Shown: positions 1 to 64,000 of the stretch, piece after piece | How positions within the stretch are numbered: the stretch's first letter is position 1 | Layout: the number at the start of each line of letters is the position of its first letter | Source: Kyrpidia spormannii | GTDB taxonomy: Bacteria > Bacillota > Bacilli > Kyrpidiales > Kyrpidiaceae | Direction of reading: 5' to 3' | Length of the DNA stretch: 64,000 nt | Assembly (NCBI RefSeq): GCF_002804065.1 | Contig: NZ_CP024955.1 | Location: forward strand, 1,364,001-1,428,000 | The notes under the pieces: model-generated | Told to the model about the DNA's origin: nothing | Database searches by the model: none | Seen by the model: only the letters and a program-made list of their open reading frames with translations | Program-made: the position numbers and the translations under genes

Positions 1-34
1 GGGGAAGGGTACTGGAAAAGGAGGCGGATTCGTT

Positions 35-154
35 ATGCTCGGGGTGGTGGCCGCGGCGGCTGCGATTGTGGCGTTATTGTTTATGTGCGCGTCTTTGACG
101 AAAGAGAACACCGAAGAAGCGGTGCGCAAGCAGTATCTGTCTTGGAAACGTTGA
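35..154 (+). CDS. Small single-pass membrane protein
   Basis: A 39-residue ORF starts with ATG at 35, ten bases after a perfect AGGAGG (19-24), and ends TGA at 154. Residues 2-20 form one hydrophobic segment rich in Ala, Val and Leu, followed by a short charged tail ending in WKR. No family is recognised. The strong ribosome binding site and the membrane-segment-plus-charged-tail design argue that it is a real small protein. Its function is unknown. Confidence 0.55.
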   Translation: MLGVVAAAAAIVALLFMCASLTKENTEEAVRKQYLSWKR

Positions 155-187
155 CGGCGGTCGGCAGGGGGAAGCCCTGCCGCTGCC

Positions 188-697
188 ATGTTCACACGTA
201 CGGGGATTCGGGGGGAGACGAAGGTGGTGTTTACGTTCACCAAGGCCCGGCCGTACGCATTTTTTTACGGGGAGGCCCACCTGGTGCTCTGGCAGTTCGA
301 CCGGGATGGGCGGAGGGACCTTTACGTCTTGCACGAAGGGGATGACGGCGGGGCCACTGTCCTCGAGTATCCGGGCGAGACATTCACGGAGAGGGTTTTG
401 GCGGAGGTTGGGGATGTCTTTTTTGTGTCGGTGCACGAGGAGGACGAGGTGGCGGAGGCGGCTCTGGGTGCCCTGTTTGAACACCGGGGAAGGCGCTACG
501 GAGCTTATTACGATCGCAAGGCCGAGACCAACCCGATGATCTGGTTTTTCCGGCTGGAAGGCGAACCGGGTGAGGTGGCGGTGGAGCCTCTGAACGGCCA
601 GGAGCACCGGGAGATTTCCGAAGTGTTCGTCAAGCGGTATGGTCATCTGCTCGACATCCGCCAGGAGGGTTCCGAAATGGGGGAAGAGGGGGAATAG
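188..697 (+). CDS. Hypothetical protein
   Basis: This is a 169-residue acidic protein with alternating beta-like and charged stretches and no transmembrane segment or signal peptide. No family is recognised. The first ATG (188) has a poor ribosome binding site. GTG codons at 224 and 227, just after a GGGGGAG run, could be the true start, giving about 157 residues. It is followed by a convergent gene, with an intrinsic terminator in the gap. Function unknown. Confidence 0.6.
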   Translation: MFTRTGIRGETKVVFTFTKARPYAFFYGEAHLVLWQFDRDGRRDLYVLHEGDDGGATVLEYPGETFTERVLAEVGDVFFVSVHEEDEVAEAALGALFEHRGRRYGAYYDRKAETNPMIWFFRLEGEPGEVAVEPLNGQEHREISEVFVKRYGHLLDIRQEGSEMGEEGE

Positions 698-721
698 GCC
701 GTCTCTGAGGGCGGTTCGCAC

Positions 722-747
722 AAAAAAACGCCGGGTTTGACCCGGCG
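722..747 (-). terminator. Intrinsic terminator of the IDEAL-domain gene
   Basis: An 8-bp perfect stem CGCCGGGT/ACCCGGCG (729-736 with 740-747) has a 3-nt loop. On the minus strand it is followed by seven T residues (A-run 722-728), so it terminates the gene ending at 753. Confidence 0.85.
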
Positions 748-752
748 ATGGG

Positions 753-1193
753 TTACTCTTCCAGCTGGGCAAGGCTTTGCGCGAGGCGAAGAAAGGCTCC
801 CCGGTCCCGGCGTTCCAGCGCTTCATCGATCTGGCGCATCAACTCATCCCGTTTCTGAACGCGTTCCTCCACTTCGCGAATGACTTCCGTCACCGCGGCG
901 GGGAATTGGATTTCGGGCAGGTTGATAAACACGTACAAAATTTGTTCGCCTTCAAAGAATCGCTGCAAAGACGTCAGGATCTCGGGAGGCTGACTCAGCT
1001 TGGTGATCCGTCCGTCGATTGGCAGCCGGGCGATCATGCCGTGGCGACCGATGATGATGAGCGGTACGTGCTCCAGGATGATCGAGGTCATCTCGAGTTG
1101 CTGATGGTGCTGGGAGAGCAGTTCAATGACCGGACCGGCCCCGGGGGGGAGGATGCGGTTTTTCAATGCAAGCAGATGCTCCTTGGCCACCAT
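753..1193 (-). CDS. IDEAL-domain protein
   Basis: This is a 146-residue soluble protein. Its C-terminus (about residues 120-140) reads QIDEALERRDRGAFLRL, a good match to the IDEAL motif found at the end of Bacillus YpiB and related small proteins. The N-terminal 110 residues have no family I can name with confidence. The ATG at 1193 is preceded by AAGGAGGG (1201-1212 reversed), which decides the start over an upstream in-frame ATG at 1334. IDEAL motifs are thought to mediate protein-protein contacts; in B. subtilis YpiB is linked to swarming. Monocistronic with its own terminator. Confidence 0.6.
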   Translation of the reverse strand: MVAKEHLLALKNRILPPGAGPVIELLSQHHQQLEMTSIILEHVPLIIIGRHGMIARLPIDGRITKLSQPPEILTSLQRFFEGEQILYVFINLPEIQFPAAVTEVIREVEERVQKRDELMRQIDEALERRDRGAFLRLAQSLAQLEE

Positions 1194-1352
1194 TGCTCCA
1201 CCCTCCTTACGGATCATCCGACGAGCAGATAACTCGTTCTTATGTATCATCATACGCAGAATGGGGCGGACGGACAACCCAAATTTCGCGAAGGATCCGG
1301 CATATCCGGTTGAAAATCCGAGCCGTAAAGGCATGAACGGAGGGATTCTCCA

Positions 1353-1979
1353 TTGGAGTGGTTTGACCTCCCGCTGTTTCCGTTACACACCGTGCTCTTC
1401 CCCCGCCAGACTCTGGCTTTGCACGTGTTTGAACGGCGATACCGCACGATGATCGAGTGGTGTCTGATGCAAAGGGTGCCTTTTGGCGTGACCTTAATTC
1501 AAAGCGGGGATGAGGTCGGCGATGAGGCGGTGCCCCATCGGGTAGGCACAACGGCCTGGATTCAGGAGGTCACTCAATTCGCGGACGGGAGAATGTCGGT
1601 CAAGGTGACCGGCCGCCAACGGTTCCGCGTTCTCTATAGCGCCTATGACGGCCCCTGTCTTACCGCCCGGGTACAACCCCTCTACGATGTGGAAGAGCCG
1701 TTTCGGGAGATTGAGGCGTTGGTCGCCCGGGTAAGGGCGCAGTTTCACCATTATAACGCTGCCCGCCGACCCCAGAATCAGACCTCTTGGCACATCCCCC
1801 GGGATCCTGCCCGGCTGACCTGGCTGGTGGCTGGGACCTTGGAGCTGGACATCATGGAACGGCAGCGACTCCTCGCCTCGGGTAGGGCCAGTGAACGGCT
1901 GCTCATTCTCTCCTCGTGGCTCGAACAAGCCTTGCATCAGACGAGTCGATCGGAGCCGGGGGGAGGTCGCTGTGGGTAA
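1353..1979 (+). CDS. LON-substrate-binding-domain protein
   Basis: A 208-residue protein resembles a free-standing Lon protease N-terminal (substrate-binding) domain. It opens with LPLFPLHTVLFPRQTLALHVFE, the classic first strand of that fold, then has the RYRTMIEWC helix. No AAA+ or protease domain follows, so it cannot be a Lon protease. The start is TTG 1353, eight bases after GGAGGG (1339-1344). The next gene begins inside its last codons, suggesting translational coupling. The role of stand-alone LON domains is unclear; adaptor or binding functions are guesses. Confidence 0.8.
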   Translation: MEWFDLPLFPLHTVLFPRQTLALHVFERRYRTMIEWCLMQRVPFGVTLIQSGDEVGDEAVPHRVGTTAWIQEVTQFADGRMSVKVTGRQRFRVLYSAYDGPCLTARVQPLYDVEEPFREIEALVARVRAQFHHYNAARRPQNQTSWHIPRDPARLTWLVAGTLELDIMERQRLLASGRASERLLILSSWLEQALHQTSRSEPGGGRCG

Positions 1980-2265
1980 GGGAGCAAAGGGCTGGGAGTG
2001 GTATCCGTTGCAGGAGTTGGACCGGATTGCGGAGTCCGCCAGGCGGGAAGTGACAGAGTTCGGCCCGTTGCTCCATCGAGAGCGGGAGGTCTGTCAAGCG
2101 ACAGGCTGTCCCGAAGAGTTGATTGACCGTTTACTTGAAGCGGCGTCGGGGTATTATCAGGCAGTAGGAAGACTGGTCTGTGCCGGTTTGGTGAAGCGAT
2201 TTACAAGCGAATTTCCCGATGATACCATGAGGACGGAATCTGACGATCGCGGAGAAAGGGCGTGA
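1972..2265 (+). CDS. Small helical hypothetical protein
   Basis: This 97-residue ORF starts at GTG 1972 behind GGGGGAGGTC and overlaps the last eight bases of the LON-domain gene, so the two are probably translated together. It is strongly helical and charged (LDRIAESARREVTEF, ELIDRLLEAASGYYQAVG), with two Cys residues in the middle. No membrane segment and no recognised family. It sits four bases before the isochorismatase-like gene, making a likely three-gene operon. Confidence 0.55.
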   Translation: MGKGAKGWEWYPLQELDRIAESARREVTEFGPLLHREREVCQATGCPEELIDRLLEAASGYYQAVGRLVCAGLVKRFTSEFPDDTMRTESDDRGERA

Positions 2266-2269
2266 GGCG

Positions 2270-2743
2270 ATGAAAAAGGCACTGCTGATCACCGATGTAC
2301 AAGAGGATTTTTTGGGGAACACCCTGGATTACATTGAGACCCTATGCCAAAAGTACCTGGATGAACATGGCCACGAATATGATCTCATTATTCTCACTCA
2401 CTGGGTGCACGAAGATAACCGAGGCGAGGATACGCTGTTGTTGCACCACGACAAGGCGGTGGTGGTGGAGAAAACGACGTACTCGGCCCTGAACCCCGAG
2501 GTGCGGGACCACCTGGAGAAAGCTCGAATCGAAGAGGTTCACCTGGCGGGAGTGGATTCTGAGACCACAATTCTGGCCACGATGTTTGCCCTCACGGACG
2601 CCGGTTATAAGGTGAAGATCCTGCAGCGGCTGTGCGGGTCGTATTTTACCCACGGTTCCAACACCATGGCGATGAAAGTCATGGGGCAGGTTCTCGGTCA
2701 TGAGAATATCCTAAACGTGGGCGGGGACCGGGTCTGGATGTGA
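2270..2743 (+). CDS. Isochorismatase-family protein lacking the catalytic Cys
   Basis: A 157-residue protein with the isochorismatase/nicotinamidase fold: N-terminal ALLITDVQEDF with the conserved Asp9, VVEKTTYSAL with Lys68, and the strand-turn LAGVDSETTILATMFAL. In cysteine hydrolases of this family the Asp-Lys-Cys triad is completed by Cys in the last motif (as in GVATDVCVLAT). Here the aligned position is Thr100. By analogy with EntB-type isochorismatases, which also lack this Cys, it is unlikely to be a standard nicotinamidase. The ATG at 2270 follows the previous stop closely. Confidence 0.8.
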   Translation: MKKALLITDVQEDFLGNTLDYIETLCQKYLDEHGHEYDLIILTHWVHEDNRGEDTLLLHHDKAVVVEKTTYSALNPEVRDHLEKARIEEVHLAGVDSETTILATMFALTDAGYKVKILQRLCGSYFTHGSNTMAMKVMGQVLGHENILNVGGDRVWM

Positions 2744-2842
2744 GGATCTGTCCCGCTTAGGCCACCCGCCTTGCGAGTGGGGAGAGCATAAACCCTTTGC
2801 CGACATCGCACAATAAGCGAAAAGCGGCGAAGGGGATGGAAC

Positions 2843-3004
2843 ATGTCCTGGATATACTGGGCAGGACTGTATGAGAGCAAGTTCGAAGCCTACTGCGCCG
2901 TCATGTGGGTGGAAGGGGATAAACGGATTCATGGACCCACCCCCCCAAAGGAAGTGGAGTTGTACCGGACCAGCCGGGGGAAATTCGGGGTCCGGTTTCG
3001 GTAG
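2843..3004 (+). CDS. Small hypothetical protein
   Basis: A 53-residue ORF starts MSWIYWAGLYESKFEAYC and ends TAG at 3004. It lies in a 425-base gap between the isochorismatase-like gene and clpP and is followed by a good intrinsic terminator, which supports it as a transcribed gene. The ribosome binding site is weak (AAGGGGATGG). It is rich in aromatic residues, has no long hydrophobic stretch, and is unrecognised. Confidence 0.4.
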   Translation: MSWIYWAGLYESKFEAYCAVMWVEGDKRIHGPTPPKEVELYRTSRGKFGVRFR

Positions 3005-3060
3005 GGCTGACCGGTTGCCGTCAGTCTGTTCGAGGTATGGGCCCGGGTCAGGCTTGAACG

Positions 3061-3096
3061 AGCGCCCCTGGTCAAAGGATACTGGGGCGCTTTTTT
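3061..3096 (+). terminator. Intrinsic terminator upstream of clpP
   Basis: Stem AGCGCCCC (3061-3068) pairs with GGGGCGCT (3084-3091), followed by six T residues (3091-3096). It isolates clpP from upstream transcription. Confidence 0.85.
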
Positions 3097-3097
3097 C

Positions 3098-3137
3098 TTT
3101 GACCATTTTTGACCTTTGAAGTTCGATATGGCATAAT
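3098..3137 (+). promoter_or_regulatory. clpP promoter with CtsR operator
   Basis: TTGACC (3109-3114), a 17-nt spacer and CATAAT (3132-3137) form a sigma-A promoter. Overlapping its -35 is TTTGACCATTTTTGACC (3098-3114), which is exactly the reverse-complement form of the CtsR heptad repeat (GGTCAAA, NAN, GGTCAAA). CtsR represses clp genes in low-GC Gram-positives, so clpP here should be induced by heat and protein stress. Confidence 0.88.
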
Positions 3138-3168
3138 GGGGATAAAGGTGGATGAAGGAGGGGAAAGT

Positions 3169-3747
3169 ATGTATTTTGTACCGATTGTGGTGGAACAGAC
3201 AAGTCGCGGGGAACGATCGTACGATATTTATTCACGTCTTCTGAAAGACCGGATTATTTTTCTCGGGACGCCCATCGATGACCAGGTGGCGAACTCGGTG
3301 ATCGCCCAACTGCTTTTCTTGGCGGCCGAGGATCCGGAAAAGGACGTGTCGCTGTACATTAACAGCCCCGGGGGATCGGTGACGGCAGGGATGGCGATCC
3401 TCGATACGATGCAGTACATCCGTCCGGATGTGGCGACGATCTGTGTGGGGATGGCGGCGAGCATGGCAGCGGTGCTATTGGCAGCTGGAGCGAAGGGAAA
3501 ACGGCGGGCTCTGCCCAACAGCGAAATCATGATTCACCAACCCTTGGGCGGGGTCCAAGGACAGGCGGTGGACATCAAGATCCATGCGGATCGAATTCTG
3601 CGGGTGCGGGAAAAGTTAAACCGAATTCTCAGTGAGAGGACCGGTCAGCCCCTGTCCCGGATTGAGGAGGATACCGATCGCGATCGGTTTATGTCGGCGG
3701 ATGAAGCGAAGGAATACGGCCTGATCGACGACGTGATCCGACAGTGA
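3169..3747 (+). CDS. clpP: ATP-dependent Clp protease proteolytic subunit
   Basis: ClpP is the serine peptidase that forms the double-heptamer chamber and degrades proteins fed by ClpX or ClpC. The 192-residue sequence has the catalytic triad at the standard positions: Ser98 in GMAASMA, His123 in IMIHQPLGG and Asp172. The SPGGSV motif for the substrate strand is also present. The ATG at 3169 lies six bases after AAGGAGGGG; an upstream in-frame ATG at 3109 falls inside the promoter and is not used. The next gene overlaps by four bases. Confidence 0.97.
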
Positions 3748-4871
3748 GCCAGGTGTCGGATCCAAAGCCCCGGCAACCCGGTGCTTCTTCGCGGCAGGTC
3801 CCCTTAAAAGAGCGATTGGCCGAGCGGATTCGCCAGAAAGGGCCTATGACCGCTTTCACTTTCATGGAGTGGGCGCTGTACGACCCGGCGGGCGGTTATT
3901 ACATGAGAGAACATGATGTGTTTGGGCGGGCTGGGGACTTTTACACCGCCCCGGATGTTCACCCGGTTTACGGAAAGACCATCGCGGCTTGGGCGGCGCA
4001 GCGCGCCCGCCAGTACGGGTGGCCGGACGTACGAATCGTGGAGTTTGGCGCCGGGACCGGACGGCTGGCGGAGCAGATTTTCGCCGCGTGGCCGGAGGTG
4101 GGGGTTGGGAGTGTCCGGTATTCCATCGTGGAGATCTCCCCGGCCTGGAGAAAGCACCAGGCCCGCCGATTGGAGAACTACGGGACGGCGGTGGATTGGC
4201 CCGAGAAGATGCCGAGGTTGGACCGGGGTATAGTGATCGCCCACGAGCTTTTGGATGCGATGCCTGCCCACTTGTTACGGCGGGGCCCGGAGGGGCTGGA
4301 GGAGGCCTGGGTGGATCTAGGACCGGACGGTCGGTGGCTTCGAAAGTACGGCCCGGCTTCGCCTGAGGGGCGCCGGGCCTTTGAAGAATGGCGCCCGCGG
4401 GTACCTCCCGAGTGCGGGTTCGAGGTGGCCCCCGGTGCCACGGCCTGGATTCGTCGCGTGTTTAAACAGCTGAGGGAAGGGCTGGTCCTCATTGTCGATT
4501 ACGGGGACGACGAGGATCGCCTGTACGGACCGCATCGTCCCCACGGTACCCTGCGGGCATTTTTTCAGCACCGGTGTCTCGATCGGTGGTGGGACGAGCC
4601 GGGGGAGAGGGATATCACGGCGGATGTGAATTTCACGGTTTTACGGCGGGTCGCCCAGGCAGTGGGCGGAGAAGTGGTTTTTGAAGGGTCCTTGGGCGAA
4701 TTTCTGTGGGATGCGGGAATTGCCCGGGAATTGTCCGATTGCCCAGCGGACCAGCCCTTTGATCCCCGGGCCCGGCGGAATCGCGCGATCAAACAACTCC
4801 TTCTCCCCGGGGGTCTCGGTGAAGCGTTTCGGGTGTTGGAGATCCGTAAAGGGGTCGATGCGGAATGCTGA
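3744..4871 (+). CDS. MidA/NDUFAF7-type SAM-dependent methyltransferase
   Basis: This is a 375-residue protein of the DUF185 family, related to mitochondrial NDUFAF7/MidA, a protein arginine methyltransferase needed for complex I assembly. The SAM-binding glycine motif [14 protein letters not shown] is near residue 100, and family blocks [33 protein letters not shown] and IVDYGDDE are present. It starts at GTG 3744, overlapping the clpP stop by four bases, so it is translationally coupled to clpP. The substrate in bacteria is not established. Confidence 0.85.
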
Positions 4872-4957
4872 AGAAATTATCCATCGCTCTTGTGCTGGCC
4901 GGCGCCTTGTTTCTGATCATGGGGCTGGCGTTTATCCTCCGGGGGGCGCAACCGTAA
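4865..4957 (+). CDS. Small single-pass membrane protein
   Basis: A 30-residue ORF overlaps the end of the methyltransferase gene by seven bases. It is almost entirely one membrane helix (LSIALVLAGALFLIMGLAFIL) flanked by MLKK and RGAQP. The overlap suggests translational coupling. No family recognised; short hydrophobic ORFs can arise by chance, so confidence is modest. Confidence 0.4.
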   Translation: MLKKLSIALVLAGALFLIMGLAFILRGAQP

Positions 4958-5102
4958 TCACAGGCTCTGGACTTTGATGGGTTTTCCCGATGTTCGCGGA
5001 AATGTGACATACTTTTTCAAGGCTCATGAAAAACAGTATAGAACAATCGGGTGAAACCATGTACAATGGAAGGGAGGAATCTGCGGGTAGGGAGGCAGGT
5101 CG

Positions 5103-6155
5103 ATGGCAATTCGAGTCGGCATCAACGGATTTGGACGAATCGGCCGGATGGTTTTGCGGGCGGCACTGCGATTTAGCGATGTGGATATCGTGGCCGTCAA
5201 CGCCACAGCGGACGCGGCAACATTGGCACACTTGGTGAAGTACGACTCGGTCCACGGTTTATTCCGCGGAGACGTGGAGGCCGGGGACGGTTGCCTGTGG
5301 GTGAACGGCCGGGAGATCCGGCTGCTGAGCGATCGGGATCCACTGCAGCTACCCTGGGGGGATCTCGGCGTCGACATCGTCATCGAGGCGACGGGGAAAT
5401 TTCGGGATCGGGATGGAGCCAGTAAACATGTGCAGCAGGGCGCGAAGAAAGTGGTCATTACAGCCCCTGGGAAAAACGAAGATGTCACCATCGTCATGGG
5501 TGTCAACGAAGATGTGTATGATCCTTCCCGGCATCACATCCTTTCGGCGGCCTCCTGTACGACGAACTGCCTGGCTCCGGTGGCCAAGGTGATTCACGAC
5601 CGGTTTGGCATTGTTCAGGGCATGATGACGACGGTTCACGCTTATACCAATGACCAGCGGAATTTGGATAATCCCCACAAAGATCTGCGCCGGGCCCGGG
5701 CGTGTGGGCAGTCGATCATTCCCACCACCACCGGCGCGGCGAAAACGGTGGGCAAGGTATTGCCGGAGTTAGCGGGTAAGCTGGACGGGATCTCCCTCCG
5801 GGTGCCTACTCCGGATGTATCCATCGTGGACTTGGTGGCGACCTTGGAAGAGCCGGCCACGGTGGAGGAGGTCAACCGGGCGTTGCGGGAGGCCTCCCTC
5901 GGTCAGATGCGTGGGGTGCTCGATTACACGGAGGAGCCCCTGGTTTCCATCGATTTTGTCGGACGCAGCGCATCGGCCATCGTGGATGGACTCTCCACAA
6001 TGCAGGTGGGAGACCGGATGATCAAGGTCATGGCCTGGTACGATAACGAATGGGGGTACTCCTGCCGGGTGGTGGATCTGGTTCGTTATATTGGGCGGCA
6101 CGGGTTGGAGCGTCAAACGCCCGGGGAGGCCGTGGTGGGCGCGTTCGGCGGCTGA
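5103..6155 (+). CDS. gapB: Glyceraldehyde-3-phosphate dehydrogenase, GapB-like (NADP type)
   Basis: The 350-residue protein has the Rossmann start INGFGRIGRM, catalytic Cys152 in SAASCTTNC and His179 in TTVHAYTND. It matches B. subtilis GapB much better than GapA in diagnostic blocks: VNATADAATLAHL where GapA has the NAD-binding Asp (VNDLTD), TAPGKNEDVTIV, and DNPHKDLRRARACG. Loss of that Asp is typical of NADP-preferring, gluconeogenic enzymes (glycerate-1,3-bisphosphate to glyceraldehyde-3-phosphate). GAGG-type ribosome binding site about eight bases before ATG 5103. Monocistronic with its own terminator. Confidence 0.9.
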   Translation: MAIRVGINGFGRIGRMVLRAALRFSDVDIVAVNATADAATLAHLVKYDSVHGLFRGDVEAGDGCLWVNGREIRLLSDRDPLQLPWGDLGVDIVIEATGKFRDRDGASKHVQQGAKKVVITAPGKNEDVTIVMGVNEDVYDPSRHHILSAASCTTNCLAPVAKVIHDRFGIVQGMMTTVHAYTNDQRNLDNPHKDLRRARACGQSIIPTTTGAAKTVGKVLPELAGKLDGISLRVPTPDVSIVDLVATLEEPATVEEVNRALREASLGQMRGVLDYTEEPLVSIDFVGRSASAIVDGLSTMQVGDRMIKVMAWYDNEWGYSCRVVDLVRYIGRHGLERQTPGEAVVGAFGG

Positions 6156-6192
6156 TCCCGGATCGCTCCGGCTCCGGGTCCCGAGAACAAAG

Positions 6193-6232
6193 AGCCCTGG
6201 ACAGCGGTTGTACCGTTGACCGGGGCTTTTTT
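6193..6232 (+). terminator. Intrinsic terminator of gapB
   Basis: AGCCCTGG (6193-6200) pairs with CCGGGGCT (6220-6227), with an inner CGGT/ACCG stem and six T residues ending the element. Confidence 0.85.
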
Positions 6233-6237
6233 ATAAT
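6208..6237 (+). promoter_or_regulatory. Possible promoter of the desulfurase-thiI operon
   Basis: TTGTAC (6208-6213), an 18-nt spacer and a perfect TATAAT (6232-6237) lie 35 bases before the desulfurase start. The promoter is embedded in the gapB terminator, so the two elements share sequence. Confidence 0.5.
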
Positions 6238-6272
6238 GGTAAACGAACCGCCAGCGGTGGGAGGTGAAGCGG

Positions 6273-7412
6273 TTGATCTATCTAGACAACAGTGCGACCA
6301 CGCGGCCGCTTCCGGAAGTGGTGGAGGCGGCAACGGCTGCACTGCGGGAGCAATACGGCAATCCTTCTTCGGCGCATCGCCTGGGGTTGGCGGCGGAGGA
6401 CGTGATAGAGGACGCCCGGGCGGATGTGGCCCGGTTGCTCGGCGTCAAAGCGAAGGAGATCGTATTCACCTCCGGGGGCACCGAGGCGATTAACGCCGCC
6501 CTGGTGGGGACGGCCCTGGCACACCGGGGACGGGGCAAGCACATCGTGACCACGGCGGTGGAGCACGCCGCCGTTCTGGAAACCTGCGGTTTCCTGGAGC
6601 AGGTCGGTTTCGAGGTCACCCGGGTCCCTCCGGAACCAAACGGAGTGGTGGATGCCCGGGCGGTGCTTGGGGCGTTGCGGGAAGACACGATCCTGGTCTC
6701 GGTGATGCACGTCAACAACGAGACGGGAGCGATTCAGCCGGTACAGACCCTGGGCCAACAGCTCAAGCGCTTGCCCAAGGTCATTTTTCATATTGACGCG
6801 GTCCAGTCTTTTGGCAAATTGGCCGTACCTTTGACCGGAGTCGACTTGATCTCTCTCAGCGCCCATAAAATCCACGGTCCCAAAGGAGCAGGAGCGCTGT
6901 ATATCCGGGAAGGCCTGAAATGCGAGCCGCTGCTTCACGGTGGGGGCCAAGAGGCGGGGCGGCGCTCGGGAACCCCGGGGGTGCCGGCTATCGCCGGAAT
7001 GGGGGCGGCCTGCCGGTGGTGGCTGGCCCACGGTCGGGAAGCCGTCAGGCAGTTGTCGGAGCTTCACGCGGCTTTTATCGAGGTGTTGCGGCAAAAGGTG
7101 CCCGGACACAGGCTGAATTCACCCCCAGACGGGGCGCCTCATATCGTGAACCTGTCTTTCCCCGGCTTTAAAGGAGAAGTTTTGGTGCACGCTTTAGAGG
7201 AACGGGGGGTTTACGTGTCCACCGCTTCAGCCTGTTCCTCCAGATCGGCGAAGGGCAGTCACGTTCTCCGGGCGATGGGGGTGGCGCCGGAGGTGAACGA
7301 AGGGGCGCTGAGATTCAGTTTTAGCCCTTTCAACACTGTGGCCGAAGTGGAGGAGGCCGGGGTGGCCTTGGCCGAGGTGGTGAAAGAACTGCGGCCGATG
7401 ATGCGGAGGTAG
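6273..7412 (+). CDS. Cysteine desulfurase (NifS/IscS family)
   Basis: This PLP enzyme removes sulfur from cysteine and passes it on as a persulfide. The 379-residue protein starts MIYLDNSATT, has the PLP lysine at Lys199 (SLSAHKIHGPKG) and the catalytic loop Cys321 in STASACSSRSAKGSH. I prefer TTG 6273, seven bases after GGGAGGT, over GTG 6264 because it gives the usual family N-terminus. It lies five bases before thiI, the same pairing as nifZ-thiI in Bacillus, so it is probably the sulfur donor for 4-thiouridine formation. Confidence 0.93.
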   Translation: MIYLDNSATTRPLPEVVEAATAALREQYGNPSSAHRLGLAAEDVIEDARADVARLLGVKAKEIVFTSGGTEAINAALVGTALAHRGRGKHIVTTAVEHAAVLETCGFLEQVGFEVTRVPPEPNGVVDARAVLGALREDTILVSVMHVNNETGAIQPVQTLGQQLKRLPKVIFHIDAVQSFGKLAVPLTGVDLISLSAHKIHGPKGAGALYIREGLKCEPLLHGGGQEAGRRSGTPGVPAIAGMGAACRWWLAHGREAVRQLSELHAAFIEVLRQKVPGHRLNSPPDGAPHIVNLSFPGFKGEVLVHALEERGVYVSTASACSSRSAKGSHVLRAMGVAPEVNEGALRFSFSPFNTVAEVEEAGVALAEVVKELRPMMRR

Positions 7413-7417
7413 GCGGG

Positions 7418-8650
7418 ATGTATCGATTATTGCTGGTGCGGGAAGGCGAGGCGGCGCTTAAGGGAAAGAACCGGTCCTCTTTTGAGCGCCGTTTGTTGGA
7501 CAATATAACAATGGCTTTGCGGCCCTTCACGGAGGCGCGAGTGTACCGGTCGGACGGGAGGGTGTTGGTGGACGTGGGAGGACATCCCTGGGAAGAGATC
7601 GCCCAGGCCGTATCCCGGGTTTTCGGAGTGGTCTCCCTCAGTCCGGTGCGGGTGGCGGGGCACGACCTAGAGGACATCGAAAACGCCGCCGTGGACCTGA
7701 TGGAGCAGGTGGTGAAAAAGGCTGAAGCCGGTGGGGGCAGCGCGAATCAACCGTTGACATTCAAAGTGGAGGCCAGGAGGGCGTTCAAAGGCTATCCCTT
7801 GACCTCGCCGGACATTAGCCGCCGGCTGGGAGGCGCGGTGCTTGCCCGGGTTCCCGGGTTGCGGGTGGATGTCCACGAGCCCCAGGTGGAACTGGCTGTG
7901 GAGGTTCGGCCGGAGGAGGTGTACCTGTTTGCCGAGAGGATTCCCGGGCCGGGGGGACTCCCGGTGGGGGTGAGCGGACGGGCGATGCTCCTGTTGTCCG
8001 GGGGGATCGACAGCCCGGTGGCGGGCTGGATGACGATGAAACGGGGCGTTCAGGTGGAGGCGGTCCATTTTGATAGTTATCCTTTCACCAGTGAACGGTC
8101 CCGGAGAAAGGTGGAGCAGCTGGCTGACATCCTGGGGCCTTTTGAGGGCGGGATGACCTTGCATGTGGTTCATTTTACCGACGTTCAAAAGGCCATCCGG
8201 ATGCACTGCCCCGAACCCTTCTACGTGACGATCATGCGGCGGATGATGGTGCGGATCGCCGAGCGCATTGCCACCCGGCGACGGGCTTTGGCCTTGGTGA
8301 CCGGGGAAAGCCTCGGCCAGGTGGCGAGCCAGACCCTGGAGAGCATGGTGGCGATCAACGAAGTCGCGACCCTTCCCATTCTGCGGCCGCTGGTGGCCTG
8401 GGATAAAGTGGAGATCATCCGCCTCGCCCGCAGCATCGGGACATACGAGACCTCGATTCAACCGTACGAGGATTGTTGCACGATTTTTACGCCGCGAAAC
8501 CCGAGCACCCGGCCCCGGTTGGACCAGGTTCACCGGGCGGAGGAGAAGCTCGACGTCGAAGCGTTGACGCGCGATGCGGCAGATCGCGTAGAGTCAGCAA
8601 CCTTTGGGAGGAACTGGTCGCCGGCGGGCTCCATGAACGGGGCATACTAG
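7418..8650 (+). CDS. thiI: tRNA 4-thiouridine synthase ThiI
   Basis: ThiI adenylates U8 of tRNA and inserts sulfur; it also feeds thiazole synthesis in some bacteria. The 410-residue protein has the N-terminal EGEAALKGKNRSSFE segment, a THUMP domain (about residues 60-165), and the PP-loop LLLSGGIDSPVAGW near residue 195. The length lacks the C-terminal rhodanese domain of enteric ThiI, as in Bacillus, so it relies on the adjacent desulfurase. ATG 7418 follows the upstream stop by five bases. Confidence 0.95.
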   Translation: MYRLLLVREGEAALKGKNRSSFERRLLDNITMALRPFTEARVYRSDGRVLVDVGGHPWEEIAQAVSRVFGVVSLSPVRVAGHDLEDIENAAVDLMEQVVKKAEAGGGSANQPLTFKVEARRAFKGYPLTSPDISRRLGGAVLARVPGLRVDVHEPQVELAVEVRPEEVYLFAERIPGPGGLPVGVSGRAMLLLSGGIDSPVAGWMTMKRGVQVEAVHFDSYPFTSERSRRKVEQLADILGPFEGGMTLHVVHFTDVQKAIRMHCPEPFYVTIMRRMMVRIAERIATRRRALALVTGESLGQVASQTLESMVAINEVATLPILRPLVAWDKVEIIRLARSIGTYETSIQPYEDCCTIFTPRNPSTRPRLDQVHRAEEKLDVEALTRDAADRVESATFGRNWSPAGSMNGAY

Positions 8651-8681
8651 AGTTGACCCACCATCAAAAGGAGGGGTCTTC

Positions 8682-8828
8682 ATGGGAGCAGCAAGGCGAT
8701 GGATGCGCACCCTGTCCACGGTGCTGGGGATCATCGGCGGGATCATGACTGTCCGCTCGGCCTTACTGCGCCGGCGGCAAAATCCGGCCCAGGCGTGGAT
8801 CGGACGCCTGAGGCGGCGGGTCATGTAG
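8682..8828 (+). CDS. Small basic membrane-associated protein
   Basis: A 48-residue ORF with a very strong ribosome binding site (AAAAGGAGGGG, 8667-8676). It is highly basic, with Arg-rich ends (AARRWMR, LLRRRQ, GRLRRRVM) around one short hydrophobic stretch (TVLGIIGGIMTV). It is followed within 20 bases by an intrinsic terminator, which supports expression. No recognised family. Confidence 0.6.
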   Translation: MGAARRWMRTLSTVLGIIGGIMTVRSALLRRRQNPAQAWIGRLRRRVM

Positions 8829-8847
8829 AGGTTCGGGGGATTGCGAG

Positions 8848-8873
8848 GGCGGGTCGGCAGACCCGCCTTCTTT
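8848..8873 (+). terminator. Intrinsic terminator after the thiI operon
   Basis: An 8-bp perfect stem GGCGGGTC/GACCCGCC (8848-8855 with 8860-8867) has loop GGCA, followed by TTCTTT. Confidence 0.88.
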
Positions 8874-8946
8874 GTGAGGTGCGAGGTTTAAGAATTCGGA
8901 AGGAGGGGTATACCGGGGATAGATGACGGAATATGGGGGATTCTGC

Positions 8947-9534
8947 ATGAAAACGATGCGACAGGATGCCTGGACGGCGGAAGACGATACCCGCCTGGCG
9001 GAAATCGTGCTGCGGCACATCCGGGAAGGGAGTACTCAACTCGCCGCCTTTGAAGAAGCGGCGGAACTGTTAAATCGGACGGCGGCGGCTTGTGGATACC
9101 GCTGGAATGCCTGTATACGAAAACATTGTCAGCCGGCGATCGACGTGGCGAAAAGGCAGCGCAAAGCCCGGGGGGTTCCGTGGCGCCGGGGGGCGGATTG
9201 GGAACGGGCCCGGGAAGGGAGTGAAGCCCAGCCTTCTTTATCGTGGGGGGGCGTCATTCGTTTTCTGCGCCAGTATAAGCAAGAGTACCAGGGGCTGTAC
9301 GTCCGGGTGAAACAGTTGGAGCGGGACCTTGAGCGCGCCCGGGAGGAATTGGCCGTCTTGCGGGAAGAGCGGGAAGAGTTGGCAGAAACCTGCGAGCGCT
9401 GGAAACAGCGGTACGAAAGTTTGTCCGACGATTACCGGACGATACTTGGCATCATGGACCGGGCGGAGCGAAATGTCCGGGCGACAGAAGTGTGTCTGCG
9501 CCGGGTGGTGGGGGAGACGGAATCGTCCGATTGA
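8947..9534 (+). CDS. rsfA: RsfA-family prespore-type transcription factor
   Basis: The N-terminal Myb/SANT-like region ([24 protein letters not shown], then [11 protein letters not shown]) closely matches RsfA of B. subtilis, a prespore regulator that tunes sigma-F-dependent genes. The C-terminal third is a long charged coiled coil (about residues 110-190), probably for oligomerisation. RsfA proteins begin a few residues before RQDAWT, so I chose ATG 8947 (GGGGGA just upstream) over ATG 8923, whose AGGAGGGG lies 14 bases away. 195 residues. Confidence 0.9.
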
Positions 9535-9565
9535 CACCGGCATGAGTCGGCCTGAATCCTTGCTC

Positions 9566-9595
9566 TTGGGCAATGCAGACATCTTATTGTATACT
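9566..9595 (+). promoter_or_regulatory. Possible pycA promoter
   Basis: TTGGGC (9566-9571), an 18-nt spacer and TATACT (9590-9595) lie 37 bases before the pyruvate carboxylase start. The -10 is good and the -35 is partial. Confidence 0.4.
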
Positions 9596-9631
9596 GGAGC
9601 CCAGGAGAACAAGACCGGGAGGGGGGCCGTC

Positions 9632-12600
9632 ATGCAAGAGATTCGTCCATTCTCGAAGCTCCTCGTCGCCAACCGCGGAGAGATCGCCATCCGCGTCCTT
9701 CGGGCGGCGACGGAGCTTGGCATTCATACGGTCGCGATTTATTCCAAGGAAGACAGCCTGGCACTGCATCGCTATAAGGCGGACGAGGCCTACCTCATCG
9801 GGGAAGGCAAGGGGCCCGTGGAGGCATACCTCGACATCGAAGGCATCATCGCCTTGGCGAAGCGGTTAGAGGTCGACGCCATCCACCCGGGTTATGGATT
9901 TTTAGCCGAGAATGCTCATTTCGCCGCTCGTTGCGAAAAAGAGGGCATTGCGTTTATCGGGCCGCGGCCTCAGCATCTGGAAGCTTTCGGGGATAAGGTG
10001 ACGGCCCGCCAGATGGCGGTGGACGCGGGACTGCCGGTGATTCCCGGCACCCCGGAACCTGTGCGCCAACTCCAGGACGCCCTGCGATTCGCCCGGGAGC
10101 ACGGCTTTCCTTTGATTGTGAAGGCTGCTGCCGGGGGCGGCGGCCGGGGCATGCGGGTGGTGCGCCACAAGGAAGATCTGGAAGAGGCCCTGAGCCTGGC
10201 CCGTTCAGAAGCGGAAAAGTCTTTCGGGGACGGCACGGTGTATCTTGAAAAATTCCTGGAGCACCCGAAACACATCGAGGTGCAGATCCTGGGGGACCGG
10301 CACGGCAATCTGGTGCACTTATTCGAGCGGGACTGCTCGATCCAGCGCCGTCACCAAAAGGTGGTGGAAATCGCCCCGGCCCTGACGTTGACCGAGCCCC
10401 AGCGCCAGGCGATTTGCGACGCGGCCCTCCGGCTGATGCGCCGGGCGGGATACGTCGGCGCCGGAACGGTGGAATTCCTGGTGGCCCCGGACGGGTCGTT
10501 CTATTTTATCGAAGTGAATCCGAGGATCCAGGTGGAGCACACGATCACCGAACTGATCACCGGCGTGGATTTGGTGCAGGCCCAAATCCTCGTCGCCCAA
10601 GGGTACCGCTTAGATGACCCGGCCATCGGCATCCGGAGTCAGGAGTCGATCCACCGCCGGGGCTATGCGATCCAATGCCGGGTGACCACTGAAGATCCGG
10701 ACAATCATTTTGTCCCCGATACGGGCAAAATCCTCGCGTACCGCAGTGCGGCGGGGTTCGGGATCCGCCTGGACAGCGGCAACGGCTACGCCGGGGCGGT
10801 GATTCAACCATACTACGATTCCCTGCTGGTCAAAATCTCCGCTTGGGCCCTGACGTTCGAAAGCGCGGCCCACAAGATGCTGCGTTCCCTTCGGGAGTTT
10901 CGCATCCGGGGGGTCAAGACGAACATCCCCTTTCTCGAAAATGTCGTCCAGCATCCGGATTTTCTCGCCGGGCGGTGCGATACCTCGTTCATCGACGGAC
11001 ATCCGGAGCTGTTCCGGACGGCAAAAAAGCGGGACAGGGGGACCAAATTACTGCAGTTTATCGGGCGGACCACGGTGAACGGCCACCCCGGCATCAAAAA
11101 ACCTGAGAAAAAACCGCGGTTTCGGCAGGCTTTGGTTCCGGATTTTCCCGATGTGGCCCCAAGTGAAGCCAAGGGGATCCTGGACCGGGAGGGGCCCGAG
11201 GCCCTGGCGCGCTGGGTGATGGAGCAAAAGCCCCTTTTGGTGACCGACACGACGTTCCGTGATGCCCATCAGTCCCTTTTGGCGACCCGGGTGCGGACCC
11301 AGGATTTGCTCCGGGTGGCGGAGGCGACGGCTAAGGGGCTTCCCCAGCTTTTTTCGTGGGAGATGTGGGGCGGCGCCACCTTCGATGTGGCGATGCGATT
11401 CTTGAAGGAGTGCCCTTGGGAGCGCCTTGCCCGGATGCGGGAGGCGGCTCCGAACGTTCTTTTTCAGATGCTCTTTCGCGGTGCCAACGCCGTGGGATAC
11501 ACAAACTATCCTGACAACGTAATCACCGCCTTTGTGCGGGAGGCTGCCCGATCGGGAATCGACGTGTTCCGGATTTTTGACAGCCTGAACTGGCTGCCCG
11601 GGATGGAGTTGGCGATCGATGCGGTGCGTCGGGAGGGGAAGGTGGCCGAGGCGGCGCTGTGTTATACCGGGGATATCCTCGATCCGAAACGGGACAAGTA
11701 TACGCTGAAGTATTATGTAAACCTAGCGAAAAACCTTGAGCGGGCCGGGGCGAATATACTGGGGATCAAAGACATGGCCGGGCTGCTCAAACCTTATGCC
11801 GCAGAAGTCTTGATCCGGGCGCTAAAGGAAGAGATCGGCATACCGATTCACCTTCATACCCACGATACGAGCGGCAATGGCGTGGCCATGCTCCTGAAGG
11901 CCGCAGAGGCCGGGGTGGATATTGTGGATACGGCGATCAACAGCGTGAGCGGTCTGACCTCTCAACCCAGTATGGGGGCGGTGGTGGCGGCCCTGCGTTT
12001 TCAGGAGCGGGACACGGGCATCGATCTCGGGGCGGTGGACCGCTTAAGCCACTACTGGGAAGTGGTGCGGTGCTATTATGAGCCCTTTGAGAGCGGGCTT
12101 CGGGCGCCTTCCACAGATGTCTATTATCATGAAATGCCCGGTGGACAGTTTACGAATCTCCGCCAGCAGGCCGAAGCGGTGGGGCTTGGCACCCGTTGGG
12201 ATGAGGTGGTGCGGGCGTACCGGGCGGTGAACGATATGTTCGGGGATATCGTCAAGGTGACCCCCTCGTCCAAAGTGGTGGGGGATCTTGCCCTGTTTAT
12301 GGTTCAAAATGGCTGGTCCCCGGAGGATGTGATCACCCGAGGGGAGACGGTGGATTTTCCCCAGTCGGTGGTGGAGTTTTTCCGGGGGTACATCGGCCAA
12401 CCGCCGGGAGGTTTTCCGCCGGAGCTCCAGAAGGTGGTTCTCAAAGGCAAGGAACCGATCACCTGCCGGCCGGGGGAGCTCTTGGAACCTTTTGATTTTG
12501 CGGCGGCGAGGCGGCATCTGGAGGAGAAGTTTGGACGGGCCTTTTCGGATCGGGACCTGCTGTCTTATGCGCTGTATCCCCAGGTGTTTGAGGAGTTTGT

Positions 12601-13090
12601 GAGGCACAGGGAGGAATTCGGAGATGTGTCGGTACTGGACACCCCGACATTCTTCTACGGTCTGCGCCTGGGGGAGGAGATCACCGTCGATATCGAGCCG
12701 GGGAAGACGCTGATGGTGCAGCTGACCTCGGTAGGGGAACTTCGGCCGGACGGCACGCGGGTGGTTTATTTTGAACTCAACGGCACGCCCCGGGAAGTGA
12801 CGGTGCGGGACGAAAGTGCCCAAGTGCTCGTCCAAGAGCGGCGGAAGGCCAACCCCGCGGTGCCCGGGGAGATCGGGGCCACGATGCCCGGCAAAGTGAG
12901 CAAAATCATGGTAGAACCCGGGGATGAGGTCCGGCGGGGCGAGCTCCTCATGGTGACCGAGGCGATGAAGATGGAAACGGCGCTCCAAGCTCCTTTTGAC
13001 GGAGTGGTGAGGGAGGTGCTGGTGAAGGAATTGGATTCTGTGGAGGCGGGGGATTTGCTGCTGGTGATGGAGAAGGTGGCCGGGCAGTAA
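9632..13090 (+). CDS. pycA: Pyruvate carboxylase
   Basis: A full-length 1152-residue single-chain enzyme converts pyruvate, bicarbonate and ATP to oxaloacetate. Biotin carboxylase domain (about 1-460): KLLVANRGEIAIRV, glycine-rich AAAGGGGRGM. Carboxyltransferase domain (about 530-1000): VTDTTFRDAHQSLLATR, where pyruvate and metal bind. Biotin carboxyl carrier domain at the end: EAMKMETALQAP with the biotinyl Lys near 1113. ATG 9632 follows GGGAGGGGGG; an in-frame upstream extension overlaps rsfA and is not coding. With the GapB-like enzyme it supports an anaplerotic and gluconeogenic route. Confidence 0.98.
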   Translation: MQEIRPFSKLLVANRGEIAIRVLRAATELGIHTVAIYSKEDSLALHRYKADEAYLIGEGKGPVEAYLDIEGIIALAKRLEVDAIHPGYGFLAENAHFAARCEKEGIAFIGPRPQHLEAFGDKVTARQMAVDAGLPVIPGTPEPVRQLQDALRFAREHGFPLIVKAAAGGGGRGMRVVRHKEDLEEALSLARSEAEKSFGDGTVYLEKFLEHPKHIEVQILGDRHGNLVHLFERDCSIQRRHQKVVEIAPALTLTEPQRQAICDAALRLMRRAGYVGAGTVEFLVAPDGSFYFIEVNPRIQVEHTITELITGVDLVQAQILVAQGYRLDDPAIGIRSQESIHRRGYAIQCRVTTEDPDNHFVPDTGKILAYRSAAGFGIRLDSGNGYAGAVIQPYYDSLLVKISAWALTFESAAHKMLRSLREFRIRGVKTNIPFLENVVQHPDFLAGRCDTSFIDGHPELFRTAKKRDRGTKLLQFIGRTTVNGHPGIKKPEKKPRFRQALVPDFPDVAPSEAKGILDREGPEALARWVMEQKPLLVTDTTFRDAHQSLLATRVRTQDLLRVAEATAKGLPQLFSWEMWGGATFDVAMRFLKECPWERLARMREAAPNVLFQMLFRGANAVGYTNYPDNVITAFVREAARSGIDVFRIFDSLNWLPGMELAIDAVRREGKVAEAALCYTGDILDPKRDKYTLKYYVNLAKNLERAGANILGIKDMAGLLKPYAAEVLIRALKEEIGIPIHLHTHDTSGNGVAMLLKAAEAGVDIVDTAINSVSGLTSQPSMGAVVAALRFQERDTGIDLGAVDRLSHYWEVVRCYYEPFESGLRAPSTDVYYHEMPGGQFTNLRQQAEAVGLGTRWDEVVRAYRAVNDMFGDIVKVTPSSKVVGDLALFMVQNGWSPEDVITRGETVDFPQSVVEFFRGYIGQPPGGFPPELQKVVLKGKEPITCRPGELLEPFDFAAARRHLEEKFGRAFSDRDLLSYALYPQVFEEFVRHREEFGDVSVLDTPTFFYGLRLGEEITVDIEPGKTLMVQLTSVGELRPDGTRVVYFELNGTPREVTVRDESAQVLVQERRKANPAVPGEIGATMPGKVSKIMVEPGDEVRRGELLMVTEAMKMETALQAPFDGVVREVLVKELDSVEAGDLLLVMEKVAGQ

Positions 13091-13327
13091 GAGCGGAGGC
13101 TGGCGGTCTCGGTGCGGCGGGGCGATCTTCACGTGGTGAGCAGGAACGATGGAGCCGGCCGGGGGGAGGAGGCGCCCCCGCGCGAACCGCCGGGCGGCGA
13201 CACGGCCGACGGATGGCTCTGTGGATCAAAAACCGGCGCGCGGCCCAAGTTCATCGGGACAGATGTCGGTGGTAGTGGCCCCTGAATATCCTGGTTAGCG
13301 GACGCAAACCTAGGGGAAAGGGGCTGC

Positions 13328-13618
13328 GTGGGGTTGTTTGCGAGCACCTTTGATTTGGATTGGGACCTGTTGTGGCAGGATGGCTTTAAGAAAGTGAAAG
13401 AAGTGCACGACGACGATCTCGATCGGATGGAGCGGTACCTGCGGGTGTTGGACCGGATGCACGAGATGATGATGCGCCGGGAGCAGCTTTTGATGATGAT
13501 GCATTATCGCCAGGTCATGATCCGTTATAACGAGATGGCGATCACGCACATGATGCACGGCCACCATCCGTATCATCACAAGGCGATGGCCATCGCCCAG
13601 GCGCATCATCATTATTGA
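13328..13618 (+). CDS. His- and Met-rich small protein
   Basis: This 96-residue protein starts at GTG 13328 after GGGGAAAGGGG. The first half is ordinary and acidic (DLDWDLLWQDGFKKVKEVHDDDLDRMERYL). The second half is packed with Met and His: HEMMMRREQLLMMMHYR, then HMMHGHHPYHHKAM and a final HHHY. It has about 14 His and 17 Met in total. This composition suggests metal binding (Cu, Ni or Zn), but the family is not recognised. Monocistronic, with a very strong terminator downstream. Confidence 0.65.
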   Translation: MGLFASTFDLDWDLLWQDGFKKVKEVHDDDLDRMERYLRVLDRMHEMMMRREQLLMMMHYRQVMIRYNEMAITHMMHGHHPYHHKAMAIAQAHHHY

Positions 13619-13682
13619 TGTAGGGGCCATGGGGTAAGGCGAAAATTGACTAAAAGGGACCGGGTTTGCGGGGTCAAGTTCG

Positions 13683-13726
13683 GGGCCCGCCTATTTTTTA
13701 TAAAAAATAGGTGGGCCCTTTCGTTT
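13683..13726 (+). terminator. Long intrinsic terminator
   Basis: A nearly perfect hairpin: GGGCCCGCCTATTTTTTA (13683-13700) pairs with the mirror sequence at 13701-13718. TTTCGTTTTTT follows. Confidence 0.88.
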
Positions 13727-13760
13727 TTTAACCAGTTTTAAAGTTGGTTTCTTAATAATC
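13724..13760 (+). repeat. Copy A of an AT-rich element upstream of surface-protein loci
   Basis: AT-rich sequence (TTTTTTAACC, GTTTTAAAGTTGG, TTCTTAATAATC) closely resembles 17401-17433, with roughly 80% identity by eye. It lies about 200 bases before the RCC1-repeat pseudogene; the other copy lies about 200 bases before the SLH protein. It is probably a shared promoter or regulator site. The remainder of 13761-13951 shows nothing else I can name. Confidence 0.4.
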
Positions 13761-13951
13761 TGGCCGAGCCTTGGTCCCTTCCCAGAAAGGAGGCCGAGCA
13801 GGCCTTGGCATACAGCCGGTCCGCCGACGTGGGATGCGGATCAACTGGACATGGGGTATCTCGACCATCCGGGAACGACAGATGAAGGTCGGGCGGTCCG
13901 GGTTCGGCGGCCGGGCCAGTCTAGGGCGAGGAATGGAGAGAAACGAAAAGT

Positions 13952-14777
13952 ATGGGTTTTGACAACCGAATACAGATAGGCCCAGGGAGAAGGGGGCGAT
14001 ACCCGTCCGTTCACAGGCGAGCAGGTGGGTGGTTGCTCAGTCGCCGGGGCGCTTTGGCCGGTACAGCCCGCATCGGCCGCCAGTCTGGGTCAAGTGGCGC
14101 TCGCTGCGGGGGGCAATCATTCGTTGGTCGTCACGTCGGACGGCACGGTGTGGAGTTGGGAGAATAACGGCCACGGCCAACTGGGGGATGGAACGACCCA
14201 ACGTCGCGAAACCCCCGGCCCGGCGGGCACGATGTCAGGGTTTAGGCAGATCTCGGCCGGAGACGGCCACACTCTGGCGTTGACCCAAGGGGGTGCAGTT
14301 GTCGCCTGGGGTTGGAACGCCTTTGGTCAGCTCGGCAACGGCGGATCGGCCGATTCGTCGACGCCTGTTGCAGTACAGGGGCTGGCCACCGATTCCACGA
14401 TTCAAGCCGTGGCGGCGGGCGCGTACCACAGTCTAGCTCTCACGTCAGATGGCCGGGTGTTCGCGTGGGGGGCAAACTCATATGGTCAGCTTGGAGATGG
14501 GACGACCAACAGCGCTTTGTCGGCTGTTCAGGTTCAGGGGTTGACCACGGCCTCGACCGTGGCGGTCGCTGTGGCAGCGGGTGGCAATCACAGCCTGGCG
14601 CTGACGAACGATGGCCGGGTGTTTGCTTGGGGGAAGAATTCCTCGGGTCAGCTCGGGGATGGGTCTACGACTTCGTCGGACTTCCCGGTTCAGGTCGAGG
14701 GGCGGCGTTTTTCTCGCTGCCGAGGAGAAAGTTTATCTCCGCCCATCTGTACCGGTTCGATTGTCCCGGGCCGGTGA
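13952..14777 (+). pseudogene. Broken RCC1-repeat secreted protein
   Basis: The 14025-14700 frame encodes four to five RCC1-type repeats (GGNHSLVVTSDGTVWSWENN, then HTLALTQGGAVVAWGWNAFGQLGNG, HSLALTSDGRVFAWGANSYGQLGDG and so on), preceded by a signal-peptide end ALWPVQPASAA. The start of the signal peptide (MGFDNRIQ, with basic RRAGGWLL) is in another frame from ATG 13952, so a frameshift lies near 14030. The array stops abruptly near 14700, where unrelated sequence begins; RCC1 propellers have seven blades and surface proteins usually have an anchor. Both ends are damaged. Likely once a cell-surface protein. Confidence 0.75.
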
Positions 14778-14906
14778 TCGACTTAAGGGCGAGGGACGCG
14801 GAGCGAGATTGAGGGGTCTGGGAAGAAAAATGACGAAATCTTATGATCAGTGACGCGCAGGAGGCTCTCAGAGAAGTTTTCGGCCTCGGTCGGCTTGTTT
14901 GCTGTA

Positions 14907-15647
14907 TCAGTTCATCAATTTTCGGCGGATTTCCTCCGCTTCTTGCTCTGACAGGCCCGTGATGTCTATCACATCCGACAGCGAAGCGCCTTTGCGGAAC
15001 ATCTTTTCGGCCACTTGAACAGCCTTTAGATGTTCGCCTTCCTGACGGCCTTCTTCGTAAAGTTCCTCTACGATCTTGGACACCTTTCTTAGCTCCTTTC
15101 GCAAATGAGTCCGTTGTTGATCGTTCAGCGATTGGTCTCCAAGTGCCAGAATGGCGCTCACGACCAGATCCCGTTCGGTCTCGTCCGGCACTGCAGGCAC
15201 AAGTTCCAAAACCCGCTCAAACGCTGTAGAAACACTTCGCACGTTCATATTGAGCGCCAAGGCCAGCCGCAACCGGTCACCTGGCTCCCATTGCCCGATT
15301 CGTAGATGTTCTTCGACTTCTTTCAGCGCCGCATCACCGTTTAAATCTGACAGGAAGACGTTTTCGACCCGGTACATTGCCGTTCCAATGTCCAGCTCGC
15401 TTGGAGCGCTCTGGATATTAGCATGATACAATACCACCGTTCGAACCTGCGCGAAATGCTGACGCGCCAACCGGGCATCGTATTCCAAAAAGCGATGCAA
15501 CGTCGGTTCTCGCGTGCTCTGGAATTCCAAGTGGAACACTCGTCCGTCTCGCATCCGCCACGCCTTGTCGATCCGCAGTGTATTCGACGGCAACTCCGTA
15601 GGCAAGGGCTCGGCTAACTCTACACCGTGTACGCCCAATGCCTGCAA
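14907..15647 (-). pseudogene. N-terminally truncated Rpn-family nuclease/transposase
   Basis: The 246-residue frame resembles the Rpn (PD-(D/E)XK, 'recombination-promoting nuclease / putative transposase') family: ELAEPLPTELPSNTLRIDKAWRMRDGRVFHLEFQST holds the conserved Asp and ExQ of the nuclease core, and a helical tail ends in RKGASLSDVIDITGLSEQEAEEI. Members usually carry some 30-40 further residues before ALGVHGVEL. Here an in-frame TGA lies just upstream, at the stop of the neighbouring protease gene, so the N-terminus was lost at a junction near 15665. The only start is TTG 15647 without a clear ribosome binding site. Confidence 0.7.
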
Positions 15648-15665
15648 TTGGAAATCGGCTGTTTT

Positions 15666-16601
15666 TCAACCGATCTCTCTTGCAATGGTCTGTAACCTCG
15701 AAATCCGCTCATCCATGTCAGGGTGCGTAGCAAATAGCCGCTCCCACCAGTGCCGGCGAATAACGGGGTCCAAAGCAAACAGCGAGGCGGCGGCAGTCGA
15801 CCGGTTGGTGATGTATGGGGTGTAGCGGATTTTACTCAGCGCATTGATGAGTGGCTGCGCACGGCCCATGAGCACCACTGCCTGCCCATCGGCAAGGAAC
15901 TCACGCCGGCGCATACTGGCTCGGACACCGATTTGAATCAGGATCACAGCGACTACGCCCACGATTATGGCTAGAACCGCCGTGATGAAACCAATCATGG
16001 CACTCTCTTGCGCCTGTCGGCTACGGCGCCGTCCTTCGGTCAATGCGACGCCCACTCCGACAAGGAATAACGTGATCGATACCCATTCAATCAGGCCAAC
16101 GATGGCTATCCACCAAGCCGTAAACAGCGGATCTTGCATCCTGAGATGCGATACCTCGTGGGCCAACACTGCCTGCAACTCGTCGTCGCTCAGCCGATCA
16201 AGGATTCCTTTTGTGACACCGACATACTGGTGACCTCTAAGCACGCCGGCAGCGTAGGCGTTGCAGGCCTCCGCGGGGATAATGAACACCTTCGGCATGG
16301 GAATGTCCGCTGCTGAACACAGTGGCTCCAGCAAGCGAAGCACTCGACGCTCATCTTCAACCCACTGGCCGCGTTGTGCTCTTGCGATCAGTCCCACATG
16401 CCAGCCAGAGAAGACGATGGCATACACGATGGCTCCAACGACAATCACGGTCATGGTGATAACCCAATCCTTTGGGTCTTGCAACTTCTCGCCGATAACA
16501 AACCCAGCAAGAATGACGACGCCCCACAGCAACGCGAACCAGAACCATTTCCATTTGCGAGCCCGCGTGACACGTTCTTGAAGGGCAGTAAAAGTCTCCA
16601 T
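15666..16601 (-). CDS. M48-family membrane zinc metalloprotease (HtpX-like)
   Basis: A 311-residue protein has two N-terminal membrane helices (about 18-37, 48-66), the zinc motif HEVSH at 148-152, two further helices (about 165-190, 200-225), and REFLADGQAV with the third zinc ligand near 230. This is the HtpX layout, a membrane protease for damaged membrane proteins. ATG 16601 follows GGGGTGGG and decides the start over an upstream ATG at 16712. It lies among decayed genes and its codon use is less GC-biased than its neighbours, suggesting acquisition. Confidence 0.85.
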   Translation of the reverse strand: METFTALQERVTRARKWKWFWFALLWGVVILAGFVIGEKLQDPKDWVITMTVIVVGAIVYAIVFSGWHVGLIARAQRGQWVEDERRVLRLLEPLCSAADIPMPKVFIIPAEACNAYAAGVLRGHQYVGVTKGILDRLSDDELQAVLAHEVSHLRMQDPLFTAWWIAIVGLIEWVSITLFLVGVGVALTEGRRRSRQAQESAMIGFITAVLAIIVGVVAVILIQIGVRASMRRREFLADGQAVVLMGRAQPLINALSKIRYTPYITNRSTAAASLFALDPVIRRHWWERLFATHPDMDERISRLQTIAREIG

Positions 16602-16660
16602 AATCCCACCCCAAAAGTTAGTTATTTTATCTATACTTTTCAATGAAATAGTCGTCATTT
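16602..16660 (-). promoter_or_regulatory. Possible promoter of the M48 protease
   Basis: Read on the minus strand, the region contains ATGACG, about 17 bases, then TATAGA, within unusually AT-rich sequence and next to the small palindrome TTTCATTGAAA. No other gene is visible between the protease and the intron remnant. Confidence 0.3.
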
Positions 16661-16849
16661 CAACATATGGAGGGGAATTTTTCTGTAGATATGGCAAATC
16701 ATACGAATGCAATTAGCGCTATGGGCGGCACGGTATTTGGATTCATCCTGTCTGTGGCGTGAACGCAGACGAATGAAAGTCAAGATCGTAAACGACAAAT
16801 GTTTCTTCGCCAAACCCACTTTAAGGTTATTTCCTGGTACGACTATTGG

Positions 16850-17105
16850 GTCCATGTCCACGGCCCATTCGTATCCCCTCCTCCACGTACTGCCGCGCAC
16901 ACCTCCCGCATCGTGAGCCCTTCTTCCGGGGCGGAACCCATAGCTGGCCTCCGAAAATTGCGGGTCAAAGATCGGCGTCAGCACTTGCAGGAGCGCCTGC
17001 TGGATCAGGCGGCCCATCACGGTGAGGATCCCCAGCATCCGCTTGCCTCCCCCGGGTTTCGGGATTTCGACCCGGCGCACGGGCTGCGGTCGGTAGGTCC
17101 CCGCA
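16850..17105 (-). pseudogene. Group II intron reverse transcriptase/maturase fragment
   Basis: The minus-strand frame reads GTYRPQPVRRVEIPKPGGGKRMLGI and then RLIQQALLQVLTPIFDPQFSEASYGFRPGR, the signature N-terminal RT blocks of bacterial group II intron-encoded proteins. The catalytic YxDD region, X domain and endonuclease domain are missing. Similarity fades after YEWAVDMD near 16850, and upstream of about 17105 nothing matches. It is an internal scrap of about 85 residues of an old mobile intron. Confidence 0.85.
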
Positions 17106-17400
17106 TTTCCAGTAAATCATGTGCGTGTGCGAGCTTAAATGTTATCCGGCAGAAGCGCCATGACCTGGCTCCCGTTGTGCCAAATGGAGACCGTCCTGCA
17201 GTGGACAGCAGACCGGGCCTCCGGATTGTCCAAGATGCCGTTGGAAGTCCACCGTATCCACTCTGTGCCGCATTCGATTCATCCCAAGGATTTATGCCGA
17301 CGGGTGTCCGGTCCGGCAGTGCATTTTTGCGAATATAGCTGAAAAATCCGGCTCTGGAGTGTCCACTCTTTCTTGGAGAATAGGAATAACTTGGATAAAT
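17106..17400. other. Unassigned remnant sequence
   Basis: About 300 bases lie between the intron fragment and the surface-protein leader. Short open frames exist on both strands (for example 17139-17342), but none has a ribosome binding site or recognisable motif. Probably residue of past insertions. Confidence 0.4.
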
Positions 17401-17433
17401 TTTTAATTGGTTTTAAGGTTCAGTTCTTATAAT
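17401..17433 (+). promoter_or_regulatory. Copy B of AT-rich element; probable promoter of the SLH surface protein
   Basis: TTTTAATTGGTTTTAAGG followed by TTCTTATAATC contains a perfect TATAAT (17428-17433). The -35 is not canonical (TTGGTT at a short spacing). It is similar to the element at 13724-13760 upstream of the RCC1 pseudogene. Confidence 0.45.
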
Positions 17434-17439
17434 CATATG

Positions 17440-17637
17440 CGCGCTTGTACCTAACGGCAAGGGGGCAGTGCGGAGGATGGTATAAAGCCTTTCGGCCACG
17501 GCCTCCGTGGCTCCGGTAAAGGCCGCAGGTGTGACAGCGTGAAGCGAAACGGGGGACCTGATGGATCGAGACCCCCTGAGGGTGGTGATTCGACGGGTGC
17601 AGCTTAACTCGGGAAACAGCGGACAGGGGGAATGCGG
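17440..17637 (+). promoter_or_regulatory. Structured 5' leader of the SLH surface protein
   Basis: Roughly 200 untranslated bases contain strong nested hairpins: GCCTTT...AAAGGC enclosing GCCACGG/CCGTGGC (about 17478-17516), then GGGGG...CCCCC (about 17553-17578). Further on come short segments (GGGGGACC, AGCTTAACTCG) reminiscent of, but not matching well, the ydaO cyclic-di-AMP riboswitch. No terminator-type T run is present. It could be a regulatory RNA; its class is not assigned. Confidence 0.35.
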
Positions 17638-20454
17638 ATGAAAGGGTGGACAGCGAGGATTCACCGGATGGCCGTAATCGGTTTGATCGGGCTGATGGTG
17701 AGTGCCGCGGGGTGGCAGCCGGGGACGGTGCGGGCCGGCAACGGGCCGGCGGGTATGGACGGAGACGGAAGCCAAACAAATCCGTACGTGGTCACGAACA
17801 GGGATCAATTGGATGCCCTGCGGAACATGACCACGACTCCCGGAACATTTTTTGTGCTGGGGCAGGATATTGATCTCGGCGGCAACGAATGGGAGCCGAT
17901 TCCTTCGTTTGGCGGGCATTTAGACGGACAAGGGCACACGATCACGGGTTTGACGATCACGTCCACTACGGCGGCCACCGTCGGCCTGATCGGGACCCTG
18001 GACAGCGGAGGGGAGATCAGAAACCTCACCCTGGACAATGTACAGATCACAACCGGTGACGGGCAGTTTTATGTGGGAGCCTTGGTGGGGAAAAATCGCG
18101 GCACCGTACGGAACGGCCGGGTGGCGGGGACCTTGACTGTGAATGCAGGAAATGGCTCTATCGGTGGTCTGGCCGGCTTGAACGGCGATCGCAGAACCGA
18201 TGACGTCGGATCCATTGTGGACAGCTCGGCTTTGGTCAGCATTACGGCCACCGCGACCAACGCCACCATCTGCGGACTTGTGGGAACAAACACGGAGGGT
18301 TCTACGATTCAAGACAGCCACGCCGAACGGCCGGTGACGGTTAACGGTGCAGGAAACTTGATCGGCGGGCTGGTGGGGAACAATGTCGGCTCCGTGTCCG
18401 GCAGTTATGCGACGGGGAACGTTCATCTTGAGGACGTGGTGAACAATGATGGTCTATCTTCGTATGTAGGCGGCTTGGTCGGAGAGAATCAGGGTTCTGT
18501 TCAAGACAGTTACGCAACGGGAAATGTGTCCGGAAAGGGCGGTTCCCGAGCGAATTACGGCGGGTTGGTCGGGTACAACCTTAACGGCGCGATTGTCCGC
18601 AGTCATGGCGCAGGAGGGGTGGGCGTCGCCGATGTGCCAAATGCCTTGGTCGGAGGGCTTGTCGGGTTCAATGACACAGGAGAAATGGCTCCGAATCCGG
18701 CGATCATCGAGTACAGCTACTCAAAAGGTCAAGTTGAGGTATCATCCAGTGACAATGCTGGAGTCGGAGGACTGGTGGGGAATAATCGAGGGTCTGTGAA
18801 AATCAGCTATGCGATGGGAAATGTCGTCGTAGGGTCCGGTGATAGGTCCTCCGTGGGCGGTTTGGTGGGAATTCATGACTCTCCCGGCACCATAGAAAAC
18901 AGCTATGCGGAGGGTGCTGTGCAAGGGGGAGGCTCAAATTTTGATGTCGGAGGTCTGATAGGGGATAATTGGGCAGGCATGGTGAACAGTTATGCATTTG
19001 GGAAAGTGACGACGGAGCCAAGTGCAAGTGTCGGGTGCGTAGGAGGGCTGATCGGATACAACGAAGGAGTAGGCACCGCCGACGGTTGCTACTGGGACGT
19101 GGACCCGTCAGGGCAAAAGGATGGATTCGGGACAAACGATAACAATGCCAACCCACCGGTGGTGACCGGAAAATCCACCTCCGAAATGAAGCAACAAAGC
19201 ACCTTTGAAGGGTGGGATTTTACCTATATCTGGGGCATCGATCCGGGCAACAGTCGGCCGTTTCTCTTGGCCCTGTTCTCAGGAGGACTGGCGTTTGAAC
19301 CGCCCCAGTATGAGATGAATGTAGGGGCGAGCCGGGATGCGGTATTGTCCGCGCAGTATTCGGACGGGAATCGTTGGCATGTCACCACTTGGGCGACGGT
19401 CGTGTCTTCGGATCCCGGCGTGGCCGATGTGGCAAAAGTGGAGCCGGTATGGAAAGTGACCGGGAATCAGGCCGGGACGGCAACGTTGACGGCATCATTC
19501 CCGAATTTGGCCGATGTCCCCAATTTGCCCAAGGCGACGGCGACGGTGACGGTCGTTTCGCCGTCTTCCGGAGGAGGCGGCGGAGGGGGCGGCGGAGGTT
19601 CCGGTCCTGTTCTGCTTCGCCTGGTGGCAGTGCCCGAGTCCCTGGACCTGAACGTCGGGCAGACCGGGGCCGTCCAAGTGTACGCCGAGTACGCGGGAGG
19701 CTGGAAACAGGACGTGACGGGGCTGGCGACCTATCAGAGTTCCGATTCTGCGGTGGCGGAGGTGGACGGCCGGGGCCGGGTGACGGGCAAGAGCCCGGGA
19801 ACGGCTGAGATCGGGGTGTCCTATCAGGGACAGACGGTCCGGGTGAAGGTGACCGTAAAGGACGTGACGCCTCCGGGTCCGGATTTCACCGATATCAAGG
19901 GCCACTGGGCGGAGGCCCTGATCCGGGAGGCGGCCCGGGGATGGGTGACCGGATTTCCCGACGGCACCTTTCGGCCCGACCAGCCGGTGACCCGGGGCGA
20001 ATTTGCCGTCATGGCCATGAAAGCCTTCGGGTGGGCGCCCACGGAAGGACCGTCATTGCCGTATCTGGACCGGGACGGGATTCCTGACTGGGCCCGGGAT
20101 GCGGTGGCGGCCGGGACGGTCCTCGGGGTCCTCAAAGGGTACGACGATGGATATTTTCGACCCGATCGGCTGATCAGCCGGGCGGAACTTGGGGTGATCA
20201 TCGCCAAAGCGGCGGGGTTGCCGGTGATGGCCGGCGCCCACACCACCTTTGCCGATGACAGCGCCATTCCCGAGTGGGCTCGGAGGTTTGTGGCGGTGGC
20301 CCAAGAGGCCGGACTGTTGGTCGGGAGGGGTGACAACCAGTTTGAGCCGGAAGGTTTGACCACCCGGGCCGAGACGGTGGCGGTGCTCCTCAAAGCCGCG
20401 GCCGGTCAAAATTCTGGCGGCGGAACGGCGTCTGCGCCATCCGTTGCTGAATAG
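17638..20454 (+). CDS. GLUG/Big_2/SLH-domain surface protein
   Basis: A 938-residue exported protein. Signal peptide about residues 1-34 (MKGWTARIHRMAVIGLIG..., cleavage near VRAG). Residues 45-510 carry at least eight GLUG-type repeats (GGLVGNN-x-GSV-x-SYATGNV). Two Big_2-like Ig domains (about 560-645 and 665-755) flank a Gly10-type linker. Three SLH domains (about 749-935: FTDIKGHWAE, FPDGTFRPDQPVTRGEF, RAELGVIIAKAAG) anchor it to the secondary cell-wall polymer. ATG 17638 is seven bases from CAGGGGG; ATG 17632 is too close. Likely an S-layer-associated or adhesive protein. Confidence 0.92.
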   Translation: MKGWTARIHRMAVIGLIGLMVSAAGWQPGTVRAGNGPAGMDGDGSQTNPYVVTNRDQLDALRNMTTTPGTFFVLGQDIDLGGNEWEPIPSFGGHLDGQGHTITGLTITSTTAATVGLIGTLDSGGEIRNLTLDNVQITTGDGQFYVGALVGKNRGTVRNGRVAGTLTVNAGNGSIGGLAGLNGDRRTDDVGSIVDSSALVSITATATNATICGLVGTNTEGSTIQDSHAERPVTVNGAGNLIGGLVGNNVGSVSGSYATGNVHLEDVVNNDGLSSYVGGLVGENQGSVQDSYATGNVSGKGGSRANYGGLVGYNLNGAIVRSHGAGGVGVADVPNALVGGLVGFNDTGEMAPNPAIIEYSYSKGQVEVSSSDNAGVGGLVGNNRGSVKISYAMGNVVVGSGDRSSVGGLVGIHDSPGTIENSYAEGAVQGGGSNFDVGGLIGDNWAGMVNSYAFGKVTTEPSASVGCVGGLIGYNEGVGTADGCYWDVDPSGQKDGFGTNDNNANPPVVTGKSTSEMKQQSTFEGWDFTYIWGIDPGNSRPFLLALFSGGLAFEPPQYEMNVGASRDAVLSAQYSDGNRWHVTTWATVVSSDPGVADVAKVEPVWKVTGNQAGTATLTASFPNLADVPNLPKATATVTVVSPSSGGGGGGGGGGSGPVLLRLVAVPESLDLNVGQTGAVQVYAEYAGGWKQDVTGLATYQSSDSAVAEVDGRGRVTGKSPGTAEIGVSYQGQTVRVKVTVKDVTPPGPDFTDIKGHWAEALIREAARGWVTGFPDGTFRPDQPVTRGEFAVMAMKAFGWAPTEGPSLPYLDRDGIPDWARDAVAAGTVLGVLKGYDDGYFRPDRLISRAELGVIIAKAAGLPVMAGAHTTFADDSAIPEWARRFVAVAQEAGLLVGRGDNQFEPEGLTTRAETVAVLLKAAAGQNSGGGTASAPSVAE

Positions 20455-20469
20455 CATCCCAATTCTATA

Positions 20470-20515
20470 AGCTGGGGTTCGGGCGACAGAGGTGTCACCC
20501 GGCCCCGGCTTTTTG
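20470..20515 (+). terminator. Intrinsic terminator of the SLH protein gene
   Basis: AGCTGGGG (20470-20477) pairs with CCCCGGCT (20503-20510) around an inner CGGG..CCCG hairpin, followed by TTTTTG. Confidence 0.8.
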
Positions 20516-20542
20516 TTTTCGACGGGATTCGACTTTCTATGG

Positions 20543-20594
20543 TTGACCGACGGTTGGGGATTCCGTATAATAAATGGGTAAGTATCCTACCCAT
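20543..20594 (+). promoter_or_regulatory. hxlR-type gene promoter with inverted-repeat operator
   Basis: TTGACC (20543-20548), a 17-nt spacer and TATAAT (20566-20571) are near-consensus sigma-A elements. Immediately downstream, over the expected transcription start, is the inverted repeat ATGGGTA-N7-TACCCAT (20574-20594). This is a likely autoregulatory operator. Confidence 0.8.
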
Positions 20595-20648
20595 CGGTAA
20601 GCCCGAGGCCACCCCGGGGATGGGCAGGGGTTGAGGGGATGAGGGAAT

Positions 20649-20951
20649 ATGGGCGATGCAGCGTGCCCAATTGAGCGCACTCTTCAGGTCATCGGCAAGA
20701 AATGGATGGTCTTGATTATTCGGGAGTTGTTTCGGGGGAAGCGCCGGTTTGCGGAGATCGGGCGAAACTTGCAGATCACGGACAAGGTGTTGTCCGAGCG
20801 GCTGAAAGAGCTGGAAGAACATGGAATTGTCGAGCGAACGGTTTATCCGGACGCTTCTCCACCCCGGGTGGAGTACACCCTGACGGAGAAGGGGCGGTCA
20901 TTGAATATTGTCCTTGAGTCGATGATGGAATGGGGCTCTAAGTACGCATAA
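20649..20951 (+). CDS. HxlR-family transcriptional regulator
   Basis: A 100-residue winged-helix protein of the HxlR/HypR/YodB type: CPIERTLQVIGKKWMVLIIRELFRGKRRFAEI, then the recognition region KVLSERLKELEEHGIVER and wing YTLTEKGRSL. Cys6 is at the N-terminal position that senses disulfide or electrophile stress in HypR and YodB, so redox sensing is possible but not shown. It has its own promoter and an inverted repeat at its start. No HxlR-controlled target gene is obvious next door. Confidence 0.88.
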   Translation: MGDAACPIERTLQVIGKKWMVLIIRELFRGKRRFAEIGRNLQITDKVLSERLKELEEHGIVERTVYPDASPPRVEYTLTEKGRSLNIVLESMMEWGSKYA

Positions 20952-21008
20952 GTCCGTCGGGCCGGCCGATACTAGGGGCAAAATGCCCCGAGGAAAGGTG
21001 GACGACGG

Positions 21009-21245
21009 ATGCCCAGGCGAGAGGAAAAACGCACAGAATCGGGCGATCAAAAGCGGCGGGAAGGTGCAGTGACAGCGGGAGGAGAAGAGGAATACCACGC
21101 CTACCCCGGGAAACCCATGCCCTGGACCACGGGGTTTTTGACCGGTTTGTTTGGCCCCTACGGTGGAGGCTTCGGCTTTTGGGCGCTGCTCGGGGTGTTG
21201 GCGGCGGTGGCGGTATGGGTGGTCGTCGCGCTGTTCAGTCGCTAG
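21009..21245 (+). CDS. Small C-terminal-anchored membrane protein
   Basis: A 78-residue protein has a charged N-terminal half (PRREEKRTESGDQKRREG), a Gly/Pro-rich middle and one C-terminal membrane helix (FWALLGVLAAVAVWVVVALF). AAAGGTGG precedes ATG 21009. A short perfect hairpin (GGGGCA/TGCCCC, 20974-20988) lies upstream, without a T run. Unrecognised family. Confidence 0.6.
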   Translation: MPRREEKRTESGDQKRREGAVTAGGEEEYHAYPGKPMPWTTGFLTGLFGPYGGGFGFWALLGVLAAVAVWVVVALFSR

Positions 21246-21284
21246 AACCGGCCGCTTTGGTCTGCCCCGAACGGGTGGATACCA

Positions 21285-22034
21285 GTGAAGAAGGACAAAG
21301 AGCACATTATCTTTGATCTGGATGATACCTTGGTGCACTGTAATGTGCACTTTCTTCGTGTCCGCAGGAATTTTGTAGAGCAAATGCTGAGTTGGTTCGG
21401 GCGGGGCGGGGTGACGGGCCGGGAGATTTGGGCGACACAGTCCCGGATCGATCTGGAGCAGGTGGAGAAGGGCGGCTTGCAGAAAGATCATTTTCCCCAG
21501 TCCTTGGTGGAAACCTACCGCATATTTTGTAAGCGGTTCGGGCGCAAAGCGGAGCCCGAGGAGGAACGGTCTTTGCTCGCCCTGGGTTACCGGGTCTACG
21601 AGTCGCCGGTCATTCTCTACCCCTATGCCCGGGAAAGCCTCGAGGAGTTGCGGGATCGGGGACATGTCCTATATCTTTATACCGGCGGGGATCCCGAGGT
21701 TCAGCTCCGGAAACTGGAACAGTCCGGGCTGAGCCGATTTTTCGATCCGGAGAGGCGGTTTGTCACTCCCTTTAAAGACCGCGTCCGATTGGGCGAGCTG
21801 CTCCATCAGTTTGACCTTCCCGCCGGAGGCGCGTGGATGGTGGGGAACTCTTTGCGAAGCGATATTCTGCCGGCCCTGGAGCTGGGTTTGACGGCGATTC
21901 ACGTGCCGGAAGAGCAACCCTGGGAGTTCGACCACGCGGTGATCCCGGAGTCGTACTATTCGCGGTTGCATCACGTATCCGGGTTGCGGGAGGTCCCCGC
22001 CGTCATCATTGGAGAGAGAGGTGTGGCCGGATGA
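21285..22034 (+). CDS. HAD-superfamily hydrolase
   Basis: This 249-residue protein has the four HAD motifs: IIFDLDDTL (nucleophile Asp11, acid Asp13), LYTGG (motif II), Lys in TPFKDR (motif III), and MVGNSLRSDILPALELG (motif IV). An alpha-helical cap (about residues 20-100) suits a small phosphorylated substrate, whose identity cannot be told. GTG start at 21285 after GGGTGGAT. It overlaps the bipA start by four bases (ATGA), so the two are coupled. Confidence 0.85.
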   Translation: MKKDKEHIIFDLDDTLVHCNVHFLRVRRNFVEQMLSWFGRGGVTGREIWATQSRIDLEQVEKGGLQKDHFPQSLVETYRIFCKRFGRKAEPEEERSLLALGYRVYESPVILYPYARESLEELRDRGHVLYLYTGGDPEVQLRKLEQSGLSRFFDPERRFVTPFKDRVRLGELLHQFDLPAGGAWMVGNSLRSDILPALELGLTAIHVPEEQPWEFDHAVIPESYYSRLHHVSGLREVPAVIIGERGVAG

Positions 22035-23863
22035 CCGAACAGAGGCATCTGCGCAATGTGGCCATCGTGGCCCACGTGGATCACGGCAAGACGACCCTGG
22101 TGGACCAGATGCTGCGGCAATCCGGCTCGTTTCGCGAAGGGGCCCGGGTAGAAGAACGGGTCATGGATCAGGGAGAATTGGAGCGGGAGCGGGGCATCAC
22201 CATTCTCGCCAAAAACACCTCCATTCGCTACGGGGAGTACGTGATCAACATCGTCGACACCCCGGGACACGCGGATTTTAGCGGCGAGGTGGAGCGGATT
22301 ATCCGCATGGTGGACGGCGTGCTTTTGGTGGTGGACGCTTTTGAAGGGGTGATGCCCCAGACCAAATTCGTCCTGCGCAAAGCCTTGGCGGCCGGGTTGG
22401 CGCCCATCGTGGTGTTGAACAAGATGGATCGCCCCCAGGCACGGCCCGAGGAGGTCCTGGAGCAGGTGTACGATCTGTTTCTGACCCTTGAGGCCTCGGA
22501 TGAACAATTGGATTTTCCCGTCCTCTACGCCTCGGCCGTGCAAGGAACGGCCACCTTGGACCCGGCGGTTCCGGGCAAGGACCTGGGGCCACTCTTTGAA
22601 GCGATCATCCATCGGATTCCGGCCCCCGGGGGAGATCCTTCCGGTCCCCTGCAGTTTCAGGTCACCCGGCTGGATTATGATGAGTACCTGGGGCGCATCG
22701 GCGTGGGCCGGATCTACCGGGGGACGCTGACTTCAGGACAGAGGCTGGCGCTGGTTTCTCCCGGGACGGAACCCCGCTCGGTCCGGGTGCAAAAATTGTA
22801 CGGCTTTGTCGGCCTCTCCCGGGTGGAGTTGGAGAACGCCGGGACCGGTGATCTCGTGGGGGTGGCGGGGATCCCGGATATCACCGTCGGTGAAACCCTG
22901 GCCGACCCCGATCAGCCGGAGCCCCTGCCGGCTATTGAGGTGGAGGAGCCCACGATCGAGATGACGTTTCTCATTAACGACAGCCCCTTCGCCGGCCGGG
23001 AAGGGACCTTTGTGACCTCCCGCCAGCTGCGGGAGCGGCTCTACCGGGAGACCGAGCGGGACGTGAGCTTGCGGGTGGAAGACACGGACAGTCCGGACGC
23101 CTGGCGGGTGGCCGGGAGGGGCGAGCTGCACTTATCGATTCTGATCGAGACGATGCGCCGGGAAGGGTACGAGCTTCAGGTGTCCAGGCCCCGGGTGATC
23201 CTGAAAGAGCGGGATGGCCGGGTCTACGAACCTTACGAGTGGTTGACCGTGGATGTACCCGAGGAGTTTGTGGGCGTGGTCATGGAACAGATCGGCGCGC
23301 GCAAGGGTGAACTCCAAAATATGGAACCGACCGGCCAAGGGACGAGCCGATTGGAATTCATCGTTCCCACCCGGGGGTTGATCGGCTACCGCAGCCGCTT
23401 TCTCACTGAAACCCGGGGGAACGGGGTGATGCACCACCGGTTCTACGATTACCGCCCCCGGGAGGAGGGGCTCCCCGGCCGCAGTCAAGGGGTGTTGATC
23501 GCCGCGGTGGAGGGGACAGCCACCGCCTATGGCATTGAGTCCGTCCAGGACCGGGGCGTCATGTTTATCGAGCCCGGCGTCGAGGTGTACGAGGGCATGA
23601 TCGTCGGCGAGCATTCCCGGGAACAGGATATCACTGTCAACGTGTGCAAGGCGAAACACGTCACCAATATGCGGGCTTCAACAAAAGAAGAAGGCATCCG
23701 GCTGAAGACGCCGCGCAAAATGTCCTTAGAAGCCGCCCTGGAGTATCTGGCCGACGACGAGTACTGCGAAATCACCCCGAAAGCGGTGCGGCTCCGGAAG
23801 CGGATTTTGTCGAAATCCGAGCGGGAGCGGGCAAACCGGGGGAAGGCGGGGGCCCGGACCTAG
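22031..23863 (+). CDS. typA: Ribosome-associated translational GTPase TypA/BipA
   Basis: A 610-residue GTPase related to EF-G and LepA that helps ribosome assembly and growth in stress or cold. G1 AHVDHGKTT near residue 15, G2 region [15 protein letters not shown]3 DTPGHADF, G4 NKMD. EF-G-like domains III and V follow, then the BipA-specific C-terminal domain with [24 protein letters not shown] 22031 overlaps the HAD gene stop; the longer upstream frame is a shadow of that gene. Confidence 0.97.
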
Positions 23864-23882
23864 GCTCCCGCCCTTCTTTTTA
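23845..23882 (+). terminator. Intrinsic terminator of typA
   Basis: The GGCGGGGGCC/GGCTCCCGCC stem (23845-23854 with 23863-23872) includes the stop codon and is followed by TTCTTTTT. Confidence 0.78.
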
Positions 23883-23920
23883 TTTCTGCGCATCAAAATT
23901 CGCGCATATTGCCCCACATG

Positions 23921-23929
23921 TGGTATACT
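23921..23929 (+). promoter_or_regulatory. Possible extended -10 promoter
   Basis: TGGTATACT is an extended -10 motif about 70 bases before the next gene; no good -35 is seen. Confidence 0.35.
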
Positions 23930-24000
23930 GTGGAGTAAAGATCGGGTTAAGGCCGCTCCACACCGGATGACGGGGCCTGTTTCCGCCAGGGGGGATTCCG

Positions 24001-24468
24001 GTGGATCAAGAATTCGTCTATCCGTTGACCATGAAAGATGGCAAGGTGTTCGATGCCTTGGGGCAGGATGTCACAGAACAGTACCAGCGGGTCAAGCAAG
24101 CGGAGGCTGCGGAGCGGATGTTGCGTGCCTTGGAGATCCTGCAGCAGAAAAAAGCCGAGGGGACTCCGACCCAGCACCTTCTTTACGTGGACACCGCTTT
24201 TCGATACTGCGCGGTGGTGGAGACTTTTGCGGGGGATGATTTGTCAGAACGACTCAATCTTGCGTACGCCGAGCGCGTTCACGAAGATGACAAAGGTCGG
24301 CTGTTTTTGGACAAAGTGAACCGGGCCCTGTACCCGATCGAAAGCCTGGCGGAACTGTACCGCATGGCCCGATCGGGCATGTTTTCCACGGCGGTGGCGG
24401 AAGCGATTTGGGACAATCGCGAAGCGGCTTTTTATCTAATTCGGGATTTGTGGGATCCGGCCGTATAA
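24001..24468 (+). CDS. Hypothetical helical protein
   Basis: This 155-residue soluble protein is predicted largely helical (VKQAEAAERMLRALEILQQKK; ESLAELYRMARSGMFSTAVAEAIWDNREAAFYLIRDLW). GTG 24001 follows AGGGGGGAT. No signal peptide, membrane segment or known motif, and the family is not recognised. It is flanked by typA's terminator and the erpA promoter region, so it is probably monocistronic. Confidence 0.65.
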   Translation: MDQEFVYPLTMKDGKVFDALGQDVTEQYQRVKQAEAAERMLRALEILQQKKAEGTPTQHLLYVDTAFRYCAVVETFAGDDLSERLNLAYAERVHEDDKGRLFLDKVNRALYPIESLAELYRMARSGMFSTAVAEAIWDNREAAFYLIRDLWDPAV

Positions 24469-24483
24469 TTGTCGCGAAAAGAC

Positions 24484-24513
24484 TTGCTTTTCAAAGGGCA
24501 AAGGGGATACACT
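24484..24513 (+). promoter_or_regulatory. Possible promoter of the IscA/ErpA gene
   Basis: TTGCTT (24484-24489), an 18-nt spacer and TACACT (24508-24513). Confidence 0.35.
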
Positions 24514-24554
24514 GGTCGTGTAGGCAATCGATCTTACCGGGAGGTGTTGAGTGG

Positions 24555-24911
24555 ATGATAACGCTGACCCAGGAAGCGGCCGGGAAGCTCAAGGAGCTCA
24601 TTGCCGACAAAGGGCGCGAGGATCTGGCGGTTCGGGTGTTCATCAAAGCCGGGGGCTGCAGCGGTTTCAGCTACGGCATGGCCCTGGATGAGCCGAAGAA
24701 TGAGGACAATGTCGTGGAGTCCGAAGGTGTCCGGGTGGTGATCGACCCGATGAGCGCTCCGTACCTCACCGGGGCGGAGATCGATTACGTGGATACCCTC
24801 ACCGGGGCGGGGTTTAAGATTCACAACCCCAACGCGGTCTCCACCTGCGGATGCGGTCATTCGTTCCGTACGGCGGACGGGGCCGATGAGCCCGGTTGTT
24901 GCGATCATTGA
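24555..24911 (+). CDS. erpA: A-type iron-sulfur cluster carrier (IscA/ErpA/HesB family)
   Basis: A 118-residue protein with the family fold and the three metal-binding cysteines: Cys35 in GGCSGFSY and Cys98/Cys100 in STCGCGHSF. A-type carriers deliver Fe-S clusters to apo-proteins. An extra Cys pair near the C-terminus (GCCDH) is unusual. ATG 24555 lies eight bases after GGGAGGTG. It ends at a perfect terminator, so it forms its own transcript. The choice between IscA and ErpA names is arbitrary here. Confidence 0.9.
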   Translation: MITLTQEAAGKLKELIADKGREDLAVRVFIKAGGCSGFSYGMALDEPKNEDNVVESEGVRVVIDPMSAPYLTGAEIDYVDTLTGAGFKIHNPNAVSTCGCGHSFRTADGADEPGCCDH

Positions 24912-24941
24912 GCGACCTGAAGGGTTTTCCATGATCCCGTC

Positions 24942-24968
24942 ACCCGCGGCGAGAACCGCGGGTTTTTT
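24942..24968 (+). terminator. Intrinsic terminator of the IscA/ErpA gene
   Basis: Perfect stem ACCCGCGG/CCGCGGGT (24942-24949 with 24956-24963) followed by six T residues. Confidence 0.92.
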
Positions 24969-25014
24969 ATGTCCGCAGGGGGCTACTGATCCTGGGTTTT
25001 CAGCTCAAGGGCCT

Positions 25015-25785
25015 TCAAGGGTATTGTCCACCGTTCGGCCGAAGGGTTTGCCCCGTGATCCAGTCGCTGTCCGGCCGGGAGAGAAACAAAACCGCCCGAG
25101 CCACGTCCTGGGGGGTGCCGAGGCGTCCGATCGGGATCTGATCGGCGATCTGGGCGCGCTCTTCGGGAGAAAAGGGGCCCAGCATGCCCGTATCCACAGG
25201 CCCCGGGGAGACGGCGTTGACCGTTACCCCCGTTCGGGCCACTTCTTTGGCCAGGGCCCGGGTGAAGGCGATGAGCCCGCCCTTGGCAGCGGAGTACGCC
25301 ACTTCCCCCGCCCCTCCCGTTTCCCCCCAGATCGAGGCGATGTTGATGATCCGCCCGTATCCCCGGCGGATCATGGCTGGGAGAGCCGCCCGGCAGGTGG
25401 CGTAGACCGCCTTTAGGTTCAGGGCGAGGAGGTGGTCCCATTCTTCCTCTTCGGTGTCGATGAGGAGCTTGTACGCAGTGTTACCCGCCGCGTTGACCAG
25501 AATGCGGAGAGGGCCCAGGGAGTCGGCGGCCCGGCGGACGAGATCCCGGGCTTCGTCACTACGGGTGAGATCCGCTTCGAGGACGACGGCTTCCACTCCG
25601 GATGCCCGGCAAGCGGAGGCGGTGAGAAGGGCGGCCTCCAGACGACGGTGGTAATGCAGGGCCACATGGGCCCCGGCATCGGCGAGCTCCTTGGCGATGG
25701 CTGCGCCGATGTTCCCGGATGCCCCGGTGATCAATGCCACGTGATCGGCCAGTGGCCGCCCGGTGGATGCTGCCATCGATTTCAC
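25015..25785 (-). CDS. SDR-family oxidoreductase (FabG-like)
   Basis: A 256-residue short-chain dehydrogenase: NAD(P)-binding TGASGNIG near residue 20, NAAGN near 98, and the active-site set Ser (NIASIWG), Tyr and Lys (YSAAKGG). The length and the C-terminal WITGQTLRPNGG fit the 3-oxoacyl-ACP reductase/FabG subgroup, but substrate cannot be read. Starts GTG 25785 or ATG 25776. It is divergent from the HMG-CoA lyase gene across a 200-base spacer with two Spo0A-box-like sites. Confidence 0.88.
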   Translation of the reverse strand: MKSMAASTGRPLADHVALITGASGNIGAAIAKELADAGAHVALHYHRRLEAALLTASACRASGVEAVVLEADLTRSDEARDLVRRAADSLGPLRILVNAAGNTAYKLLIDTEEEEWDHLLALNLKAVYATCRAALPAMIRRGYGRIINIASIWGETGGAGEVAYSAAKGGLIAFTRALAKEVARTGVTVNAVSPGPVDTGMLGPFSPEERAQIADQIPIGRLGTPQDVARAVLFLSRPDSDWITGQTLRPNGGQYP

Positions 25786-25805
25786 CCCGGTTCCTCTGTC
25801 ATTGT

Positions 25806-25926
25806 TTCGACAATAAGCGTATACCCGAAGGCGTAAAAGGGCAAGCCCTGGGGGGCGACAGAACAGACGCTGCGGAACCTGAACGAGCGATCGGTCAGCG
25901 ACAGGATTTTGCCCCGATGTGTCGAA
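25806..25926. promoter_or_regulatory. Two Spo0A-box-like sites between divergent genes
   Basis: TTCGACAA (25806-25813) is a perfect Spo0A box in reverse orientation (TTGTCGAA). GTGTCGAA (25919-25926) matches at seven of eight positions. They lie between the SDR gene and the HMG-CoA lyase/carboxylase pair. Short boxes can occur by chance. Confidence 0.4.
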
Positions 25927-25987
25927 AATGGTAAATGGGTAGGAGCGCCTTTATGGAGCGAACATGGAGAGGTGAGGTGACGAGAGA

Positions 25988-26932
25988 GTGGGGACACAAC
26001 CTCAGCGGGTGCAAATCGTGGAAGTCGGCCCGAGAGACGGGCTGCAAAATGAGCCGGATGTGGTTCCGACGGACGTGAAGGTGGCGTGGATCGACCGACT
26101 CAGCGAGACCGGACTAAAGCGCATCGAAGTAACATCTTTCGTCAACCCGCGCTGGATTCCGGCTTTGGCGGATGCCGAAGAGGTGATGCGGCGGATTCGG
26201 CGAGCAGAGGGGGTGCAGTACAGTGCCCTGGTTCCCAATGTGAAGGGACTGGAGCGGGCCGCAGCCATCGGGGTGGAGGCCGTGGCGGTGTTCATGTCCG
26301 CCAGTGAGACCCATAACCGAAAGAATATCAACAAGTCAATCGCCGACACGTACCCGGTGCTGGCCGAGGCGGTTCAAGAGGCGAAGGCCGGAGGAATGTT
26401 TGTCCGGGGTTACGTTTCCACGGCCTTTGGGTGCCCCTTTGAAGGCAGGGTACCCGTGGAACAGGTTCGAGAGGTCTCCCTGCGTCTCTTGGAGATGGGA
26501 ATCGACGAGCTATCGGTGGGAGATACCATCGGCGTGGCGACGCCGGCGGATGTTCATCGATTGGTGGACCTCCTGTTAAAAGACGTGTCGATCGACCGGT
26601 TGGCGCTGCATTTTCACGATACGTATGGCATGGCCATTGCGAATATTTATGCGGCCATGGAGCACGGGGTCTACATTTTCGATGCCTCCTTAGGCGGGCT
26701 GGGCGGCTGTCCATACGCCCCCGGGGCCACGGGGAACGTGGCCACCGAGGACGTCCTGTACCTCATGCGAGGGTGCGGGGTGGAGACCGGGGTTTCCTTT
26801 GAAGCGGCTCTGGGAGCGGCGGAATTTATCGAAGGTGCCTTGGGCCGGACCTTGCCCGCCCATAACCTCCGGGCCCGGCGGGGCGCTTCGTGCAGTAACG
26901 ATCACGCCGATTTGCACCAATGTTCACGGTAA
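25988..26932 (+). CDS. Hydroxymethylglutaryl-CoA lyase
   Basis: This 314-residue TIM-barrel enzyme cleaves HMG-CoA to acetyl-CoA and acetoacetate in leucine breakdown. Seen: VGPRDGLQNE (metal and substrate Arg/Asp), FHDTYGMAIANIYAA (metal His pair motif HxH-like FHDT), and the signature GLGGCPYAPGATGNVATED with the catalytic Cys. It resembles YngG/MvaB. GTG start at 25988. The carboxylase beta gene follows by 17 bases, as in the yng cluster of Bacillus, which acts in the mother cell. Confidence 0.93.
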   Translation: MGTQPQRVQIVEVGPRDGLQNEPDVVPTDVKVAWIDRLSETGLKRIEVTSFVNPRWIPALADAEEVMRRIRRAEGVQYSALVPNVKGLERAAAIGVEAVAVFMSASETHNRKNINKSIADTYPVLAEAVQEAKAGGMFVRGYVSTAFGCPFEGRVPVEQVREVSLRLLEMGIDELSVGDTIGVATPADVHRLVDLLLKDVSIDRLALHFHDTYGMAIANIYAAMEHGVYIFDASLGGLGGCPYAPGATGNVATEDVLYLMRGCGVETGVSFEAALGAAEFIEGALGRTLPAHNLRARRGASCSNDHADLHQCSR

Positions 26933-26949
26933 AGGGGGACGTCCGATTC

Positions 26950-28470
26950 ATGAGTGGGTACGAAGACATTCGAAACAAGATCCTGGGGGGCGGCGAGGAA
27001 AAGTATCATGAGAAACTTCGCCGGGACGGGAAATTGTTCGTGCGTGACCGATTGCGTCTGCTGTTGGACGATGATATTTCTTTTGAAGAGGGGTTGTTTG
27101 CCAATTGCCAGGCGGAGGGGTTGCCGGCGGACGGGGTGGTGACGGGAGTCGGCCGCATCCACGGGCGCACAGTCTGCTTTATGGCCAATGATTCCACGGT
27201 GAAGGCCGGGTCCTGGGGAGCCCGGACGGTGGAAAAGATCCTGCGGATCCAGGAACTCGCCGAGAAAATGCGCGTCCCCCTGTTGTATCTCGTGGATTCG
27301 GCGGGCGCCCGGATCACCGATCAGGTGGAGATGTTCCCGGGCCGCCGGGGGGCCGGGCGGATTTTTTACCATCAAGTGCGCCTTTCCGGGGTGATCCCCC
27401 AGATCTGTTTGTTGTTTGGCCCTTCCGCGGCTGGAGGCGCCTATATTCCAGCTTTCTGCGACCTGGTGATTATGGTGGAGGGAAACGCCAGCATGTATCT
27501 TGGCTCCCCCCGGATGGCGGAGATGGTGATCGGGGAGAAGGTAACTTTGGAGGAGATGGGCGGCGCCCGGATGCACTGCTCGGTGAGCGGCTGTGGGGAT
27601 GTGTTGGCCAAGGATGAACAAGAGGCGATCGCCGCAGCCCGGGAGTACTTGAGATTCATGCCGAACAACTGGCAGGAGAAGCCGTCCCGGGCTGAACGCC
27701 GGCCCCCTAAAGCCAGCGAGCGCCCTCTTTCGGCGATTATCCCCGAGAATCAAAATGTGCCTTTTAACATGTACGATGTCATCGATCGCCTGGTGGACGA
27801 AGGATCATTCTTTGAAATCAAGCGCCTCTTCGCCCAGGAGTTGATCACGGGGCTCGCCCGGATCGACGGACGGCCGGTGGGGATCGTCGCCAATCAACCC
27901 CGGGTCAAGGGCGGGGTTCTGTTTGTGGACTCCGCGGACAAAGCGGCCCGGTTTGTCATGCTTTGCGACGCTTTTTCCATTCCCCTTCTGTTTTTGGCGG
28001 ACGTGCCGGGTTTCATGATTGGGACGAAAGTTGAACGCCAAGGGATTATTCGGCACGGCGCCAAAATGATCGCCGCCGTTTCCGAGGCCACGGTGCCAAA
28101 GATTTCGGTGATCGTCCGCAAAGCCTACGGAGCCGGGCTTTATGCCATGGCGGGTCCGGCCTTTGAACCCGATGCCTGCATTGCTCTCCCCGGGGCGCAA
28201 ATCGCAGTGATGGGACCCGAGGCGGCGGTGAACGCCGTGTACAGTAACAAGATCCAGTCTCTGCCCGAGGCAGAAAGACCCGGTTTTATCGAGGAGAAGC
28301 GGGAAGAGTACCGCCGGGATATCGACATCTACCGCTTGGCTGGGGAGCTCGTGGTGGATGAGATCGTGGAGCCGGATCGACTGCGGGAGGAACTCATCAA
28401 GAGATTCGCGGCCTATGAAACGAAGGAGTTGACCTTTGCTCGGCGCAAACACGCGGTCTACCCGGTTTAA
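26950..28470 (+). CDS. Acyl-CoA carboxylase carboxyltransferase (beta) subunit
   Basis: A 506-residue carboxyltransferase resembling YngE and the beta subunits of methylcrotonyl-CoA and propionyl-CoA carboxylases. Both crotonase-like halves are present: N-half LVDSAGARI and GPSAAGGAYIPAFCD, C-half LFLADVPGFMIGTKVERQG and VIVRKAYGAGLYAM. Its pairing with HMG-CoA lyase favours methylcrotonyl-CoA (leucine degradation). No biotin carboxylase subunit is adjacent, so a partner must be elsewhere. ATG 26950 has AAAGGGGGACG upstream; ATG 26920 lacks a ribosome binding site. Confidence 0.9.
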   Translation: MSGYEDIRNKILGGGEEKYHEKLRRDGKLFVRDRLRLLLDDDISFEEGLFANCQAEGLPADGVVTGVGRIHGRTVCFMANDSTVKAGSWGARTVEKILRIQELAEKMRVPLLYLVDSAGARITDQVEMFPGRRGAGRIFYHQVRLSGVIPQICLLFGPSAAGGAYIPAFCDLVIMVEGNASMYLGSPRMAEMVIGEKVTLEEMGGARMHCSVSGCGDVLAKDEQEAIAAAREYLRFMPNNWQEKPSRAERRPPKASERPLSAIIPENQNVPFNMYDVIDRLVDEGSFFEIKRLFAQELITGLARIDGRPVGIVANQPRVKGGVLFVDSADKAARFVMLCDAFSIPLLFLADVPGFMIGTKVERQGIIRHGAKMIAAVSEATVPKISVIVRKAYGAGLYAMAGPAFEPDACIALPGAQIAVMGPEAAVNAVYSNKIQSLPEAERPGFIEEKREEYRRDIDIYRLAGELVVDEIVEPDRLREELIKRFAAYETKELTFARRKHAVYPV

Positions 28471-28544
28471 CAGAGCGATCCCAGAATGAGCGCCGACCGC
28501 CTTGGGCATCCTAGCCTCAGCAGATGGAGGGGGGCCGGGAGCAT

Positions 28545-28973
28545 ATGTGGCGGCAGGCGCGAAATCCGTCTTGGATATGGTTGGCAGTTGCCGGGGCGGT
28601 GCTGTTGGCGAGCCCCCAAGGGCGAAAGGCGGTGGCTCGCTGGGCCCGAACGGCGGCGGAGTGGTTGGAAGGGATGGAACACGGCGGTAAGACCCGGGGC
28701 CTTGGTGGGTCGCAGCATTCCCGGGGCGAAAAGGGGCACTCATCCCGGGAGTCCGAATTGCAGTCCGGGCCGCCGAAGGCGGATCAAGGGAGCCGACTGA
28801 ATCCCGGGGCCCGGGGTGTAGAGAGGCGCGGGCTTTCGAAAGAATCCAAGTTCGAACAGACCCGCGGTGATGGAGAACGGGCCACGGGGAGCCGGGATGC
28901 GGAAACCGCCGAAGGTCAGGTCGTCTGGTGGGTGACGAAGCCCGCCGGCACCGGAGATGAAAGGGAATCATGA
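28545..28973 (+). CDS. Membrane-anchored protein with low-complexity tail
   Basis: A 142-residue ORF starts MWRQARNPSWIWLAVAGAVLLAS (one membrane helix), followed by a short basic helix (GRKAVARWARTAAEWLEG) and about 90 polar residues rich in Gly, Ser, Arg, Glu and Lys (disordered). ATG 28545 follows GGAGGGGGG. It lies between the carboxylase gene and mraZ and ends just before an intrinsic terminator. No family recognised; the tail composition is odd enough that a random frame cannot be excluded. Confidence 0.5.
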   Translation: MWRQARNPSWIWLAVAGAVLLASPQGRKAVARWARTAAEWLEGMEHGGKTRGLGGSQHSRGEKGHSSRESELQSGPPKADQGSRLNPGARGVERRGLSKESKFEQTRGDGERATGSRDAETAEGQVVWWVTKPAGTGDERES

Positions 28974-28996
28974 CGAGGAAAAAAAGGACTACATGG

Positions 28997-29025
28997 AATC
29001 CTGCCGATTCGGGCAGGATTTTTTT
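28997..29025 (+). terminator. Intrinsic terminator upstream of mraZ
   Basis: AATCCTGCC (28997-29005) pairs with GGCAGGATT (29012-29020), followed by seven T residues. It separates the dcw cluster from upstream genes. Confidence 0.92.
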
Positions 29026-29050
29026 GCTGCCGAGGAGAATATGAAGAGTG

Positions 29051-29095
29051 TGGTGGAAAGTGGGGGTAAGTGGGGAGTTAGGGGGAAGGGTGGTG
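29051..29095 (+). promoter_or_regulatory. MraZ-binding repeats
   Basis: Four to five direct repeats with an exact 10-nt period: blocks beginning at 29051, 29061, 29071, 29081 and 29091 carry TGGTG, TGGGG, TGGGG, GGGGG and TGGTG, separated by AAG/TTA-type spacers. MraZ is known to bind tandem TGGGN or AAGTGG-type repeats of 10-nt period in front of its own operon, so this is the expected autoregulatory site of the dcw cluster. Confidence 0.8.
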
Positions 29096-29102
29096 AGCGA
29101 CC

Positions 29103-29534
29103 TTGTTCATCGGGGAGTTCAGTCATACCGTGGATGACAAAGGTCGGCTCACCATGCCCGCCAAATTTCGGGAAGGCCTCGGTCCGGGTTTTATTCTAAC
29201 CCGGGGGTTGGACCGCTGCCTTTTCGCTTACCCGCGAAAAGAATGGGAGAGCGTCGAAGCAAAGTTGAAGACCCTACCTGTGGCCCGACCAGAGGCTCGG
29301 GCGTTCATGCGATTTTTCTTTTCTGGGGCGACGGAGTGCGAATTTGATCGACAGGGGCGGATTCTGATTCCCGGGTCCCTTCGCGAGTATGCGTCCCTGG
29401 AGAAGGATTGCGTGATTATCGGGGTTTCTAGCCGGGTGGAAGTGTGGGCCAAGGAGGCGTGGGATGCGTATTTTGACAAGGCCCAGGAATCTTTTGCCGG
29501 CATAGCGGAAAGCCTGGCAGAGCTGGGATTTTAA
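29103..29534 (+). CDS. mraZ: Transcriptional regulator MraZ
   Basis: A 143-residue protein with two AbrB-like/SpoVT-like halves: [23 protein letters not shown] at the N-terminus and the second copy [20 protein letters not shown] near residue 77. MraZ forms ring oligomers and represses or modulates the dcw operon. It starts at TTG 29103 (the family usually begins MFMGEY). Its presumed binding repeats end eight bases before the start. Confidence 0.96.
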
Positions 29535-29550
29535 GATCGGGGGGAGTGCG

Positions 29551-30498
29551 TTGGCGTTCCGCCACGAACCGGTTTTGCTTAACGAGGTCCTCGCGATACT
29601 CCAGCCTCGCCCGGGCGGATTGTACGTGGACGGCACCGTGGGAGGGGGAGGGCACGCCCAGGCGATCCTTGAGGCTTCGGCACCGGACGGCCGGCTGATC
29701 GGTATCGACCAGGACGATGAAGCCTTGACCGCCTCGAAGGAGCGTCTGACCCGTTATGGAGGACGGGTGACGACCGTCAAGGGGAATTTTCGTCACATCA
29801 AGGAGATTCTTTGGAGTCTCGGTGTGATCGAGGGCGTGGACGGGATCCTTCTCGACGTGGGGCTGTCCTCCCCTCAGGTGGACGAGGCGGAGCGAGGATT
29901 TAGCTATCGCTTGGACGCCCCTCTCGACATGCGAATGGATCTTTCCGGAACGCTGACCGCCCGGGACATCGTCAACAGTTGGCCCGAGGCGGAGCTTGCC
30001 CGGGTGGTCCGGGATTATGGGGAAGAACGATGGGCGGGCCGCATCGCCAAAGCCATTGTGAGGCGGAGACAACGCCAGGCCATCGAGACCACTGGGGAGT
30101 TGGCGGAACTGGTCAAGGAGGCCATTCCGGCTGCCTCCCGACGGCATGGACCTCATCCCGCGCGAAGGACCTTTCAAGCCTTGCGTATTGCGGTGAATGA
30201 TGAGTTGGGAGCGCTGGAGGAGGGGGTGAAGGGGGCCCTGGATGTCCTTCGCCCGGGCGGGCGGTTGGCGGTGATTGCCTTCCATTCCCTGGAGGATCGT
30301 ATCGTCAAGCGGATTCTCGCTGAGGAGGCCAGGTCCTGCATTTGCCCCCCGGAAGCGCCAGTGTGCACCTGTGGACGTCGGCCTCGGGTCCGGCTGATCG
30401 GCCGCCGGCCGATCGTTCCCGGTCCCGAGGAACTTGCGCGCAATCCCCGGGCCCGTTCAGCCAAACTTCGCGGGGCCGAGCGCCTTGCGCAGGAATAA
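29551..30498 (+). CDS. rsmH: 16S rRNA (cytosine-1402-N4)-methyltransferase
   Basis: RsmH (MraW) methylates N4 of C1402 in the 30S decoding site. 315 residues: HEPVLLNEVL start, SAM motif VDGTVGGGGHAQAIL near residue 28, GILLDVGLSSPQVDEAERGFSY near 105, and the C-terminal AFHSLEDRIVK. Start TTG 29551 after GGGGGGAG. It sits in the usual place between mraZ and ftsL. Confidence 0.97.
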   Translation: MAFRHEPVLLNEVLAILQPRPGGLYVDGTVGGGGHAQAILEASAPDGRLIGIDQDDEALTASKERLTRYGGRVTTVKGNFRHIKEILWSLGVIEGVDGILLDVGLSSPQVDEAERGFSYRLDAPLDMRMDLSGTLTARDIVNSWPEAELARVVRDYGEERWAGRIAKAIVRRRQRQAIETTGELAELVKEAIPAASRRHGPHPARRTFQALRIAVNDELGALEEGVKGALDVLRPGGRLAVIAFHSLEDRIVKRILAEEARSCICPPEAPVCTCGRRPRVRLIGRRPIVPGPEELARNPRARSAKLRGAERLAQE

Positions 30499-30511
30499 GG
30501 GAGTGTATGGG

Positions 30512-30892
30512 ATGGCGGCTGTGAAACCATTGAAACAGGTCGTGACAAAACCGAGTGTCAAACCCCGCCGTGGAGAAAGGCGGCTTCCCCGCCTATCGCC
30601 GGAGGTGGTGCGCGACCGGGTTTCGCTGGTCGCCGTGGTGCTGTTGGCCGTCGCGGTGGTAAGCTGGGTGATTTCCCGGGACGCGGCGATCACAGCCCGC
30701 AACTATCATGTCCAGGAGGTTCAGGGCCAGGTGGCTGATCTCGAACAGCAGAATAACGTGCTGCAGGGCGAGGTCAGCCGGCTCTCCGCGCCTTCCCGGG
30801 TGGTGGATGTGGCGAAAAAGATGGGGCTGGTGCCTGTTTCCCCGGATCAGTGGCGGGTGCTCTCGGCCTCGGGAGGTGGGGCGAGCCGATGA
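30512..30892 (+). CDS. ftsL: Cell division protein FtsL
   Basis: This 126-residue bitopic protein has a basic cytoplasmic tail (about 1-36), one membrane helix (LVAVVLLAVAVVSWVI), then a leucine-zipper-like coiled coil (VQGQVADLEQQNNVLQGEVSRL) outside. FtsL joins DivIB and DivIC in the divisome and activates FtsW and PBP2B. Placement between rsmH and the PBP genes supports the call. ATG 30512 after AAGGGAG; its stop overlaps the next start by four bases. Confidence 0.9.
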   Translation: MAAVKPLKQVVTKPSVKPRRGERRLPRLSPEVVRDRVSLVAVVLLAVAVVSWVISRDAAITARNYHVQEVQGQVADLEQQNNVLQGEVSRLSAPSRVVDVAKKMGLVPVSPDQWRVLSASGGGASR

Positions 30893-33045
30893 GACGCGGA
30901 CGCCGAAGGCATGTGTGGCTACTCGGGGGATTGGTGGCGACCCTTGCGGCCGTCACATTGCGGCTGGGCTGGATCCAGGTGGTGGATACCCCGGCTTGGG
31001 CCGCCCAGGCGGAAAACGTGTGGGTGGCCAATGAGGATCTCCCCGCCAATCGAGGGGAGATCCTAGACCGCAACGGCCGGGTGCTGGCGGAGACGGTGCC
31101 TGCGTACAACGTGGTCCTCCACACGAAAGCGGGACAGTTTCCGGACATTCCCGTGGTCGGTGAAGCTGCCGTCGCGAAACTGGCTCCCCTGGTGCACATG
31201 ACCCCCGCCCAGATCGACCAGGTGGTGTCTGCCGCCGGGGAATGGACCGAACTGCGCCCCGGGGGAATGCGCCTGGATGAAGACGTAGCTCAGAAAATTC
31301 GCAGTCTTAAGTTGCCGGGGGTATTTTTGACGGACACCACAAAGCGCGTTTACCCTGGCGGAAGTTTGGCGGCCCATGTTCTGGGGTTCACGAACGTGGA
31401 GACCGGGGAGGGCCAGGCCGGGGTAGAACTGGAGTACAATAACATTCTCAAAGGGCAGCCCGGTCACGCCCGGTACCTGAAAGACCGGAACGGGTATCCG
31501 CTCCCCTTCGGGAAGGAGCAGATTGACCCGCCGGTGGACGGGAAAAATGTGGTGCTCACCATCGACAGCGCCATTCAGGCCATCGTCGAACGGGAACTCG
31601 ACCGGCTCATGGCCGATGCACATCCGCAAACGGCCTCGGTCATCGTGGCCGACCCCCGCACCGGGGAAATCCTGGCCATGGCAAACCGCCCGACCTTCGA
31701 CCCGAATCAGTACTGGAAATCCAGTTCATCGGTGTTGGACCGGAACATCGCCATCTCCGACCCTTTTGAGCCGGGTTCAACTTTTAAGCTGGTCACCTTG
31801 ACGGCCGCCCTGGCGGAGCATAAGGTGAATCTCAACGACACCTTTCAATCCGGAAAGATCGTGGTTCAAGGGGTGCCGATCCACGACTGGAATTGGACGG
31901 GGTTCGGAACCATCAGCTTCCGGCAGGCGGTCATCGTCTCCAGCAATGTGGGATTCGTCATCCTGGGGCAACGGGTCGGGGCCGAAAAACTGTACGAGTA
32001 TATCGATCGATTCGGTTTTAATTCCAAGACCGGGATCGATCTCCCCGGTGAAAGCGGGGCCCAGTTGTTCGATCCCGCGACCATTCGGCCCATCGATTTG
32101 GCGACGACCGCTTTTGGGCAAGGCATTGCGGTGACGCCGATCCAGCAAGTGGAAGAGGTGATGGCAATCGCCGACGGGGGAAAGCTGGTTCGCCCCCATG
32201 TGTTAAAAGAGGTGGTCGATCCCAAGACTGGAGCAGTCTTGCGGAACCAAGGGACCGAGGTGATTCGAGACGGGGTGGCTCCCCCGGATGTGTTGAACAC
32301 GGTTCGGCAGATTATGGAGGATGTCGTGAGCAAAGATACATCAAAAGCGGCGTATATCCCGGGGTATCATGTAGCCGGGAAGACGGGCACCGCCCAGATT
32401 CCTTTGCCGAATCATACGGGATACTACCCGGATCGCTACCGGACGTCTTTTATCGGTTTCGCCCCGGCACATGATCCCCGGGTCCTGATCTACGTCACGG
32501 CCGAAGCGCCAAAGGTGGCCCTCCAGTTCGGAAATACCGTGGCTTCGCCGGTGGCAAAAAGGATCCTGGAACAGGTGTTGCCCTATCTCGGGGTGGCCCC
32601 GGATCCCAAGGATCTGGCGGCGAATCCTCCCAAAGGCGCGCCGAACCCGGCCCCGCCCGCTCCGCAGAATCTCGTGACCGTGCCTTCGGTGCAGGGGAAG
32701 GACAGCGGGCAAGCCCAGCAAATTCTCCGGGCTGCTGGCCTGAAGGCGTGGCTGACCGGCAAGCCGGGTCCTGTGGCGCACCAGTGGCCGGCTCCCGGCG
32801 TTCAGGTGGCCAAGGGGGCGGGGGTGGTGCTACAGACTCCGGCCAGGGATGACGGGAAGGTGGCTGTTCCGGATTTCACCGGGCTCACGATGCGGGACGC
32901 CGCAGATCTGTGCGCAGCGGTGGGTCTGAAACTGAGTCCCACCGGCGATGGCTGGGCGATCTCCCAGAGCGTGCCCGCCGGCGGGCTTGTCCCGGCCGGA
33001 TCGTCGGTTCAAGTGACATTCAAAAGCCGGTCACCTGGGTCGTAG
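30889..33045 (+). CDS. pbpB: Division transpeptidase (PBP2B/FtsI type) with two PASTA domains
   Basis: A 718-residue class B penicillin-binding protein that cross-links septal peptidoglycan. One N-terminal membrane helix, PBP dimer domain (ANRGEILDRNGRVLAETVPAYNV), then the transpeptidase domain with SxxK in GSTFK (Ser about 297), SSN, and KTGTA (about 497). Two C-terminal PASTA domains begin near 600 (TVPSVQGKDSGQA; AVPDFTGLTMRDAADLC). Position right after ftsL and the pair of PASTA domains fit PBP2B. Start ATG 30889 after GGGAGGTGGGG, overlapping ftsL. Confidence 0.94.
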   Translation: MRRGRRRHVWLLGGLVATLAAVTLRLGWIQVVDTPAWAAQAENVWVANEDLPANRGEILDRNGRVLAETVPAYNVVLHTKAGQFPDIPVVGEAAVAKLAPLVHMTPAQIDQVVSAAGEWTELRPGGMRLDEDVAQKIRSLKLPGVFLTDTTKRVYPGGSLAAHVLGFTNVETGEGQAGVELEYNNILKGQPGHARYLKDRNGYPLPFGKEQIDPPVDGKNVVLTIDSAIQAIVERELDRLMADAHPQTASVIVADPRTGEILAMANRPTFDPNQYWKSSSSVLDRNIAISDPFEPGSTFKLVTLTAALAEHKVNLNDTFQSGKIVVQGVPIHDWNWTGFGTISFRQAVIVSSNVGFVILGQRVGAEKLYEYIDRFGFNSKTGIDLPGESGAQLFDPATIRPIDLATTAFGQGIAVTPIQQVEEVMAIADGGKLVRPHVLKEVVDPKTGAVLRNQGTEVIRDGVAPPDVLNTVRQIMEDVVSKDTSKAAYIPGYHVAGKTGTAQIPLPNHTGYYPDRYRTSFIGFAPAHDPRVLIYVTAEAPKVALQFGNTVASPVAKRILEQVLPYLGVAPDPKDLAANPPKGAPNPAPPAPQNLVTVPSVQGKDSGQAQQILRAAGLKAWLTGKPGPVAHQWPAPGVQVAKGAGVVLQTPARDDGKVAVPDFTGLTMRDAADLCAAVGLKLSPTGDGWAISQSVPAGGLVPAGSSVQVTFKSRSPGS

Positions 33046-33127
33046 GGCCCGGGTGGCGGACAGGGTCTTCTAGTTCGTCCGAACCGTGCATATGGTTCCC
33101 ACAGAGGCCGTGAAGGGAGGGGGCCAT

Positions 33128-35071
33128 GTGGGAGACCGGGATTGGACCAGAAGGCGGCGACTGGCGTGGGTGAGCCTCGCCGCCCTTCTGACGTTCGCGC
33201 TGTTGATCGGGCGCCTCGGGTACATCCAACTCGTGCAATCGCCCTGGCTCACCCAGCGGGCGATGGATTCGTGGCGGCGCGATATTCCGGTTGAGCCGAA
33301 AAGGGGAACGGTGTATGATCGAAACGGCCATGTATTGGCCTACAACGTCAGCGCTCCGACGGTGGTGGCGGTGCCGGCCCAGATCCGGGATAAAGCGGCG
33401 ACGGCCGCCCGGCTTGCCCCCGTCTTGAACGTGTCGGAACAGCGGATCCTGAGCCTGATTTCGAAGCGCACTCTGATGGTGTACGTAGCGGGGGGAAGAA
33501 AGATCGACGACGCGAAAGCGAAGGCGGTGCGGGATTTGCACCTGCCCGGCGTGTACATTACGGAAGAAGGCCGGCGGTATTATCCCTTTGGGGAGCTGGC
33601 CGCCCATGTCCTGGGCTTCGTCGGCATCGATAACCAGGGTTTAGCCGGCTTGGAAGCGGAGTATGATGCCCGGTTGCGGGGTTTTCCGGGAGCGATTTCC
33701 TTTTTTGCCAATGCCAAAGGGGAAGCTATGCCGGGGACAGAGAGCACCTACATACCGCCCCAGCCCGGCGAAGATGTGTACCTCACCCTGGACGAGCAGA
33801 TTTCCTCCTTTGTGCGGCGGGAAATCGACCGGGTGGTGGCGGAGTATCATCCGGATAGCGTGACGGCGGTGGTGGCCGACCCGGGTACCGGAGAAATCCT
33901 GGCCATGGAAAACGCCCCGACTTTTAATCCCGCCAACTACCAGGATTATTCTCATCAGGTGTATGATCGAAATTTGGCGATCTGGAAAACTTTTGAACCG
34001 GGTTCGACCTTTAAGATTGTGACGCTCTCCGCCGCTTTGCAGGAGAACAAGATTCGGCTCGATGAGCGGTTTTTCGACCCGGGGTATTTTGAAGTCGCCG
34101 GGCATCGGATCCGGTGCTGGAAAGCCGGGGGGCATGGGTCTGAATCATTCCTGGAAGTGGTGGAGAACTCGTGCAACCCCGGTTTCATGCTGATGGGACA
34201 GCGCTTGGGGAAGGATGCCCTCTTCCATTACATCCGGGCGTTCGGTTTTGGGTCGAAAACGGGCATTGACCTCCCGGGGGAGGGTTCCGGGATTCTATTC
34301 AAACTGTCCCGGGTGGGGCCTTTGGAGTTGGCCACGACTTCCTTCGGCCAGGGCGTTTCTGTGACGCCCATCCAACAGGTCGTGGCGGTGAGCGCCGTAG
34401 CTAACGGCGGGGCTTTGATGAAGCCTTATGTTGCGGCTAAATGGGTGGATCACGAGACGGGGCAGGTGATTAGCGAACGCCAGCCCACTCCGGTCCGCCG
34501 GGTGATTTCTCCCCAAACGGCGGAATTGGTTCGAGGGGCCCTGGAAAGCGTGGTCGCCCGGGGAACCGGAAAAAACGCCTATTCGGAAGGGTATCGGGTG
34601 GCGGGCAAAACGGGTACCGCCCAGGTTGTGGGGCCGGACGGCCACTACATGCGCAACCATTACATCGTGTCTTTCATCGGCATGGCCCCGGCGGACCATC
34701 CGAGATTGGTGGCTTACGTCGCCGTGGATAACCCCAAGGCGCCGGTGATATTCGGCGGGGTGATCGCGGCGCCGGTGGTGGGTCACATCCTGGCGGACAG
34801 CCTGCAGTACCTCGGTGTCCCGCCGAGTTCCCAGGGGATTCCGCGGGAGTACGGGTACCTGGACACGAAGCCGGTGGAAGTGCCGGACGTTTCCGGCCGG
34901 TCCTTGGACGAGGCCCGGAGGACGATGCTGGAGAGCAGCGCCCAGCTCAACGTGGCGACCGCCGGCCAAGGGGATTATGTGATCGCCCAGGCGCCCGAGG
35001 CCGGCACGAAGGTGCCCCCGGGTACCATGGTGCGGATTTATTTGGGTCCAAAGCCAGCCGGGGCGCCGTAA
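33128..35071 (+). CDS. spoVD: Sporulation transpeptidase SpoVD
   Basis: The second class B PBP, 647 residues, almost the length of B. subtilis SpoVD, which makes spore cortex peptidoglycan with SpoVE. Membrane helix about 12-33, dimer domain EPKRGTVYDRNGHVLAYN, GSTFK with the active Ser near 292, SCN-type motif in ENSCNPG, KTGTAQVVG near 493, and one C-terminal PASTA domain (VEVPDVSGRSLDEARRTM). GTG 33128, after GGGAGGGGG, is chosen over ATG 33086. Single PASTA distinguishes it from the upstream gene. Confidence 0.92.
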   Translation: MGDRDWTRRRRLAWVSLAALLTFALLIGRLGYIQLVQSPWLTQRAMDSWRRDIPVEPKRGTVYDRNGHVLAYNVSAPTVVAVPAQIRDKAATAARLAPVLNVSEQRILSLISKRTLMVYVAGGRKIDDAKAKAVRDLHLPGVYITEEGRRYYPFGELAAHVLGFVGIDNQGLAGLEAEYDARLRGFPGAISFFANAKGEAMPGTESTYIPPQPGEDVYLTLDEQISSFVRREIDRVVAEYHPDSVTAVVADPGTGEILAMENAPTFNPANYQDYSHQVYDRNLAIWKTFEPGSTFKIVTLSAALQENKIRLDERFFDPGYFEVAGHRIRCWKAGGHGSESFLEVVENSCNPGFMLMGQRLGKDALFHYIRAFGFGSKTGIDLPGEGSGILFKLSRVGPLELATTSFGQGVSVTPIQQVVAVSAVANGGALMKPYVAAKWVDHETGQVISERQPTPVRRVISPQTAELVRGALESVVARGTGKNAYSEGYRVAGKTGTAQVVGPDGHYMRNHYIVSFIGMAPADHPRLVAYVAVDNPKAPVIFGGVIAAPVVGHILADSLQYLGVPPSSQGIPREYGYLDTKPVEVPDVSGRSLDEARRTMLESSAQLNVATAGQGDYVIAQAPEAGTKVPPGTMVRIYLGPKPAGAP

Positions 35072-35166
35072 AGACATGGGCAGGAGGGCGGCCCCGGGGA
35101 AGACCCGAACCCGTCTGCGTTCTTCGGAATCGGTCCATACTGGAATGTGTGAAACGAGGGATGGTC

Positions 35167-36669
35167 GTGAGATTGCAAGATTTGGTGGGCGCTTTATTGC
35201 ATGTGCGGGTGGTGGGGGAGATCTCGGCGGTGGAGGTGACCGATGTCACCGCCGATTCCCGCACCGCCGGGCCGGGCAGTCTGTTTATTGCTCTCCGGGG
35301 CCACACGGTGGATGGGCATGCTTTCGTAGACGAGGCGCGCCGGTCCGGCGCGGTGGCGGCGGTGGTGGAGGATTGCCTGGACACACCTCTGCCCCAGATC
35401 GTGGTGCCCGACACCCGCCGGGCGGCCGCTGTACTGGCGGCGGTATTTTTCCGACACCCCTCCAGGGCCATGCGGGTGATCGGCGTGACCGGGACGAACG
35501 GGAAAACCAGTGTGACCCATTTGATTGATCATCTCCTTCGGGGCAGCGGAGCCCGGACGGGACTGATCGGCACCATCCAGACCCGGATCGGCGACTGGAG
35601 CTCAGAAGCGGTCAACACTACCCCGGAAGCGGTGGAGTTGCAACGCCTCTTCGCGCAGATGAGAGACGCGGGGGTGAGCCACGCGGTGATGGAAGTCTCC
35701 TCCCACGCCCTGGAGTTGGACCGGGTTGCCGGGACACGTTTTCACACCGCCGTTTTCACCAACCTCACCCAGGACCACCTGGATTTTCACGGATCGATGG
35801 AGGCGTACCGGGAGGCGAAGGGGAAACTGTTCGCCCGGCTGGGGAATGAGTATGGCGATACCCGGGCGGATCAAGCCTTTGCCGTGGTGAACCTCGACGA
35901 CCCGGTGGGAAAATGGATGGCCCGGCAAACCACGGCTCAGACCGTAACCTACGGGGTGGACCGCCCCGCCGATCTGCGCGCCCGGGAGGTGGAGGTCGAC
36001 ACCCGGGGCGTACGGTTTGTGGCGGAGATCGAGGGCCGGCGGACTCGGGTGCAAGTGCCGCTGCCCGGCAGGTTCAGCGTTTACAACACCTTGGCGGCCA
36101 TGGGGGCGGGTTGGATCCAGGGGCTCGACCTGGACTGGATGGCGGACCAATTGGCTCGGGTCAGCGGAGTTCCAGGGCGGATGGAACGGGTGGATGCCGG
36201 GCAGCCCTTCGGGGTGGTGGTGGATTATGCCCATACGCCCGACAGCTTGGACAATGTCCTGCAGGCCCTTCGGGAGGTTACGTCAGGGCGGTTGATCGTC
36301 GTGTTCGGCTGCGGCGGTGACCGGGATCGGACCAAGCGACCGCTGATGGGGCGCATCGCCTACACCAGGGCGGATTATGCCATTTTAACGTCCGATAATC
36401 CCCGCACCGAGGATCCGGAGCGAATCTTGGATGACATTGAGGCGGGCCTTCGGGAAATCGGCGCGGACACCTCCCGGTATGAACGGATTTCCGATCGGAC
36501 CGAGGCGATTCGCCGGGCGATCCACTTGGCCGGGGAGAAGGATGTGGTGCTCATCGCAGGCAAGGGGCACGAGACGTACCAAATCATTGGCAGACGCAAG
36601 TTTCCCTTTGATGACCGGGTGGAGGCTCGAAAAGCCTTGGATGCTCTTTATACTCCCGGCGGTCGGTAG
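35167..36669 (+). CDS. murE: UDP-MurNAc-tripeptide synthetase MurE (meso-DAP type)
   Basis: MurE adds the third residue of the peptidoglycan stem peptide. 500 residues: ADSRTAGPGSLFIALRG N-domain, ATP loop GVTGTNGKTSVTHL, central NTTPEA and EVSSHALELDR, and C-terminal DNPRTEDP. The DNPR motif selects meso-diaminopimelate rather than lysine, so the cell wall should be DAP type. GTG 35167 has a GAGGG six bases upstream; in-frame GTG 35149 and ATG 35161 are alternatives. Confidence 0.95.
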   Translation: MRLQDLVGALLHVRVVGEISAVEVTDVTADSRTAGPGSLFIALRGHTVDGHAFVDEARRSGAVAAVVEDCLDTPLPQIVVPDTRRAAAVLAAVFFRHPSRAMRVIGVTGTNGKTSVTHLIDHLLRGSGARTGLIGTIQTRIGDWSSEAVNTTPEAVELQRLFAQMRDAGVSHAVMEVSSHALELDRVAGTRFHTAVFTNLTQDHLDFHGSMEAYREAKGKLFARLGNEYGDTRADQAFAVVNLDDPVGKWMARQTTAQTVTYGVDRPADLRAREVEVDTRGVRFVAEIEGRRTRVQVPLPGRFSVYNTLAAMGAGWIQGLDLDWMADQLARVSGVPGRMERVDAGQPFGVVVDYAHTPDSLDNVLQALREVTSGRLIVVFGCGGDRDRTKRPLMGRIAYTRADYAILTSDNPRTEDPERILDDIEAGLREIGADTSRYERISDRTEAIRRAIHLAGEKDVVLIAGKGHETYQIIGRRKFPFDDRVEARKALDALYTPGGR

Positions 36670-36686
36670 GAAAGAAGGAGGGCCTT

Positions 36687-37649
36687 ATGATGCAGGCGGT
36701 CTGGTTGACAGCGGGAACGGCTTTTGTGGTGGCCGTTCTCCTCGGGCCTCTGTTTATTCCCGTGCTGCGCCGACTCAAGATCGGCCAGAGCATCCGCGAG
36801 GAGGGGCCGGTGTCCCACAAGAAAAAATCCGGGACTCCGACCATGGGGGGGACGATTATTCTTTTGGCGACGGCGGTCACGGTATGGCAGTTCGCCGGTC
36901 GTTCGCCTGCGGCGTTATTGGCGATTGGGGCCACCCTCGCCTTTGGACTCATCGGTTTTATCGATGACTATATCAAAGTGGTGAAACGGAGGAATCTCGG
37001 CCTGACTGCCCGGCAAAAACTGCTCGCTCAAGGGACGGTGGCGGTGCTCTTTTTTCTAGCCCTGGCGAGATTCCACGGCTTTTCTTTTGACGTGTATATT
37101 CCGCTGGTCGGTGTGACGTGGCATCTCGGGGGACTGTATCTTCCCTTCCTGGCCCTGGTGCTCATCGGGACCTCCAATGCAGTGAATCTAACCGATGGAC
37201 TGGATGGCTTGGCTGCCGGGACCGCGGCCATCGCCTTGGGAACCTATGTGGTGGTGGCATGGTGGAACAGTCAGTATGACTTGGTGGTGTTCTGCGCGGC
37301 GATGATGGGGGCGCTGCTCGGATTTCTCGTCTTCAACGCCCACCCGGCCCGGGTGTTTATGGGGGATACGGGGTCTCTCGCCATCGGAGCGGCTCTGGCG
37401 TCAGCGGCGGTCTTGACGAAAACGGAGTTTTGGCTGATCCTGATCGGCGGGGTATTCGTGGCTGAGGCCCTGTCCGTGATGATTCAAGTGTTTGCCTTTC
37501 AGACTTTTGGCCGAAGGGTGTTTCGAATGAGCCCGTTGCACCACCATTTTGAGCTCGGCGGCTGGTCCGAGTGGCGGGTGGTGAGCACCTTTTGGGCGGT
37601 CGGACTGTGTCTATCGGCCGGGGCGTTGGTTTTGTACGCCAGGGGCTAG
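36687..37649 (+). CDS. mraY: Phospho-MurNAc-pentapeptide translocase MraY
   Basis: MraY transfers phospho-MurNAc-pentapeptide to undecaprenyl phosphate to give lipid I. A 320-residue protein with about ten membrane helices and catalytic motifs GTPTMGG, FGLIGFIDDYIKV (paired Asp), NLTDGLDGLAAG, VFMGDTGSLAIG and HHHFELGGWSE. ATG 36687 or 36690 after AAGGAGGG. It directly follows murE; murF, which makes the substrate, is not in the cluster. Confidence 0.97.
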   Translation: MMQAVWLTAGTAFVVAVLLGPLFIPVLRRLKIGQSIREEGPVSHKKKSGTPTMGGTIILLATAVTVWQFAGRSPAALLAIGATLAFGLIGFIDDYIKVVKRRNLGLTARQKLLAQGTVAVLFFLALARFHGFSFDVYIPLVGVTWHLGGLYLPFLALVLIGTSNAVNLTDGLDGLAAGTAAIALGTYVVVAWWNSQYDLVVFCAAMMGALLGFLVFNAHPARVFMGDTGSLAIGAALASAAVLTKTEFWLILIGGVFVAEALSVMIQVFAFQTFGRRVFRMSPLHHHFELGGWSEWRVVSTFWAVGLCLSAGALVLYARG

Positions 37650-37689
37650 GCGGCGGGCGCCGCCTGTGGATCGGAAGAGGTGACAGGAT

Positions 37690-39054
37690 GTGGTAAATGA
37701 GTGGGCCGGGGCACGGGTGTTGGTGGTTGGTTTGGCTCGAAGCGGGGCAGCGGTGGCCCGCCTCCTCCTTCGGCATGGCGCACAAGTCACGATTACGGAC
37801 CGACGGCGGGCGGAGGAGTTGGGGGAAGAGGCCAACGAGCTGGCGCAGATTGGGGCTCGGTTGGTGGTGGGGGGTCATCCGGAGAGCCTCTTTGACCAAC
37901 CATGGGACGAGGTGGTGAAAAATCCGGGGGTTCCCTACAGTGCCTATCCGGTGACCGAGGCGATCCGCCGGGGCATCCCGGTGGTGACAGAACTGGAAGT
38001 GGCCTGGCGCATTCGTCCAGAGAATTGGCTCGCGATTACGGGCACCAACGGCAAAACCACCACCACGTCCTGGGTCGGCCATATGCTGGAGGCGGCCGGG
38101 GTGCCTCACCGGGTGGCCGGGAATATCGGTGTGCCGCTGTGCGATGTGGTGGAGGCCATCGATTCGAAAGAATGGCTTGTGGCGGAGTTGTCCAGTTTCC
38201 AGCTGCAGGGGACCCTTCGGTTTCGCCCGCACATCGGTGCGATTCTCAACATCTATCCCGCTCACCTGGATTATCATGGAAGTCTCGAAGCCTACGCGGC
38301 AGCCAAAAAGAACATGTTTGTCAACCAGGGACCGGAGGATTACGCGGTCCTGAACGGCGGCCGGAAAGACGAGCACCACTTGATGGCGGGCGTTCGGGCA
38401 CGGCCCGCCCAGTTTGGCGGGCCGCGGCGGCCGGGGGTTCCGGGCATGGCGGTGGAGGGCGACCGCGTCCTCTGGTGGGACGGCTTTCGGACAGAACCGG
38501 TCTGCGCCGTGAGCGACGTGGCGCTTCCCGGAGAACACAATTTAGAGAACTTCTTGGCCGCGGGGACCTTGGCCGTGTTGGCCGGGGCCTCGTTGTCGGC
38601 GGTGGCTGCCTCGGGTCGTACTTTTCGCGGCGTCGAACACCGGATGGAGTTCGTGCGCCAATGGCAAGGAGTGACCTTTTACAACGATTCGAAGGCGACG
38701 AACCCCGAGGCGGCATTCCGGGCGCTCGGAGCCTTTCCGAAGAATGTGATCTGGATTGCCGGGGGGCTGGATCGTGGAGACGATTATCGCCGACTCTTGC
38801 CCCTGCTCCAAGAGGGCAGGGTAAAAACGGTGCTGACGATGGGGCAATCGGGGCCGCGGATCGCCGCCTTGGCGGAAGAGGTGGAGATACCCTTCCGCAA
38901 GGTTTCGGATGTCGAAGAAGCGGTGCGGATAGCGGCCTCTTTGGCTCGGGGAGGGGATGTGGTGCTGCTGTCCCCGGCGGCGGCCAGTTGGGATCAGTAT
39001 CGATCTTTTGAAGAGCGTGGCCGCATGTTCAAAGAGGCGGTGAATAAACTGTAG
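37690..39054 (+). CDS. murD: UDP-MurNAc-L-alanine--D-glutamate ligase
   Basis: MurD adds D-Glu to UDP-MurNAc-L-Ala. 454 residues: N-terminal Rossmann-like VLVVGLARSGAAVARLL, ATP loop TGTNGKTTTTSWVGH near 118, ELSSFQLQGT, NIYPAHLDYHGS, and FYNDSKATNPEAAFRAL. GTG 37690 start after AGAGGTGAC. It follows mraY in the normal dcw order. Confidence 0.97.
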   Translation: MVNEWAGARVLVVGLARSGAAVARLLLRHGAQVTITDRRRAEELGEEANELAQIGARLVVGGHPESLFDQPWDEVVKNPGVPYSAYPVTEAIRRGIPVVTELEVAWRIRPENWLAITGTNGKTTTTSWVGHMLEAAGVPHRVAGNIGVPLCDVVEAIDSKEWLVAELSSFQLQGTLRFRPHIGAILNIYPAHLDYHGSLEAYAAAKKNMFVNQGPEDYAVLNGGRKDEHHLMAGVRARPAQFGGPRRPGVPGMAVEGDRVLWWDGFRTEPVCAVSDVALPGEHNLENFLAAGTLAVLAGASLSAVAASGRTFRGVEHRMEFVRQWQGVTFYNDSKATNPEAAFRALGAFPKNVIWIAGGLDRGDDYRRLLPLLQEGRVKTVLTMGQSGPRIAALAEEVEIPFRKVSDVEEAVRIAASLARGGDVVLLSPAAASWDQYRSFEERGRMFKEAVNKL

Positions 39055-39089
39055 CAGACTGGACGAGACCGGATACAGGGGGTGGTTCA

Positions 39090-40190
39090 ATGCCCGACCG
39101 GGACCGCGCGCCGGATCTGCTGCTGTTGACGGTCACCCTTCTTTTGCTCGGCCTCGGCGTGGTGATGGTGTACAGCGCCAGCGCCGTCTTAGCCGATCAG
39201 CGGTACGGCGACCCTTTCTATTATGCGAAGCGCCAATTGATGTGGGCCGCCCTCGGGGTCGTGATGATGTTTGTCATGATGCGCCTGGATTATCGGAGGC
39301 TAAGGCCTCTGGCCAAACCAGTGCTCTGGCTGTGCCTCCTCATGCTGGTGATCGTTCTCACCCCCATCGGTGCAGTGCGGGGGGGAGCCAGGGCATGGCT
39401 CGGGGTGGGTACCCTCGGCATTCAGCCCAGTGAATTTGCGAAACTGGGGTTTATTTTGTTTTTTGCCGATTGGTTGGCCAGGCCCGCGACGAAGATCGAG
39501 TCTTTTTGGAGGGGTTTAGCGCCGGCGCTGGGCCTGGTGGCGGTGGCCGTAGGACTGATCATGTTGGAACCGGACCTCGGCCAGACGGTGGTTCTCGTGG
39601 GGACTATGGGGGTGCTGATTTTCGTGGCCGGTGCCCGGGTCCGGCACTTGGTGGCACTCGGGATGTCGGCGGTGCCGGTGTTTGCAGCCCTGGTGGCGGT
39701 GGCGCCCTACCGGTTGGGACGGGTGGTGGCCTTCCTCGATCCGTGGAAATATCCTTTGACCGAGGGCTATCATATTATTCAGTCTCTATATGCTTTGGGG
39801 CCCGGCGGGTTGTTTGGGCTGGGCCTCGGGAGGAGCCGGCAGAAGTTTCTTTACCTGCCCGAACCGCAGACCGATTTTATTTTTGCCATCCTGGCTGAGG
39901 AACTGGGTTTTATCGGGGCGGCCACCGTTCTTCTACTTTTTGCCGCCCTGGTCTGGCGGGGGATCTACGTGGCGATGCGGGCCCCGGATGGGTTTGGCAG
40001 CCTATTGGCTACCGGGATCGTGGCGATGATCGGGGTTCAGGTGTTGATCAATGTCGGTGTGGTCACGGGCTCCATGCCGGTAACCGGCATCACCTTGCCC
40101 CTGATCAGTTATGGGGGGTCCTCTTTGGTGCTCATGTTGACAGGAATCGGGATTCTGTTAAATATCTCAAGGCATGCGGTGAGAAGCTGA
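39090..40190 (+). CDS. spoVE: SEDS-family glycosyltransferase SpoVE/FtsW
   Basis: A 366-residue, ten-helix SEDS protein that polymerises lipid II with its cognate PBP. Seen: MVYSASAVLADQRYGDPFYYAKRQ, the catalytic-Asp region LEPDLGQTVVLVGTM, the large extracellular loop DPWKYPLTEGYHIIQSLYALGPGGLFG, QTDFIFAILAEELGF, and LPLISYGGSSL. Its length equals B. subtilis SpoVE and it lies in the spoVE position between murD and murG. With pbpB and spoVD in the same cluster it could serve division, cortex synthesis, or both. Confidence 0.93.
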   Translation: MPDRDRAPDLLLLTVTLLLLGLGVVMVYSASAVLADQRYGDPFYYAKRQLMWAALGVVMMFVMMRLDYRRLRPLAKPVLWLCLLMLVIVLTPIGAVRGGARAWLGVGTLGIQPSEFAKLGFILFFADWLARPATKIESFWRGLAPALGLVAVAVGLIMLEPDLGQTVVLVGTMGVLIFVAGARVRHLVALGMSAVPVFAALVAVAPYRLGRVVAFLDPWKYPLTEGYHIIQSLYALGPGGLFGLGLGRSRQKFLYLPEPQTDFIFAILAEELGFIGAATVLLLFAALVWRGIYVAMRAPDGFGSLLATGIVAMIGVQVLINVGVVTGSMPVTGITLPLISYGGSSLVLMLTGIGILLNISRHAVRS

Positions 40191-40261
40191 GCTGTTCCAA
40201 GCCCGGGGCCAGAGCGGGAGGGGGCTTCCGGGCGGCGGGTCAAAAGAGAGGGATGGGGCTT

Positions 40262-41383
40262 ATGCGGGTGCTTTTAACCGGGGGCGGCACCGGGGGACAC
40301 ATTTATCCGGCCCTGGCCCTGGCGAGGGATTTGAGGCGGAGGGTGGAGGACCTGGAATTGCTGTACGTCGGCACGCCCGGGGGCATGGAGAAGGAGTTGG
40401 TGCCTCGGGAAGGAATTCCGTTTACCGCCATTGACGTCCGGGGATTACCCAGGCGGCCGGGCCTGGAACAGGTGAGGGCCCTGTGGCAGGCTTGGCGCAG
40501 TCTGGGCCAAGCCAAGGGCGTGTTGCGAAGGTTTCGTCCGAATGTGGTGGTGGGCACCGGGGGGTACGTGAGCGGCCCGGTGGTCTTCATGGCCCACCGC
40601 ATGGGCATTCCCACGCTGATTCACGAGCAGAATGTGGTACCGGGTTTAACCAACCGCCTTTTGTCCCGGGTGGTGGATGCCGTGGCCGTGTCTTTTCCTG
40701 ATACCTCCGCGTTCCCAAAAGCCAAGCGGGTAGTGATCACCGGCAACCCCCGGGCGAGCGAATTGGTGGAGGTGCAAGAGGACCGGGTGGAAGCGATTCG
40801 TCGGGAGTACGGTTTGAAGACCGATCGCCCGGCGGTGGTGATCGTCTCTGGGAGCCGGGGGGCAGCGCCCATTAATCGGGCGGCCCAAGGGCTGTTGCCG
40901 AAGCTTAAAGGGGCCCCGTTTCAATTGGTATGGGTCACGGGGCGCGCCCATTTTGAGGATATTGAAAGAGACGTGGAACGCCAGTTCGGGAAGGAGAGGG
41001 TCGAGGGTGTTACAATCGTGCCTTTTTGCCACGACATGCCGGCCTTGCTGCACGCGGTGGACTGCGTCGTGTGCCGGGCCGGGGCGTCGACGGTGGCGGA
41101 GTTGACGGCGGCGGGCACACCGGCTATTCTCATTCCATCCCCTTATGTCGCCGGTCGCCATCAGGAGCGAAATGCCCGGTGGCTGGCCGAGAGGGAAGCG
41201 GCGGTGGTTCTTCCGGAAGACCAGTTGACGCCCGATGAACTCTTTCGACGAATCATACATATTCTTGGGCGCAATGAGGCGAAGGAGATGAGCCGCCGAT
41301 CCCGGGAATTGGGACTGGTGGATGCGGCTCGAACCCTTTCACTGTTAGTGGTATCATTGGCGTCTGCCAAGGGGCGGCAGTGA
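40262..41383 (+). CDS. murG: Lipid II synthase MurG
   Basis: This membrane-associated GT-B enzyme adds GlcNAc to lipid I. 373 residues: glycine-rich RVLLTGGGTGGHIYPALALA, GTGGYVSGPVVFMAH, IHEQNVVPGLTNRLLSR, and the UDP-GlcNAc site CRAGASTVAELTAAGTPAILIPSPYVAGRHQ. ATG 40262, nine bases from GAGAGGG, is preferred to ATG 40253, which abuts it. It ends at an intrinsic terminator. Confidence 0.96.
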   Translation: MRVLLTGGGTGGHIYPALALARDLRRRVEDLELLYVGTPGGMEKELVPREGIPFTAIDVRGLPRRPGLEQVRALWQAWRSLGQAKGVLRRFRPNVVVGTGGYVSGPVVFMAHRMGIPTLIHEQNVVPGLTNRLLSRVVDAVAVSFPDTSAFPKAKRVVITGNPRASELVEVQEDRVEAIRREYGLKTDRPAVVIVSGSRGAAPINRAAQGLLPKLKGAPFQLVWVTGRAHFEDIERDVERQFGKERVEGVTIVPFCHDMPALLHAVDCVVCRAGASTVAELTAAGTPAILIPSPYVAGRHQERNARWLAEREAAVVLPEDQLTPDELFRRIIHILGRNEAKEMSRRSRELGLVDAARTLSLLVVSLASAKGRQ

Positions 41384-41395
41384 CGGCCGGAGAGG

Positions 41396-41422
41396 CCCCG
41401 GGGAACGGTCCCGGGGGTTTTT
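41396..41422 (+). terminator. Intrinsic terminator between murG and murB
   Basis: CCCCGGG (41396-41402) pairs with CCCGGGG (41410-41416), followed by five T residues. It splits the dcw cluster transcript. Confidence 0.78.
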
Positions 41423-41459
41423 CGTGTCCAGATGCCGCCAGGCCTTCCACGGTGGGCGT

Positions 41460-41493
41460 TTGTCACACCGGGGGGCACCGATCCATAGTATAG
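41460..41493 (+). promoter_or_regulatory. Possible murB promoter
   Basis: TTGTCA (41460-41465) followed at 18 nt by CATAGT, in AT-richer sequence (CATAGTATAGG). It is expected because a terminator lies just upstream. Confidence 0.35.
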
Positions 41494-41548
41494 GGATGCG
41501 ATGGTTGGCAAAGGTCCCGCCTTGGCCAGCCGGCGAGGAGGTTCACCG

Positions 41549-42472
41549 GTGAAAGAAGAAATTTGGTCGATTCTAAGCCGTGTCGATGTCGGTCGGGTAC
41601 TTCGAGATGAACCGATGGCTCGCCATACCACCTGGCGCATTGGAGGGCCCGCCGACGTCTTGGTATTGCCGGAGGAGCAGGATCAGATCCGCCGCCTGAT
41701 GGCGCTGGTCGGCGAGCGGGGTTGGCCGTGGCTGGTGATCGGGAAAGGTTCCAACCTCCTGGTCCGGGACGGCGGAATCCGGGGCGTGGTCGTGAAATTG
41801 GCCGATAACTGGTCGCAGATGGAGCTGGAAGGAACGACCCTGGTGGCTCAATCCGGGCGGTTGATCGTCTCCGCTGCCAACCACGCCATCCACTGGGGTC
41901 TCGCCGGGTTGGAGTTCGCCACGGGTATTCCCGGCAGTGTGGGCGGTGCCGTTCGCATGAATGCCGGCGCCCACGGTGGTGAGATCAAGGACGTCCTGAC
42001 GTGGGCCGACCTCGTGTTTCCAGATGGCTCCCTCATCCGAAAATCCAATGATGAGTTGGGGTTCGGATACCGCACGAGCCGGGTGGCCGAGTGGGGCGCT
42101 CTGGTGGTCCGGGCGGCGTTCGGCTTGGCGCCTGGAGATACGGCGGAGATGATGAGTCGAGTAAAAGCCTGGACCCAGCGTCGGCGGCAGACCCAGCCCC
42201 TGGCCCAGGCGAGCGCCGGCAGTGTCTTTCGCAATCCGGTGAACCACTACGCCGCCCGGTTGATCGAAGAAGCGGGATTAAAGGGGAGACGCGTGGGAGG
42301 GGCCCAAATCTCTCCGGTTCACGCCAATTTCATCGTGAATCTGGGCGGGGCCACGGCCGGAGATGTGTTGGCGTTGATCCATTTGGCCCAAGAGGAGGTT
42401 TATCGAAAGTTCGCCGTCCGGCTGATGCCCGAGGTGCGAATTGTCGGGGAGGATGTTGAAACCGGGGGGTGA
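41549..42472 (+). CDS. murB: UDP-N-acetylenolpyruvoylglucosamine reductase
   Basis: This FAD enzyme reduces the enolpyruvyl group to give UDP-MurNAc. 307 residues: HTTWRIGGPADVLVLP, FAD motif IGKGSNLLVRDGGIRGVV, GIPGSVGGAVRMNAGAHGGEI, catalytic Ser in SAGSVFRNP and Glu in PEVRIVGE. GTG 41549 sits seven bases after GAGGAGGT. It is adjacent to murA, which makes its substrate. Confidence 0.96.
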   Translation: MKEEIWSILSRVDVGRVLRDEPMARHTTWRIGGPADVLVLPEEQDQIRRLMALVGERGWPWLVIGKGSNLLVRDGGIRGVVVKLADNWSQMELEGTTLVAQSGRLIVSAANHAIHWGLAGLEFATGIPGSVGGAVRMNAGAHGGEIKDVLTWADLVFPDGSLIRKSNDELGFGYRTSRVAEWGALVVRAAFGLAPGDTAEMMSRVKAWTQRRRQTQPLAQASAGSVFRNPVNHYAARLIEEAGLKGRRVGGAQISPVHANFIVNLGGATAGDVLALIHLAQEEVYRKFAVRLMPEVRIVGEDVETGG

Positions 42473-42477
42473 AGGCC

Positions 42478-43737
42478 TTGGATCGAATCGCCGTTGAAGG
42501 GGGCACGCCGCTGGAAGGTACGGTGAGGGTACACGGCGCCAAAAATGCGGCGTTGCCGATTCTCGCAGCCACTCTGCTGGCCGAAGGGGTCTGTGTTGTC
42601 GAAGACGTGCCGGATCTTCAGGACATTCGCGTCATGGTCGACATTCTGCGGGCCCTCGGGGCATCGGTGGATTATTCGCCTCCCGTAGTCCGGGTGGACG
42701 CCCGGCGGATCTCCCGAACGGAAGTGCCGGAGGAATTGATGCGGCAAATGCGTTCGTCCATTTTCCTCATGGGTCCTCTCCTTGCTCGATATTGCCACGC
42801 ACGGGTCTCCCGCCCTGGCGGGTGTACAATCGGTTCACGTCCGATTGATCTTCATTTGAAGGGACTTGCGGCGTTGGGGGCGTCCATCGACGAAGTGCAT
42901 GGCTACATCGATTGCCAGACCCGGCGGTTACATGGCGCAGCGATTTATTTGGATACCCCGAGTGTCGGGGCGACGGAAAACCTGATGATGGCCGCGGTCC
43001 TCGCCGAGGGGACCACGGTGATCGGCAACGCCGCTCGGGAACCGGAAATCGTCGATCTGGCCAATTTTCTCAACCGACTTGGAGCGCGCGTTGAGGGGGC
43101 GGGGGAAGATACCCTGGTCATTTCCGGGGTTCAAGGGCTCATTGGAGGACGGTATGCGATCATACCCGATCGCATTGTGGCGGGGACGCTGGCCATCGCC
43201 GTCAGTATGACCGGCGGCGATGTGACCCTGGAGAACGTCCGTCCGAATCATTTGGGGGCTGTATTGACAAAATTGCGCGAGGGCGGTGTTGAAATCGAAA
43301 CCGGCCGTGATATAATGAGGGTGCGTTCGGACGGGAAGCTGCGGGCGGTGGAGCAGGTGCGCACCGCGCCCTATCCAGGGTTTCCCACGGATCTTCAAGC
43401 TCCTTTTATGGCCTTGTTGAGCGTGGCTCCAGGGATGTCCATTGTGGCGGAGACGGTTTTTGAAGAGCGGTTCAAACACGTCAGTGAACTGTGCCGCATG
43501 GGGGCCAATATTCGAGTGGATCTGCGCACCGCCTTTGTGCAAGGGGTGCCGCGCCTGACCGGGGCGGTGGTGCAGGCGAGCGATCTGCGGGCAGGTGCGG
43601 CTTTGGTATTGGCGGGTCTTGTGGCAGAAGGTACAACGGTGGTGGAGCAGGCTCACCATATTGACCGAGGATACCAACAATTCGACGAGATGCTGCGGGG
43701 GCTTGGAGCCCGGGTGCGGCGCTTGTCCCAATCATAA
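42478..43737 (+). CDS. murA: UDP-N-acetylglucosamine 1-carboxyvinyltransferase
   Basis: MurA makes the first committed peptidoglycan precursor, using PEP, and is the fosfomycin target. About 419 residues: VEGGTPLEGTVRVHGAKNAALPILAA, the loop Cys near 116 in SRPGGCTIGSRPIDLHL (fosfomycin-sensitive type), and VGATENLMMAAVLAEG. TTG 42478 has GGGGGGTG at ideal spacing and gives the usual N-terminus; GTG 42469, overlapping the murB stop, is the alternative. It ends at a terminator. Confidence 0.95.
   Translation: MDRIAVEGGTPLEGTVRVHGAKNAALPILAATLLAEGVCVVEDVPDLQDIRVMVDILRALGASVDYSPPVVRVDARRISRTEVPEELMRQMRSSIFLMGPLLARYCHARVSRPGGCTIGSRPIDLHLKGLAALGASIDEVHGYIDCQTRRLHGAAIYLDTPSVGATENLMMAAVLAEGTTVIGNAAREPEIVDLANFLNRLGARVEGAGEDTLVISGVQGLIGGRYAIIPDRIVAGTLAIAVSMTGGDVTLENVRPNHLGAVLTKLREGGVEIETGRDIMRVRSDGKLRAVEQVRTAPYPGFPTDLQAPFMALLSVAPGMSIVAETVFEERFKHVSELCRMGANIRVDLRTAFVQGVPRLTGAVVQASDLRAGAALVLAGLVAEGTTVVEQAHHIDRGYQQFDEMLRGLGARVRRLSQS
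43289..43316 (+). promoter_or_regulatory. Promoter-like sequence inside murA
   Basis: TTGAAA (43289-43294), a 16-nt spacer and a perfect TATAAT (43311-43316) lie inside the murA coding region, about 500 bases before divIB. A chance match is possible. Confidence 0.35.
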
Positions 43738-43749
43738 ACCATACCGGAG

Positions 43750-43790
43750 GAGCGGCGTACTACGGCACATAGATATGCCGCTCTTTTTTT
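43750..43790 (+). terminator. Intrinsic terminator of murA
   Basis: GAGCGGCGTA (43750-43759) pairs with TATGCCGCTC (43774-43783), one G-T wobble, followed by seven T residues. Confidence 0.9.
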
Positions 43791-43814
43791 CAATATGACG
43801 GGGGTTCGGCAATT

Positions 43815-44570
43815 TTGAATACTGGTGGCACCCCGGGGGCGAAAGGAAAGGCCGAGGGCGGGCGGCGGCTGCGGGCGCGGATTTTGTTGATCGCGTTTCT
43901 CCTCGGTTCCGCCGTAGCCCTGTTTTTTGGGTCTCCCCTCTCCCGAGTGAGGCATATTCAGGTAGAAGGGACGCATAGTTTAACACCAGCCGAGGTGGAA
44001 CAGGCGGCAGAGGTTCCCCTCGGCACCTGGTGGTTTGAGGTAAAACCCGCCGATGTGGCCGCCCGAATTCAAAAGGCTTTTCCCCTGGTGGCAGATGTCC
44101 GCGTGCACTTCAGCTGGACAGGCTCCTTGGATATCTCGGTGAGGGAAAAAGGAGTAGTGGCGGTGTTTCCTTCGGGGGGTGCTTGGTACCGGCTTCTTGA
44201 GGACGGGACGGCGCTGGATGTGGTGAGGCCCGGGGAGACCATCGGTATGCCTTTGATCACCGTGGGAGCACCCCCCCAAGTTACCCTTGGAAAACCCGTG
44301 GTGCCGGTGGTTGCGGCCTGCCGCCAACTCGCTTTACTGTCGCCGGAACTCCGGGCCCAGCTAGCGGAAGTGCACGTCGGCGATTCCACGATGTGGACGG
44401 TGTATACGGTGGATCATTATGAGTTGCACGTGCCTGCCCAGGAATTCGCCCAGCGCATGCAATGGTTCCCTCAGATTCGGGATCAGGTCAAAGACCGGGG
44501 GCCCGGTGAGATTTGGCTGACGGATCCGTTCCGCTACAGTCCCTTTCCCGGCGGAAAGGGGGGGCAATAA
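43815..44570 (+). CDS. divIB: Cell division protein DivIB/FtsQ
   Basis: A 251-residue bitopic protein: basic cytoplasmic tail, one helix (ILLIAFLLGSAVALFFG, about 23-39), then a POTRA domain (VRHIQVEGTHSLTPAEVEQAAEVPLGTWWFEV) and the beta domain. DivIB stabilises the FtsL/DivIC divisome subcomplex. Start TTG 43815. Its stop overlaps the start of the first DUF881 gene by one base. Confidence 0.92.
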   Translation: MNTGGTPGAKGKAEGGRRLRARILLIAFLLGSAVALFFGSPLSRVRHIQVEGTHSLTPAEVEQAAEVPLGTWWFEVKPADVAARIQKAFPLVADVRVHFSWTGSLDISVREKGVVAVFPSGGAWYRLLEDGTALDVVRPGETIGMPLITVGAPPQVTLGKPVVPVVAACRQLALLSPELRAQLAEVHVGDSTMWTVYTVDHYELHVPAQEFAQRMQWFPQIRDQVKDRGPGEIWLTDPFRYSPFPGGKGGQ

Positions 44571-45274
44571 TGATCAAGCGGATAGAGACGGCTTTTTTGT
44601 TAACACTCATCGGCGTGTTATTGGGATTCATGCTCACGGTGCAGTTGCGGAGCACCCATGCGGTCCGGTGGCCCCCACCCCCGCTGCGCATCGATGAAAG
44701 CTCAAAACTCCTGGATTCCCTTGCTTCGGCGAAACACACCAATGAGGCGCTTGAGGCGAAGATCTCCGACCTTCAGGCCCAAGTGGACCGGTACGAGAAA
44801 CAGGTGGATGGCGATATGGGAGCGATGGCCCCGGATCGACAGAAGTTAGAGGATTATCAGATCCTGGCGGGTACCGTGCCGGTACACGGCCCCGGGGTGA
44901 AAGTGATCATCGACGACCACCACGGCCCGATTCCGGTGGGGGTTGACCCGCGTTACGCGATTGTCCACGATTTTGATCTTAGGCGGGTGGTCAACGAACT
45001 GTACGCGGGCGGGGCTGAGGCGGTGTCGATCAACGGGGAGCGGATGGCGGTGAACAGCGGGGTGGTCTGTATCGGGCCGACGATCCGGGTGGGGCTGGCG
45101 CGACTCGTTCCTCCTTTCACAATTGAAGCCATCGGTGATCCGCAAAAAATGACCAGCCAACTGAACCGGCCGGGAGGAATTCTGGATTTACTGCGAAGTC
45201 GGACGGTGACGGTGACAGGCCCGGTGGTCCAGGCGGATTTGCACCTAAAATCGGCCACGGGGTTGACGGGGTGA
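44570..45274 (+). CDS. DUF881 membrane protein (YlxW/YlxX type)
   Basis: A 234-residue protein: N-terminal membrane anchor (TAFLLTLIGVLLGFMLTVQL), coiled coil (about 45-80), and the DUF881 domain with PGVKVIIDDHH, ELYAGGAEAVSINGERM and FTIEAIGDPQKM. DUF881 genes occur in pairs between divIB and sbp in Bacillus; their function is not established, but the site implies a role in division or envelope. ATG 44570 is coupled to divIB. Confidence 0.88.
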   Translation: MIKRIETAFLLTLIGVLLGFMLTVQLRSTHAVRWPPPPLRIDESSKLLDSLASAKHTNEALEAKISDLQAQVDRYEKQVDGDMGAMAPDRQKLEDYQILAGTVPVHGPGVKVIIDDHHGPIPVGVDPRYAIVHDFDLRRVVNELYAGGAEAVSINGERMAVNSGVVCIGPTIRVGLARLVPPFTIEAIGDPQKMTSQLNRPGGILDLLRSRTVTVTGPVVQADLHLKSATGLTG

Positions 45275-45371
45275 TCGCGGGCCGTTGGGAAGATGCGGGT
45301 GCGGTTTTATCGGAGGCGCAAAGCGGGGCGTGCGGGGAGCCGATCGCATAGATGACAAAGGGGCGAAAAGG

Positions 45372-46121
45372 GTGGCAGATACACAGGGACCCCAAGTAAC
45401 GGGTCGTTCGAAACGGACGCTGTATATCATCTTGTTTGCGGCCTCTCTGATCGTCGGATTTATGGCTGCGGTGCAGATCTCCACGGTTCGGCAGCCGGCG
45501 ACGGCGCGGAGCGACATCGTGGAACTGCGAAGCGAATTAGCCCAGCAGCAGGCGAAACAGGAAGGGTTGCTCAAAACCTTGGACGATTTACAGCATCAAC
45601 TGGAGAAATACCAGGCCACAGGAGGAAATCGCGCCGGAATGGCGGAAGCCTTGGTGCAAGAGGTTCAGGATGCCAGGCGCCAAGCGGGTCTTGAACCCGC
45701 CAGCGGCCCGGGGGTGATTGTCACCATCCGGGATCTTCCAGGCCCCGCGATTACTGGGCAGGACACGCACGTATACGATTGGATGTTACAGATGATCGTC
45801 AATCTTCTGTATGGCAACGGGGCTGAGGGGATCGCCCTCAATGGCCAGCGTTTGATCACCACGTCATTTATTCGCGAGGTGAATGGGGTGATGCAGGTTG
45901 ACACCCACCCCATTTCCATGCCTTACGTGATTGAGGCGGTGGGAGATCCCGACCGGATGAAAGCGGCCCTCACCATCAATCCGATTGTTCAGGACTACCG
46001 TCAGATTGGAAAAGAAGTGACCATCGAGGTGCGCAAGGGCGGTGAGGTGGTCAATCTGCCCGCCTACCATGATCCAGTGGAATTCCGTTTTGCAAAGAAA
46101 GAGGTGACCGGGGGATCATGA
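45372..46121 (+). CDS. Second DUF881 membrane protein (YlxW/YlxX type)
   Basis: A 249-residue paralogue of the preceding gene, with the same plan: membrane anchor (TLYIILFAASLIVGFMAAVQI, about 16-36), coiled coil (SELAQQQAKQEGLLKTLDDLQHQLEKY), and DUF881 domain (GPGVIVTIRDL, LLYGNGAEGIALNGQRL, YVIEAVGDPDRM). GTG 45372 has AAAGGGGCG seven bases upstream. It overlaps sbp by four bases. Confidence 0.88.
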   Translation: MADTQGPQVTGRSKRTLYIILFAASLIVGFMAAVQISTVRQPATARSDIVELRSELAQQQAKQEGLLKTLDDLQHQLEKYQATGGNRAGMAEALVQEVQDARRQAGLEPASGPGVIVTIRDLPGPAITGQDTHVYDWMLQMIVNLLYGNGAEGIALNGQRLITTSFIREVNGVMQVDTHPISMPYVIEAVGDPDRMKAALTINPIVQDYRQIGKEVTIEVRKGGEVVNLPAYHDPVEFRFAKKEVTGGS

Positions 46122-46471
46122 TCTGGTTGTCCATTGTGGGGTTGATCCTCGGAGTGTTGCTCGGCTTGGCGTTTAATGTTACCATTCCCCCTCAATTCTC
46201 CAGTTATCTCTCTATTGCCGTTTTGGCGGCGCTAGATACGGTGTTCGGGGGGATACGGGCAGGGTTAGAGGGAAATTTCGACAGTCGCGTCTTTATCAGC
46301 GGGTTCTTTTTTAATACGTTGCTGGCAGCTTTTCTCGCCTTTATCGGCGTGCAATTGGGCGTTGATCTTTACTTGGCAGCGGTTTTTGCCTTTGGAGTGC
46401 GATTGTTTCAAAATATCGCGACGATTCGGCGCATCCTGATGGACCGCAGGTGGCCATCTTCCTCTCCGTAA
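46118..46471 (+). CDS. sbp: Small basic protein Sbp (DUF1290)
   Basis: A 117-residue membrane protein with three to four hydrophobic segments (WLSIVGLILGVLLGLAF; YLSIAVLAALDTVFGGIRAGLEGNFDSRVFISGFFFNTLLAAFLAFIG). The block LDTVFGGIRAGLEGNFD is typical of Sbp, encoded just before ftsA in Bacillus. Its role is unknown. The ATGA overlap couples it to the DUF881 gene, and a terminator follows. Confidence 0.9.
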   Translation: MIWLSIVGLILGVLLGLAFNVTIPPQFSSYLSIAVLAALDTVFGGIRAGLEGNFDSRVFISGFFFNTLLAAFLAFIGVQLGVDLYLAAVFAFGVRLFQNIATIRRILMDRRWPSSSP

Positions 46472-46480
46472 TCGATTTTT

Positions 46481-46514
46481 CGCCGGATGCCGGGATATCC
46501 GGCGCTTCTTTTTT
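46481..46514 (+). terminator. Intrinsic terminator of sbp
   Basis: Perfect stem CGCCGGAT/ATCCGGCG (46481-46488 with 46497-46504), then CTTCTTTTTT. Confidence 0.85.
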
Positions 46515-46534
46515 GTGAAGATGCCTCCGAAAAA

Positions 46535-46561
46535 AAAGGGATTCCCTGCGTGGCGTCGAAT
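46535..46561 (+). promoter_or_regulatory. Sigma-H-type promoter of ftsAZ
   Basis: AAAGGGATT (46535-46543; sigma-H -35 consensus RnAGGAwww, one mismatch), an 11-nt spacer and GTCGAAT (46555-46561; consensus RnnGAAT). It lies right after the sbp terminator and 46 bases before ftsA. B. subtilis ftsAZ also has a sigma-H promoter for the asymmetric septum. Confidence 0.55.
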
Positions 46562-46606
46562 TTTCTAGGAGAGCATCTAAGGGAGTGGGTTTGGGGGTGC
46601 CGTTGT

Positions 46607-47827
46607 TTGACCAAGGGCGACATCATCGTCAGTCTGGACGTTGGGACATCCAAGATCCGGATCATCATCGGAGAAGTAACAGGCAGCAACTTGAACGTGA
46701 TCGGCGTCGGGACGGCACCGGGTGACGGGATCCGCCAGGGAGCCATTGTCGATATCGACAAAACGGTCCAGGCGATTCGAGAAGCGGTGGAACATGCTGA
46801 ACGGATGGTCGGCGTGCATATCCAGTCGGCCTACGTCGGGGTATCCGGCAGCCACATCGCCTTGCAATCCAGCCATGGAGTGGTGGCGGTCTCGTCACCG
46901 GACCGCGAGATCACCGAAGATGACGTCGATCGCGTTCTTCAGGCCGCCCGGGTCATGGCCCTGCCTCCCGAACGGGAGATCGTGGATGTCGTTCCAAAGG
47001 AATATATCGTCGACGGGTTGGAAGGGATCACCGACCCCCGTGGTATGATCGGAGTCCGGCTGGAGGTGGACGCCCATATCATTACGGGATCCCGGACGGT
47101 TATTCACAATTTGGTGCGATGTGTGGAGCGCGCCGAGATGGAGATTGCGGGTCTTGTCCTCCTCCCTTTGGCAGCCGGGTCCGTCGCCCTCTCCCCGGAT
47201 GAAAAGAAGCTCGGCGTCGTGCTGGTCGATCTGGGTGCCGGGGCCACGACCATCTCGGTGTTCGAGCGGGGTGCCCTCGCCGGGGTCAGTGTGCTTCCGG
47301 TCGGCGGAGACTACGTGACGAACGATATTGCCATCGGTCTGCGGACGCAAACGGACGTGGCCGAGAAGATTAAATCCAAACACGGCTGGGCGATGGTGGC
47401 TTTGGCACCCGGGGACGAGCGGTTTAAAGTCCCAAGGATTGGCAACCAGGATGAAAAAGATGTGTCGGCGCAGGAGTTGGCGACGATCATCGAACCGCGG
47501 CTGCAGGAGATGTTCTTCCTCGTTCGCCGAGAGATTGAGCGTATGGGGGTGGCGGGGGAGATTCCCGGAGGCTATGTCCTCTACGGCGGCGTGTCCGCCA
47601 CCCGCGGGATCGACAAGCTGGCCGAACATGAGTTGGCCGCTCCGGTGCGGGTCGCTGTGCCCGAGTTTTTGGGTGTGCGGGATACTTCGTTTGTCAATGG
47701 GGTGGGCATTATCCGATATGTGGCCAACCATAGCTACCGCCGGGCTGTGGATCACCAGCCCGCTCGCAAAGGGGCGTCCCCCGGATTGATTCGACGAATA
47801 AAGAGTTGGTTTGCCGATTTTATGTGA
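46607..47827 (+). CDS. ftsA: Cell division protein FtsA
   Basis: This actin-like ATPase tethers FtsZ to the membrane. 406 residues: [21 protein letters not shown] (phosphate 1), SHA/1C domain with [31 protein letters not shown] (phosphate 2), [18 protein letters not shown] (adenosine motif), and a C-terminal amphipathic helix [17 protein letters not shown] 46607 lies seven bases after GGGGGTG and gives the normal N-terminus; an upstream ATG frame from 46487 runs through a terminator and promoter. Confidence 0.95.
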
Positions 47828-47843
47828 GCGGAGGGACACGGTG

Positions 47844-48917
47844 ATGCTCGAGTTCGAATTCGACACGGAGCACCTCGCACAGATCAAGGTGATCGGCGTG
47901 GGAGGAGGAGGCTGTAACGCGGTCAACCGGATGATTGAGTCCGGGATCAAAGGCGTGGAATTCATTGCGGTGAACACCGATGCCCAGGCTCTGCAGTTGT
48001 CCAAGGCCGAAAACCGTCTGCAGATCGGGGAGAAACTCACCCGGGGCCTTGGGGCCGGGGCGAATCCGGAGATTGGGAAGAAGGCTGCCGATGAGAGCCG
48101 GGAGCAGATCATGAACGCCCTGCGGGGAGCGGATATGGTATTCGTAACCGCCGGGATGGGGGGCGGTACGGGCACCGGAGCGGCGCCGGTGATCGCCGAG
48201 ATCGCCAAAGAACTCGGGTCCCTGACGGTGGGCGTGGTGACTAAGCCTTTCAGTTTTGAAGGGCGGCGTCGGATGAACCAAGCAGAACAGGGAATCCAGC
48301 ATTTGAAAGAAAAGGTGGATACACTGATCGTCATCCCCAACGATCGGTTGTTGGAGATCGTCGATCGCAATACGCCCATGCTCGAGGCGTTCCGGGAAGC
48401 GGACAATGTGCTGCGCCAAGGCGTGTCGGGGATCTCCGATCTGATCGCCGTCCCCGGATTGATCAACGTGGATTTCGCGGATGTGAAGACCATCATGACC
48501 GAGCGGGGTTCGGCCCTGATGGGCATCGGAGTGTCAAGTGGGGAAAACCGAGCCGCGGAGGCGGCCAAAAAAGCGATCTGCAGCCCACTATTGGAAACCT
48601 CCATCGACGGGGCTCGGGGAGTGCTCATGCATATTGCTGGCGGCAACAATCTCAGCCTGTTCGAAGTGAACGAAGCCGCAGATATCGTTTCCTCTGCGGC
48701 CGACCCCGAAGTGAACATGATTTTTGGTGCGGTGATCAACCAGGATTTGAAGGACGAGATCGTCGTGACGGTGATTGCCACCGGTTTTGAACACAAAGCC
48801 CAGCAAACAGCAAAGCCCGTCAACAAAGTGGAGATCCGACCTTTTCAGAATGTCCAGGCGCCGTCTCAATCGGAAGACTACCATATCCCCGCCTTTCTTC
48901 GACATCGGCGAGGATAA
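47844..48917 (+). CDS. ftsZ: Cell division protein FtsZ
   Basis: FtsZ is a tubulin-like GTPase forming the Z-ring. 357 residues: [16 protein letters not shown], tubulin signature [11 protein letters not shown] (106-116), synergy loop [11 protein letters not shown], and the C-terminal peptide [13 protein letters not shown] that binds FtsA, SepF and other partners. The linker before the tail is short. ATG 47844 follows GGAGGG by eight bases. A strong terminator follows. Confidence 0.98.
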
Positions 48918-48977
48918 GTGGTTAAAGCCAAAGAGCTGGGGCGCCCCGGTATCGGGCGATAAAACCCAGACAGCGCA

Positions 48978-49007
48978 AGCCTTCGGAGGGACCGAGGGCT
49001 TTTTTTA
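48978..49007 (+). terminator. Intrinsic terminator of ftsZ
   Basis: AGCCTTCGG (48978-48986) pairs with CCGAGGGCT (48992-49000), loop AGGGA, followed by a T7-8 tract. Confidence 0.9.
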
Positions 49008-49011
49008 TGCC

Positions 49012-49055
49012 TTCGTCAAGGTATGACAAAGTTTGTCATAGACATGTACTATACT
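49012..49055 (+). promoter_or_regulatory. spoIIG promoter region with palindrome and Spo0A-like box
   Basis: TTCGTCAA (49012-49019) matches the Spo0A box in reverse at seven of eight positions. Next is a perfect 8-1-8 palindrome ATGACAAAGTTTGTCAT (49023-49039), whose first arm can act as a -35 (ATGACA). TATACT (49050-49055) is the -10, 21 bases away. The B. subtilis spoIIG promoter also has an over-long -35/-10 spacing and is activated by Spo0A bound near the -35. Confidence 0.6.
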
Positions 49056-49094
49056 GATTTGTACGGTGCCCCGTGTGGGAAGAAGGTGGAACCG

Positions 49095-50045
49095 GTGCCG
49101 GTGATGTACGGGGACTTGGTGGCGGCGGTGAACGCGGGGATGGACGCCTTGGCCCTATGGGGGACAGCTTGGATCCTTCGCATTCCCCCCCGGCCCCTGC
49201 GGGTTCTCGCAGCCGCTTGTTTTGGGGCGGGTTATGCCATGGCGGAACTGTTTCTGCCTGCTCTGGGCGGGTGGTGGGCGCGCATTGTCGTTTCCGCGGC
49301 GATGGTTCGCTTGGCCCTGCCCCTGCGGGGCATAGGCTATTGGATTCAAGCTATTGCTTTCTTTTATCTGGCGAATTTTGTATTCGCCGGCGCGATGATC
49401 GCCTTGCAATGGGGCGTCGGCGGTACCGCCGGGATCGGCGCGGGTCTTGTGGTCATGAGTGGAACCCCCGCCTGGCTGTGGCGATGGAGAACCGGGGTCT
49501 TAGCCCTAGGCATCCCCTTCGGCCTGTTGCTGTTGGCGGGGTTGTACCGGGTCAAGCGGCGCAATGAGCAACTGGTGGATTATACGGCTCGCATGAAGGT
49601 CGTCACCCCCCTGGGCAGCCGGGAGGTGCCGGTCCTGCTCGACTCCGGTAATCAATTGCGGGAGCCTCTCAGCGGCTGGCCGGTGATCGTCGCAGAAGCT
49701 GAAGGCCTGCGGGGCATTCTCCCGTCCTCCTTGTTCGAGTGGCTTCGCAATGCCCGGGGGCCGGGCAGGGATCCACCGATTGCACCGACCGCGGATCTAG
49801 GCGAGGAATGGTCGTCCCGACTTCGGGTGGTCGCCTGGCGTGGCGTTCACGGCCGCGGCGGGTTACTGCCAGCCTTTCGACCGGACGGCGTTCAAATCCG
49901 GCAGGGATCCCGGGTCTGGACGGTCGGCCAGGTTTATGTGGCGATCCAGGCGGAGCCCGTAGATCGGCGCCGGCGATACGCAGCCATTGTACCCACATCA
50001 GTGCTCGATTCGGCGGGGATCATCGCCGGGTGGGCCGGTCAGTGA
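49095..50045 (+). CDS. spoIIGA: Sigma-E processing protease SpoIIGA
   Basis: A membrane aspartic protease activates pro-sigma-E in the mother cell. 316 residues: an N-terminal half with about five membrane helices and a C-terminal pepsin-like domain with the catalytic Asp in [11 protein letters not shown]. Counting from GTG 49095 (after AAGGTGG) the Asp is residue 183, the same number as in B. subtilis, which supports this start over ATG 49023 (inside the promoter). It lies 13 bases before sigE, its substrate. Confidence 0.92.
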
Positions 50046-50058
50046 AGGAGGACGCGAG

Positions 50059-50787
50059 ATGGGCGAACACTGGGCGAATTGGAAACGGCGTTTGCGGCTG
50101 TGGTGGTGGCGGGTTGCCGGGCGCTTATTCCCAGGGGAAGAGGTGGATTACGTCGGCGGGGGCGAAGCCTTGCCGCCTCCCTTAACCCGGGAAGAGGAGG
50201 AGGCTCTCTTGCTTCGCTTGACTGAGGGAGACGAATCCGTGCGCTCCACCCTGATCGAGCGCAACCTGCGGCTGGTCGTGTACATCGCCCGGAAATTCGA
50301 GAATACCGGGATTTATATCGAGGATTTAGTTTCCATCGGCACCATTGGTCTGATCAAAGCGGTGAACACCTTCGACCCCCAGAAGCGAATCAAGCTCGCT
50401 ACTTACGCCTCCCGTTGTATTGAGAATGAAATCCTGATGTTTTTGCGCCGGAACAATAAAGTCCGGGCCGAAGTCTCCTTTGATGAACCCCTGAATGTCG
50501 ATTGGGACGGAAATGAACTGCTTTTGTCCGACGTCCTGGGGACGGAGAACGACACGATCTACCGAAATATCGAAGAGCAGATCGACAAACATCTGCTGTA
50601 TGACGCTCTGGGGAAGCTGACCGAACGGGAACGAAAGATCATGGAATTGCGTTTCGGCCTCACCGGCGGTCAGGAAATGACGCAAAAAGATGTAGCCGAT
50701 CTCCTGGGAATCTCGCAATCCTACATTTCCAGGCTGGAGAAACGTATCATTAAACGCCTCCGCAAGGAGTTCAATCGAATGCTATAA
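50059..50787 (+). CDS. sigE: Pro-sigma-E, mother-cell sigma factor
   Basis: A 242-residue sigma-70-family factor made as a membrane-bound precursor. The first about 30 residues form a basic, Trp-rich amphipathic pro-sequence ([16 protein letters not shown]), followed by the conserved cleavage neighbourhood [13 protein letters not shown]. Region 2 ([40 protein letters not shown]) and region 4 ([26 protein letters not shown]) are intact. ATG 50059 after AAGGAGG. It controls early mother-cell genes. Confidence 0.97.
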
Positions 50788-50789
50788 CT

Positions 50790-50818
50790 GCATATTTCTT
50801 CCCGCTCAGGGGATACTG
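50790..50818 (+). promoter_or_regulatory. Sigma-F/sigma-G-type promoter of sigG
   Basis: GCATA (50790-50794), a 14-nt spacer and GGGGATACTG (50809-50818), a perfect match to the forespore -10 consensus GGnnAnAnTR. sigG is known to be transcribed by sigma-F and then sigma-G. Confidence 0.7.
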
Positions 50819-50862
50819 ATGACCGAGCCGTCGGCCCACCCCATCGACGCGGGAGGGACACT

Positions 50863-51648
50863 ATGAAACGCAATAAGGTGGAAATTTGCGGAGTGAATAC
50901 CTCGCAGTTGCCCGTGCTGACCAACGCCGAGATGCGGAAGCTGTTTGCCGAACTTCAGGCTGGAGATCTTTCGGCTCGGGAGCGTCTCATCCACGGAAAC
51001 CTGCGCCTGGTGCTCTCCGTGATCCAGCGTTTCAACAACCGGGGGGAGAACGTGGACGACCTGTTTCAGGTCGGGTGCATCGGATTGATGAAAGCCATTG
51101 ATAACTTTGATCTCGGTCAGAATGTGAAATTCTCGACCTACGCCGTACCGATGATCATTGGGGAGATTCGGCGGTATCTGCGGGACAACAATCCGATTCG
51201 GGTCAGTCGATCGTTGCGGGACATCGCCTACAAAGCTCTACAGGTTCGGGATCAGTTAACAAACGAACGGCTGCGGGAACCGACGATCACTGAGATCTCC
51301 GAGCAGCTCAACCTGCCCAAAGAGGACGTGGTTTTTGCCCTGGACGCCATCCAAGATCCCGTTTCCCTGTTCGAGCCGATCTATCACGACGGGGGCGACC
51401 CGATCTATGTCATGGATCAGATCCGGGATGACCGCAATCAAGACGTACTCTGGGTCGAAGAGATCGCCCTTCGGGAAGCGATGAACAAACTGGGCCAGCG
51501 AGAACAAAAGATTTTGGCGATGCGATTTTTTGAAGGCAAGACCCAGATGGAGGTGGCTGAGGAGATCGGCATCTCCCAGGCCCAAGTCTCCCGTCTCGAA
51601 AAGTCGGCCATTCAGCATATGCAAAAGTTCATTAAAATCCAGGGCTGA
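50863..51648 (+). CDS. sigG: Late forespore sigma factor SigG
   Basis: A 261-residue sigma factor. The N-terminus KRNKVEICGVNTSQLPVLTN is the sigma-G hallmark bound by SpoIIAB and Gin. Region 2 (GNLRLVLSVIQRFNNRGENVDDLFQVGCIGLMKAIDNFD), region 3 (REPTITEISEQLNL) and region 4 (QMEVAEEIGISQAQVSRLEKSAIQHM) are complete. ATG 50863 after GGGAGGG. Its own forespore-type promoter lies in the gap behind sigE; a terminator follows. Confidence 0.97.
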   Translation: MKRNKVEICGVNTSQLPVLTNAEMRKLFAELQAGDLSARERLIHGNLRLVLSVIQRFNNRGENVDDLFQVGCIGLMKAIDNFDLGQNVKFSTYAVPMIIGEIRRYLRDNNPIRVSRSLRDIAYKALQVRDQLTNERLREPTITEISEQLNLPKEDVVFALDAIQDPVSLFEPIYHDGGDPIYVMDQIRDDRNQDVLWVEEIALREAMNKLGQREQKILAMRFFEGKTQMEVAEEIGISQAQVSRLEKSAIQHMQKFIKIQG

Positions 51649-51665
51649 GCCCCACCCGGCCCTCG

Positions 51666-51687
51666 GCGCCCCCCCGGGCGCTTTTTT
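51666..51687 (+). terminator. Intrinsic terminator of sigG
   Basis: Perfect stem GCGCCC/GGGCGC (51666-51671 with 51676-51681), CCCC loop, then six T residues. Confidence 0.9.
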
Positions 51688-51778
51688 GTTGGGCACTTTC
51701 CCGGGGTGTCCGCATATATAAAAGGATAAGAAGGGTGAGGGCGACGACTGCGGAAGCAGGGATGAGGCGATACAAGGG

Positions 51779-52069
51779 ATGAAAGCGTCGGAACTCCAGG
51801 CGAAAGATGTGGTGAATATCCGGGACGGCGCCCGTCTTGGCATGGTGGGCGATTTGGAAATCGACCTGGAACAAGGGGTGGTCCGGGCCATCGTCGTGCC
51901 AGGGACTTCTCGCTGGTTCGGGTTGTGGCGAAACGGCCAGGAGCATGTGATCCCGTGGGACCAAATTGTCAAAATCGGCACGGATGTGATCCTCGTGGAG
52001 TTGCGACCGGCTACCGAAGGCGGGAGTTATCGCCCGGCGGATGGACCGGGTGTGTCCGAGGGCTACTAG
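51779..52069 (+). CDS. ylmC: YlmC/YmxH-family sporulation protein (PRC-barrel)
   Basis: A 96-residue small beta protein with a PRC-barrel-like pattern: MKASELQAKDVVNIRDGARLGMVGDLEIDLEQGVVRAIVVPG, then WDQIVKIGTDVILVEL. YlmC/YmxH proteins are conserved in spore formers next to sigG; the role is unknown. The ribosome binding site is weak. A poly-polar tail (GGSYRPADGPGVSEGY) ends it. Confidence 0.85.
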   Translation: MKASELQAKDVVNIRDGARLGMVGDLEIDLEQGVVRAIVVPGTSRWFGLWRNGQEHVIPWDQIVKIGTDVILVELRPATEGGSYRPADGPGVSEGY

Positions 52070-52116
52070 ATGTGGTACACTGGTGGCGAGAACGCAGCGG
52101 CTGGGGGAGCGGGGGC

Positions 52117-52974
52117 ATGGAGTGGGAATTGGCCCGCGAAGCGGGCGTGACCTATTGGCGGGTTCCGGCTTGGGAGGAACAGGGCCGGGTGAGAGCCCGT
52201 TTTTTCACCCGGGTGGGCGGGGTGAGCCGTCCGCCCTATGATGGTTTGAATGTTGGCTTCTCGACCAGGGACGAGGCGGGGGCTGTGCTGGAGAACCGCC
52301 GCCGGGCGGCGGAAGCCTTCGGAATGCCCCTGGAACGCTGGACCTTCTGCCGGCAGGTTCACGGGGATCACATCCTCACGGTCTCCTCAGCCGACGCCGG
52401 CCGGGGGGCCCTGAGCCCGGAGAACTTGTTGGGGGAAGCGGATGGTCTGGCCACCCGGGATCCCGGCGTGGTTTTGGCGGTCCTTGCGGCAGATTGCGTG
52501 CCGATTCTGTTGTACGCGCCCGATGTCCCCGCCGTGGCTGCCGTGCATTCGGGGTGGCGGGGCACCGCGATCCGGACGGTGGAGGCGGCGGTTCGGAAGC
52601 TGGCAGGGTGGGGGGCGGATCCGACGCGGCTTTACGCCGCCATCGGTCCTTCCATCGGACCCTGTTGCTATGAGGTGGATGAGAAGGTGCGGGAGGTGTT
52701 CCATCAGGGGTGGAAGGTCGTCCCCGAGGGCGTTTTCGCTCCGAGGCACCCGGGACATTATTTCCTGGACCTGTGGCGGGCCAACCGGGAGGTTCTCCTG
52801 GATGCGGGGGTGTCTGAGGATCGGGTGGCAGTTCTCGGGGTGTGCACATCCTGCCGGCCGGACTTGTGTTATTCCCATCGAAGAGACAAAGGGGTCACAG
52901 GCCGGATGGCCGCCGCCGTGGCCCTGGTGGATGATGGCGGGGTGGAGGAGGACGATCGGCGTGAGCACGGGTGA
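52117..52974 (+). CDS. pgeF: PgeF/YlmD-family purine nucleoside phosphorylase-like enzyme
   Basis: A 285-residue protein of the former 'laccase/polyphenol oxidase' (DUF152) family, zinc enzymes now shown to act on purine nucleosides; PgeF in E. coli edits peptidoglycan precursors. Metal-site residues are visible: His in RQVHGDHI, Cys in AADCVPILLY and His in VHSGWRGT. ATG 52117 after GGGGGAGCGGGGG. It overlaps ylmE by 14 bases. Conserved in the ylm cluster beside sigG. Confidence 0.9.
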   Translation: MEWELAREAGVTYWRVPAWEEQGRVRARFFTRVGGVSRPPYDGLNVGFSTRDEAGAVLENRRRAAEAFGMPLERWTFCRQVHGDHILTVSSADAGRGALSPENLLGEADGLATRDPGVVLAVLAADCVPILLYAPDVPAVAAVHSGWRGTAIRTVEAAVRKLAGWGADPTRLYAAIGPSIGPCCYEVDEKVREVFHQGWKVVPEGVFAPRHPGHYFLDLWRANREVLLDAGVSEDRVAVLGVCTSCRPDLCYSHRRDKGVTGRMAAAVALVDDGGVEEDDRREHG

Positions 52975-53710
52975 GCGCATTGCTGAGGTGAAAATGCGCA
53001 TCGCCCGGGCGTGCGCCCGGGTGGGCAGAGATCCTTCGGGCGTGCGCCTTGTGGCGGTGAGTAAATACATTGATGCAGCCCGGGCCAGGGAGTGGGTTGA
53101 GGCCGGGCTGACGGACCTCGGAGAGAACCGTCTGCAGGTGGCGCGGGAGAAGTTGGAGGCATTGGGCTCTGGGGTGACCTGGCATTTTATCGGTCATCTA
53201 CAGACCAATAAGGTCAAGGCGGTCATTCAACATTTCGCGTGGCTTCACTCTTTGGACAGGCCTTCCTTGGTGGACGCCTTGGCCAGGCGGTTTGCGGAAG
53301 GGCCGCTCGAGGGGCCGCCGCTGAAAGTTTTGGCCCAGGTGAACGTCGCCGGGGAAGAACAAAAAAGCGGAGTGGCCCCGGAAGAAGTCGGGGATTTTCT
53401 CGATTACATACAGACCAAAAATCGATTTTCCCGATGGATCATGGCCGGGTTTATGACCATGGCCCCAGTGGTCAACGACCCCGAAGAGGTGCGCGGAGTG
53501 TTCCGGGAGCTGCGACAACTCCGGGACCGCTTTGTCCATCACCCGGTGTGGCGGAATCGGGATAAGCTGGAGCTTTCGATGGGCATGTCCAGAGACTTCG
53601 AGGTGGCGGTGGAAGAAGGGGCCACCATCGTTCGCCTCGGGAGAATTTTGTTAGACAACGAGAGGACAGGCCCTGAGGCCGAGTCAAACGGAGAGAGGGG
53701 AGTGGGATGA
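52961..53710 (+). CDS. ylmE: YggS/YlmE-family PLP homeostasis protein
   Basis: A 249-residue PLP-binding TIM barrel resembling the alanine racemase N-domain. PLP lysine is Lys35 in VRLVAVSKY; other blocks are GENRLQVAREK, WHFIGHLQTNKVK and ELSMGMSRDFEVAVEEGATIVRLGR. The family buffers free PLP rather than catalysing a known reaction. GTG 52961 lies after GGAGGA inside the end of pgeF. Confidence 0.93.
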   Translation: MSTGERIAEVKMRIARACARVGRDPSGVRLVAVSKYIDAARAREWVEAGLTDLGENRLQVAREKLEALGSGVTWHFIGHLQTNKVKAVIQHFAWLHSLDRPSLVDALARRFAEGPLEGPPLKVLAQVNVAGEEQKSGVAPEEVGDFLDYIQTKNRFSRWIMAGFMTMAPVVNDPEEVRGVFRELRQLRDRFVHHPVWRNRDKLELSMGMSRDFEVAVEEGATIVRLGRILLDNERTGPEAESNGERGVG

Positions 53711-54136
53711 ATGGGCGACCGGATGCGTCGTTTCTTTCAGTTCCTGGGGTTCGGGGATGAGGAGTGGGTAGAGGAACCCCGGGAGGAGGAGATCCCCGGG
53801 CCGGCGCCGGGCCCCGGGAAGAAAGGGGCGGTGGTCAGCCTTCACCAAGCGAAGTCGGTCAAATTGGTTCTCTGCGAACCCGCCCGGTTTGAAGAAGGGC
53901 AAGGGATCGCCGACCACCTCCGCAACCGCCGGGCTGCGGTGATCAATCTGCAAAAAGTCCCTTATGAAGAGGGCTTGCGGATCATGGATTTTCTCAGCGG
54001 CGTCCTGTATGCGCTGGGGGGGACGATGCAAAAGATCGGGCCCCAGATCATCCTGTGCGCCCCGGACAATGTAGACGTTCAGGGGGCGATCTCGGAATAT
54101 CTCAGCGGCCAGGAATCTCAGGACAAAACGAGGTGA
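53711..54136 (+). CDS. sepF: Cell division protein SepF
   Basis: SepF is a membrane-binding ring protein that bundles FtsZ filaments and shares the anchoring role of FtsA. 141 residues: the N-terminal amphipathic helix MRRFFQFLGFGDEEW binds membrane, a Pro-rich linker follows, then the dimerising domain (KLVLCEPARFEEGQGIADHLRNRRAAVINLQKV; RIMDFLSGVLYALGGTMQKIG). It begins directly at the ylmE stop. Confidence 0.95.
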   Translation: MGDRMRRFFQFLGFGDEEWVEEPREEEIPGPAPGPGKKGAVVSLHQAKSVKLVLCEPARFEEGQGIADHLRNRRAAVINLQKVPYEEGLRIMDFLSGVLYALGGTMQKIGPQIILCAPDNVDVQGAISEYLSGQESQDKTR

Positions 54137-54448
54137 GTGGACGCATTGAATCTGTACATCACAGTTAGCCAGGTGGTTGGCATCCTTCTCCAAGTCTACT
54201 GGTACCTGCTGGTCGCCCGAGCATTCCTATCGTTCTTTCCCGACGTCTGGGACACGTCCCTCGGCAGGTGGCTCATTCGCCTGACGGAGCCGTATTTGGC
54301 TCCCTTCCGCCGCTTCATCCCAAGTTTGCCCCTTGGAGCCATTTCCTTGGACCTTTCCTACATCGTGGCCCTTGTCGTCTATTATTTCCTTGAGCGGGGT
54401 GTCATGCTGCTGCTGTTCTGGATTTTTCGCGCGGTGGGGATGGTCTAG
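54137..54448 (+). CDS. ylmG: YggT-family membrane protein YlmG
   Basis: A 103-residue protein with two YggT helices (VGILLQVYWYLLVARAFLSFF; LDLSYIVALVVYYFLERGVMLLLF) around the loop LIRLTEPYLAPFRRFIP, which is the family signature. Its function in Bacillus is unclear; in plastids relatives affect division or cytochrome assembly. GTG 54137 follows the sepF stop with no gap. Confidence 0.93.
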   Translation: MDALNLYITVSQVVGILLQVYWYLLVARAFLSFFPDVWDTSLGRWLIRLTEPYLAPFRRFIPSLPLGAISLDLSYIVALVVYYFLERGVMLLLFWIFRAVGMV

Positions 54449-55222
54449 GTGTCGTGGCCGTGGGAAACGCATCTTCTGCCCGCGGAGCGCCCCTTTGCCC
54501 GCCAACTGGCACACTGGGCAGAGGAGGCCGGGCGGCGGTGGCGACCGGTGCTCACCGACTTTTATGATCTTCGCCGCCAGTGGATTGCCAGGGTGGTGGT
54601 GGCTTCGGTCAGCGAGATCGAGCTCAAGTCCTGGGGCGGGTATCCCGATGCCGAGCGGGTCCGGCTGTGGATTGGGCCGGAGGGGTGGGAACCGGGGGAA
54701 AGCGACTGGCAATTGGGATTTGTGAAGGTGGAGGTCCCTGGAGCCGAGTGGACGCACGGGGACGTGCTGGGGTCGATTCTCGGACTCGGGGTGCGGCGGG
54801 AGAAGATCGGAGATATTTCGGTGGTTCCGGGGGCGGCCTGGTGTGTGACAGACCGAGAGATTGCTTCGTTTTTGTGCGTGCATTGGCAGAGGGTGGGGCG
54901 ATATTCGGTGCATCCCCGCGTCGTTTCTCCGGGCGAGTTCGTGCCGCCGCGGCAATCGTGGCGGCAAGAGCGTGTTACAGTGGCCTCCCTGCGCCTGGAC
55001 GCGGTGTTGCACGAGGCGTTGCACTGGTCGCGGGCAAAGGCGGCGGAGTGGATCAAGAAAGGGATGGTGCAAGTGAATTGGGCGGTGTGCCAGGACGGCG
55101 CCCGGCCGCTTGCGGAAGGGGACGTCATCTCGGTGCGCGGGGTGGGCAGGCTGAAAATCCTCGCGCTGGAGGGGGAGAGCCGACGCGGAAGGCAGATTGT
55201 GCGGGTGGGACACCTGGAGTGA
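54449..55222 (+). CDS. ylmH: S4-domain RNA-binding protein YlmH
   Basis: A 257-residue protein with a C-terminal S4 RNA-binding domain (VASLRLDAVLHEALHWSRAKAAEWIKKGMVQVNWAVC... LAEGDVISVRGVGRLKI, about 175-245). The N-terminal YlmH domain includes GAAWCVTDREIASFL. YlmH binds the large ribosomal subunit and has been linked to ribosome quality control in B. subtilis. GTG 54449 directly follows ylmG. Confidence 0.92.
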   Translation: MSWPWETHLLPAERPFARQLAHWAEEAGRRWRPVLTDFYDLRRQWIARVVVASVSEIELKSWGGYPDAERVRLWIGPEGWEPGESDWQLGFVKVEVPGAEWTHGDVLGSILGLGVRREKIGDISVVPGAAWCVTDREIASFLCVHWQRVGRYSVHPRVVSPGEFVPPRQSWRQERVTVASLRLDAVLHEALHWSRAKAAEWIKKGMVQVNWAVCQDGARPLAEGDVISVRGVGRLKILALEGESRRGRQIVRVGHLE

Positions 55223-55297
55223 GCGGGTGCAGGATTTCCCCGCCGGGCGTCGAATTCTAGGGACAGCAGGGATGCCGATTCGGGGGAGGTGGACGGC

Positions 55298-55804
55298 GTG
55301 TCATTAACGCCGTTGGATATTCACAATAAGGAGTTTAGCGTATCCTTTCGTGGCTATAATCAAGATGAAGTGAATGAATTCTTACGGCAGGTCATCCAAG
55401 AGTTCGAAGGATTGATCCGGGAGAACAAGCAACTGGCCGAGCAGAGCCGACTCTTGGAAGAACGCCTGGCGCACTTCTCAAATCTGGAGGAGAGCTTGAG
55501 CAAGTCCATCGTCGTAGCCCAGGAAGCGGCGGAGGAGGTCAAGGCCAACGCCCGCAAAGAGGCCCAGTTGATCGTGCGGGAAGCGGAAAAAAACGCCGAC
55601 CGGATTGTCAACGAAGCGTTGATGAAATCTCGAAAGATCCTGATGGAGATGGAAGAAATCCAAAAACAGGTCTCCGTGTTCCGCACTCGCCTGCGCTCTT
55701 TGGTTCAGGCCCAATTGGAGATGATCGAAGCCCGGGACTGGGATGACCTGGCAGAAGACCTGCAGCAGGCGGGGCAACTGGAGTCCGGGACCGGAAGTCG
55801 GTGA
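55298..55804 (+). CDS. divIVA: Septum/pole-organising protein DivIVA
   Basis: A 168-residue coiled-coil protein that senses negative membrane curvature and recruits division or sporulation partners. SLTPLDIHNKEFSVSFRGYNQDEVNEFLRQV is the lipid-binding N-domain with the Phe/Arg tip; the rest is two long coiled coils. GTG 55298, after GGGGAGGTG, gives the usual N-terminus; GTG 55289 is the alternative. It closes the ylm cluster. Confidence 0.95.
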   Translation: MSLTPLDIHNKEFSVSFRGYNQDEVNEFLRQVIQEFEGLIRENKQLAEQSRLLEERLAHFSNLEESLSKSIVVAQEAAEEVKANARKEAQLIVREAEKNADRIVNEALMKSRKILMEMEEIQKQVSVFRTRLRSLVQAQLEMIEARDWDDLAEDLQQAGQLESGTGSR

Positions 55805-55814
55805 TGAGCCCGAT

Positions 55815-55843
55815 TTGACAGGCTTTCTGGCAATCTCTATACT
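55815..55843 (+). promoter_or_regulatory. ileS promoter
   Basis: Consensus TTGACA (55815-55820), a 17-nt spacer and TATACT (55838-55843). The start of transcription should be near 55850, leaving a leader of about 135 nt before ileS. Confidence 0.85.
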
Positions 55844-55849
55844 GGTGGT

Positions 55850-55956
55850 GCGGATTGGCGTCGCCGGGCGGTGGGTGCGGCGCCGCGGGAGTCAGGAGAG
55901 GGTTGTGCGGCGAAAGGTGACGGCCTCTCGTCCCTGCGCGGGGATGGGGGCTTTTT
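55850..55956 (+). promoter_or_regulatory. ileS leader attenuator, T-box-like
   Basis: A terminator hairpin (GGCCTCTCGTCCC at 55922-55934 pairing with GGGGATGGGGGC at 55940-55951, then TTTTT) precedes the ileS ribosome binding site. Its 5' arm can pair instead with GAGAGG (55896-55901), an antiterminator. GAGAGGGTTGTGCGGCGAAAG resembles a diverged T-box motif (AGGGTGGNACCGCG), the usual tRNA-sensing control of ileS in Firmicutes. The UGGN tRNA-end bulge is not clear and Stem I would have to be very short. Confidence 0.5.
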
Positions 55957-55984
55957 GTTTGTCGGGTGGAAAGGAGGACGCCTC

Positions 55985-58771
55985 ATGGACTACAGCCATA
56001 CGTTACATCTGCCGAAGACCGATTTTCCCATGAAGGGGAATTTGCCAAAGCGGGAGCCGGAGATCCAGCGGCGTTGGGAAGAGATCGGTCTGTACCGCCG
56101 ATCGGTGGAGATGCGGCGGGGACGGCCGAAGTTCATTCTTCACGATGGTCCGCCTTATGCGAATGGGAACATCCACGTTGGCCACGCCTTGAACAAGATT
56201 TTGAAGGATATGATCGTGAAATTCAAAACGATGGACGGCTTTGAAGCCCCCTATGTACCCGGGTGGGATACTCACGGTCTGCCCATTGAACACGCGATTA
56301 TCAAATCCAAGAACCTCAATCGCCACGAAATTGACGTGTTGGAGTTCCGGGAGATGTGCCGGCAATACGCTTTGGAGTACATCGACCGGCAAAAGGGGCA
56401 ATTTAAGCGTCTGGGGGTACGAGGGGATTGGGATCATCCGTATATGACCCTGGAGCCGGGTTATGAGGCCGTTCAGATCCGCATTTTTGGCGAGATGGCC
56501 AAAAAAGGTTATATCTACCAAGGCCTCAAGCCCGTCTACTGGTGTCCGTCCTGTGAAACGGCCCTGGCCGAGGCGGAGATTGAATACCGCGACAAGGTGT
56601 CACCGAGTATCTATGTAAAATTTCCCGTTGTGGACGGTCAGGGGGTCGTGGATGCAGCGGGGACCTCGGTGGTCATTTGGACGACGACGCCCTGGACGCT
56701 GGTGGCGAACCAAGCTGTGGCTCTGGGCCCGGATTTTCGCTATATTTTGGTGGAAGTGGGCAGTGAGCGATGGGTGGTGGCCAAAGACCGGTTGTCAGAC
56801 GTGCTGAAAGCCGCGGGGCGGGATCCCGGAGCAGGGCGGGTCATCAAGGAATTCGACGGCAGGGTGCTAGAGGGGGCGATTCTCCAGCATCCTTTCCATA
56901 AGGGTCGGCAGGTTCCGGTGGTGCTGGGCGATCATGTCACCCTGGATGCAGGTACCGGCGCCGTTCATACGGCTCCGGGCCACGGCATGGAGGACTATCT
57001 GGTCGGCCTCAAGTACCACCTCCCGTTAGAAGCTCCGATTGATGACCGAGGCCGTTTTACCGAGGCCGGTCAGCCGGTGGCGGGACAATTCTACGCGAAG
57101 GCCAACGATGTTTTGTGCGATCTTTTGCGCCGGGAAGGGGCCATGGTGGCCGAGGGGGAAATCCGCCACCAGTACCCGCACTGCTGGCGGTGCAAAAATC
57201 CGGTTATCTTTCGGGCCACGGAACAGTGGTTTGCCTCCATCGACAAGTTTCGTCAGGAGATGCTGGACGAGATCGAGAAGGTCCAGTGGATTCCCTCCTG
57301 GGGCAAACAGCGGATTCACAACATGGTGGCCGAACGCCAGGATTGGTGCATCTCCCGCCAGCGGGTCTGGGGGGTGCCGATCCCGATTTTTTATTGTGAA
57401 ACCTGTGGGGAAACGGTGATCGACGACCAGACCATCGACCATGTGGCTCGGTTGTTTGAGCAGCACGGCTCGCAGGTGTGGTTTGCCCGGGAGGCCAAAG
57501 ACTTGCTCCCGGAGGGCTATCGGTGCCGATGCGGCGGCGATTCGTTCCGCAAGGAAACGGACATCATGGACGTGTGGTTTGACTCGGGGTCGAGCCATAT
57601 GGCGGTGTTGGAGCGGAGGCCGGAGCTTCGCTGGCCCGCCGACATGTACCTGGAAGGATCGGACCAGCATCGGGGATGGTTCAATTCATCCCTTTCTACG
57701 GCTGTGGCGGTAAAGGGACAAGCTCCTTACCGGGCGGTGCTGACCCATGGATTCCTGTTGGACGGCGAAGGGCGCAAGATGTCCAAGAGTCTAGGGAATG
57801 TGGTGGATCCCCTGGAGGTGATGGATCGCCTGGGGGCGGATATCTTGAGGCTCTGGGTGGCGTCGGTGGATTACCGCTCGGATGCCCGGGTGTCCGACGC
57901 CATCCTGAAGCAAGTCGCCGAGGTCTATCGCAAGATCCGGAATACTTTCCGGTTTTTGCTTGGGAACTTGAACGATTTTGATCCGGCCGCCCACCGCACA
58001 TCTTACGAAAATATGACAGAACTCGACCGCTGGGCCCTGGATCAACTCCAACGGCTGGTAGAACGGACGAGTGCCGCGTATCGGAATTACGAGTTTCACC
58101 TGGTGTTTCACGCCGTGCACAATTTTTGCGCCGTTCAGATGAGCGCTTTTTACCTCGATGTGCTCAAGGACCGGTTGTATTGTAGCCGTGAGGCGGATCC
58201 GATTCGGCGGTCGGCCCAGACGGCCATGTACGAGATCCTGGTGACTCTGGTGAAATTGGTGGCTCCCATCATCAGTCACACCGCTGATGAAGTGTGGAGT
58301 TACATTCCGGGGGTAAAAGGGCCGAGCGCCCAGTTGGAGGACTGGCCCCAGGTGCGGTCCGAGTGGAAAGATGACGCCCTGATGCGCAAGTGGGAACGGA
58401 TTCTGGAGTTCCGGTACGAGGTGGCCAAGGGGTTGGAGACAGCCCGACAACAGAAGGTGATCGGCAATAGCCTCGGGGCGGCGGTGGAGGTGTGGCTCGG
58501 TCCGAGATTTGAAGACATCCGGGAAATGGCCGAGGAGCTGCCCCAGATTCTCATCGTTTCCCAAGTGTCGGTTCACGGACCGGAAGAGACGGTCCCTTCG
58601 GACGCCTTGGAATTTGAAGGAGTCAGCGTCAGAGTCACCCCCGCTCAAGGTGAAAAATGTCAGCGTTGCTGGATGGTGTTGCCTGAGGTCGGGACGGTGG
58701 AGGGTCACCCGGACCTGTGTCGGCGGTGCGCCGAGGTGGTCGATGGGCTTCCCCTTGATGACCGATCCTGA
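55985..58771 (+). CDS. ileS: Isoleucyl-tRNA synthetase
   Basis: A class I aminoacyl-tRNA synthetase of 928 residues. HIGH-type motif in PYANGNIHVGHALNK near residue 57, editing domain (TTTPWTLVANQAV; GTGAVHTAPGHGMEDY), KMSKSLGN near 600, and a C-terminal zinc finger (CQRCWMV...CRRCAEVV), which places it in the IleRS1 bacterial type. ATG 55985 after AAAGGAGG. The gene is controlled by its own promoter and attenuator. Confidence 0.97.
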   Translation: MDYSHTLHLPKTDFPMKGNLPKREPEIQRRWEEIGLYRRSVEMRRGRPKFILHDGPPYANGNIHVGHALNKILKDMIVKFKTMDGFEAPYVPGWDTHGLPIEHAIIKSKNLNRHEIDVLEFREMCRQYALEYIDRQKGQFKRLGVRGDWDHPYMTLEPGYEAVQIRIFGEMAKKGYIYQGLKPVYWCPSCETALAEAEIEYRDKVSPSIYVKFPVVDGQGVVDAAGTSVVIWTTTPWTLVANQAVALGPDFRYILVEVGSERWVVAKDRLSDVLKAAGRDPGAGRVIKEFDGRVLEGAILQHPFHKGRQVPVVLGDHVTLDAGTGAVHTAPGHGMEDYLVGLKYHLPLEAPIDDRGRFTEAGQPVAGQFYAKANDVLCDLLRREGAMVAEGEIRHQYPHCWRCKNPVIFRATEQWFASIDKFRQEMLDEIEKVQWIPSWGKQRIHNMVAERQDWCISRQRVWGVPIPIFYCETCGETVIDDQTIDHVARLFEQHGSQVWFAREAKDLLPEGYRCRCGGDSFRKETDIMDVWFDSGSSHMAVLERRPELRWPADMYLEGSDQHRGWFNSSLSTAVAVKGQAPYRAVLTHGFLLDGEGRKMSKSLGNVVDPLEVMDRLGADILRLWVASVDYRSDARVSDAILKQVAEVYRKIRNTFRFLLGNLNDFDPAAHRTSYENMTELDRWALDQLQRLVERTSAAYRNYEFHLVFHAVHNFCAVQMSAFYLDVLKDRLYCSREADPIRRSAQTAMYEILVTLVKLVAPIISHTADEVWSYIPGVKGPSAQLEDWPQVRSEWKDDALMRKWERILEFRYEVAKGLETARQQKVIGNSLGAAVEVWLGPRFEDIREMAEELPQILIVSQVSVHGPEETVPSDALEFEGVSVRVTPAQGEKCQRCWMVLPEVGTVEGHPDLCRRCAEVVDGLPLDDRS

Positions 58772-58783
58772 ACGTGCTACAAT
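58755..58783 (+). promoter_or_regulatory. Promoter of the M-box transcript
   Basis: TTGATG (58755-58760), a 17-nt spacer and TACAAT (58778-58783) with an extended TGC before it. It overlaps the last codons of ileS, and transcription should start near 58790, just before the riboswitch. Confidence 0.75.
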
Positions 58784-58806
58784 CGCCATGGCCAAACAAG
58801 AAGATT

Positions 58807-58975
58807 TCACCATCCTCGTTAGGTGAGGCGTGTGTACAAACACAGGCCACTGCCCGGAAACGTCGAAAGACGCCAATGGGTAGACCAGGGATTGCCGGAT
58901 TAAGGCTTTCCCTAAGGTGGCTGAGCATCCGGGCTCTACGTTGTACACTGCCGAAGCTCAACCAGGGGGAAGGTG
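58807..58975 (+). promoter_or_regulatory. M-box (ykoK) Mg2+ riboswitch
   Basis: The sequence carries the M-box landmarks in order: CGTTAGGTGAGGC (58817-58829), ACTGCCC (58849-58855), AAAGACGCCAATGGGTAG (58866-58883), TAAGG twice (58901-58905 and 58913-58917), GCTGAGCATCC and CTCTACG (58920-58940), and the closing ACACTGCCGAAGCTCAACC (58945-58963). P1 pairs CACCATCCTCGTT (58808-58820) with the 58960-58975 strand. M-box RNAs fold on Mg2+ and shut off Mg2+ transport genes. Here the next gene is an ABC permease. Confidence 0.93.
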
Positions 58976-59017
58976 TGCGTTTTGCGCATGGTTTCCCCCG
59001 GCTTCGGGGGTTTTTTT
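58965..59017 (+). terminator. M-box expression platform: terminator and antiterminator
   Basis: The terminator is CCCCCG-GCTT-CGGGGG (58995-59010) followed by seven T residues. The alternative antiterminator pairs GGGGGAA (58965-58971) with TTTCCCCC (58992-58999), enclosing GTGTGCG/GCGCAT. GGGGGAA is also the 3' strand of P1. So Mg2+-stabilised P1 frees the terminator (OFF) and low Mg2+ favours read-through (ON). Confidence 0.9.
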
Positions 59018-59060
59018 GTGGAGTAAAGACCATCCTGTGGGAAGAAAGGGGGAGACGGAG

Positions 59061-60770
59061 ATGCCCGCCTACGGACAGGTCCGAAAAAAGACGGCTTGGT
59101 GGGTGGATGCGGCGTTATTGGCCGGGGTGCTGGGGCTCCTGTACGGCATCGTGCAGGTGGGGAAGGGGATGGTAGAACCTTATGCGCCCCAGTCGATGAC
59201 CGTTTCCCTCGACCCTGCGGCCCTCCCATACTACGCCGGACGGAGCTTAATGCGGATGTTTTTGGCTCTCGGGGCTTCGGTGGTGTTTACGGTTTTGTAT
59301 GCCCGCCTGGCTTCCCGGAGCCGGCTGGGGGAACGCATTCTGATCCCTCTGCTCGATATTCTGCAATCGGTCCCGGTGCTCGGGTTCTTGTCAGTGACGG
59401 TGGTCGGGTTTATGGCACTGTTTCCGGGGAGTTTGTTGGGACCGGAATTGGCTTCGATTTTTGCGATATTTACCGGTCAAGTGTGGAACATGACCTTTGG
59501 GTTTTATCAATCGATTACAGGAGTCCCGAAGGAACTCCGGGAGGCGAGTCGGCTATACGGGCTCGGCGGGATCCGCCGGTTTTTCGTGTTGGATTTTGCG
59601 TACGGGGCGGTGCCGTTGGTTTGGAACAGCATGATGTCCTTTGGGGGAGGATGGTTTTTTCTCGCCGTCAGCGAGTCCATCACCGTGTTGCACCGGGATA
59701 TCCGCTTACCCGGGATCGGATCGTACATGGCGGCGGCGATGGATGAGGGAGATGTCCGAGCTCTTTTGTATGCCATGGTCACCATGGTCATCGTCATTAT
59801 TGTCGTGGATCAACTGTTCTGGCGTCCCCTGGTCGCATGGACCCAGCGCTTCAAAGTGGAGCAGACGGCGGGTCTGGATCTGCCCACTTCGTGGATGTTA
59901 ACGCTATTGCGGCGTTCCCACATTGCCGAGTGGGCCCGCCGGGTGTTTTTTGAACCGGCCTGGTCGTGGATGATTGCGGGGCGGCCCCCTCGGGCGCCTC
60001 GGATCCGGAAGCCTTCGGTGGCCAAAAAAGTCGTCTCCGCAATGATCTGGGCCGCGGTGTTTGTGGTCGTGGTGTACTGGATCATCCGGGGCGGGCTGAT
60101 GCTGAGGGAACTGGGGTGGAGAGAACTCCTTTCCCCGGTGCTTTATGGCGTACTCACTCTTCTCCGGGTGGCGGCGGCGGTGCTGCTCGGAGCGCTGTGG
60201 ACGATCCCCGTGGGCGTGTGGATCGGCACGCACCCGAAATGGTCCCGGGTGGCCCAACCGGCGGTTCTGGTGGCGGCTTCGTTTCCGGCCAATATGTTTT
60301 TTCCGCTGATTACCGCGGCTTTTTTGTCCTTGCACGTAAGCCTTGAGTGGGGATCGGTGGTACTGATGATGCTGGGAACCCAGTGGTATATCTTATTCAA
60401 TGTGATCGCCGGGGCGTCAGCCATTCCGGGCGACCTCCGGGAAGCGAGCGATTTGATGCGCCTTGGCGGATGGCGCCGATGGAGGCTGCTCATTCTGCCC
60501 GTGATTTTTCCGTCTTTGGTCACCGGGCTGGTGACGGCGGCCGGAGGGGCTTGGAACGCGAGCATCGTCGCCGAGGTGGTTTCCTGGAAGGGGACCCAGC
60601 TGGCGGCCACCGGGCTCGGGGCGTACATCACCCGGGCGACCACCAATGGCGATTGGCCGGCGATTGTCTGGGGTATTGTCGTGATGGCCGCTTTTGTCGT
60701 CGCGGTAAACCGCCTGTTGTGGAGGCGTTTGTATCGGTTGGCTGAAAACCGGTACCGGTTGGAAGTGTGA
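59061..60770 (+). CDS. Duplicated ABC transporter permease under M-box control
   Basis: A 569-residue fusion of two binding-protein-dependent transport permease domains of the NitT/TauT-like class. Each half has about six helices and an EAA loop: GVPKELREASRLYGLGGIRRF (near 155) and AIPGDLREASDLMRLGGWRRW (near 455). A hydrophilic linker (about 270-320) joins them. One polypeptide thus gives both membrane halves. ATG 59061 after AAAGGGGGAG. The Mg2+ riboswitch directly upstream argues for Mg2+ or another divalent cation rather than nitrate or taurine; substrate is inferred, not proven. Confidence 0.85.
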   Translation: MPAYGQVRKKTAWWVDAALLAGVLGLLYGIVQVGKGMVEPYAPQSMTVSLDPAALPYYAGRSLMRMFLALGASVVFTVLYARLASRSRLGERILIPLLDILQSVPVLGFLSVTVVGFMALFPGSLLGPELASIFAIFTGQVWNMTFGFYQSITGVPKELREASRLYGLGGIRRFFVLDFAYGAVPLVWNSMMSFGGGWFFLAVSESITVLHRDIRLPGIGSYMAAAMDEGDVRALLYAMVTMVIVIIVVDQLFWRPLVAWTQRFKVEQTAGLDLPTSWMLTLLRRSHIAEWARRVFFEPAWSWMIAGRPPRAPRIRKPSVAKKVVSAMIWAAVFVVVVYWIIRGGLMLRELGWRELLSPVLYGVLTLLRVAAAVLLGALWTIPVGVWIGTHPKWSRVAQPAVLVAASFPANMFFPLITAAFLSLHVSLEWGSVVLMMLGTQWYILFNVIAGASAIPGDLREASDLMRLGGWRRWRLLILPVIFPSLVTGLVTAAGGAWNASIVAEVVSWKGTQLAATGLGAYITRATTNGDWPAIVWGIVVMAAFVVAVNRLLWRRLYRLAENRYRLEV

Positions 60771-60784
60771 GAGGGGGGGCAGGG

Positions 60785-62068
60785 ATGGCTCTTCTAGAAT
60801 TGCGCCACGTGTCCAAGGACTGGGAAGTGGGTCCGGGTACTACAACGACGATCCTCAAAGATGTCTCGCTCAAAGTGGAAGAGGGGGATTTTGTCGCCCT
60901 CCTCGGCCCTTCGGGATCGGGCAAATCGACCTTATTGCGGATTATCGCCGGGTTGATTCCCCCCACCGAGGGTCAGGTCTTGTACCACGGCCGGCCGGTG
61001 GATGGGGTGGCGCCAGGAGTGGCGATGATTTTTCAAAACTTTGCCCTGTTTCCGTGGCTGACGGTGTTGGAGAATGTCGAGCTCGGGTTAGAGCGGACTG
61101 ACATGCCACCTGCGGAAAAAAGGCAGCGGGCTTTGCAAGTCATCGATATGGTGGGCTTGGACGGCTTTGAGACGGCGTTTCCGAAGGAGTTGTCCGGTGG
61201 CATGAGACAGCGGGTGGGTTTTGGCCGGGCACTGGTGGCCGAACCCGATATCCTCCTCATGGATGAACCCTTTTCGGCCCTGGACGTGTTGACCGCTGAG
61301 AATCTGCGCCGGGATCTGTTGGAATTGTGGCTTGAGAAAAAGATTCGGACCAAGGCCATCGTCCTCGTTACCCACAGTATTGAGGAGGCGGTGTACCTGG
61401 CCAGCCGGGCCGTCGTGCTTTCCCGGGACCCGGCCCAGGTGGTGACGGACATCCGAATCACTCTGCCGCACTGGCGGGATAAACAGTCCCCGACTTTTCT
61501 TTCGTTGGTCGATCAACTCTATGCCATTATCACCCGACGAACCCCCGTGGCAGAAGCGGTGCCTGCGGCGGCAAAATCGATGACCCGGGTGCCGGAGGTG
61601 CGCTCGGGTGCCCTCACGGGACTGCTGGAGCTTTTGGATGATCTGGAAAGCCGCACGGATTTGTATAAATTGGCGGACAACCTGATGCTGGATGTGGAAG
61701 ATTTTCTGCCCATTGTAGAAGGGGCCGAACTTTTGGGGTTGGTCAAGGTGGAGCACGGCGACATTGAACTGACCGACGTCGGGCGGCGGTTTGCCGACGC
61801 CAGCGTGCTGGAGAGAAAGGAAATTTTTCGCGATCTGGTGTTAAAAAAGGTCCCGACCATGGAGAAAATGTTATGGGTGCTTCAGTCAAAACGGAATAAG
61901 CAGATTGCCCGGGAATTTTTCCTGCAGATTTTCGAGCGGAGGTTCAGTCCGGAAGAGGCGGCCAAGCAACTGGATATTCTCATCGACTGGGGGCGCTACG
62001 CGGAACTGTTCGGCTATGATGAGCAGGGAGGGCGCCTGTATCTTGAAGGGGAAGAGGATGCGCCGTAA
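60785..62068 (+). CDS. ABC transporter ATPase with C-terminal AAA-associated domain
   Basis: 427 residues. The ABC domain has Walker A GPSGSGKST (41-49), Q-loop MIFQNFALFPW, signature LSGGMRQR (136-143) and Walker B ILLMDEP (156-162). After residue about 275 comes an extra 150-residue helical domain (GALTGLLELLDDLESRTDLYKLADNLMLDVEDFLPIVEGAELLGLV...) of the 'AAA-associated' C-terminal type, winged-helix-like, which could be a regulatory sensor. ATG 60785 after GAGGGGGGG. It follows the permease by 14 bases; no binding-protein gene is present. Confidence 0.88.
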   Translation: MALLELRHVSKDWEVGPGTTTTILKDVSLKVEEGDFVALLGPSGSGKSTLLRIIAGLIPPTEGQVLYHGRPVDGVAPGVAMIFQNFALFPWLTVLENVELGLERTDMPPAEKRQRALQVIDMVGLDGFETAFPKELSGGMRQRVGFGRALVAEPDILLMDEPFSALDVLTAENLRRDLLELWLEKKIRTKAIVLVTHSIEEAVYLASRAVVLSRDPAQVVTDIRITLPHWRDKQSPTFLSLVDQLYAIITRRTPVAEAVPAAAKSMTRVPEVRSGALTGLLELLDDLESRTDLYKLADNLMLDVEDFLPIVEGAELLGLVKVEHGDIELTDVGRRFADASVLERKEIFRDLVLKKVPTMEKMLWVLQSKRNKQIAREFFLQIFERRFSPEEAAKQLDILIDWGRYAELFGYDEQGGRLYLEGEEDAP

Positions 62069-62108
62069 GGGTCGAACCGTGGCGGATTCCCTCGATTTTC
62101 CTGTTCTT

Positions 62109-62146
62109 TTGTCGATGGGCAGGATTTCCCGGCCCGCATCGCGAAT
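62109..62146 (+). promoter_or_regulatory. spoIIA promoter: sigma-H elements and Spo0A box
   Basis: TTGTCGAT (62109-62116) is a seven-of-eight Spo0A box. Three bases on is GCAGGATTT (62119-62127), a perfect sigma-H -35 (RnAGGAwww), then a 12-nt spacer and CGCGAAT (62140-62146). This matches the Spo0A plus sigma-H control of spoIIA in Bacillus. Confidence 0.75.
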
Positions 62147-62176
62147 TGCTGGTGAAGATCGGGAGGAGGGAAGGGC

Positions 62177-62527
62177 ATGTCTCTGGAGGTGGAGGCGGTG
62201 CATCGGTCGGGGGTCGTGGTGGCCCGGTTGCGGGGGGAGTTGGACCATCATACGTCGGATGCGGTGCGGACCAAGGTAGACGCACTTTTGGAAGAGACCG
62301 GTTCGATTCGGTTGCTGTGGAACCTGTCGGATTTGTCCTTCATGGACAGTTCAGGTCTCGGGGTGCTGCTGGGCCGGTATCGCAGGATTAGCCAGGGTGG
62401 CGGGAAGATGGCCTGCTGCGGTTTGACAGCACCCGTGCGGAAACTGTTGGAGTTGTCCGGGGTGCTGCGTATCGTGCCGGTGTATGAGGACGAGTCCAGC
62501 GGCATCGCCGCATTGAGGGAGGCCTAG
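62177..62527 (+). CDS. spoIIAA: Anti-anti-sigma factor SpoIIAA
   Basis: A 116-residue STAS-domain protein. Unphosphorylated SpoIIAA frees sigma-F from SpoIIAB in the forespore. The phosphorylation site Ser58 in [14 protein letters not shown] has the same number as in B. subtilis. A Cys pair (MACCGLT) is a small peculiarity. ATG 62177 after GGGAGGAGGG. First gene of the spoIIA operon. Confidence 0.95.
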
Positions 62528-62528
62528 G

Positions 62529-62975
62529 ATGAGCGCGACACGGAATGTGATGCGATTGGAATTCTCCAGTCGATCGGAAAACGAATCCTTCGCTCGGGTG
62601 GCCGTTGCCGCATTCGTCGCTCAGCTTGATCCGACCGTGGAGGAACTCACCGAGATTAAGACCGCCGTCTCGGAAGCGGTGACGAATGCCATCATTCACG
62701 GATACGGGGACCAGGAAGGGATGGTGAGCATCACCTGCACCCTTGAGGGAGACACGGTGGAGATTATGATAGACGACCAAGGAGTGGGCATCGAGGATAT
62801 CGAGTTGGCCCGCCAGCCCATGTATACCTCTCGCCCAGATTTGGAGCGGTCGGGCATGGGCTTTACGATCATGGAAAATTTCGTGGACAAAGTCGAAATC
62901 ACGTCCCGCCCCCGCCAAGGTACCCGGGTGCGCCTGGTCAAGCGGTTGAAGAGCCGGACGACGTCGGAACACTAG
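62529..62975 (+). CDS. spoIIAB: Anti-sigma-F factor and kinase SpoIIAB
   Basis: A 148-residue GHKL ATPase that binds sigma-F (and sigma-G) and phosphorylates SpoIIAA. N-box [19 protein letters not shown] (43-60), G1 box [13 protein letters not shown] (near 80) and G2 RSGMGFTIM (near 108) are complete. ATG 62529 follows the spoIIAA stop by one base, with GGGAGGCC upstream. Confidence 0.96.
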
Positions 62976-62983
62976 GTGAGATC

Positions 62984-63754
62984 ATGCAACCGGAGAGGGA
63001 TTTTGGTTCGACAAAGGCGAAACTGACCGATGAACAGGTCAGGGAACTGATCGCGCAAAGTCAATCCGGGGATGCGGGGGCTCGGGAGACGCTGGTTCTC
63101 TTTAACCAGCGGCTGGTCTGGTCGGTGGTTCAGCGCTTTTTGGGTCGGGGTTATGAGCCGGAGGATCTGTTCCAGATCGGGTGTATCGGGCTGATGAAAG
63201 CGATCGACAAGTTTGATCTCAGTTATGACGTAAAATTCTCCACTTACGCCGTTCCGATGATCATCGGTGAAATTCAGCGCTTTTTGCGGGATGACGGCAC
63301 CGTCAAAGTGAGCCGATCGGTCAAGGAGACCGCCCGGCATATCCGCAGGGCCCGGGACGAGTTGGCGAAACGTTTGGGGCGGCAACCCCATATCAATGAG
63401 CTTGCCGAGGAACTGGGGATGGACCCGGCGGAAGTGGTGTTCACCCAGGACGCCATGAGGGCTCCGGCTTCGATTCACGAGACGGTGTTTGAGAACGACG
63501 GGGACCCGATTTTACTGATGGACCAGATCGCCGACGAGGAACAAGAGAAATGGTTTGATCGTCTGGCGCTCACCGATGCGTTAAACCGGCTCCCCGAACG
63601 GGAGAGGCTGATCGTGTTCCTTCGGTTTTTCAGGGACAAAACCCAATCGGAAGTGGCGGAAGTGTTGGGGATTTCTCAAGTTCAGGTCAGTCGCTTGGAG
63701 AAAAAGATCTTGAACCGGATCCGCCGGCAGCTTCTCGGCGAGGATGAGGAGTAG
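62984..63754 (+). CDS. sigF: Forespore sigma factor SigF
   Basis: A 256-residue sigma factor, the first compartment-specific regulator of the forespore. Region 2: NQRLVWSVVQRFLGRGYEPEDLFQIGCIGLMKAIDKFD; region 3: RQPHINELAEELGMD; region 4: QSEVAEVLGISQVQVSRLEKKIL. ATG 62984 after AGGTGAGAT, eight bases after spoIIAB. Region architecture matches the SigG encoded at 50863. Confidence 0.97.
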   Translation: MQPERDFGSTKAKLTDEQVRELIAQSQSGDAGARETLVLFNQRLVWSVVQRFLGRGYEPEDLFQIGCIGLMKAIDKFDLSYDVKFSTYAVPMIIGEIQRFLRDDGTVKVSRSVKETARHIRRARDELAKRLGRQPHINELAEELGMDPAEVVFTQDAMRAPASIHETVFENDGDPILLMDQIADEEQEKWFDRLALTDALNRLPERERLIVFLRFFRDKTQSEVAEVLGISQVQVSRLEKKILNRIRRQLLGEDEE

Positions 63755-63755
63755 G

Positions 63756-63787
63756 GCTTCGCCCGAAGGGAGGGCGGAGCTTTTTTT
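63756..63787 (+). terminator. Intrinsic terminator of spoIIA
   Basis: GCTTCGCCC (63756-63764) pairs with GGGCGGAGC (63772-63780), followed by seven T residues. Confidence 0.9.
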
Positions 63788-63847
63788 GGCCTTCTGGGCC
63801 GGGGGCACCGGCGGGGATGAAGGACTTTGGACGGGCGGGAAAAATTG

Positions 63848-63857
63848 GGCATACTAA
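63848..63857 (+). promoter_or_regulatory. Possible forespore -10 for spoVA
   Basis: GGGCATACTA matches the sigma-F/G -10 consensus GGnnAnAnTR, 28 bases before spoVAA. No matching GYATA -35 is seen at the right distance, so it is only suggestive. spoVA is sigma-G-dependent in Bacillus. Confidence 0.4.
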
Positions 63858-63885
63858 CGGGGAACCGGGAGGAGGCGGATTCCCT

Positions 63886-64000
63886 TGGAGTTTGCGCCGG
63901 AGGTTGATGTCTACATTCGCCCGAAGGAACGGTTGAGTCTGCGGCCCGGGGAGCACCTGACCGTCGGCCAGGCGGCGGAGGTGGTGGCGGTGGATTCCGG
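63886..64000 (+). CDS. spoVAA: Stage V sporulation protein AA (5' part)
   Basis: Only the first 38 codons are in the window: TTG start at 63886 after GGGAGGAGGCGG. The peptide VDVYIRPKERLSLRPGEHLTVGQAAEVVAV resembles the N-terminus of SpoVAA (strand, then 'LRPGD-x-ITVGDAA'). The position after sigF matches the spoIIA-spoVA order of Bacillus. SpoVA proteins form the channel that imports dipicolinic acid into the spore core. Confidence 0.75.

Follow-up and report, generated by a model that had tools for sequence, protein, structure and literature searches.

A perfect palindrome at the over-spaced spoIIG promoter of Kyrpidia spormannii, probably a by-product of adjacent Spo0A-like boxes

The spoIIG promoter and the Kyrpidia locus

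In Bacillus subtilis, the spoIIG promoter is a sigma-A promoter that is activated by Spo0A~P through weak 0A boxes. Its -35 and -10 elements are 22 bp apart, and a further 0A site is located upstream. According to the model for this promoter, Spo0A~P stabilises the sigma-A polymerase on an over-spaced promoter. PMC3485338 gives the Spo0A core as TGTCGAA, with G2, C4 and G5 as the contacted bases; these correspond to C6, G4 and C3 when the box is read as TTCGACA. PMC12090719 cites, for Spo0A~P at spoIIG, an effect that is purely kinetic and comes after the closed complex. Among the literature matches listed, no paper was found on Spo0A sites in Kyrpidia or on a palindrome at spoIIG.

The genome of K. 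spormannii examined here consists of 3,352,175 bases in one contig, and positions refer to the window, i.e., the whole stretch of 64,000 nucleotides that was analysed. The genome has one match to Spo0A_C, which corresponds to a full-length Spo0A (TIGR02875, 390.5 bits). About 115 residues of its DNA-binding domain align without gaps to PDB 1lq1 and 1fc3, with which it shares the stretch NTT-SRVERAIRHAIEVAW except at one residue. We infer that the Kyrpidia protein should read the same boxes. The features of the locus are the following:

48977..49006, + strand: intrinsic terminator after ftsZ (stem-loop 48977-49001 plus a T run); the promoter follows directly
49012..49018, + strand: 0A box 1, TTCGTCA, 6/6 specified positions of TTCGNCA
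49022..49028, + strand: 0A box 2, TATGACA, 4/6 to TTCGNCA; overlaps ATGACA
49022..49040, no strand: perfect 19-bp palindrome, composed of box 2, box 3 and the intervening bases
49023-49028, + strand: -35-like hexamer ATGACA, 21 bp before TATACT; overlapped by box 2
49032..49038, + strand: 0A-like box 3, TTTGTCA, 5/6 to TTCGNCA; in the promoter spacer
49050..49055, + strand: -10 hexamer TATACT, exact in 104/109 accepted upstream regions
49095..50045, + strand: spoIIGA, likely GTG start at 49095; match to TIGR02854
50059..50787, + strand: sigE, second gene of the operon; SigE model above its cut-off

The palindrome sits between the ftsZ terminator and spoIIGA, and the block that contains it (49010-49056, CCTTCGTCAAGGTATGACAAAGTTTGTCATAGACATGTACTATACTG) lies directly upstream of spoIIGA-sigE, in agreement with the original prediction that this is a spoIIG promoter. 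The match of spoIIGA to TIGR02854 has an E value of 4.5e-43 and 147.7 bits, below the curated cut-off of 209.55. The next frame after sigE (50863-51648) looks like sigG by its place and sequence. Transcription would start near 49062. The palindrome also contains an ATG (49023), which is only a mechanical start of the spoIIGA frame. A simple scan also proposed ATGACA and TACTAT, separated by 18 bp, as the promoter; this pair was discarded because the conserved hexamer is TATACT, which lies three bases further on. Elsewhere in the window, an open frame of 643 aa (46895-48826, - strand) runs antisense to ftsA-ftsZ and probably arises from the high G+C content of the coding sequence.

The symmetry was originally described as a perfect palindrome of 17 bp. 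This 17-mer is present (ATGACAAAGTTTGTCAT, 49023-49039), inside a perfect palindrome of 19 bp, TATGACAAA-G-TTTGTCATA, that is one base longer on each side and has a 9-1-9 structure. The distance of 11 bases given for the 17-mer is true of TTGTCA (49033-49038), whereas the 17-mer itself ends 10 bases (49040-49049) before TATACT and the 19-bp palindrome ends 9 bp before it. As predicted, the left arm supplies a -35-like hexamer at a spacing of 21 bp, and a Spo0A-like box is found just upstream, i.e., TTCGTCAA at 49012-49019, which fits a Spo0A box and matches TTCGNCA at every specified position. This box and the two arms of the palindrome are best read as one row of three direct-repeat boxes in a 10-bp register, and not as an inverted repeat.

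Layout of spoIIG promoters across the class

Upstream regions of spoIIGA were collected from class genomes (46 regions; 48 matches in 47 genomes, from which a weak short match in G007 and a second one in G054 were dropped) and from 80 named GTDB loci (80 of 526 confirmed), none of which is titled B. subtilis. Removal of 6 duplicates from these 126 left 120 distinct regions. The promoter block was located by a weight matrix that was seeded with five promoters and iterated, and acceptance required a score > 3 and a -10 score no lower than 5.5; 109 pass and 11 fail (L020_G014, L032_G052, L130, L137, L114, L045_G045, L043_G013, L040_G027, L042_G059, L018_G044 and L024_G026). Upstream of spoIIGA in L020, L032, L114, L130 and L137, three of them titled Aneurinibacillus, the usual block is absent and a TTGTCTNNATTTTTCATACGATTTA-like stretch is shared instead; these five upstream regions perhaps represent a different promoter arrangement.

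With the -10 picked as the best match within 16-25 bp, a procedure that favours finding one and that assigned 16 bp to two of the 109, the GACA of box 2 was located 21 bp (72) or 22 bp (35) before the -10 hexamer in 107 of the 120 distinct regions; over-spacing of 21-22 bp is thus the rule for the spoIIG promoter. Since this is the class-wide layout, the contrast with B. subtilis is weakened. In the -35 register, 89 of the 109 accepted promoters have at least 5 of the 6 TTGACA bases. At a spacing of 16-18 bp the match reaches 5 in just 2/109, and 98/109 have no hexamer with more than three TTGACA matches at that spacing.

The boxes show a similar regularity. When TTCGNCA was scanned over 83 distinct blocks from outside the genus, the top three of 70 registers were 49022, 49012 and 49032 (z 4.2, 2.8 and 2.5), exactly 10 bp apart and on one strand, and the same three peaks were obtained with the 35 accepted non-genus rows (of 43) of the class-genome set. 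In the opposite orientation, two registers stand out, both with z 2.9: 48991, an upstream site, and 49024, where the invariant ACA bases are also those of box 2.

The Kyrpidia locus therefore resembles other Bacilli (106 accepted non-genus regions) in its 10-bp-phased boxes and in the 21-22 bp to TATACT, and resembles B. subtilis in its operon, its over-spaced -35 and -10 elements, and its 0A boxes, which lie over the -35 and upstream of it. It differs from B. subtilis in that it is without a clear further upstream 0A site and adds the 0A-like third box and the palindrome. The best match upstream at the Kyrpidia locus, within 48980-48997, reaches 3/6 to TGNCGAA and 4/6 to TTCGNCA, and this region is occupied by the ftsZ terminator. 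An upstream reverse match of at least 5 is present in 31 of 86 distinct blocks, so that the site is not found throughout the class. Compensation for a lost upstream site by stronger downstream boxes was also considered; the sum of box 1 and box 3 is 6.90 with the site (31 blocks) versus 6.44 without it (54), which leaves compensation unsupported class-wide.

The spoIIE promoter of Kyrpidia is also over-spaced, with TTGACA and TATAAT 22 bp apart and TGTCGAA boxes upstream; unlike at spoIIG, the main boxes are further upstream and in the other orientation, and there is no palindrome at the -35. The regions upstream of spoIIE in three congeners (L149, L150 and L151) have TTGACA and TATAAT separated by 22 bp and a perfect TGTCGAA box upstream. 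The over-spaced layout is thus common to two sporulation promoters of the genus.

Conservation, symmetry and the third box

The palindrome is perfect in the three members of the genus (G000, G001 and G002), and the 19-mer occurs at one place in each. Between G000 and the divergent congener G002, the block 49010-49056 is identical at 47/47 positions; outside it, the intergenic flanks agree at 71/127, the ftsZ DNA at 83% and the spoIIGA DNA at 68%. Selection thus holds the whole promoter, palindrome included, within the genus; the genus block has no internal variation, and for this reason selection on the boxes and selection on symmetry are inseparable in these data. In the sister genus (G003), the block agrees at 42/47 positions, the differences being at three arm positions and at 49010-49011, and the palindrome is not perfect. 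Alignment of spoIIGA upstream regions, which had been proposed as a check, therefore shows conservation within the genus that does not extend to the sister genus. In the spoIIGA of G001 (L002), a TGA lies three codons ahead of the normal stop and the protein ends slightly early, which is probably trivial.

Regarding the symmetry, the window contains six perfect 8-1-8 palindromes, as compared with a mean of 1.6 and a maximum of 3 in 30 dinucleotide shuffles, and a palindrome with 8-bp arms and a spacer of 0-4 appeared in 24 of 5000 shuffles of the local 111 bp (48990-49100). In view of these values, symmetry by itself says little: it is mildly unusual locally and alone is no evidence of function. 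Conservation is the better evidence. Outside the genus, at most 7 of the 9 arm pairs are complementary, and none of the 106 accepted non-genus upstream regions has a perfect palindrome. Among the 85 distinct non-genus blocks, 3.53 of 9 pairs are complementary versus 3.54 (sd 0.08) in column shuffles, i.e., no arm covariation was detected, and three other centres of symmetry score above that of the palindrome. It follows that the palindrome is not a feature of the class.

What distinguishes Kyrpidia among the other Bacilli, besides the palindrome, is box 3. The summed box match of 15/18 is the highest among the 86 distinct blocks. The C at 49037, found in 3 of the 85 non-genus blocks where 69 have A, allows the Kyrpidia box 3 to keep both G4 and C6, a combination present in this block only (1 of 86; 0/85 outside the genus).

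Readings of the locus

The probable reading, in which we have good confidence, is that this is an ordinary sigma-A-type, Spo0A~P-activated promoter of spoIIGA-sigE, in which Kyrpidia-specific bases made box 3 0A-like and incidentally completed a palindrome. The observed basis consists of the sequence, the spacing, the class-wide register of the boxes, the genus-level conservation and the intact Spo0A; binding of Spo0A, use of sigma-A, activation, and any role of box 3 at spoIIG are what we infer. ATGACA, at 21 bp from the -10, would be too distant to be recognised well without help. Spo0A~P would bind the direct-repeat boxes at 49012 and 49022, and possibly that at 49032, upstream of and over the -35; most likely, it would stabilise the sigma-A polymerase on the over-spaced promoter from boxes 1 and 2, which span about -50 to -34 relative to the proposed start. 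The palindrome would be the outcome of box 2 (TATGACA) meeting box 3 (TTTGTCA) in this genus, and its full symmetry would require the bases that are specific to the genus at 49023 and 49037. With C at the latter position, box 3 would regain the equivalent of a base pair that Spo0A contacts, and this C may thus be kept for box strength and not for symmetry; this genus-specific change might alter the Spo0A switch. The following points stand against this reading. Box 2 is weak here (4/6) and the same region in the opposite orientation, TGACAAA, matches at 5/6, so that symmetric binding would be compatible with the sequence; two of the three arm differences from the sister genus, at 49023 and 49030, leave the box match unchanged and yet both complete the symmetry in Kyrpidia; and box 3 lies where the polymerase should sit.

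This last region is the subject of a plausible alternative, against which we lean only slightly: box 3 would not be a Spo0A site, ACTTTGNAATA would contact the polymerase (e.g., a shifted sigma region 4) or shape the spacer, boxes 1 and 2 alone would bind, and the palindrome would be a coincidence. It would account for non-genus blocks that never combine G4 and C6 and yet conserve T49032, T49033 and A49037 (76, 82 and 69 of 85). Nevertheless, box 3 keeps an exact 10-bp register with box 2 and gives the third-highest TTCGNCA peak, and the Kyrpidia segment is closer to a 0A box and unchanged among the three congeners. This alternative has the same core as the preferred reading and differs from it on box 3 alone.

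It is unlikely, in our estimation, that Kyrpidia, without a clear upstream Spo0A site, made its spacer into a true third 0A box, such that Spo0A~P, after activating through boxes 1 and 2, would at high level occupy box 3 (or bind symmetrically to boxes 2 and 3 together) and close the promoter. If this were true, the result would be a pulse of spoIIG expression and not a plain switch.

Very improbable is the proposal that Kyrpidia gained the palindrome as an operator for some dimeric regulator distinct from Spo0A. This operator, perhaps a Fur-type 7-1-7 site, would overlap the -35 and the spacer and probably repress spoIIG. The perfect 9-1-9 symmetry is fixed in the three genus members despite the diverging flanks, and all three arm differences of the sister genus fall at positions where Kyrpidia is complementary; on the other hand, with an invariant genus block, conservation of symmetry is indistinguishable from conservation of the promoter. 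There is no second perfect copy of TGACAAANTTTGTCA in the 3.35 Mb. The single copy with one mismatch is inside open frames, as are most of the 14 places with two mismatches, and the two clearest intergenic ones precede glycosidase-like and GAPDH-like genes (named by eye from the sequence) with no evident link to sporulation. Allowing up to one mismatch, the 19-mer was found in 4 of the 398 class genomes, and three of these belong to this genus; in the fourth (G050), the copy has one mismatch and is far from spoIIGA. Outside the genus the arms do not pair beyond the 7/9 mentioned above. A separate dimeric operator was rejected as leading explanation on the absence of genomic recurrence and arm covariation and on this near restriction of the 19-mer to the genus. 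Thus, from the original suggestion of a lineage-specific site for a dimeric regulator, the lineage specificity stands, whereas the separate regulator gives way to direct, 10-bp-phased boxes. An RNA hairpin was set aside given that the palindrome is upstream of the proposed transcription start.

The spoIIG promoter of Kyrpidia is therefore of a known kind, in which genus-specific bases happen to give a palindrome. The survey provides a class-wide footprint of this promoter, i.e., a spacing of 21-22 bp and boxes in a 10-bp register, and the case shows that a striking palindrome can arise from adjacent direct-repeat boxes. For Kyrpidia, it singles out one base, 49037, as bearing on whether a third Spo0A box works.

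Follow-up and report, generated by a model that had tools for sequence, protein, structure and literature searches.

The single M-box riboswitch of Kyrpidia spormannii is followed directly by two genes, for a fused double permease and an ABC ATPase, and this pair very likely has a role in Mg2+ homeostasis. It is likely that the two proteins form an ATP-driven Mg2+ importer that is induced at low Mg2+, although transport, its direction and Mg2+ as the substrate are all inferred, there being no transport or expression data. The riboswitch, the architecture of its switch, the gene pair, the recurrent association with Mg2+ genes and the absence of four importer classes from profile searches are shown by the sequence. 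Mg2+ is indicated by the control region, by repeated occurrence across separate lineages, by the proximity of mgtA and mgtC, and by the failure to detect the known importers.

The M-box and its expression platform

The window, a stretch of 64,000 nucleotides of the K. spormannii chromosome (NZ_CP024955.1, positions 1,364,001 to 1,428,000), was searched with the Rfam covariance model RF00380, and a single element was aligned over all 169 model positions (148.4 bits against a gathering threshold of 44, E 9.7e-34; Table 1), with standard pairs at 45 of 46 paired positions. No other M-box is found in the complete, single-contig genome of 3.35 Mb. In unconstrained folding, the 3' strand of the aptamer at 58950-58970 is drawn into a long antiterminator that occupies the 5' arm of the terminator, and when the aptamer is enforced the terminator forms; the antiterminator is incompatible with the aptamer plus terminator, and the folding of 58940-59025 gives a z of -4.0. 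Both marks of an M-box, an aptamer score above the curated cut-off and an expression platform coupled to the aptamer, are met. The coupling itself is shown by the sequence; Mg2+-dependent control of the downstream gene is inferred.

The promoter-like site overlaps the end of the upstream gene, which we take from its translation to be ileS-like, as we take the downstream same-strand open reading frames to be spoIIAA, spoIIAB and sigF-like. Chance alone would give about one promoter-like and about five terminator-like sites over the 3.7 kb that were scanned, so the evidence for these elements lies in their position and not in the match. It was considered whether the M-box might belong to ileS; this was ruled out, as it lies after the ileS stop, has its own promoter-like site and reads into the permease gene.

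Table 1. Features of the M-box and gene pair (positions within the window)
Feature	Position	Strand	Remarks
Promoter-like site, TTGATG-17-TACAAT, TG before -10 (extended -10)	58755..58783	+	consensus match only, 9 of 12
M-box (Mg2+) riboswitch aptamer, RF00380	58808..58975	+	148.4 bits, full model
Antiterminator, built with aptamer 3' strand 58950-58970	58948..59010	+	-38.6 kcal/mol alone
Intrinsic terminator, CCCCCGGCTTCGGGGG hairpin then seven T	58995..59017	+	-12.1 kcal/mol
Fused double permease, 569 aa, two BPD_transp_1 domains; candidate Mg2+ ABC permease	59061..60770	+	
ABC ATPase, 427 aa, C-terminal AAA_assoc_C domain (PF09821)	60785..62068	+	

The permease and the ATPase

No gene lies between the M-box and terminator region and the permease, nor between the permease and the ATPase. 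The Pfam domains are clear (PF00528 at 94.3 bits for the permease, PF00005 at 121.2 bits for the ATPase), and the ATPase carries Walker A, signature and Walker B motifs (GPSGSGKST, LSGGM and LLMDEP), so that a BPD_transp_1 permease is joined to an ABC ATPase with all three motifs, as a NitT/TauT-type importer requires. No homology to CorA, MgtE, MgtA or NrmT was found for either protein in Pfam or NCBIfam. A dedicated solute-binding protein, the other mark of such an importer, is lacking: the transcription unit consists of these two genes only, and among 80 loci no binding-protein gene recurs beside the pair. Wherever the contig is long enough, the ATPase, including its C-terminal domain, comes after the permease at almost every one of these loci.

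It is possible that the pair is an ordinary nitrate, sulfonate or taurine importer with a fortuitous M-box, as annotation by family would have it, given that this broad family provides its best NCBIfam and Pfam matches. This is all but excluded: every curated NCBIfam cut-off for these substrates is missed by a wide margin (NtrB, 57 against 209 bits; SsuC, 33 against 347; taurine ATPase, 209 against 357; SaoA, 228 against 360), there is no binding protein, and the association with M-boxes and with mgtA and mgtC is a repeated one.

The initial annotation had described a full M-box with a terminator/antiterminator switch, followed by a permease and an ATPase gene with nothing between, and both claims held, the first on the covariance match that it had proposed as a check, which proved very strong, and on folding; the second is refined by the fusion of two permease domains and by the AAA_assoc_C domain.

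A monomer model of the permease (mean pLDDT 89) resembles the tandem domains of type I importers, the best matches being FbpB, CmpB and NrtB, and in a monomer model the ATPase domain resembles NrtD and CmpD. Compared with 21 NitT/TauT paralogues, the permease family has an invariant polar set of its own: D99, Q102, Q140, N143, N189, Q399, Q441, Y443 and N499. Possibly these residues line a cation path; they are compatible with one and do not prove it, the suggestion being inferred from sequence alone.

Recurrence within the class

Of the 200 class genomes sampled, 9 carry an orthologue of the permease (54-100% identity), all other matches being at or below 35% and over part of the protein. The M-box stands directly upstream in eight of the nine; in the ninth (G189) it stands before nrmT instead. 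When the 84 M-box sites of this sample were sorted by the gene that they precede, 24 went to MgtE, 18 to MgtA, 15 to CorA, 13 to NrmT, 8 to this ABC pair, 2 to RodA, 1 to MgtC and 3 to no gene, and no other ABC permease under an M-box was found among them.

The two sites before rodA, a cell-shape gene, are L170 (G066) and L180 (G159), the L170 protein scoring just above the TIGR02210 cut-off. At L189 (G076), L191 (G101) and L194 (G112) a second M-box has, under simple ORF calling, no normal-size same-strand open reading frame within about 2.5 kb downstream. With two M-boxes of the class in front of rodA and three in front of no open reading frame, an M-box alone is no proof of transport. At L182 (G164), tandem M-boxes (offsets 4 and 267) precede mgtE.

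Recurrence in other groups

Sampling of 200 genomes around Lucifera (Negativicutes) gave 19 orthologues, 14 of which are immediately preceded by an M-box that passes the gathering threshold. Chance adjacency of M-box and pair is ruled out by the counts of 8/9 and 14/19 in the two class samples.

At least 572 relatives were confirmed, and neighbourhoods were counted at 80 loci from a genome-wide scan. An M-box is present at 12 of the 80, including Arthrobacter, an Anaerolineae genome (Chloroflexota) and Tsukamurella. One further actinobacterium, from a separate sample, has an M-box before the orthologue, and in the separate actinobacterial sample three of six orthologues have a Mg2+ link. On the permease tree the presence of the M-box requires seven changes, six of them forced by well-supported branches, and therefore the association arose or was kept repeatedly.

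Thirteen of the 80 loci, one of them cut by a contig end, have mgtA and/or mgtC as neighbours, in Actinomycetota, Cyanobacteriota and Burkholderiales; such neighbours are frequent outside Bacillota, as in Amycolatopsis (two), Solihabitans, Saccharopolyspora, Kutzneria (two), Mycobacterium, Microbacterium, Nocardia, Fischerella and Rhizobacter. The order is mgtA-mgtC-permease-ATPase in Amycolatopsis and Solihabitans, M-box-mgtC-permease-ATPase in Tsukamurella and permease-ATPase-mgtA in Rhizobacter. All eight MgtA neighbours tested pass TIGR01524 (magnesium-translocating P-type ATPase) by wide margins. The count excludes the MgtA-like matches at L117 (28-31% identity), L140 (34% over 64 aa) and L067 (23%). 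The gene upstream of the M-box is corA in Paenibacillus yr247, and nrmT lies upstream in Lucifera. Altogether 26 of the 80 loci have a direct Mg2+ link, in the form of an M-box or an mgtA, mgtC, corA or nrmT neighbour. At many cyanobacterial, betaproteobacterial and other loci no M-box or Mg2+ gene was found within about 8 kb, most of the first two groups being unlinked.

Three further arrangements were observed. In Fischerella thermalis (L080) mgtA comes next after the permease, at 10722-13400, and no ATPase of the usual kind was detected within the locus. In two Burkholderiales (L087:4347-5702 and L097:50-1357) a gene for an OprB-type porin, a possible outer-membrane partner, lies directly 5' of the permease. 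Mycobacterium sp. E787 (L216-L219) has four M-boxes, before an apparent ileS, two PPE-like genes and nrmT.

The importer may instead carry another divalent cation (Mn2+, Co2+, Ni2+ or a broad range), being repressed by Mg2+ or controlled by an M-box variant tuned to another ion. In favour of this, one genome of the class (G115) has mntH some 2 kb before the M-box and pair, and M-box structures with bound Mn2+ are known (Ramesh et al. 2011, cited in PMC4072509). This is very unlikely for four reasons: the neighbours are mostly mgtA and mgtC rather than Mn2+ genes; the aptamer fits the consensus, as its score and pairing indicate; K. spormannii already has an MntH-type Nramp; and the same conflict was settled in favour of Mg2+ for NrmT (PMC4072509).

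Known Mg2+ importers in the genome

Profile searches of the complete K. spormannii genome detected no CorA, MgtE, MgtA or NrmT. CorA and MgtE were also undetected in its three nearest relatives, of which two have incomplete genomes, and no P-type ATPase of K. spormannii or of these relatives passes the MgtA cut-off. As a control, the CorA profile found its target in 14 of 14 genomes. Two candidates within K. spormannii were rejected: its P-type ATPases are only partial matches to MgtA (at most 238 bits against a cut-off of 610), and its single Nramp has the DPGN and MPH motifs of the MntH (Mn2+) type, unlike the NrmT proteins linked to M-boxes. The Nramps of the relatives were assigned by score alone.

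Across the class sample, the pair is present in 5 of the 19 genomes without CorA and MgtE and in 4 of the 181 others (Fisher p = 4.5e-4). This complementarity is weak evidence because four of the five genomes belong to one family. In three other genomes of the class (G025, G043 and G059) CorA, MgtE, an M-box and the ABC pair were all undetected.

It is also possible that the pair is a transporter induced at low Mg2+ whose cargo is not the free cation: an organic acid or phosphate that enters in complex with Mg2+, an anion needed during Mg2+ starvation, or an envelope component. The permease is nearest in sequence to the nitrate and bicarbonate permeases NrtB and CmpB, and rodA too is under an M-box in two genomes. 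MgtC, which is often encoded next to the pair, is not itself known to transport Mg2+. This reading is nevertheless unlikely for three reasons: first, of the other 76 M-box sites of the class, 71 stand in front of mgtC or the gene of a known Mg2+ transporter; second, the pair is the only M-box target in K. spormannii and its three nearest relatives, where CorA, MgtE and a P-type ATPase above the MgtA cut-off are lacking from the searches; and third, permease position 102 is Gln in 48 of 48 family members, whereas 13 of the 21 NitT/TauT paralogues have Arg there.

Comparison with known transporters

The closest precedent is NrmT, which likewise belongs to a family known for other substrates. Its M-box association first marked it as a Mg2+ importer, and experimental proof followed (PMC4072509). 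In several Alicyclobacillaceae-type genomes the M-box precedes nrmT and not the ABC pair. The two differ in that their folds are unrelated and that Mg2+ transport was shown by experiment for NrmT and is inferred for the pair. CorA, MgtE and MgtA with M-box leaders share the riboswitch and the terminator logic, and MgtA is also ATP-driven, its gene often adjoining the pair; none of the three is related to it in sequence, MgtA being a P-type ATPase and CorA and MgtE channels.

The NitT-type nitrate and bicarbonate importers NrtBCD and CmpBCD share the permease fold and the ATPase domain (22-26% and 35-38% identity, respectively, to the solved chains), whereas the pair has fused permease domains, the AAA_assoc_C domain, different invariant polar residues and no encoded binding protein. 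The top fold match of the permease model is the permease of the ferric importer FbpBC of Thermus thermophilus (PDB 9j4r), which takes up a metal cation. Its 490-residue permease chain can be aligned over almost the full length of the model, but with only 16% identity and a TM-score of 0.49, and its substrate is Fe3+.

Discussion

The initial annotation had inferred an uptake system for Mg2+ or another divalent cation, or a Mg2+-linked transporter of unknown substrate, and this is supported as a role in Mg2+ homeostasis with uptake as the likeliest activity, transport and the Mg2+ response remaining inferred. Its second check, on homologous pairs in other genomes, found them repeatedly near M-boxes or mgtA, mgtC, corA or nrmT.

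M-boxes are known to shut off their genes at high Mg2+ (PMC4072509). By this logic, at high cytosolic Mg2+ the aptamer of K. spormannii would fold and retain its 3' strand, and the terminator would halt transcription; at low Mg2+ the strand would pass to the antiterminator and the permease and ATPase genes would be transcribed. A complete type I importer would be assembled from one fused permease and two ATPase subunits, the subunit numbers being inferred. Given that no binding protein is encoded with the pair, it would work without one or use one encoded elsewhere. The pair may be the main dedicated Mg2+ importer of K. spormannii; other routes, such as symport of Mg-citrate or Mg-phosphate, are not covered by the searches.

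Among the points against the importer reading, ABC importers of type I usually depend on a binding protein, of which no conserved example accompanies the pair, and the relatives of solved structure that are nearest in sequence transport the anions nitrate and bicarbonate. No Mg2+ ABC importer of this family was found described in the open-access literature searched, in which a few titles contain phrases such as 'Mg2+ ABC transporter' once. On balance, the evidence favours a bolder reading as more likely than not, that the pair represents a further class of dedicated bacterial Mg2+ importer and the first of the ABC type, with a fused permease, a paired ATPase and no binding protein, occurring in at least five phyla and serving as the main entry of Mg2+ where the four known classes are undetected.

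If this is true, an ABC class of different architecture would be added to CorA, MgtE, the MgtA-type P-ATPases and NrmT, and a type I importer running without a binding protein would itself be unusual. A large transporter family, of the 572 or more relatives confirmed, would be re-annotated from nitrate, sulfonate and taurine transport, and the Mg2+ supply of bacteria without any detectable known importer class would be explained.
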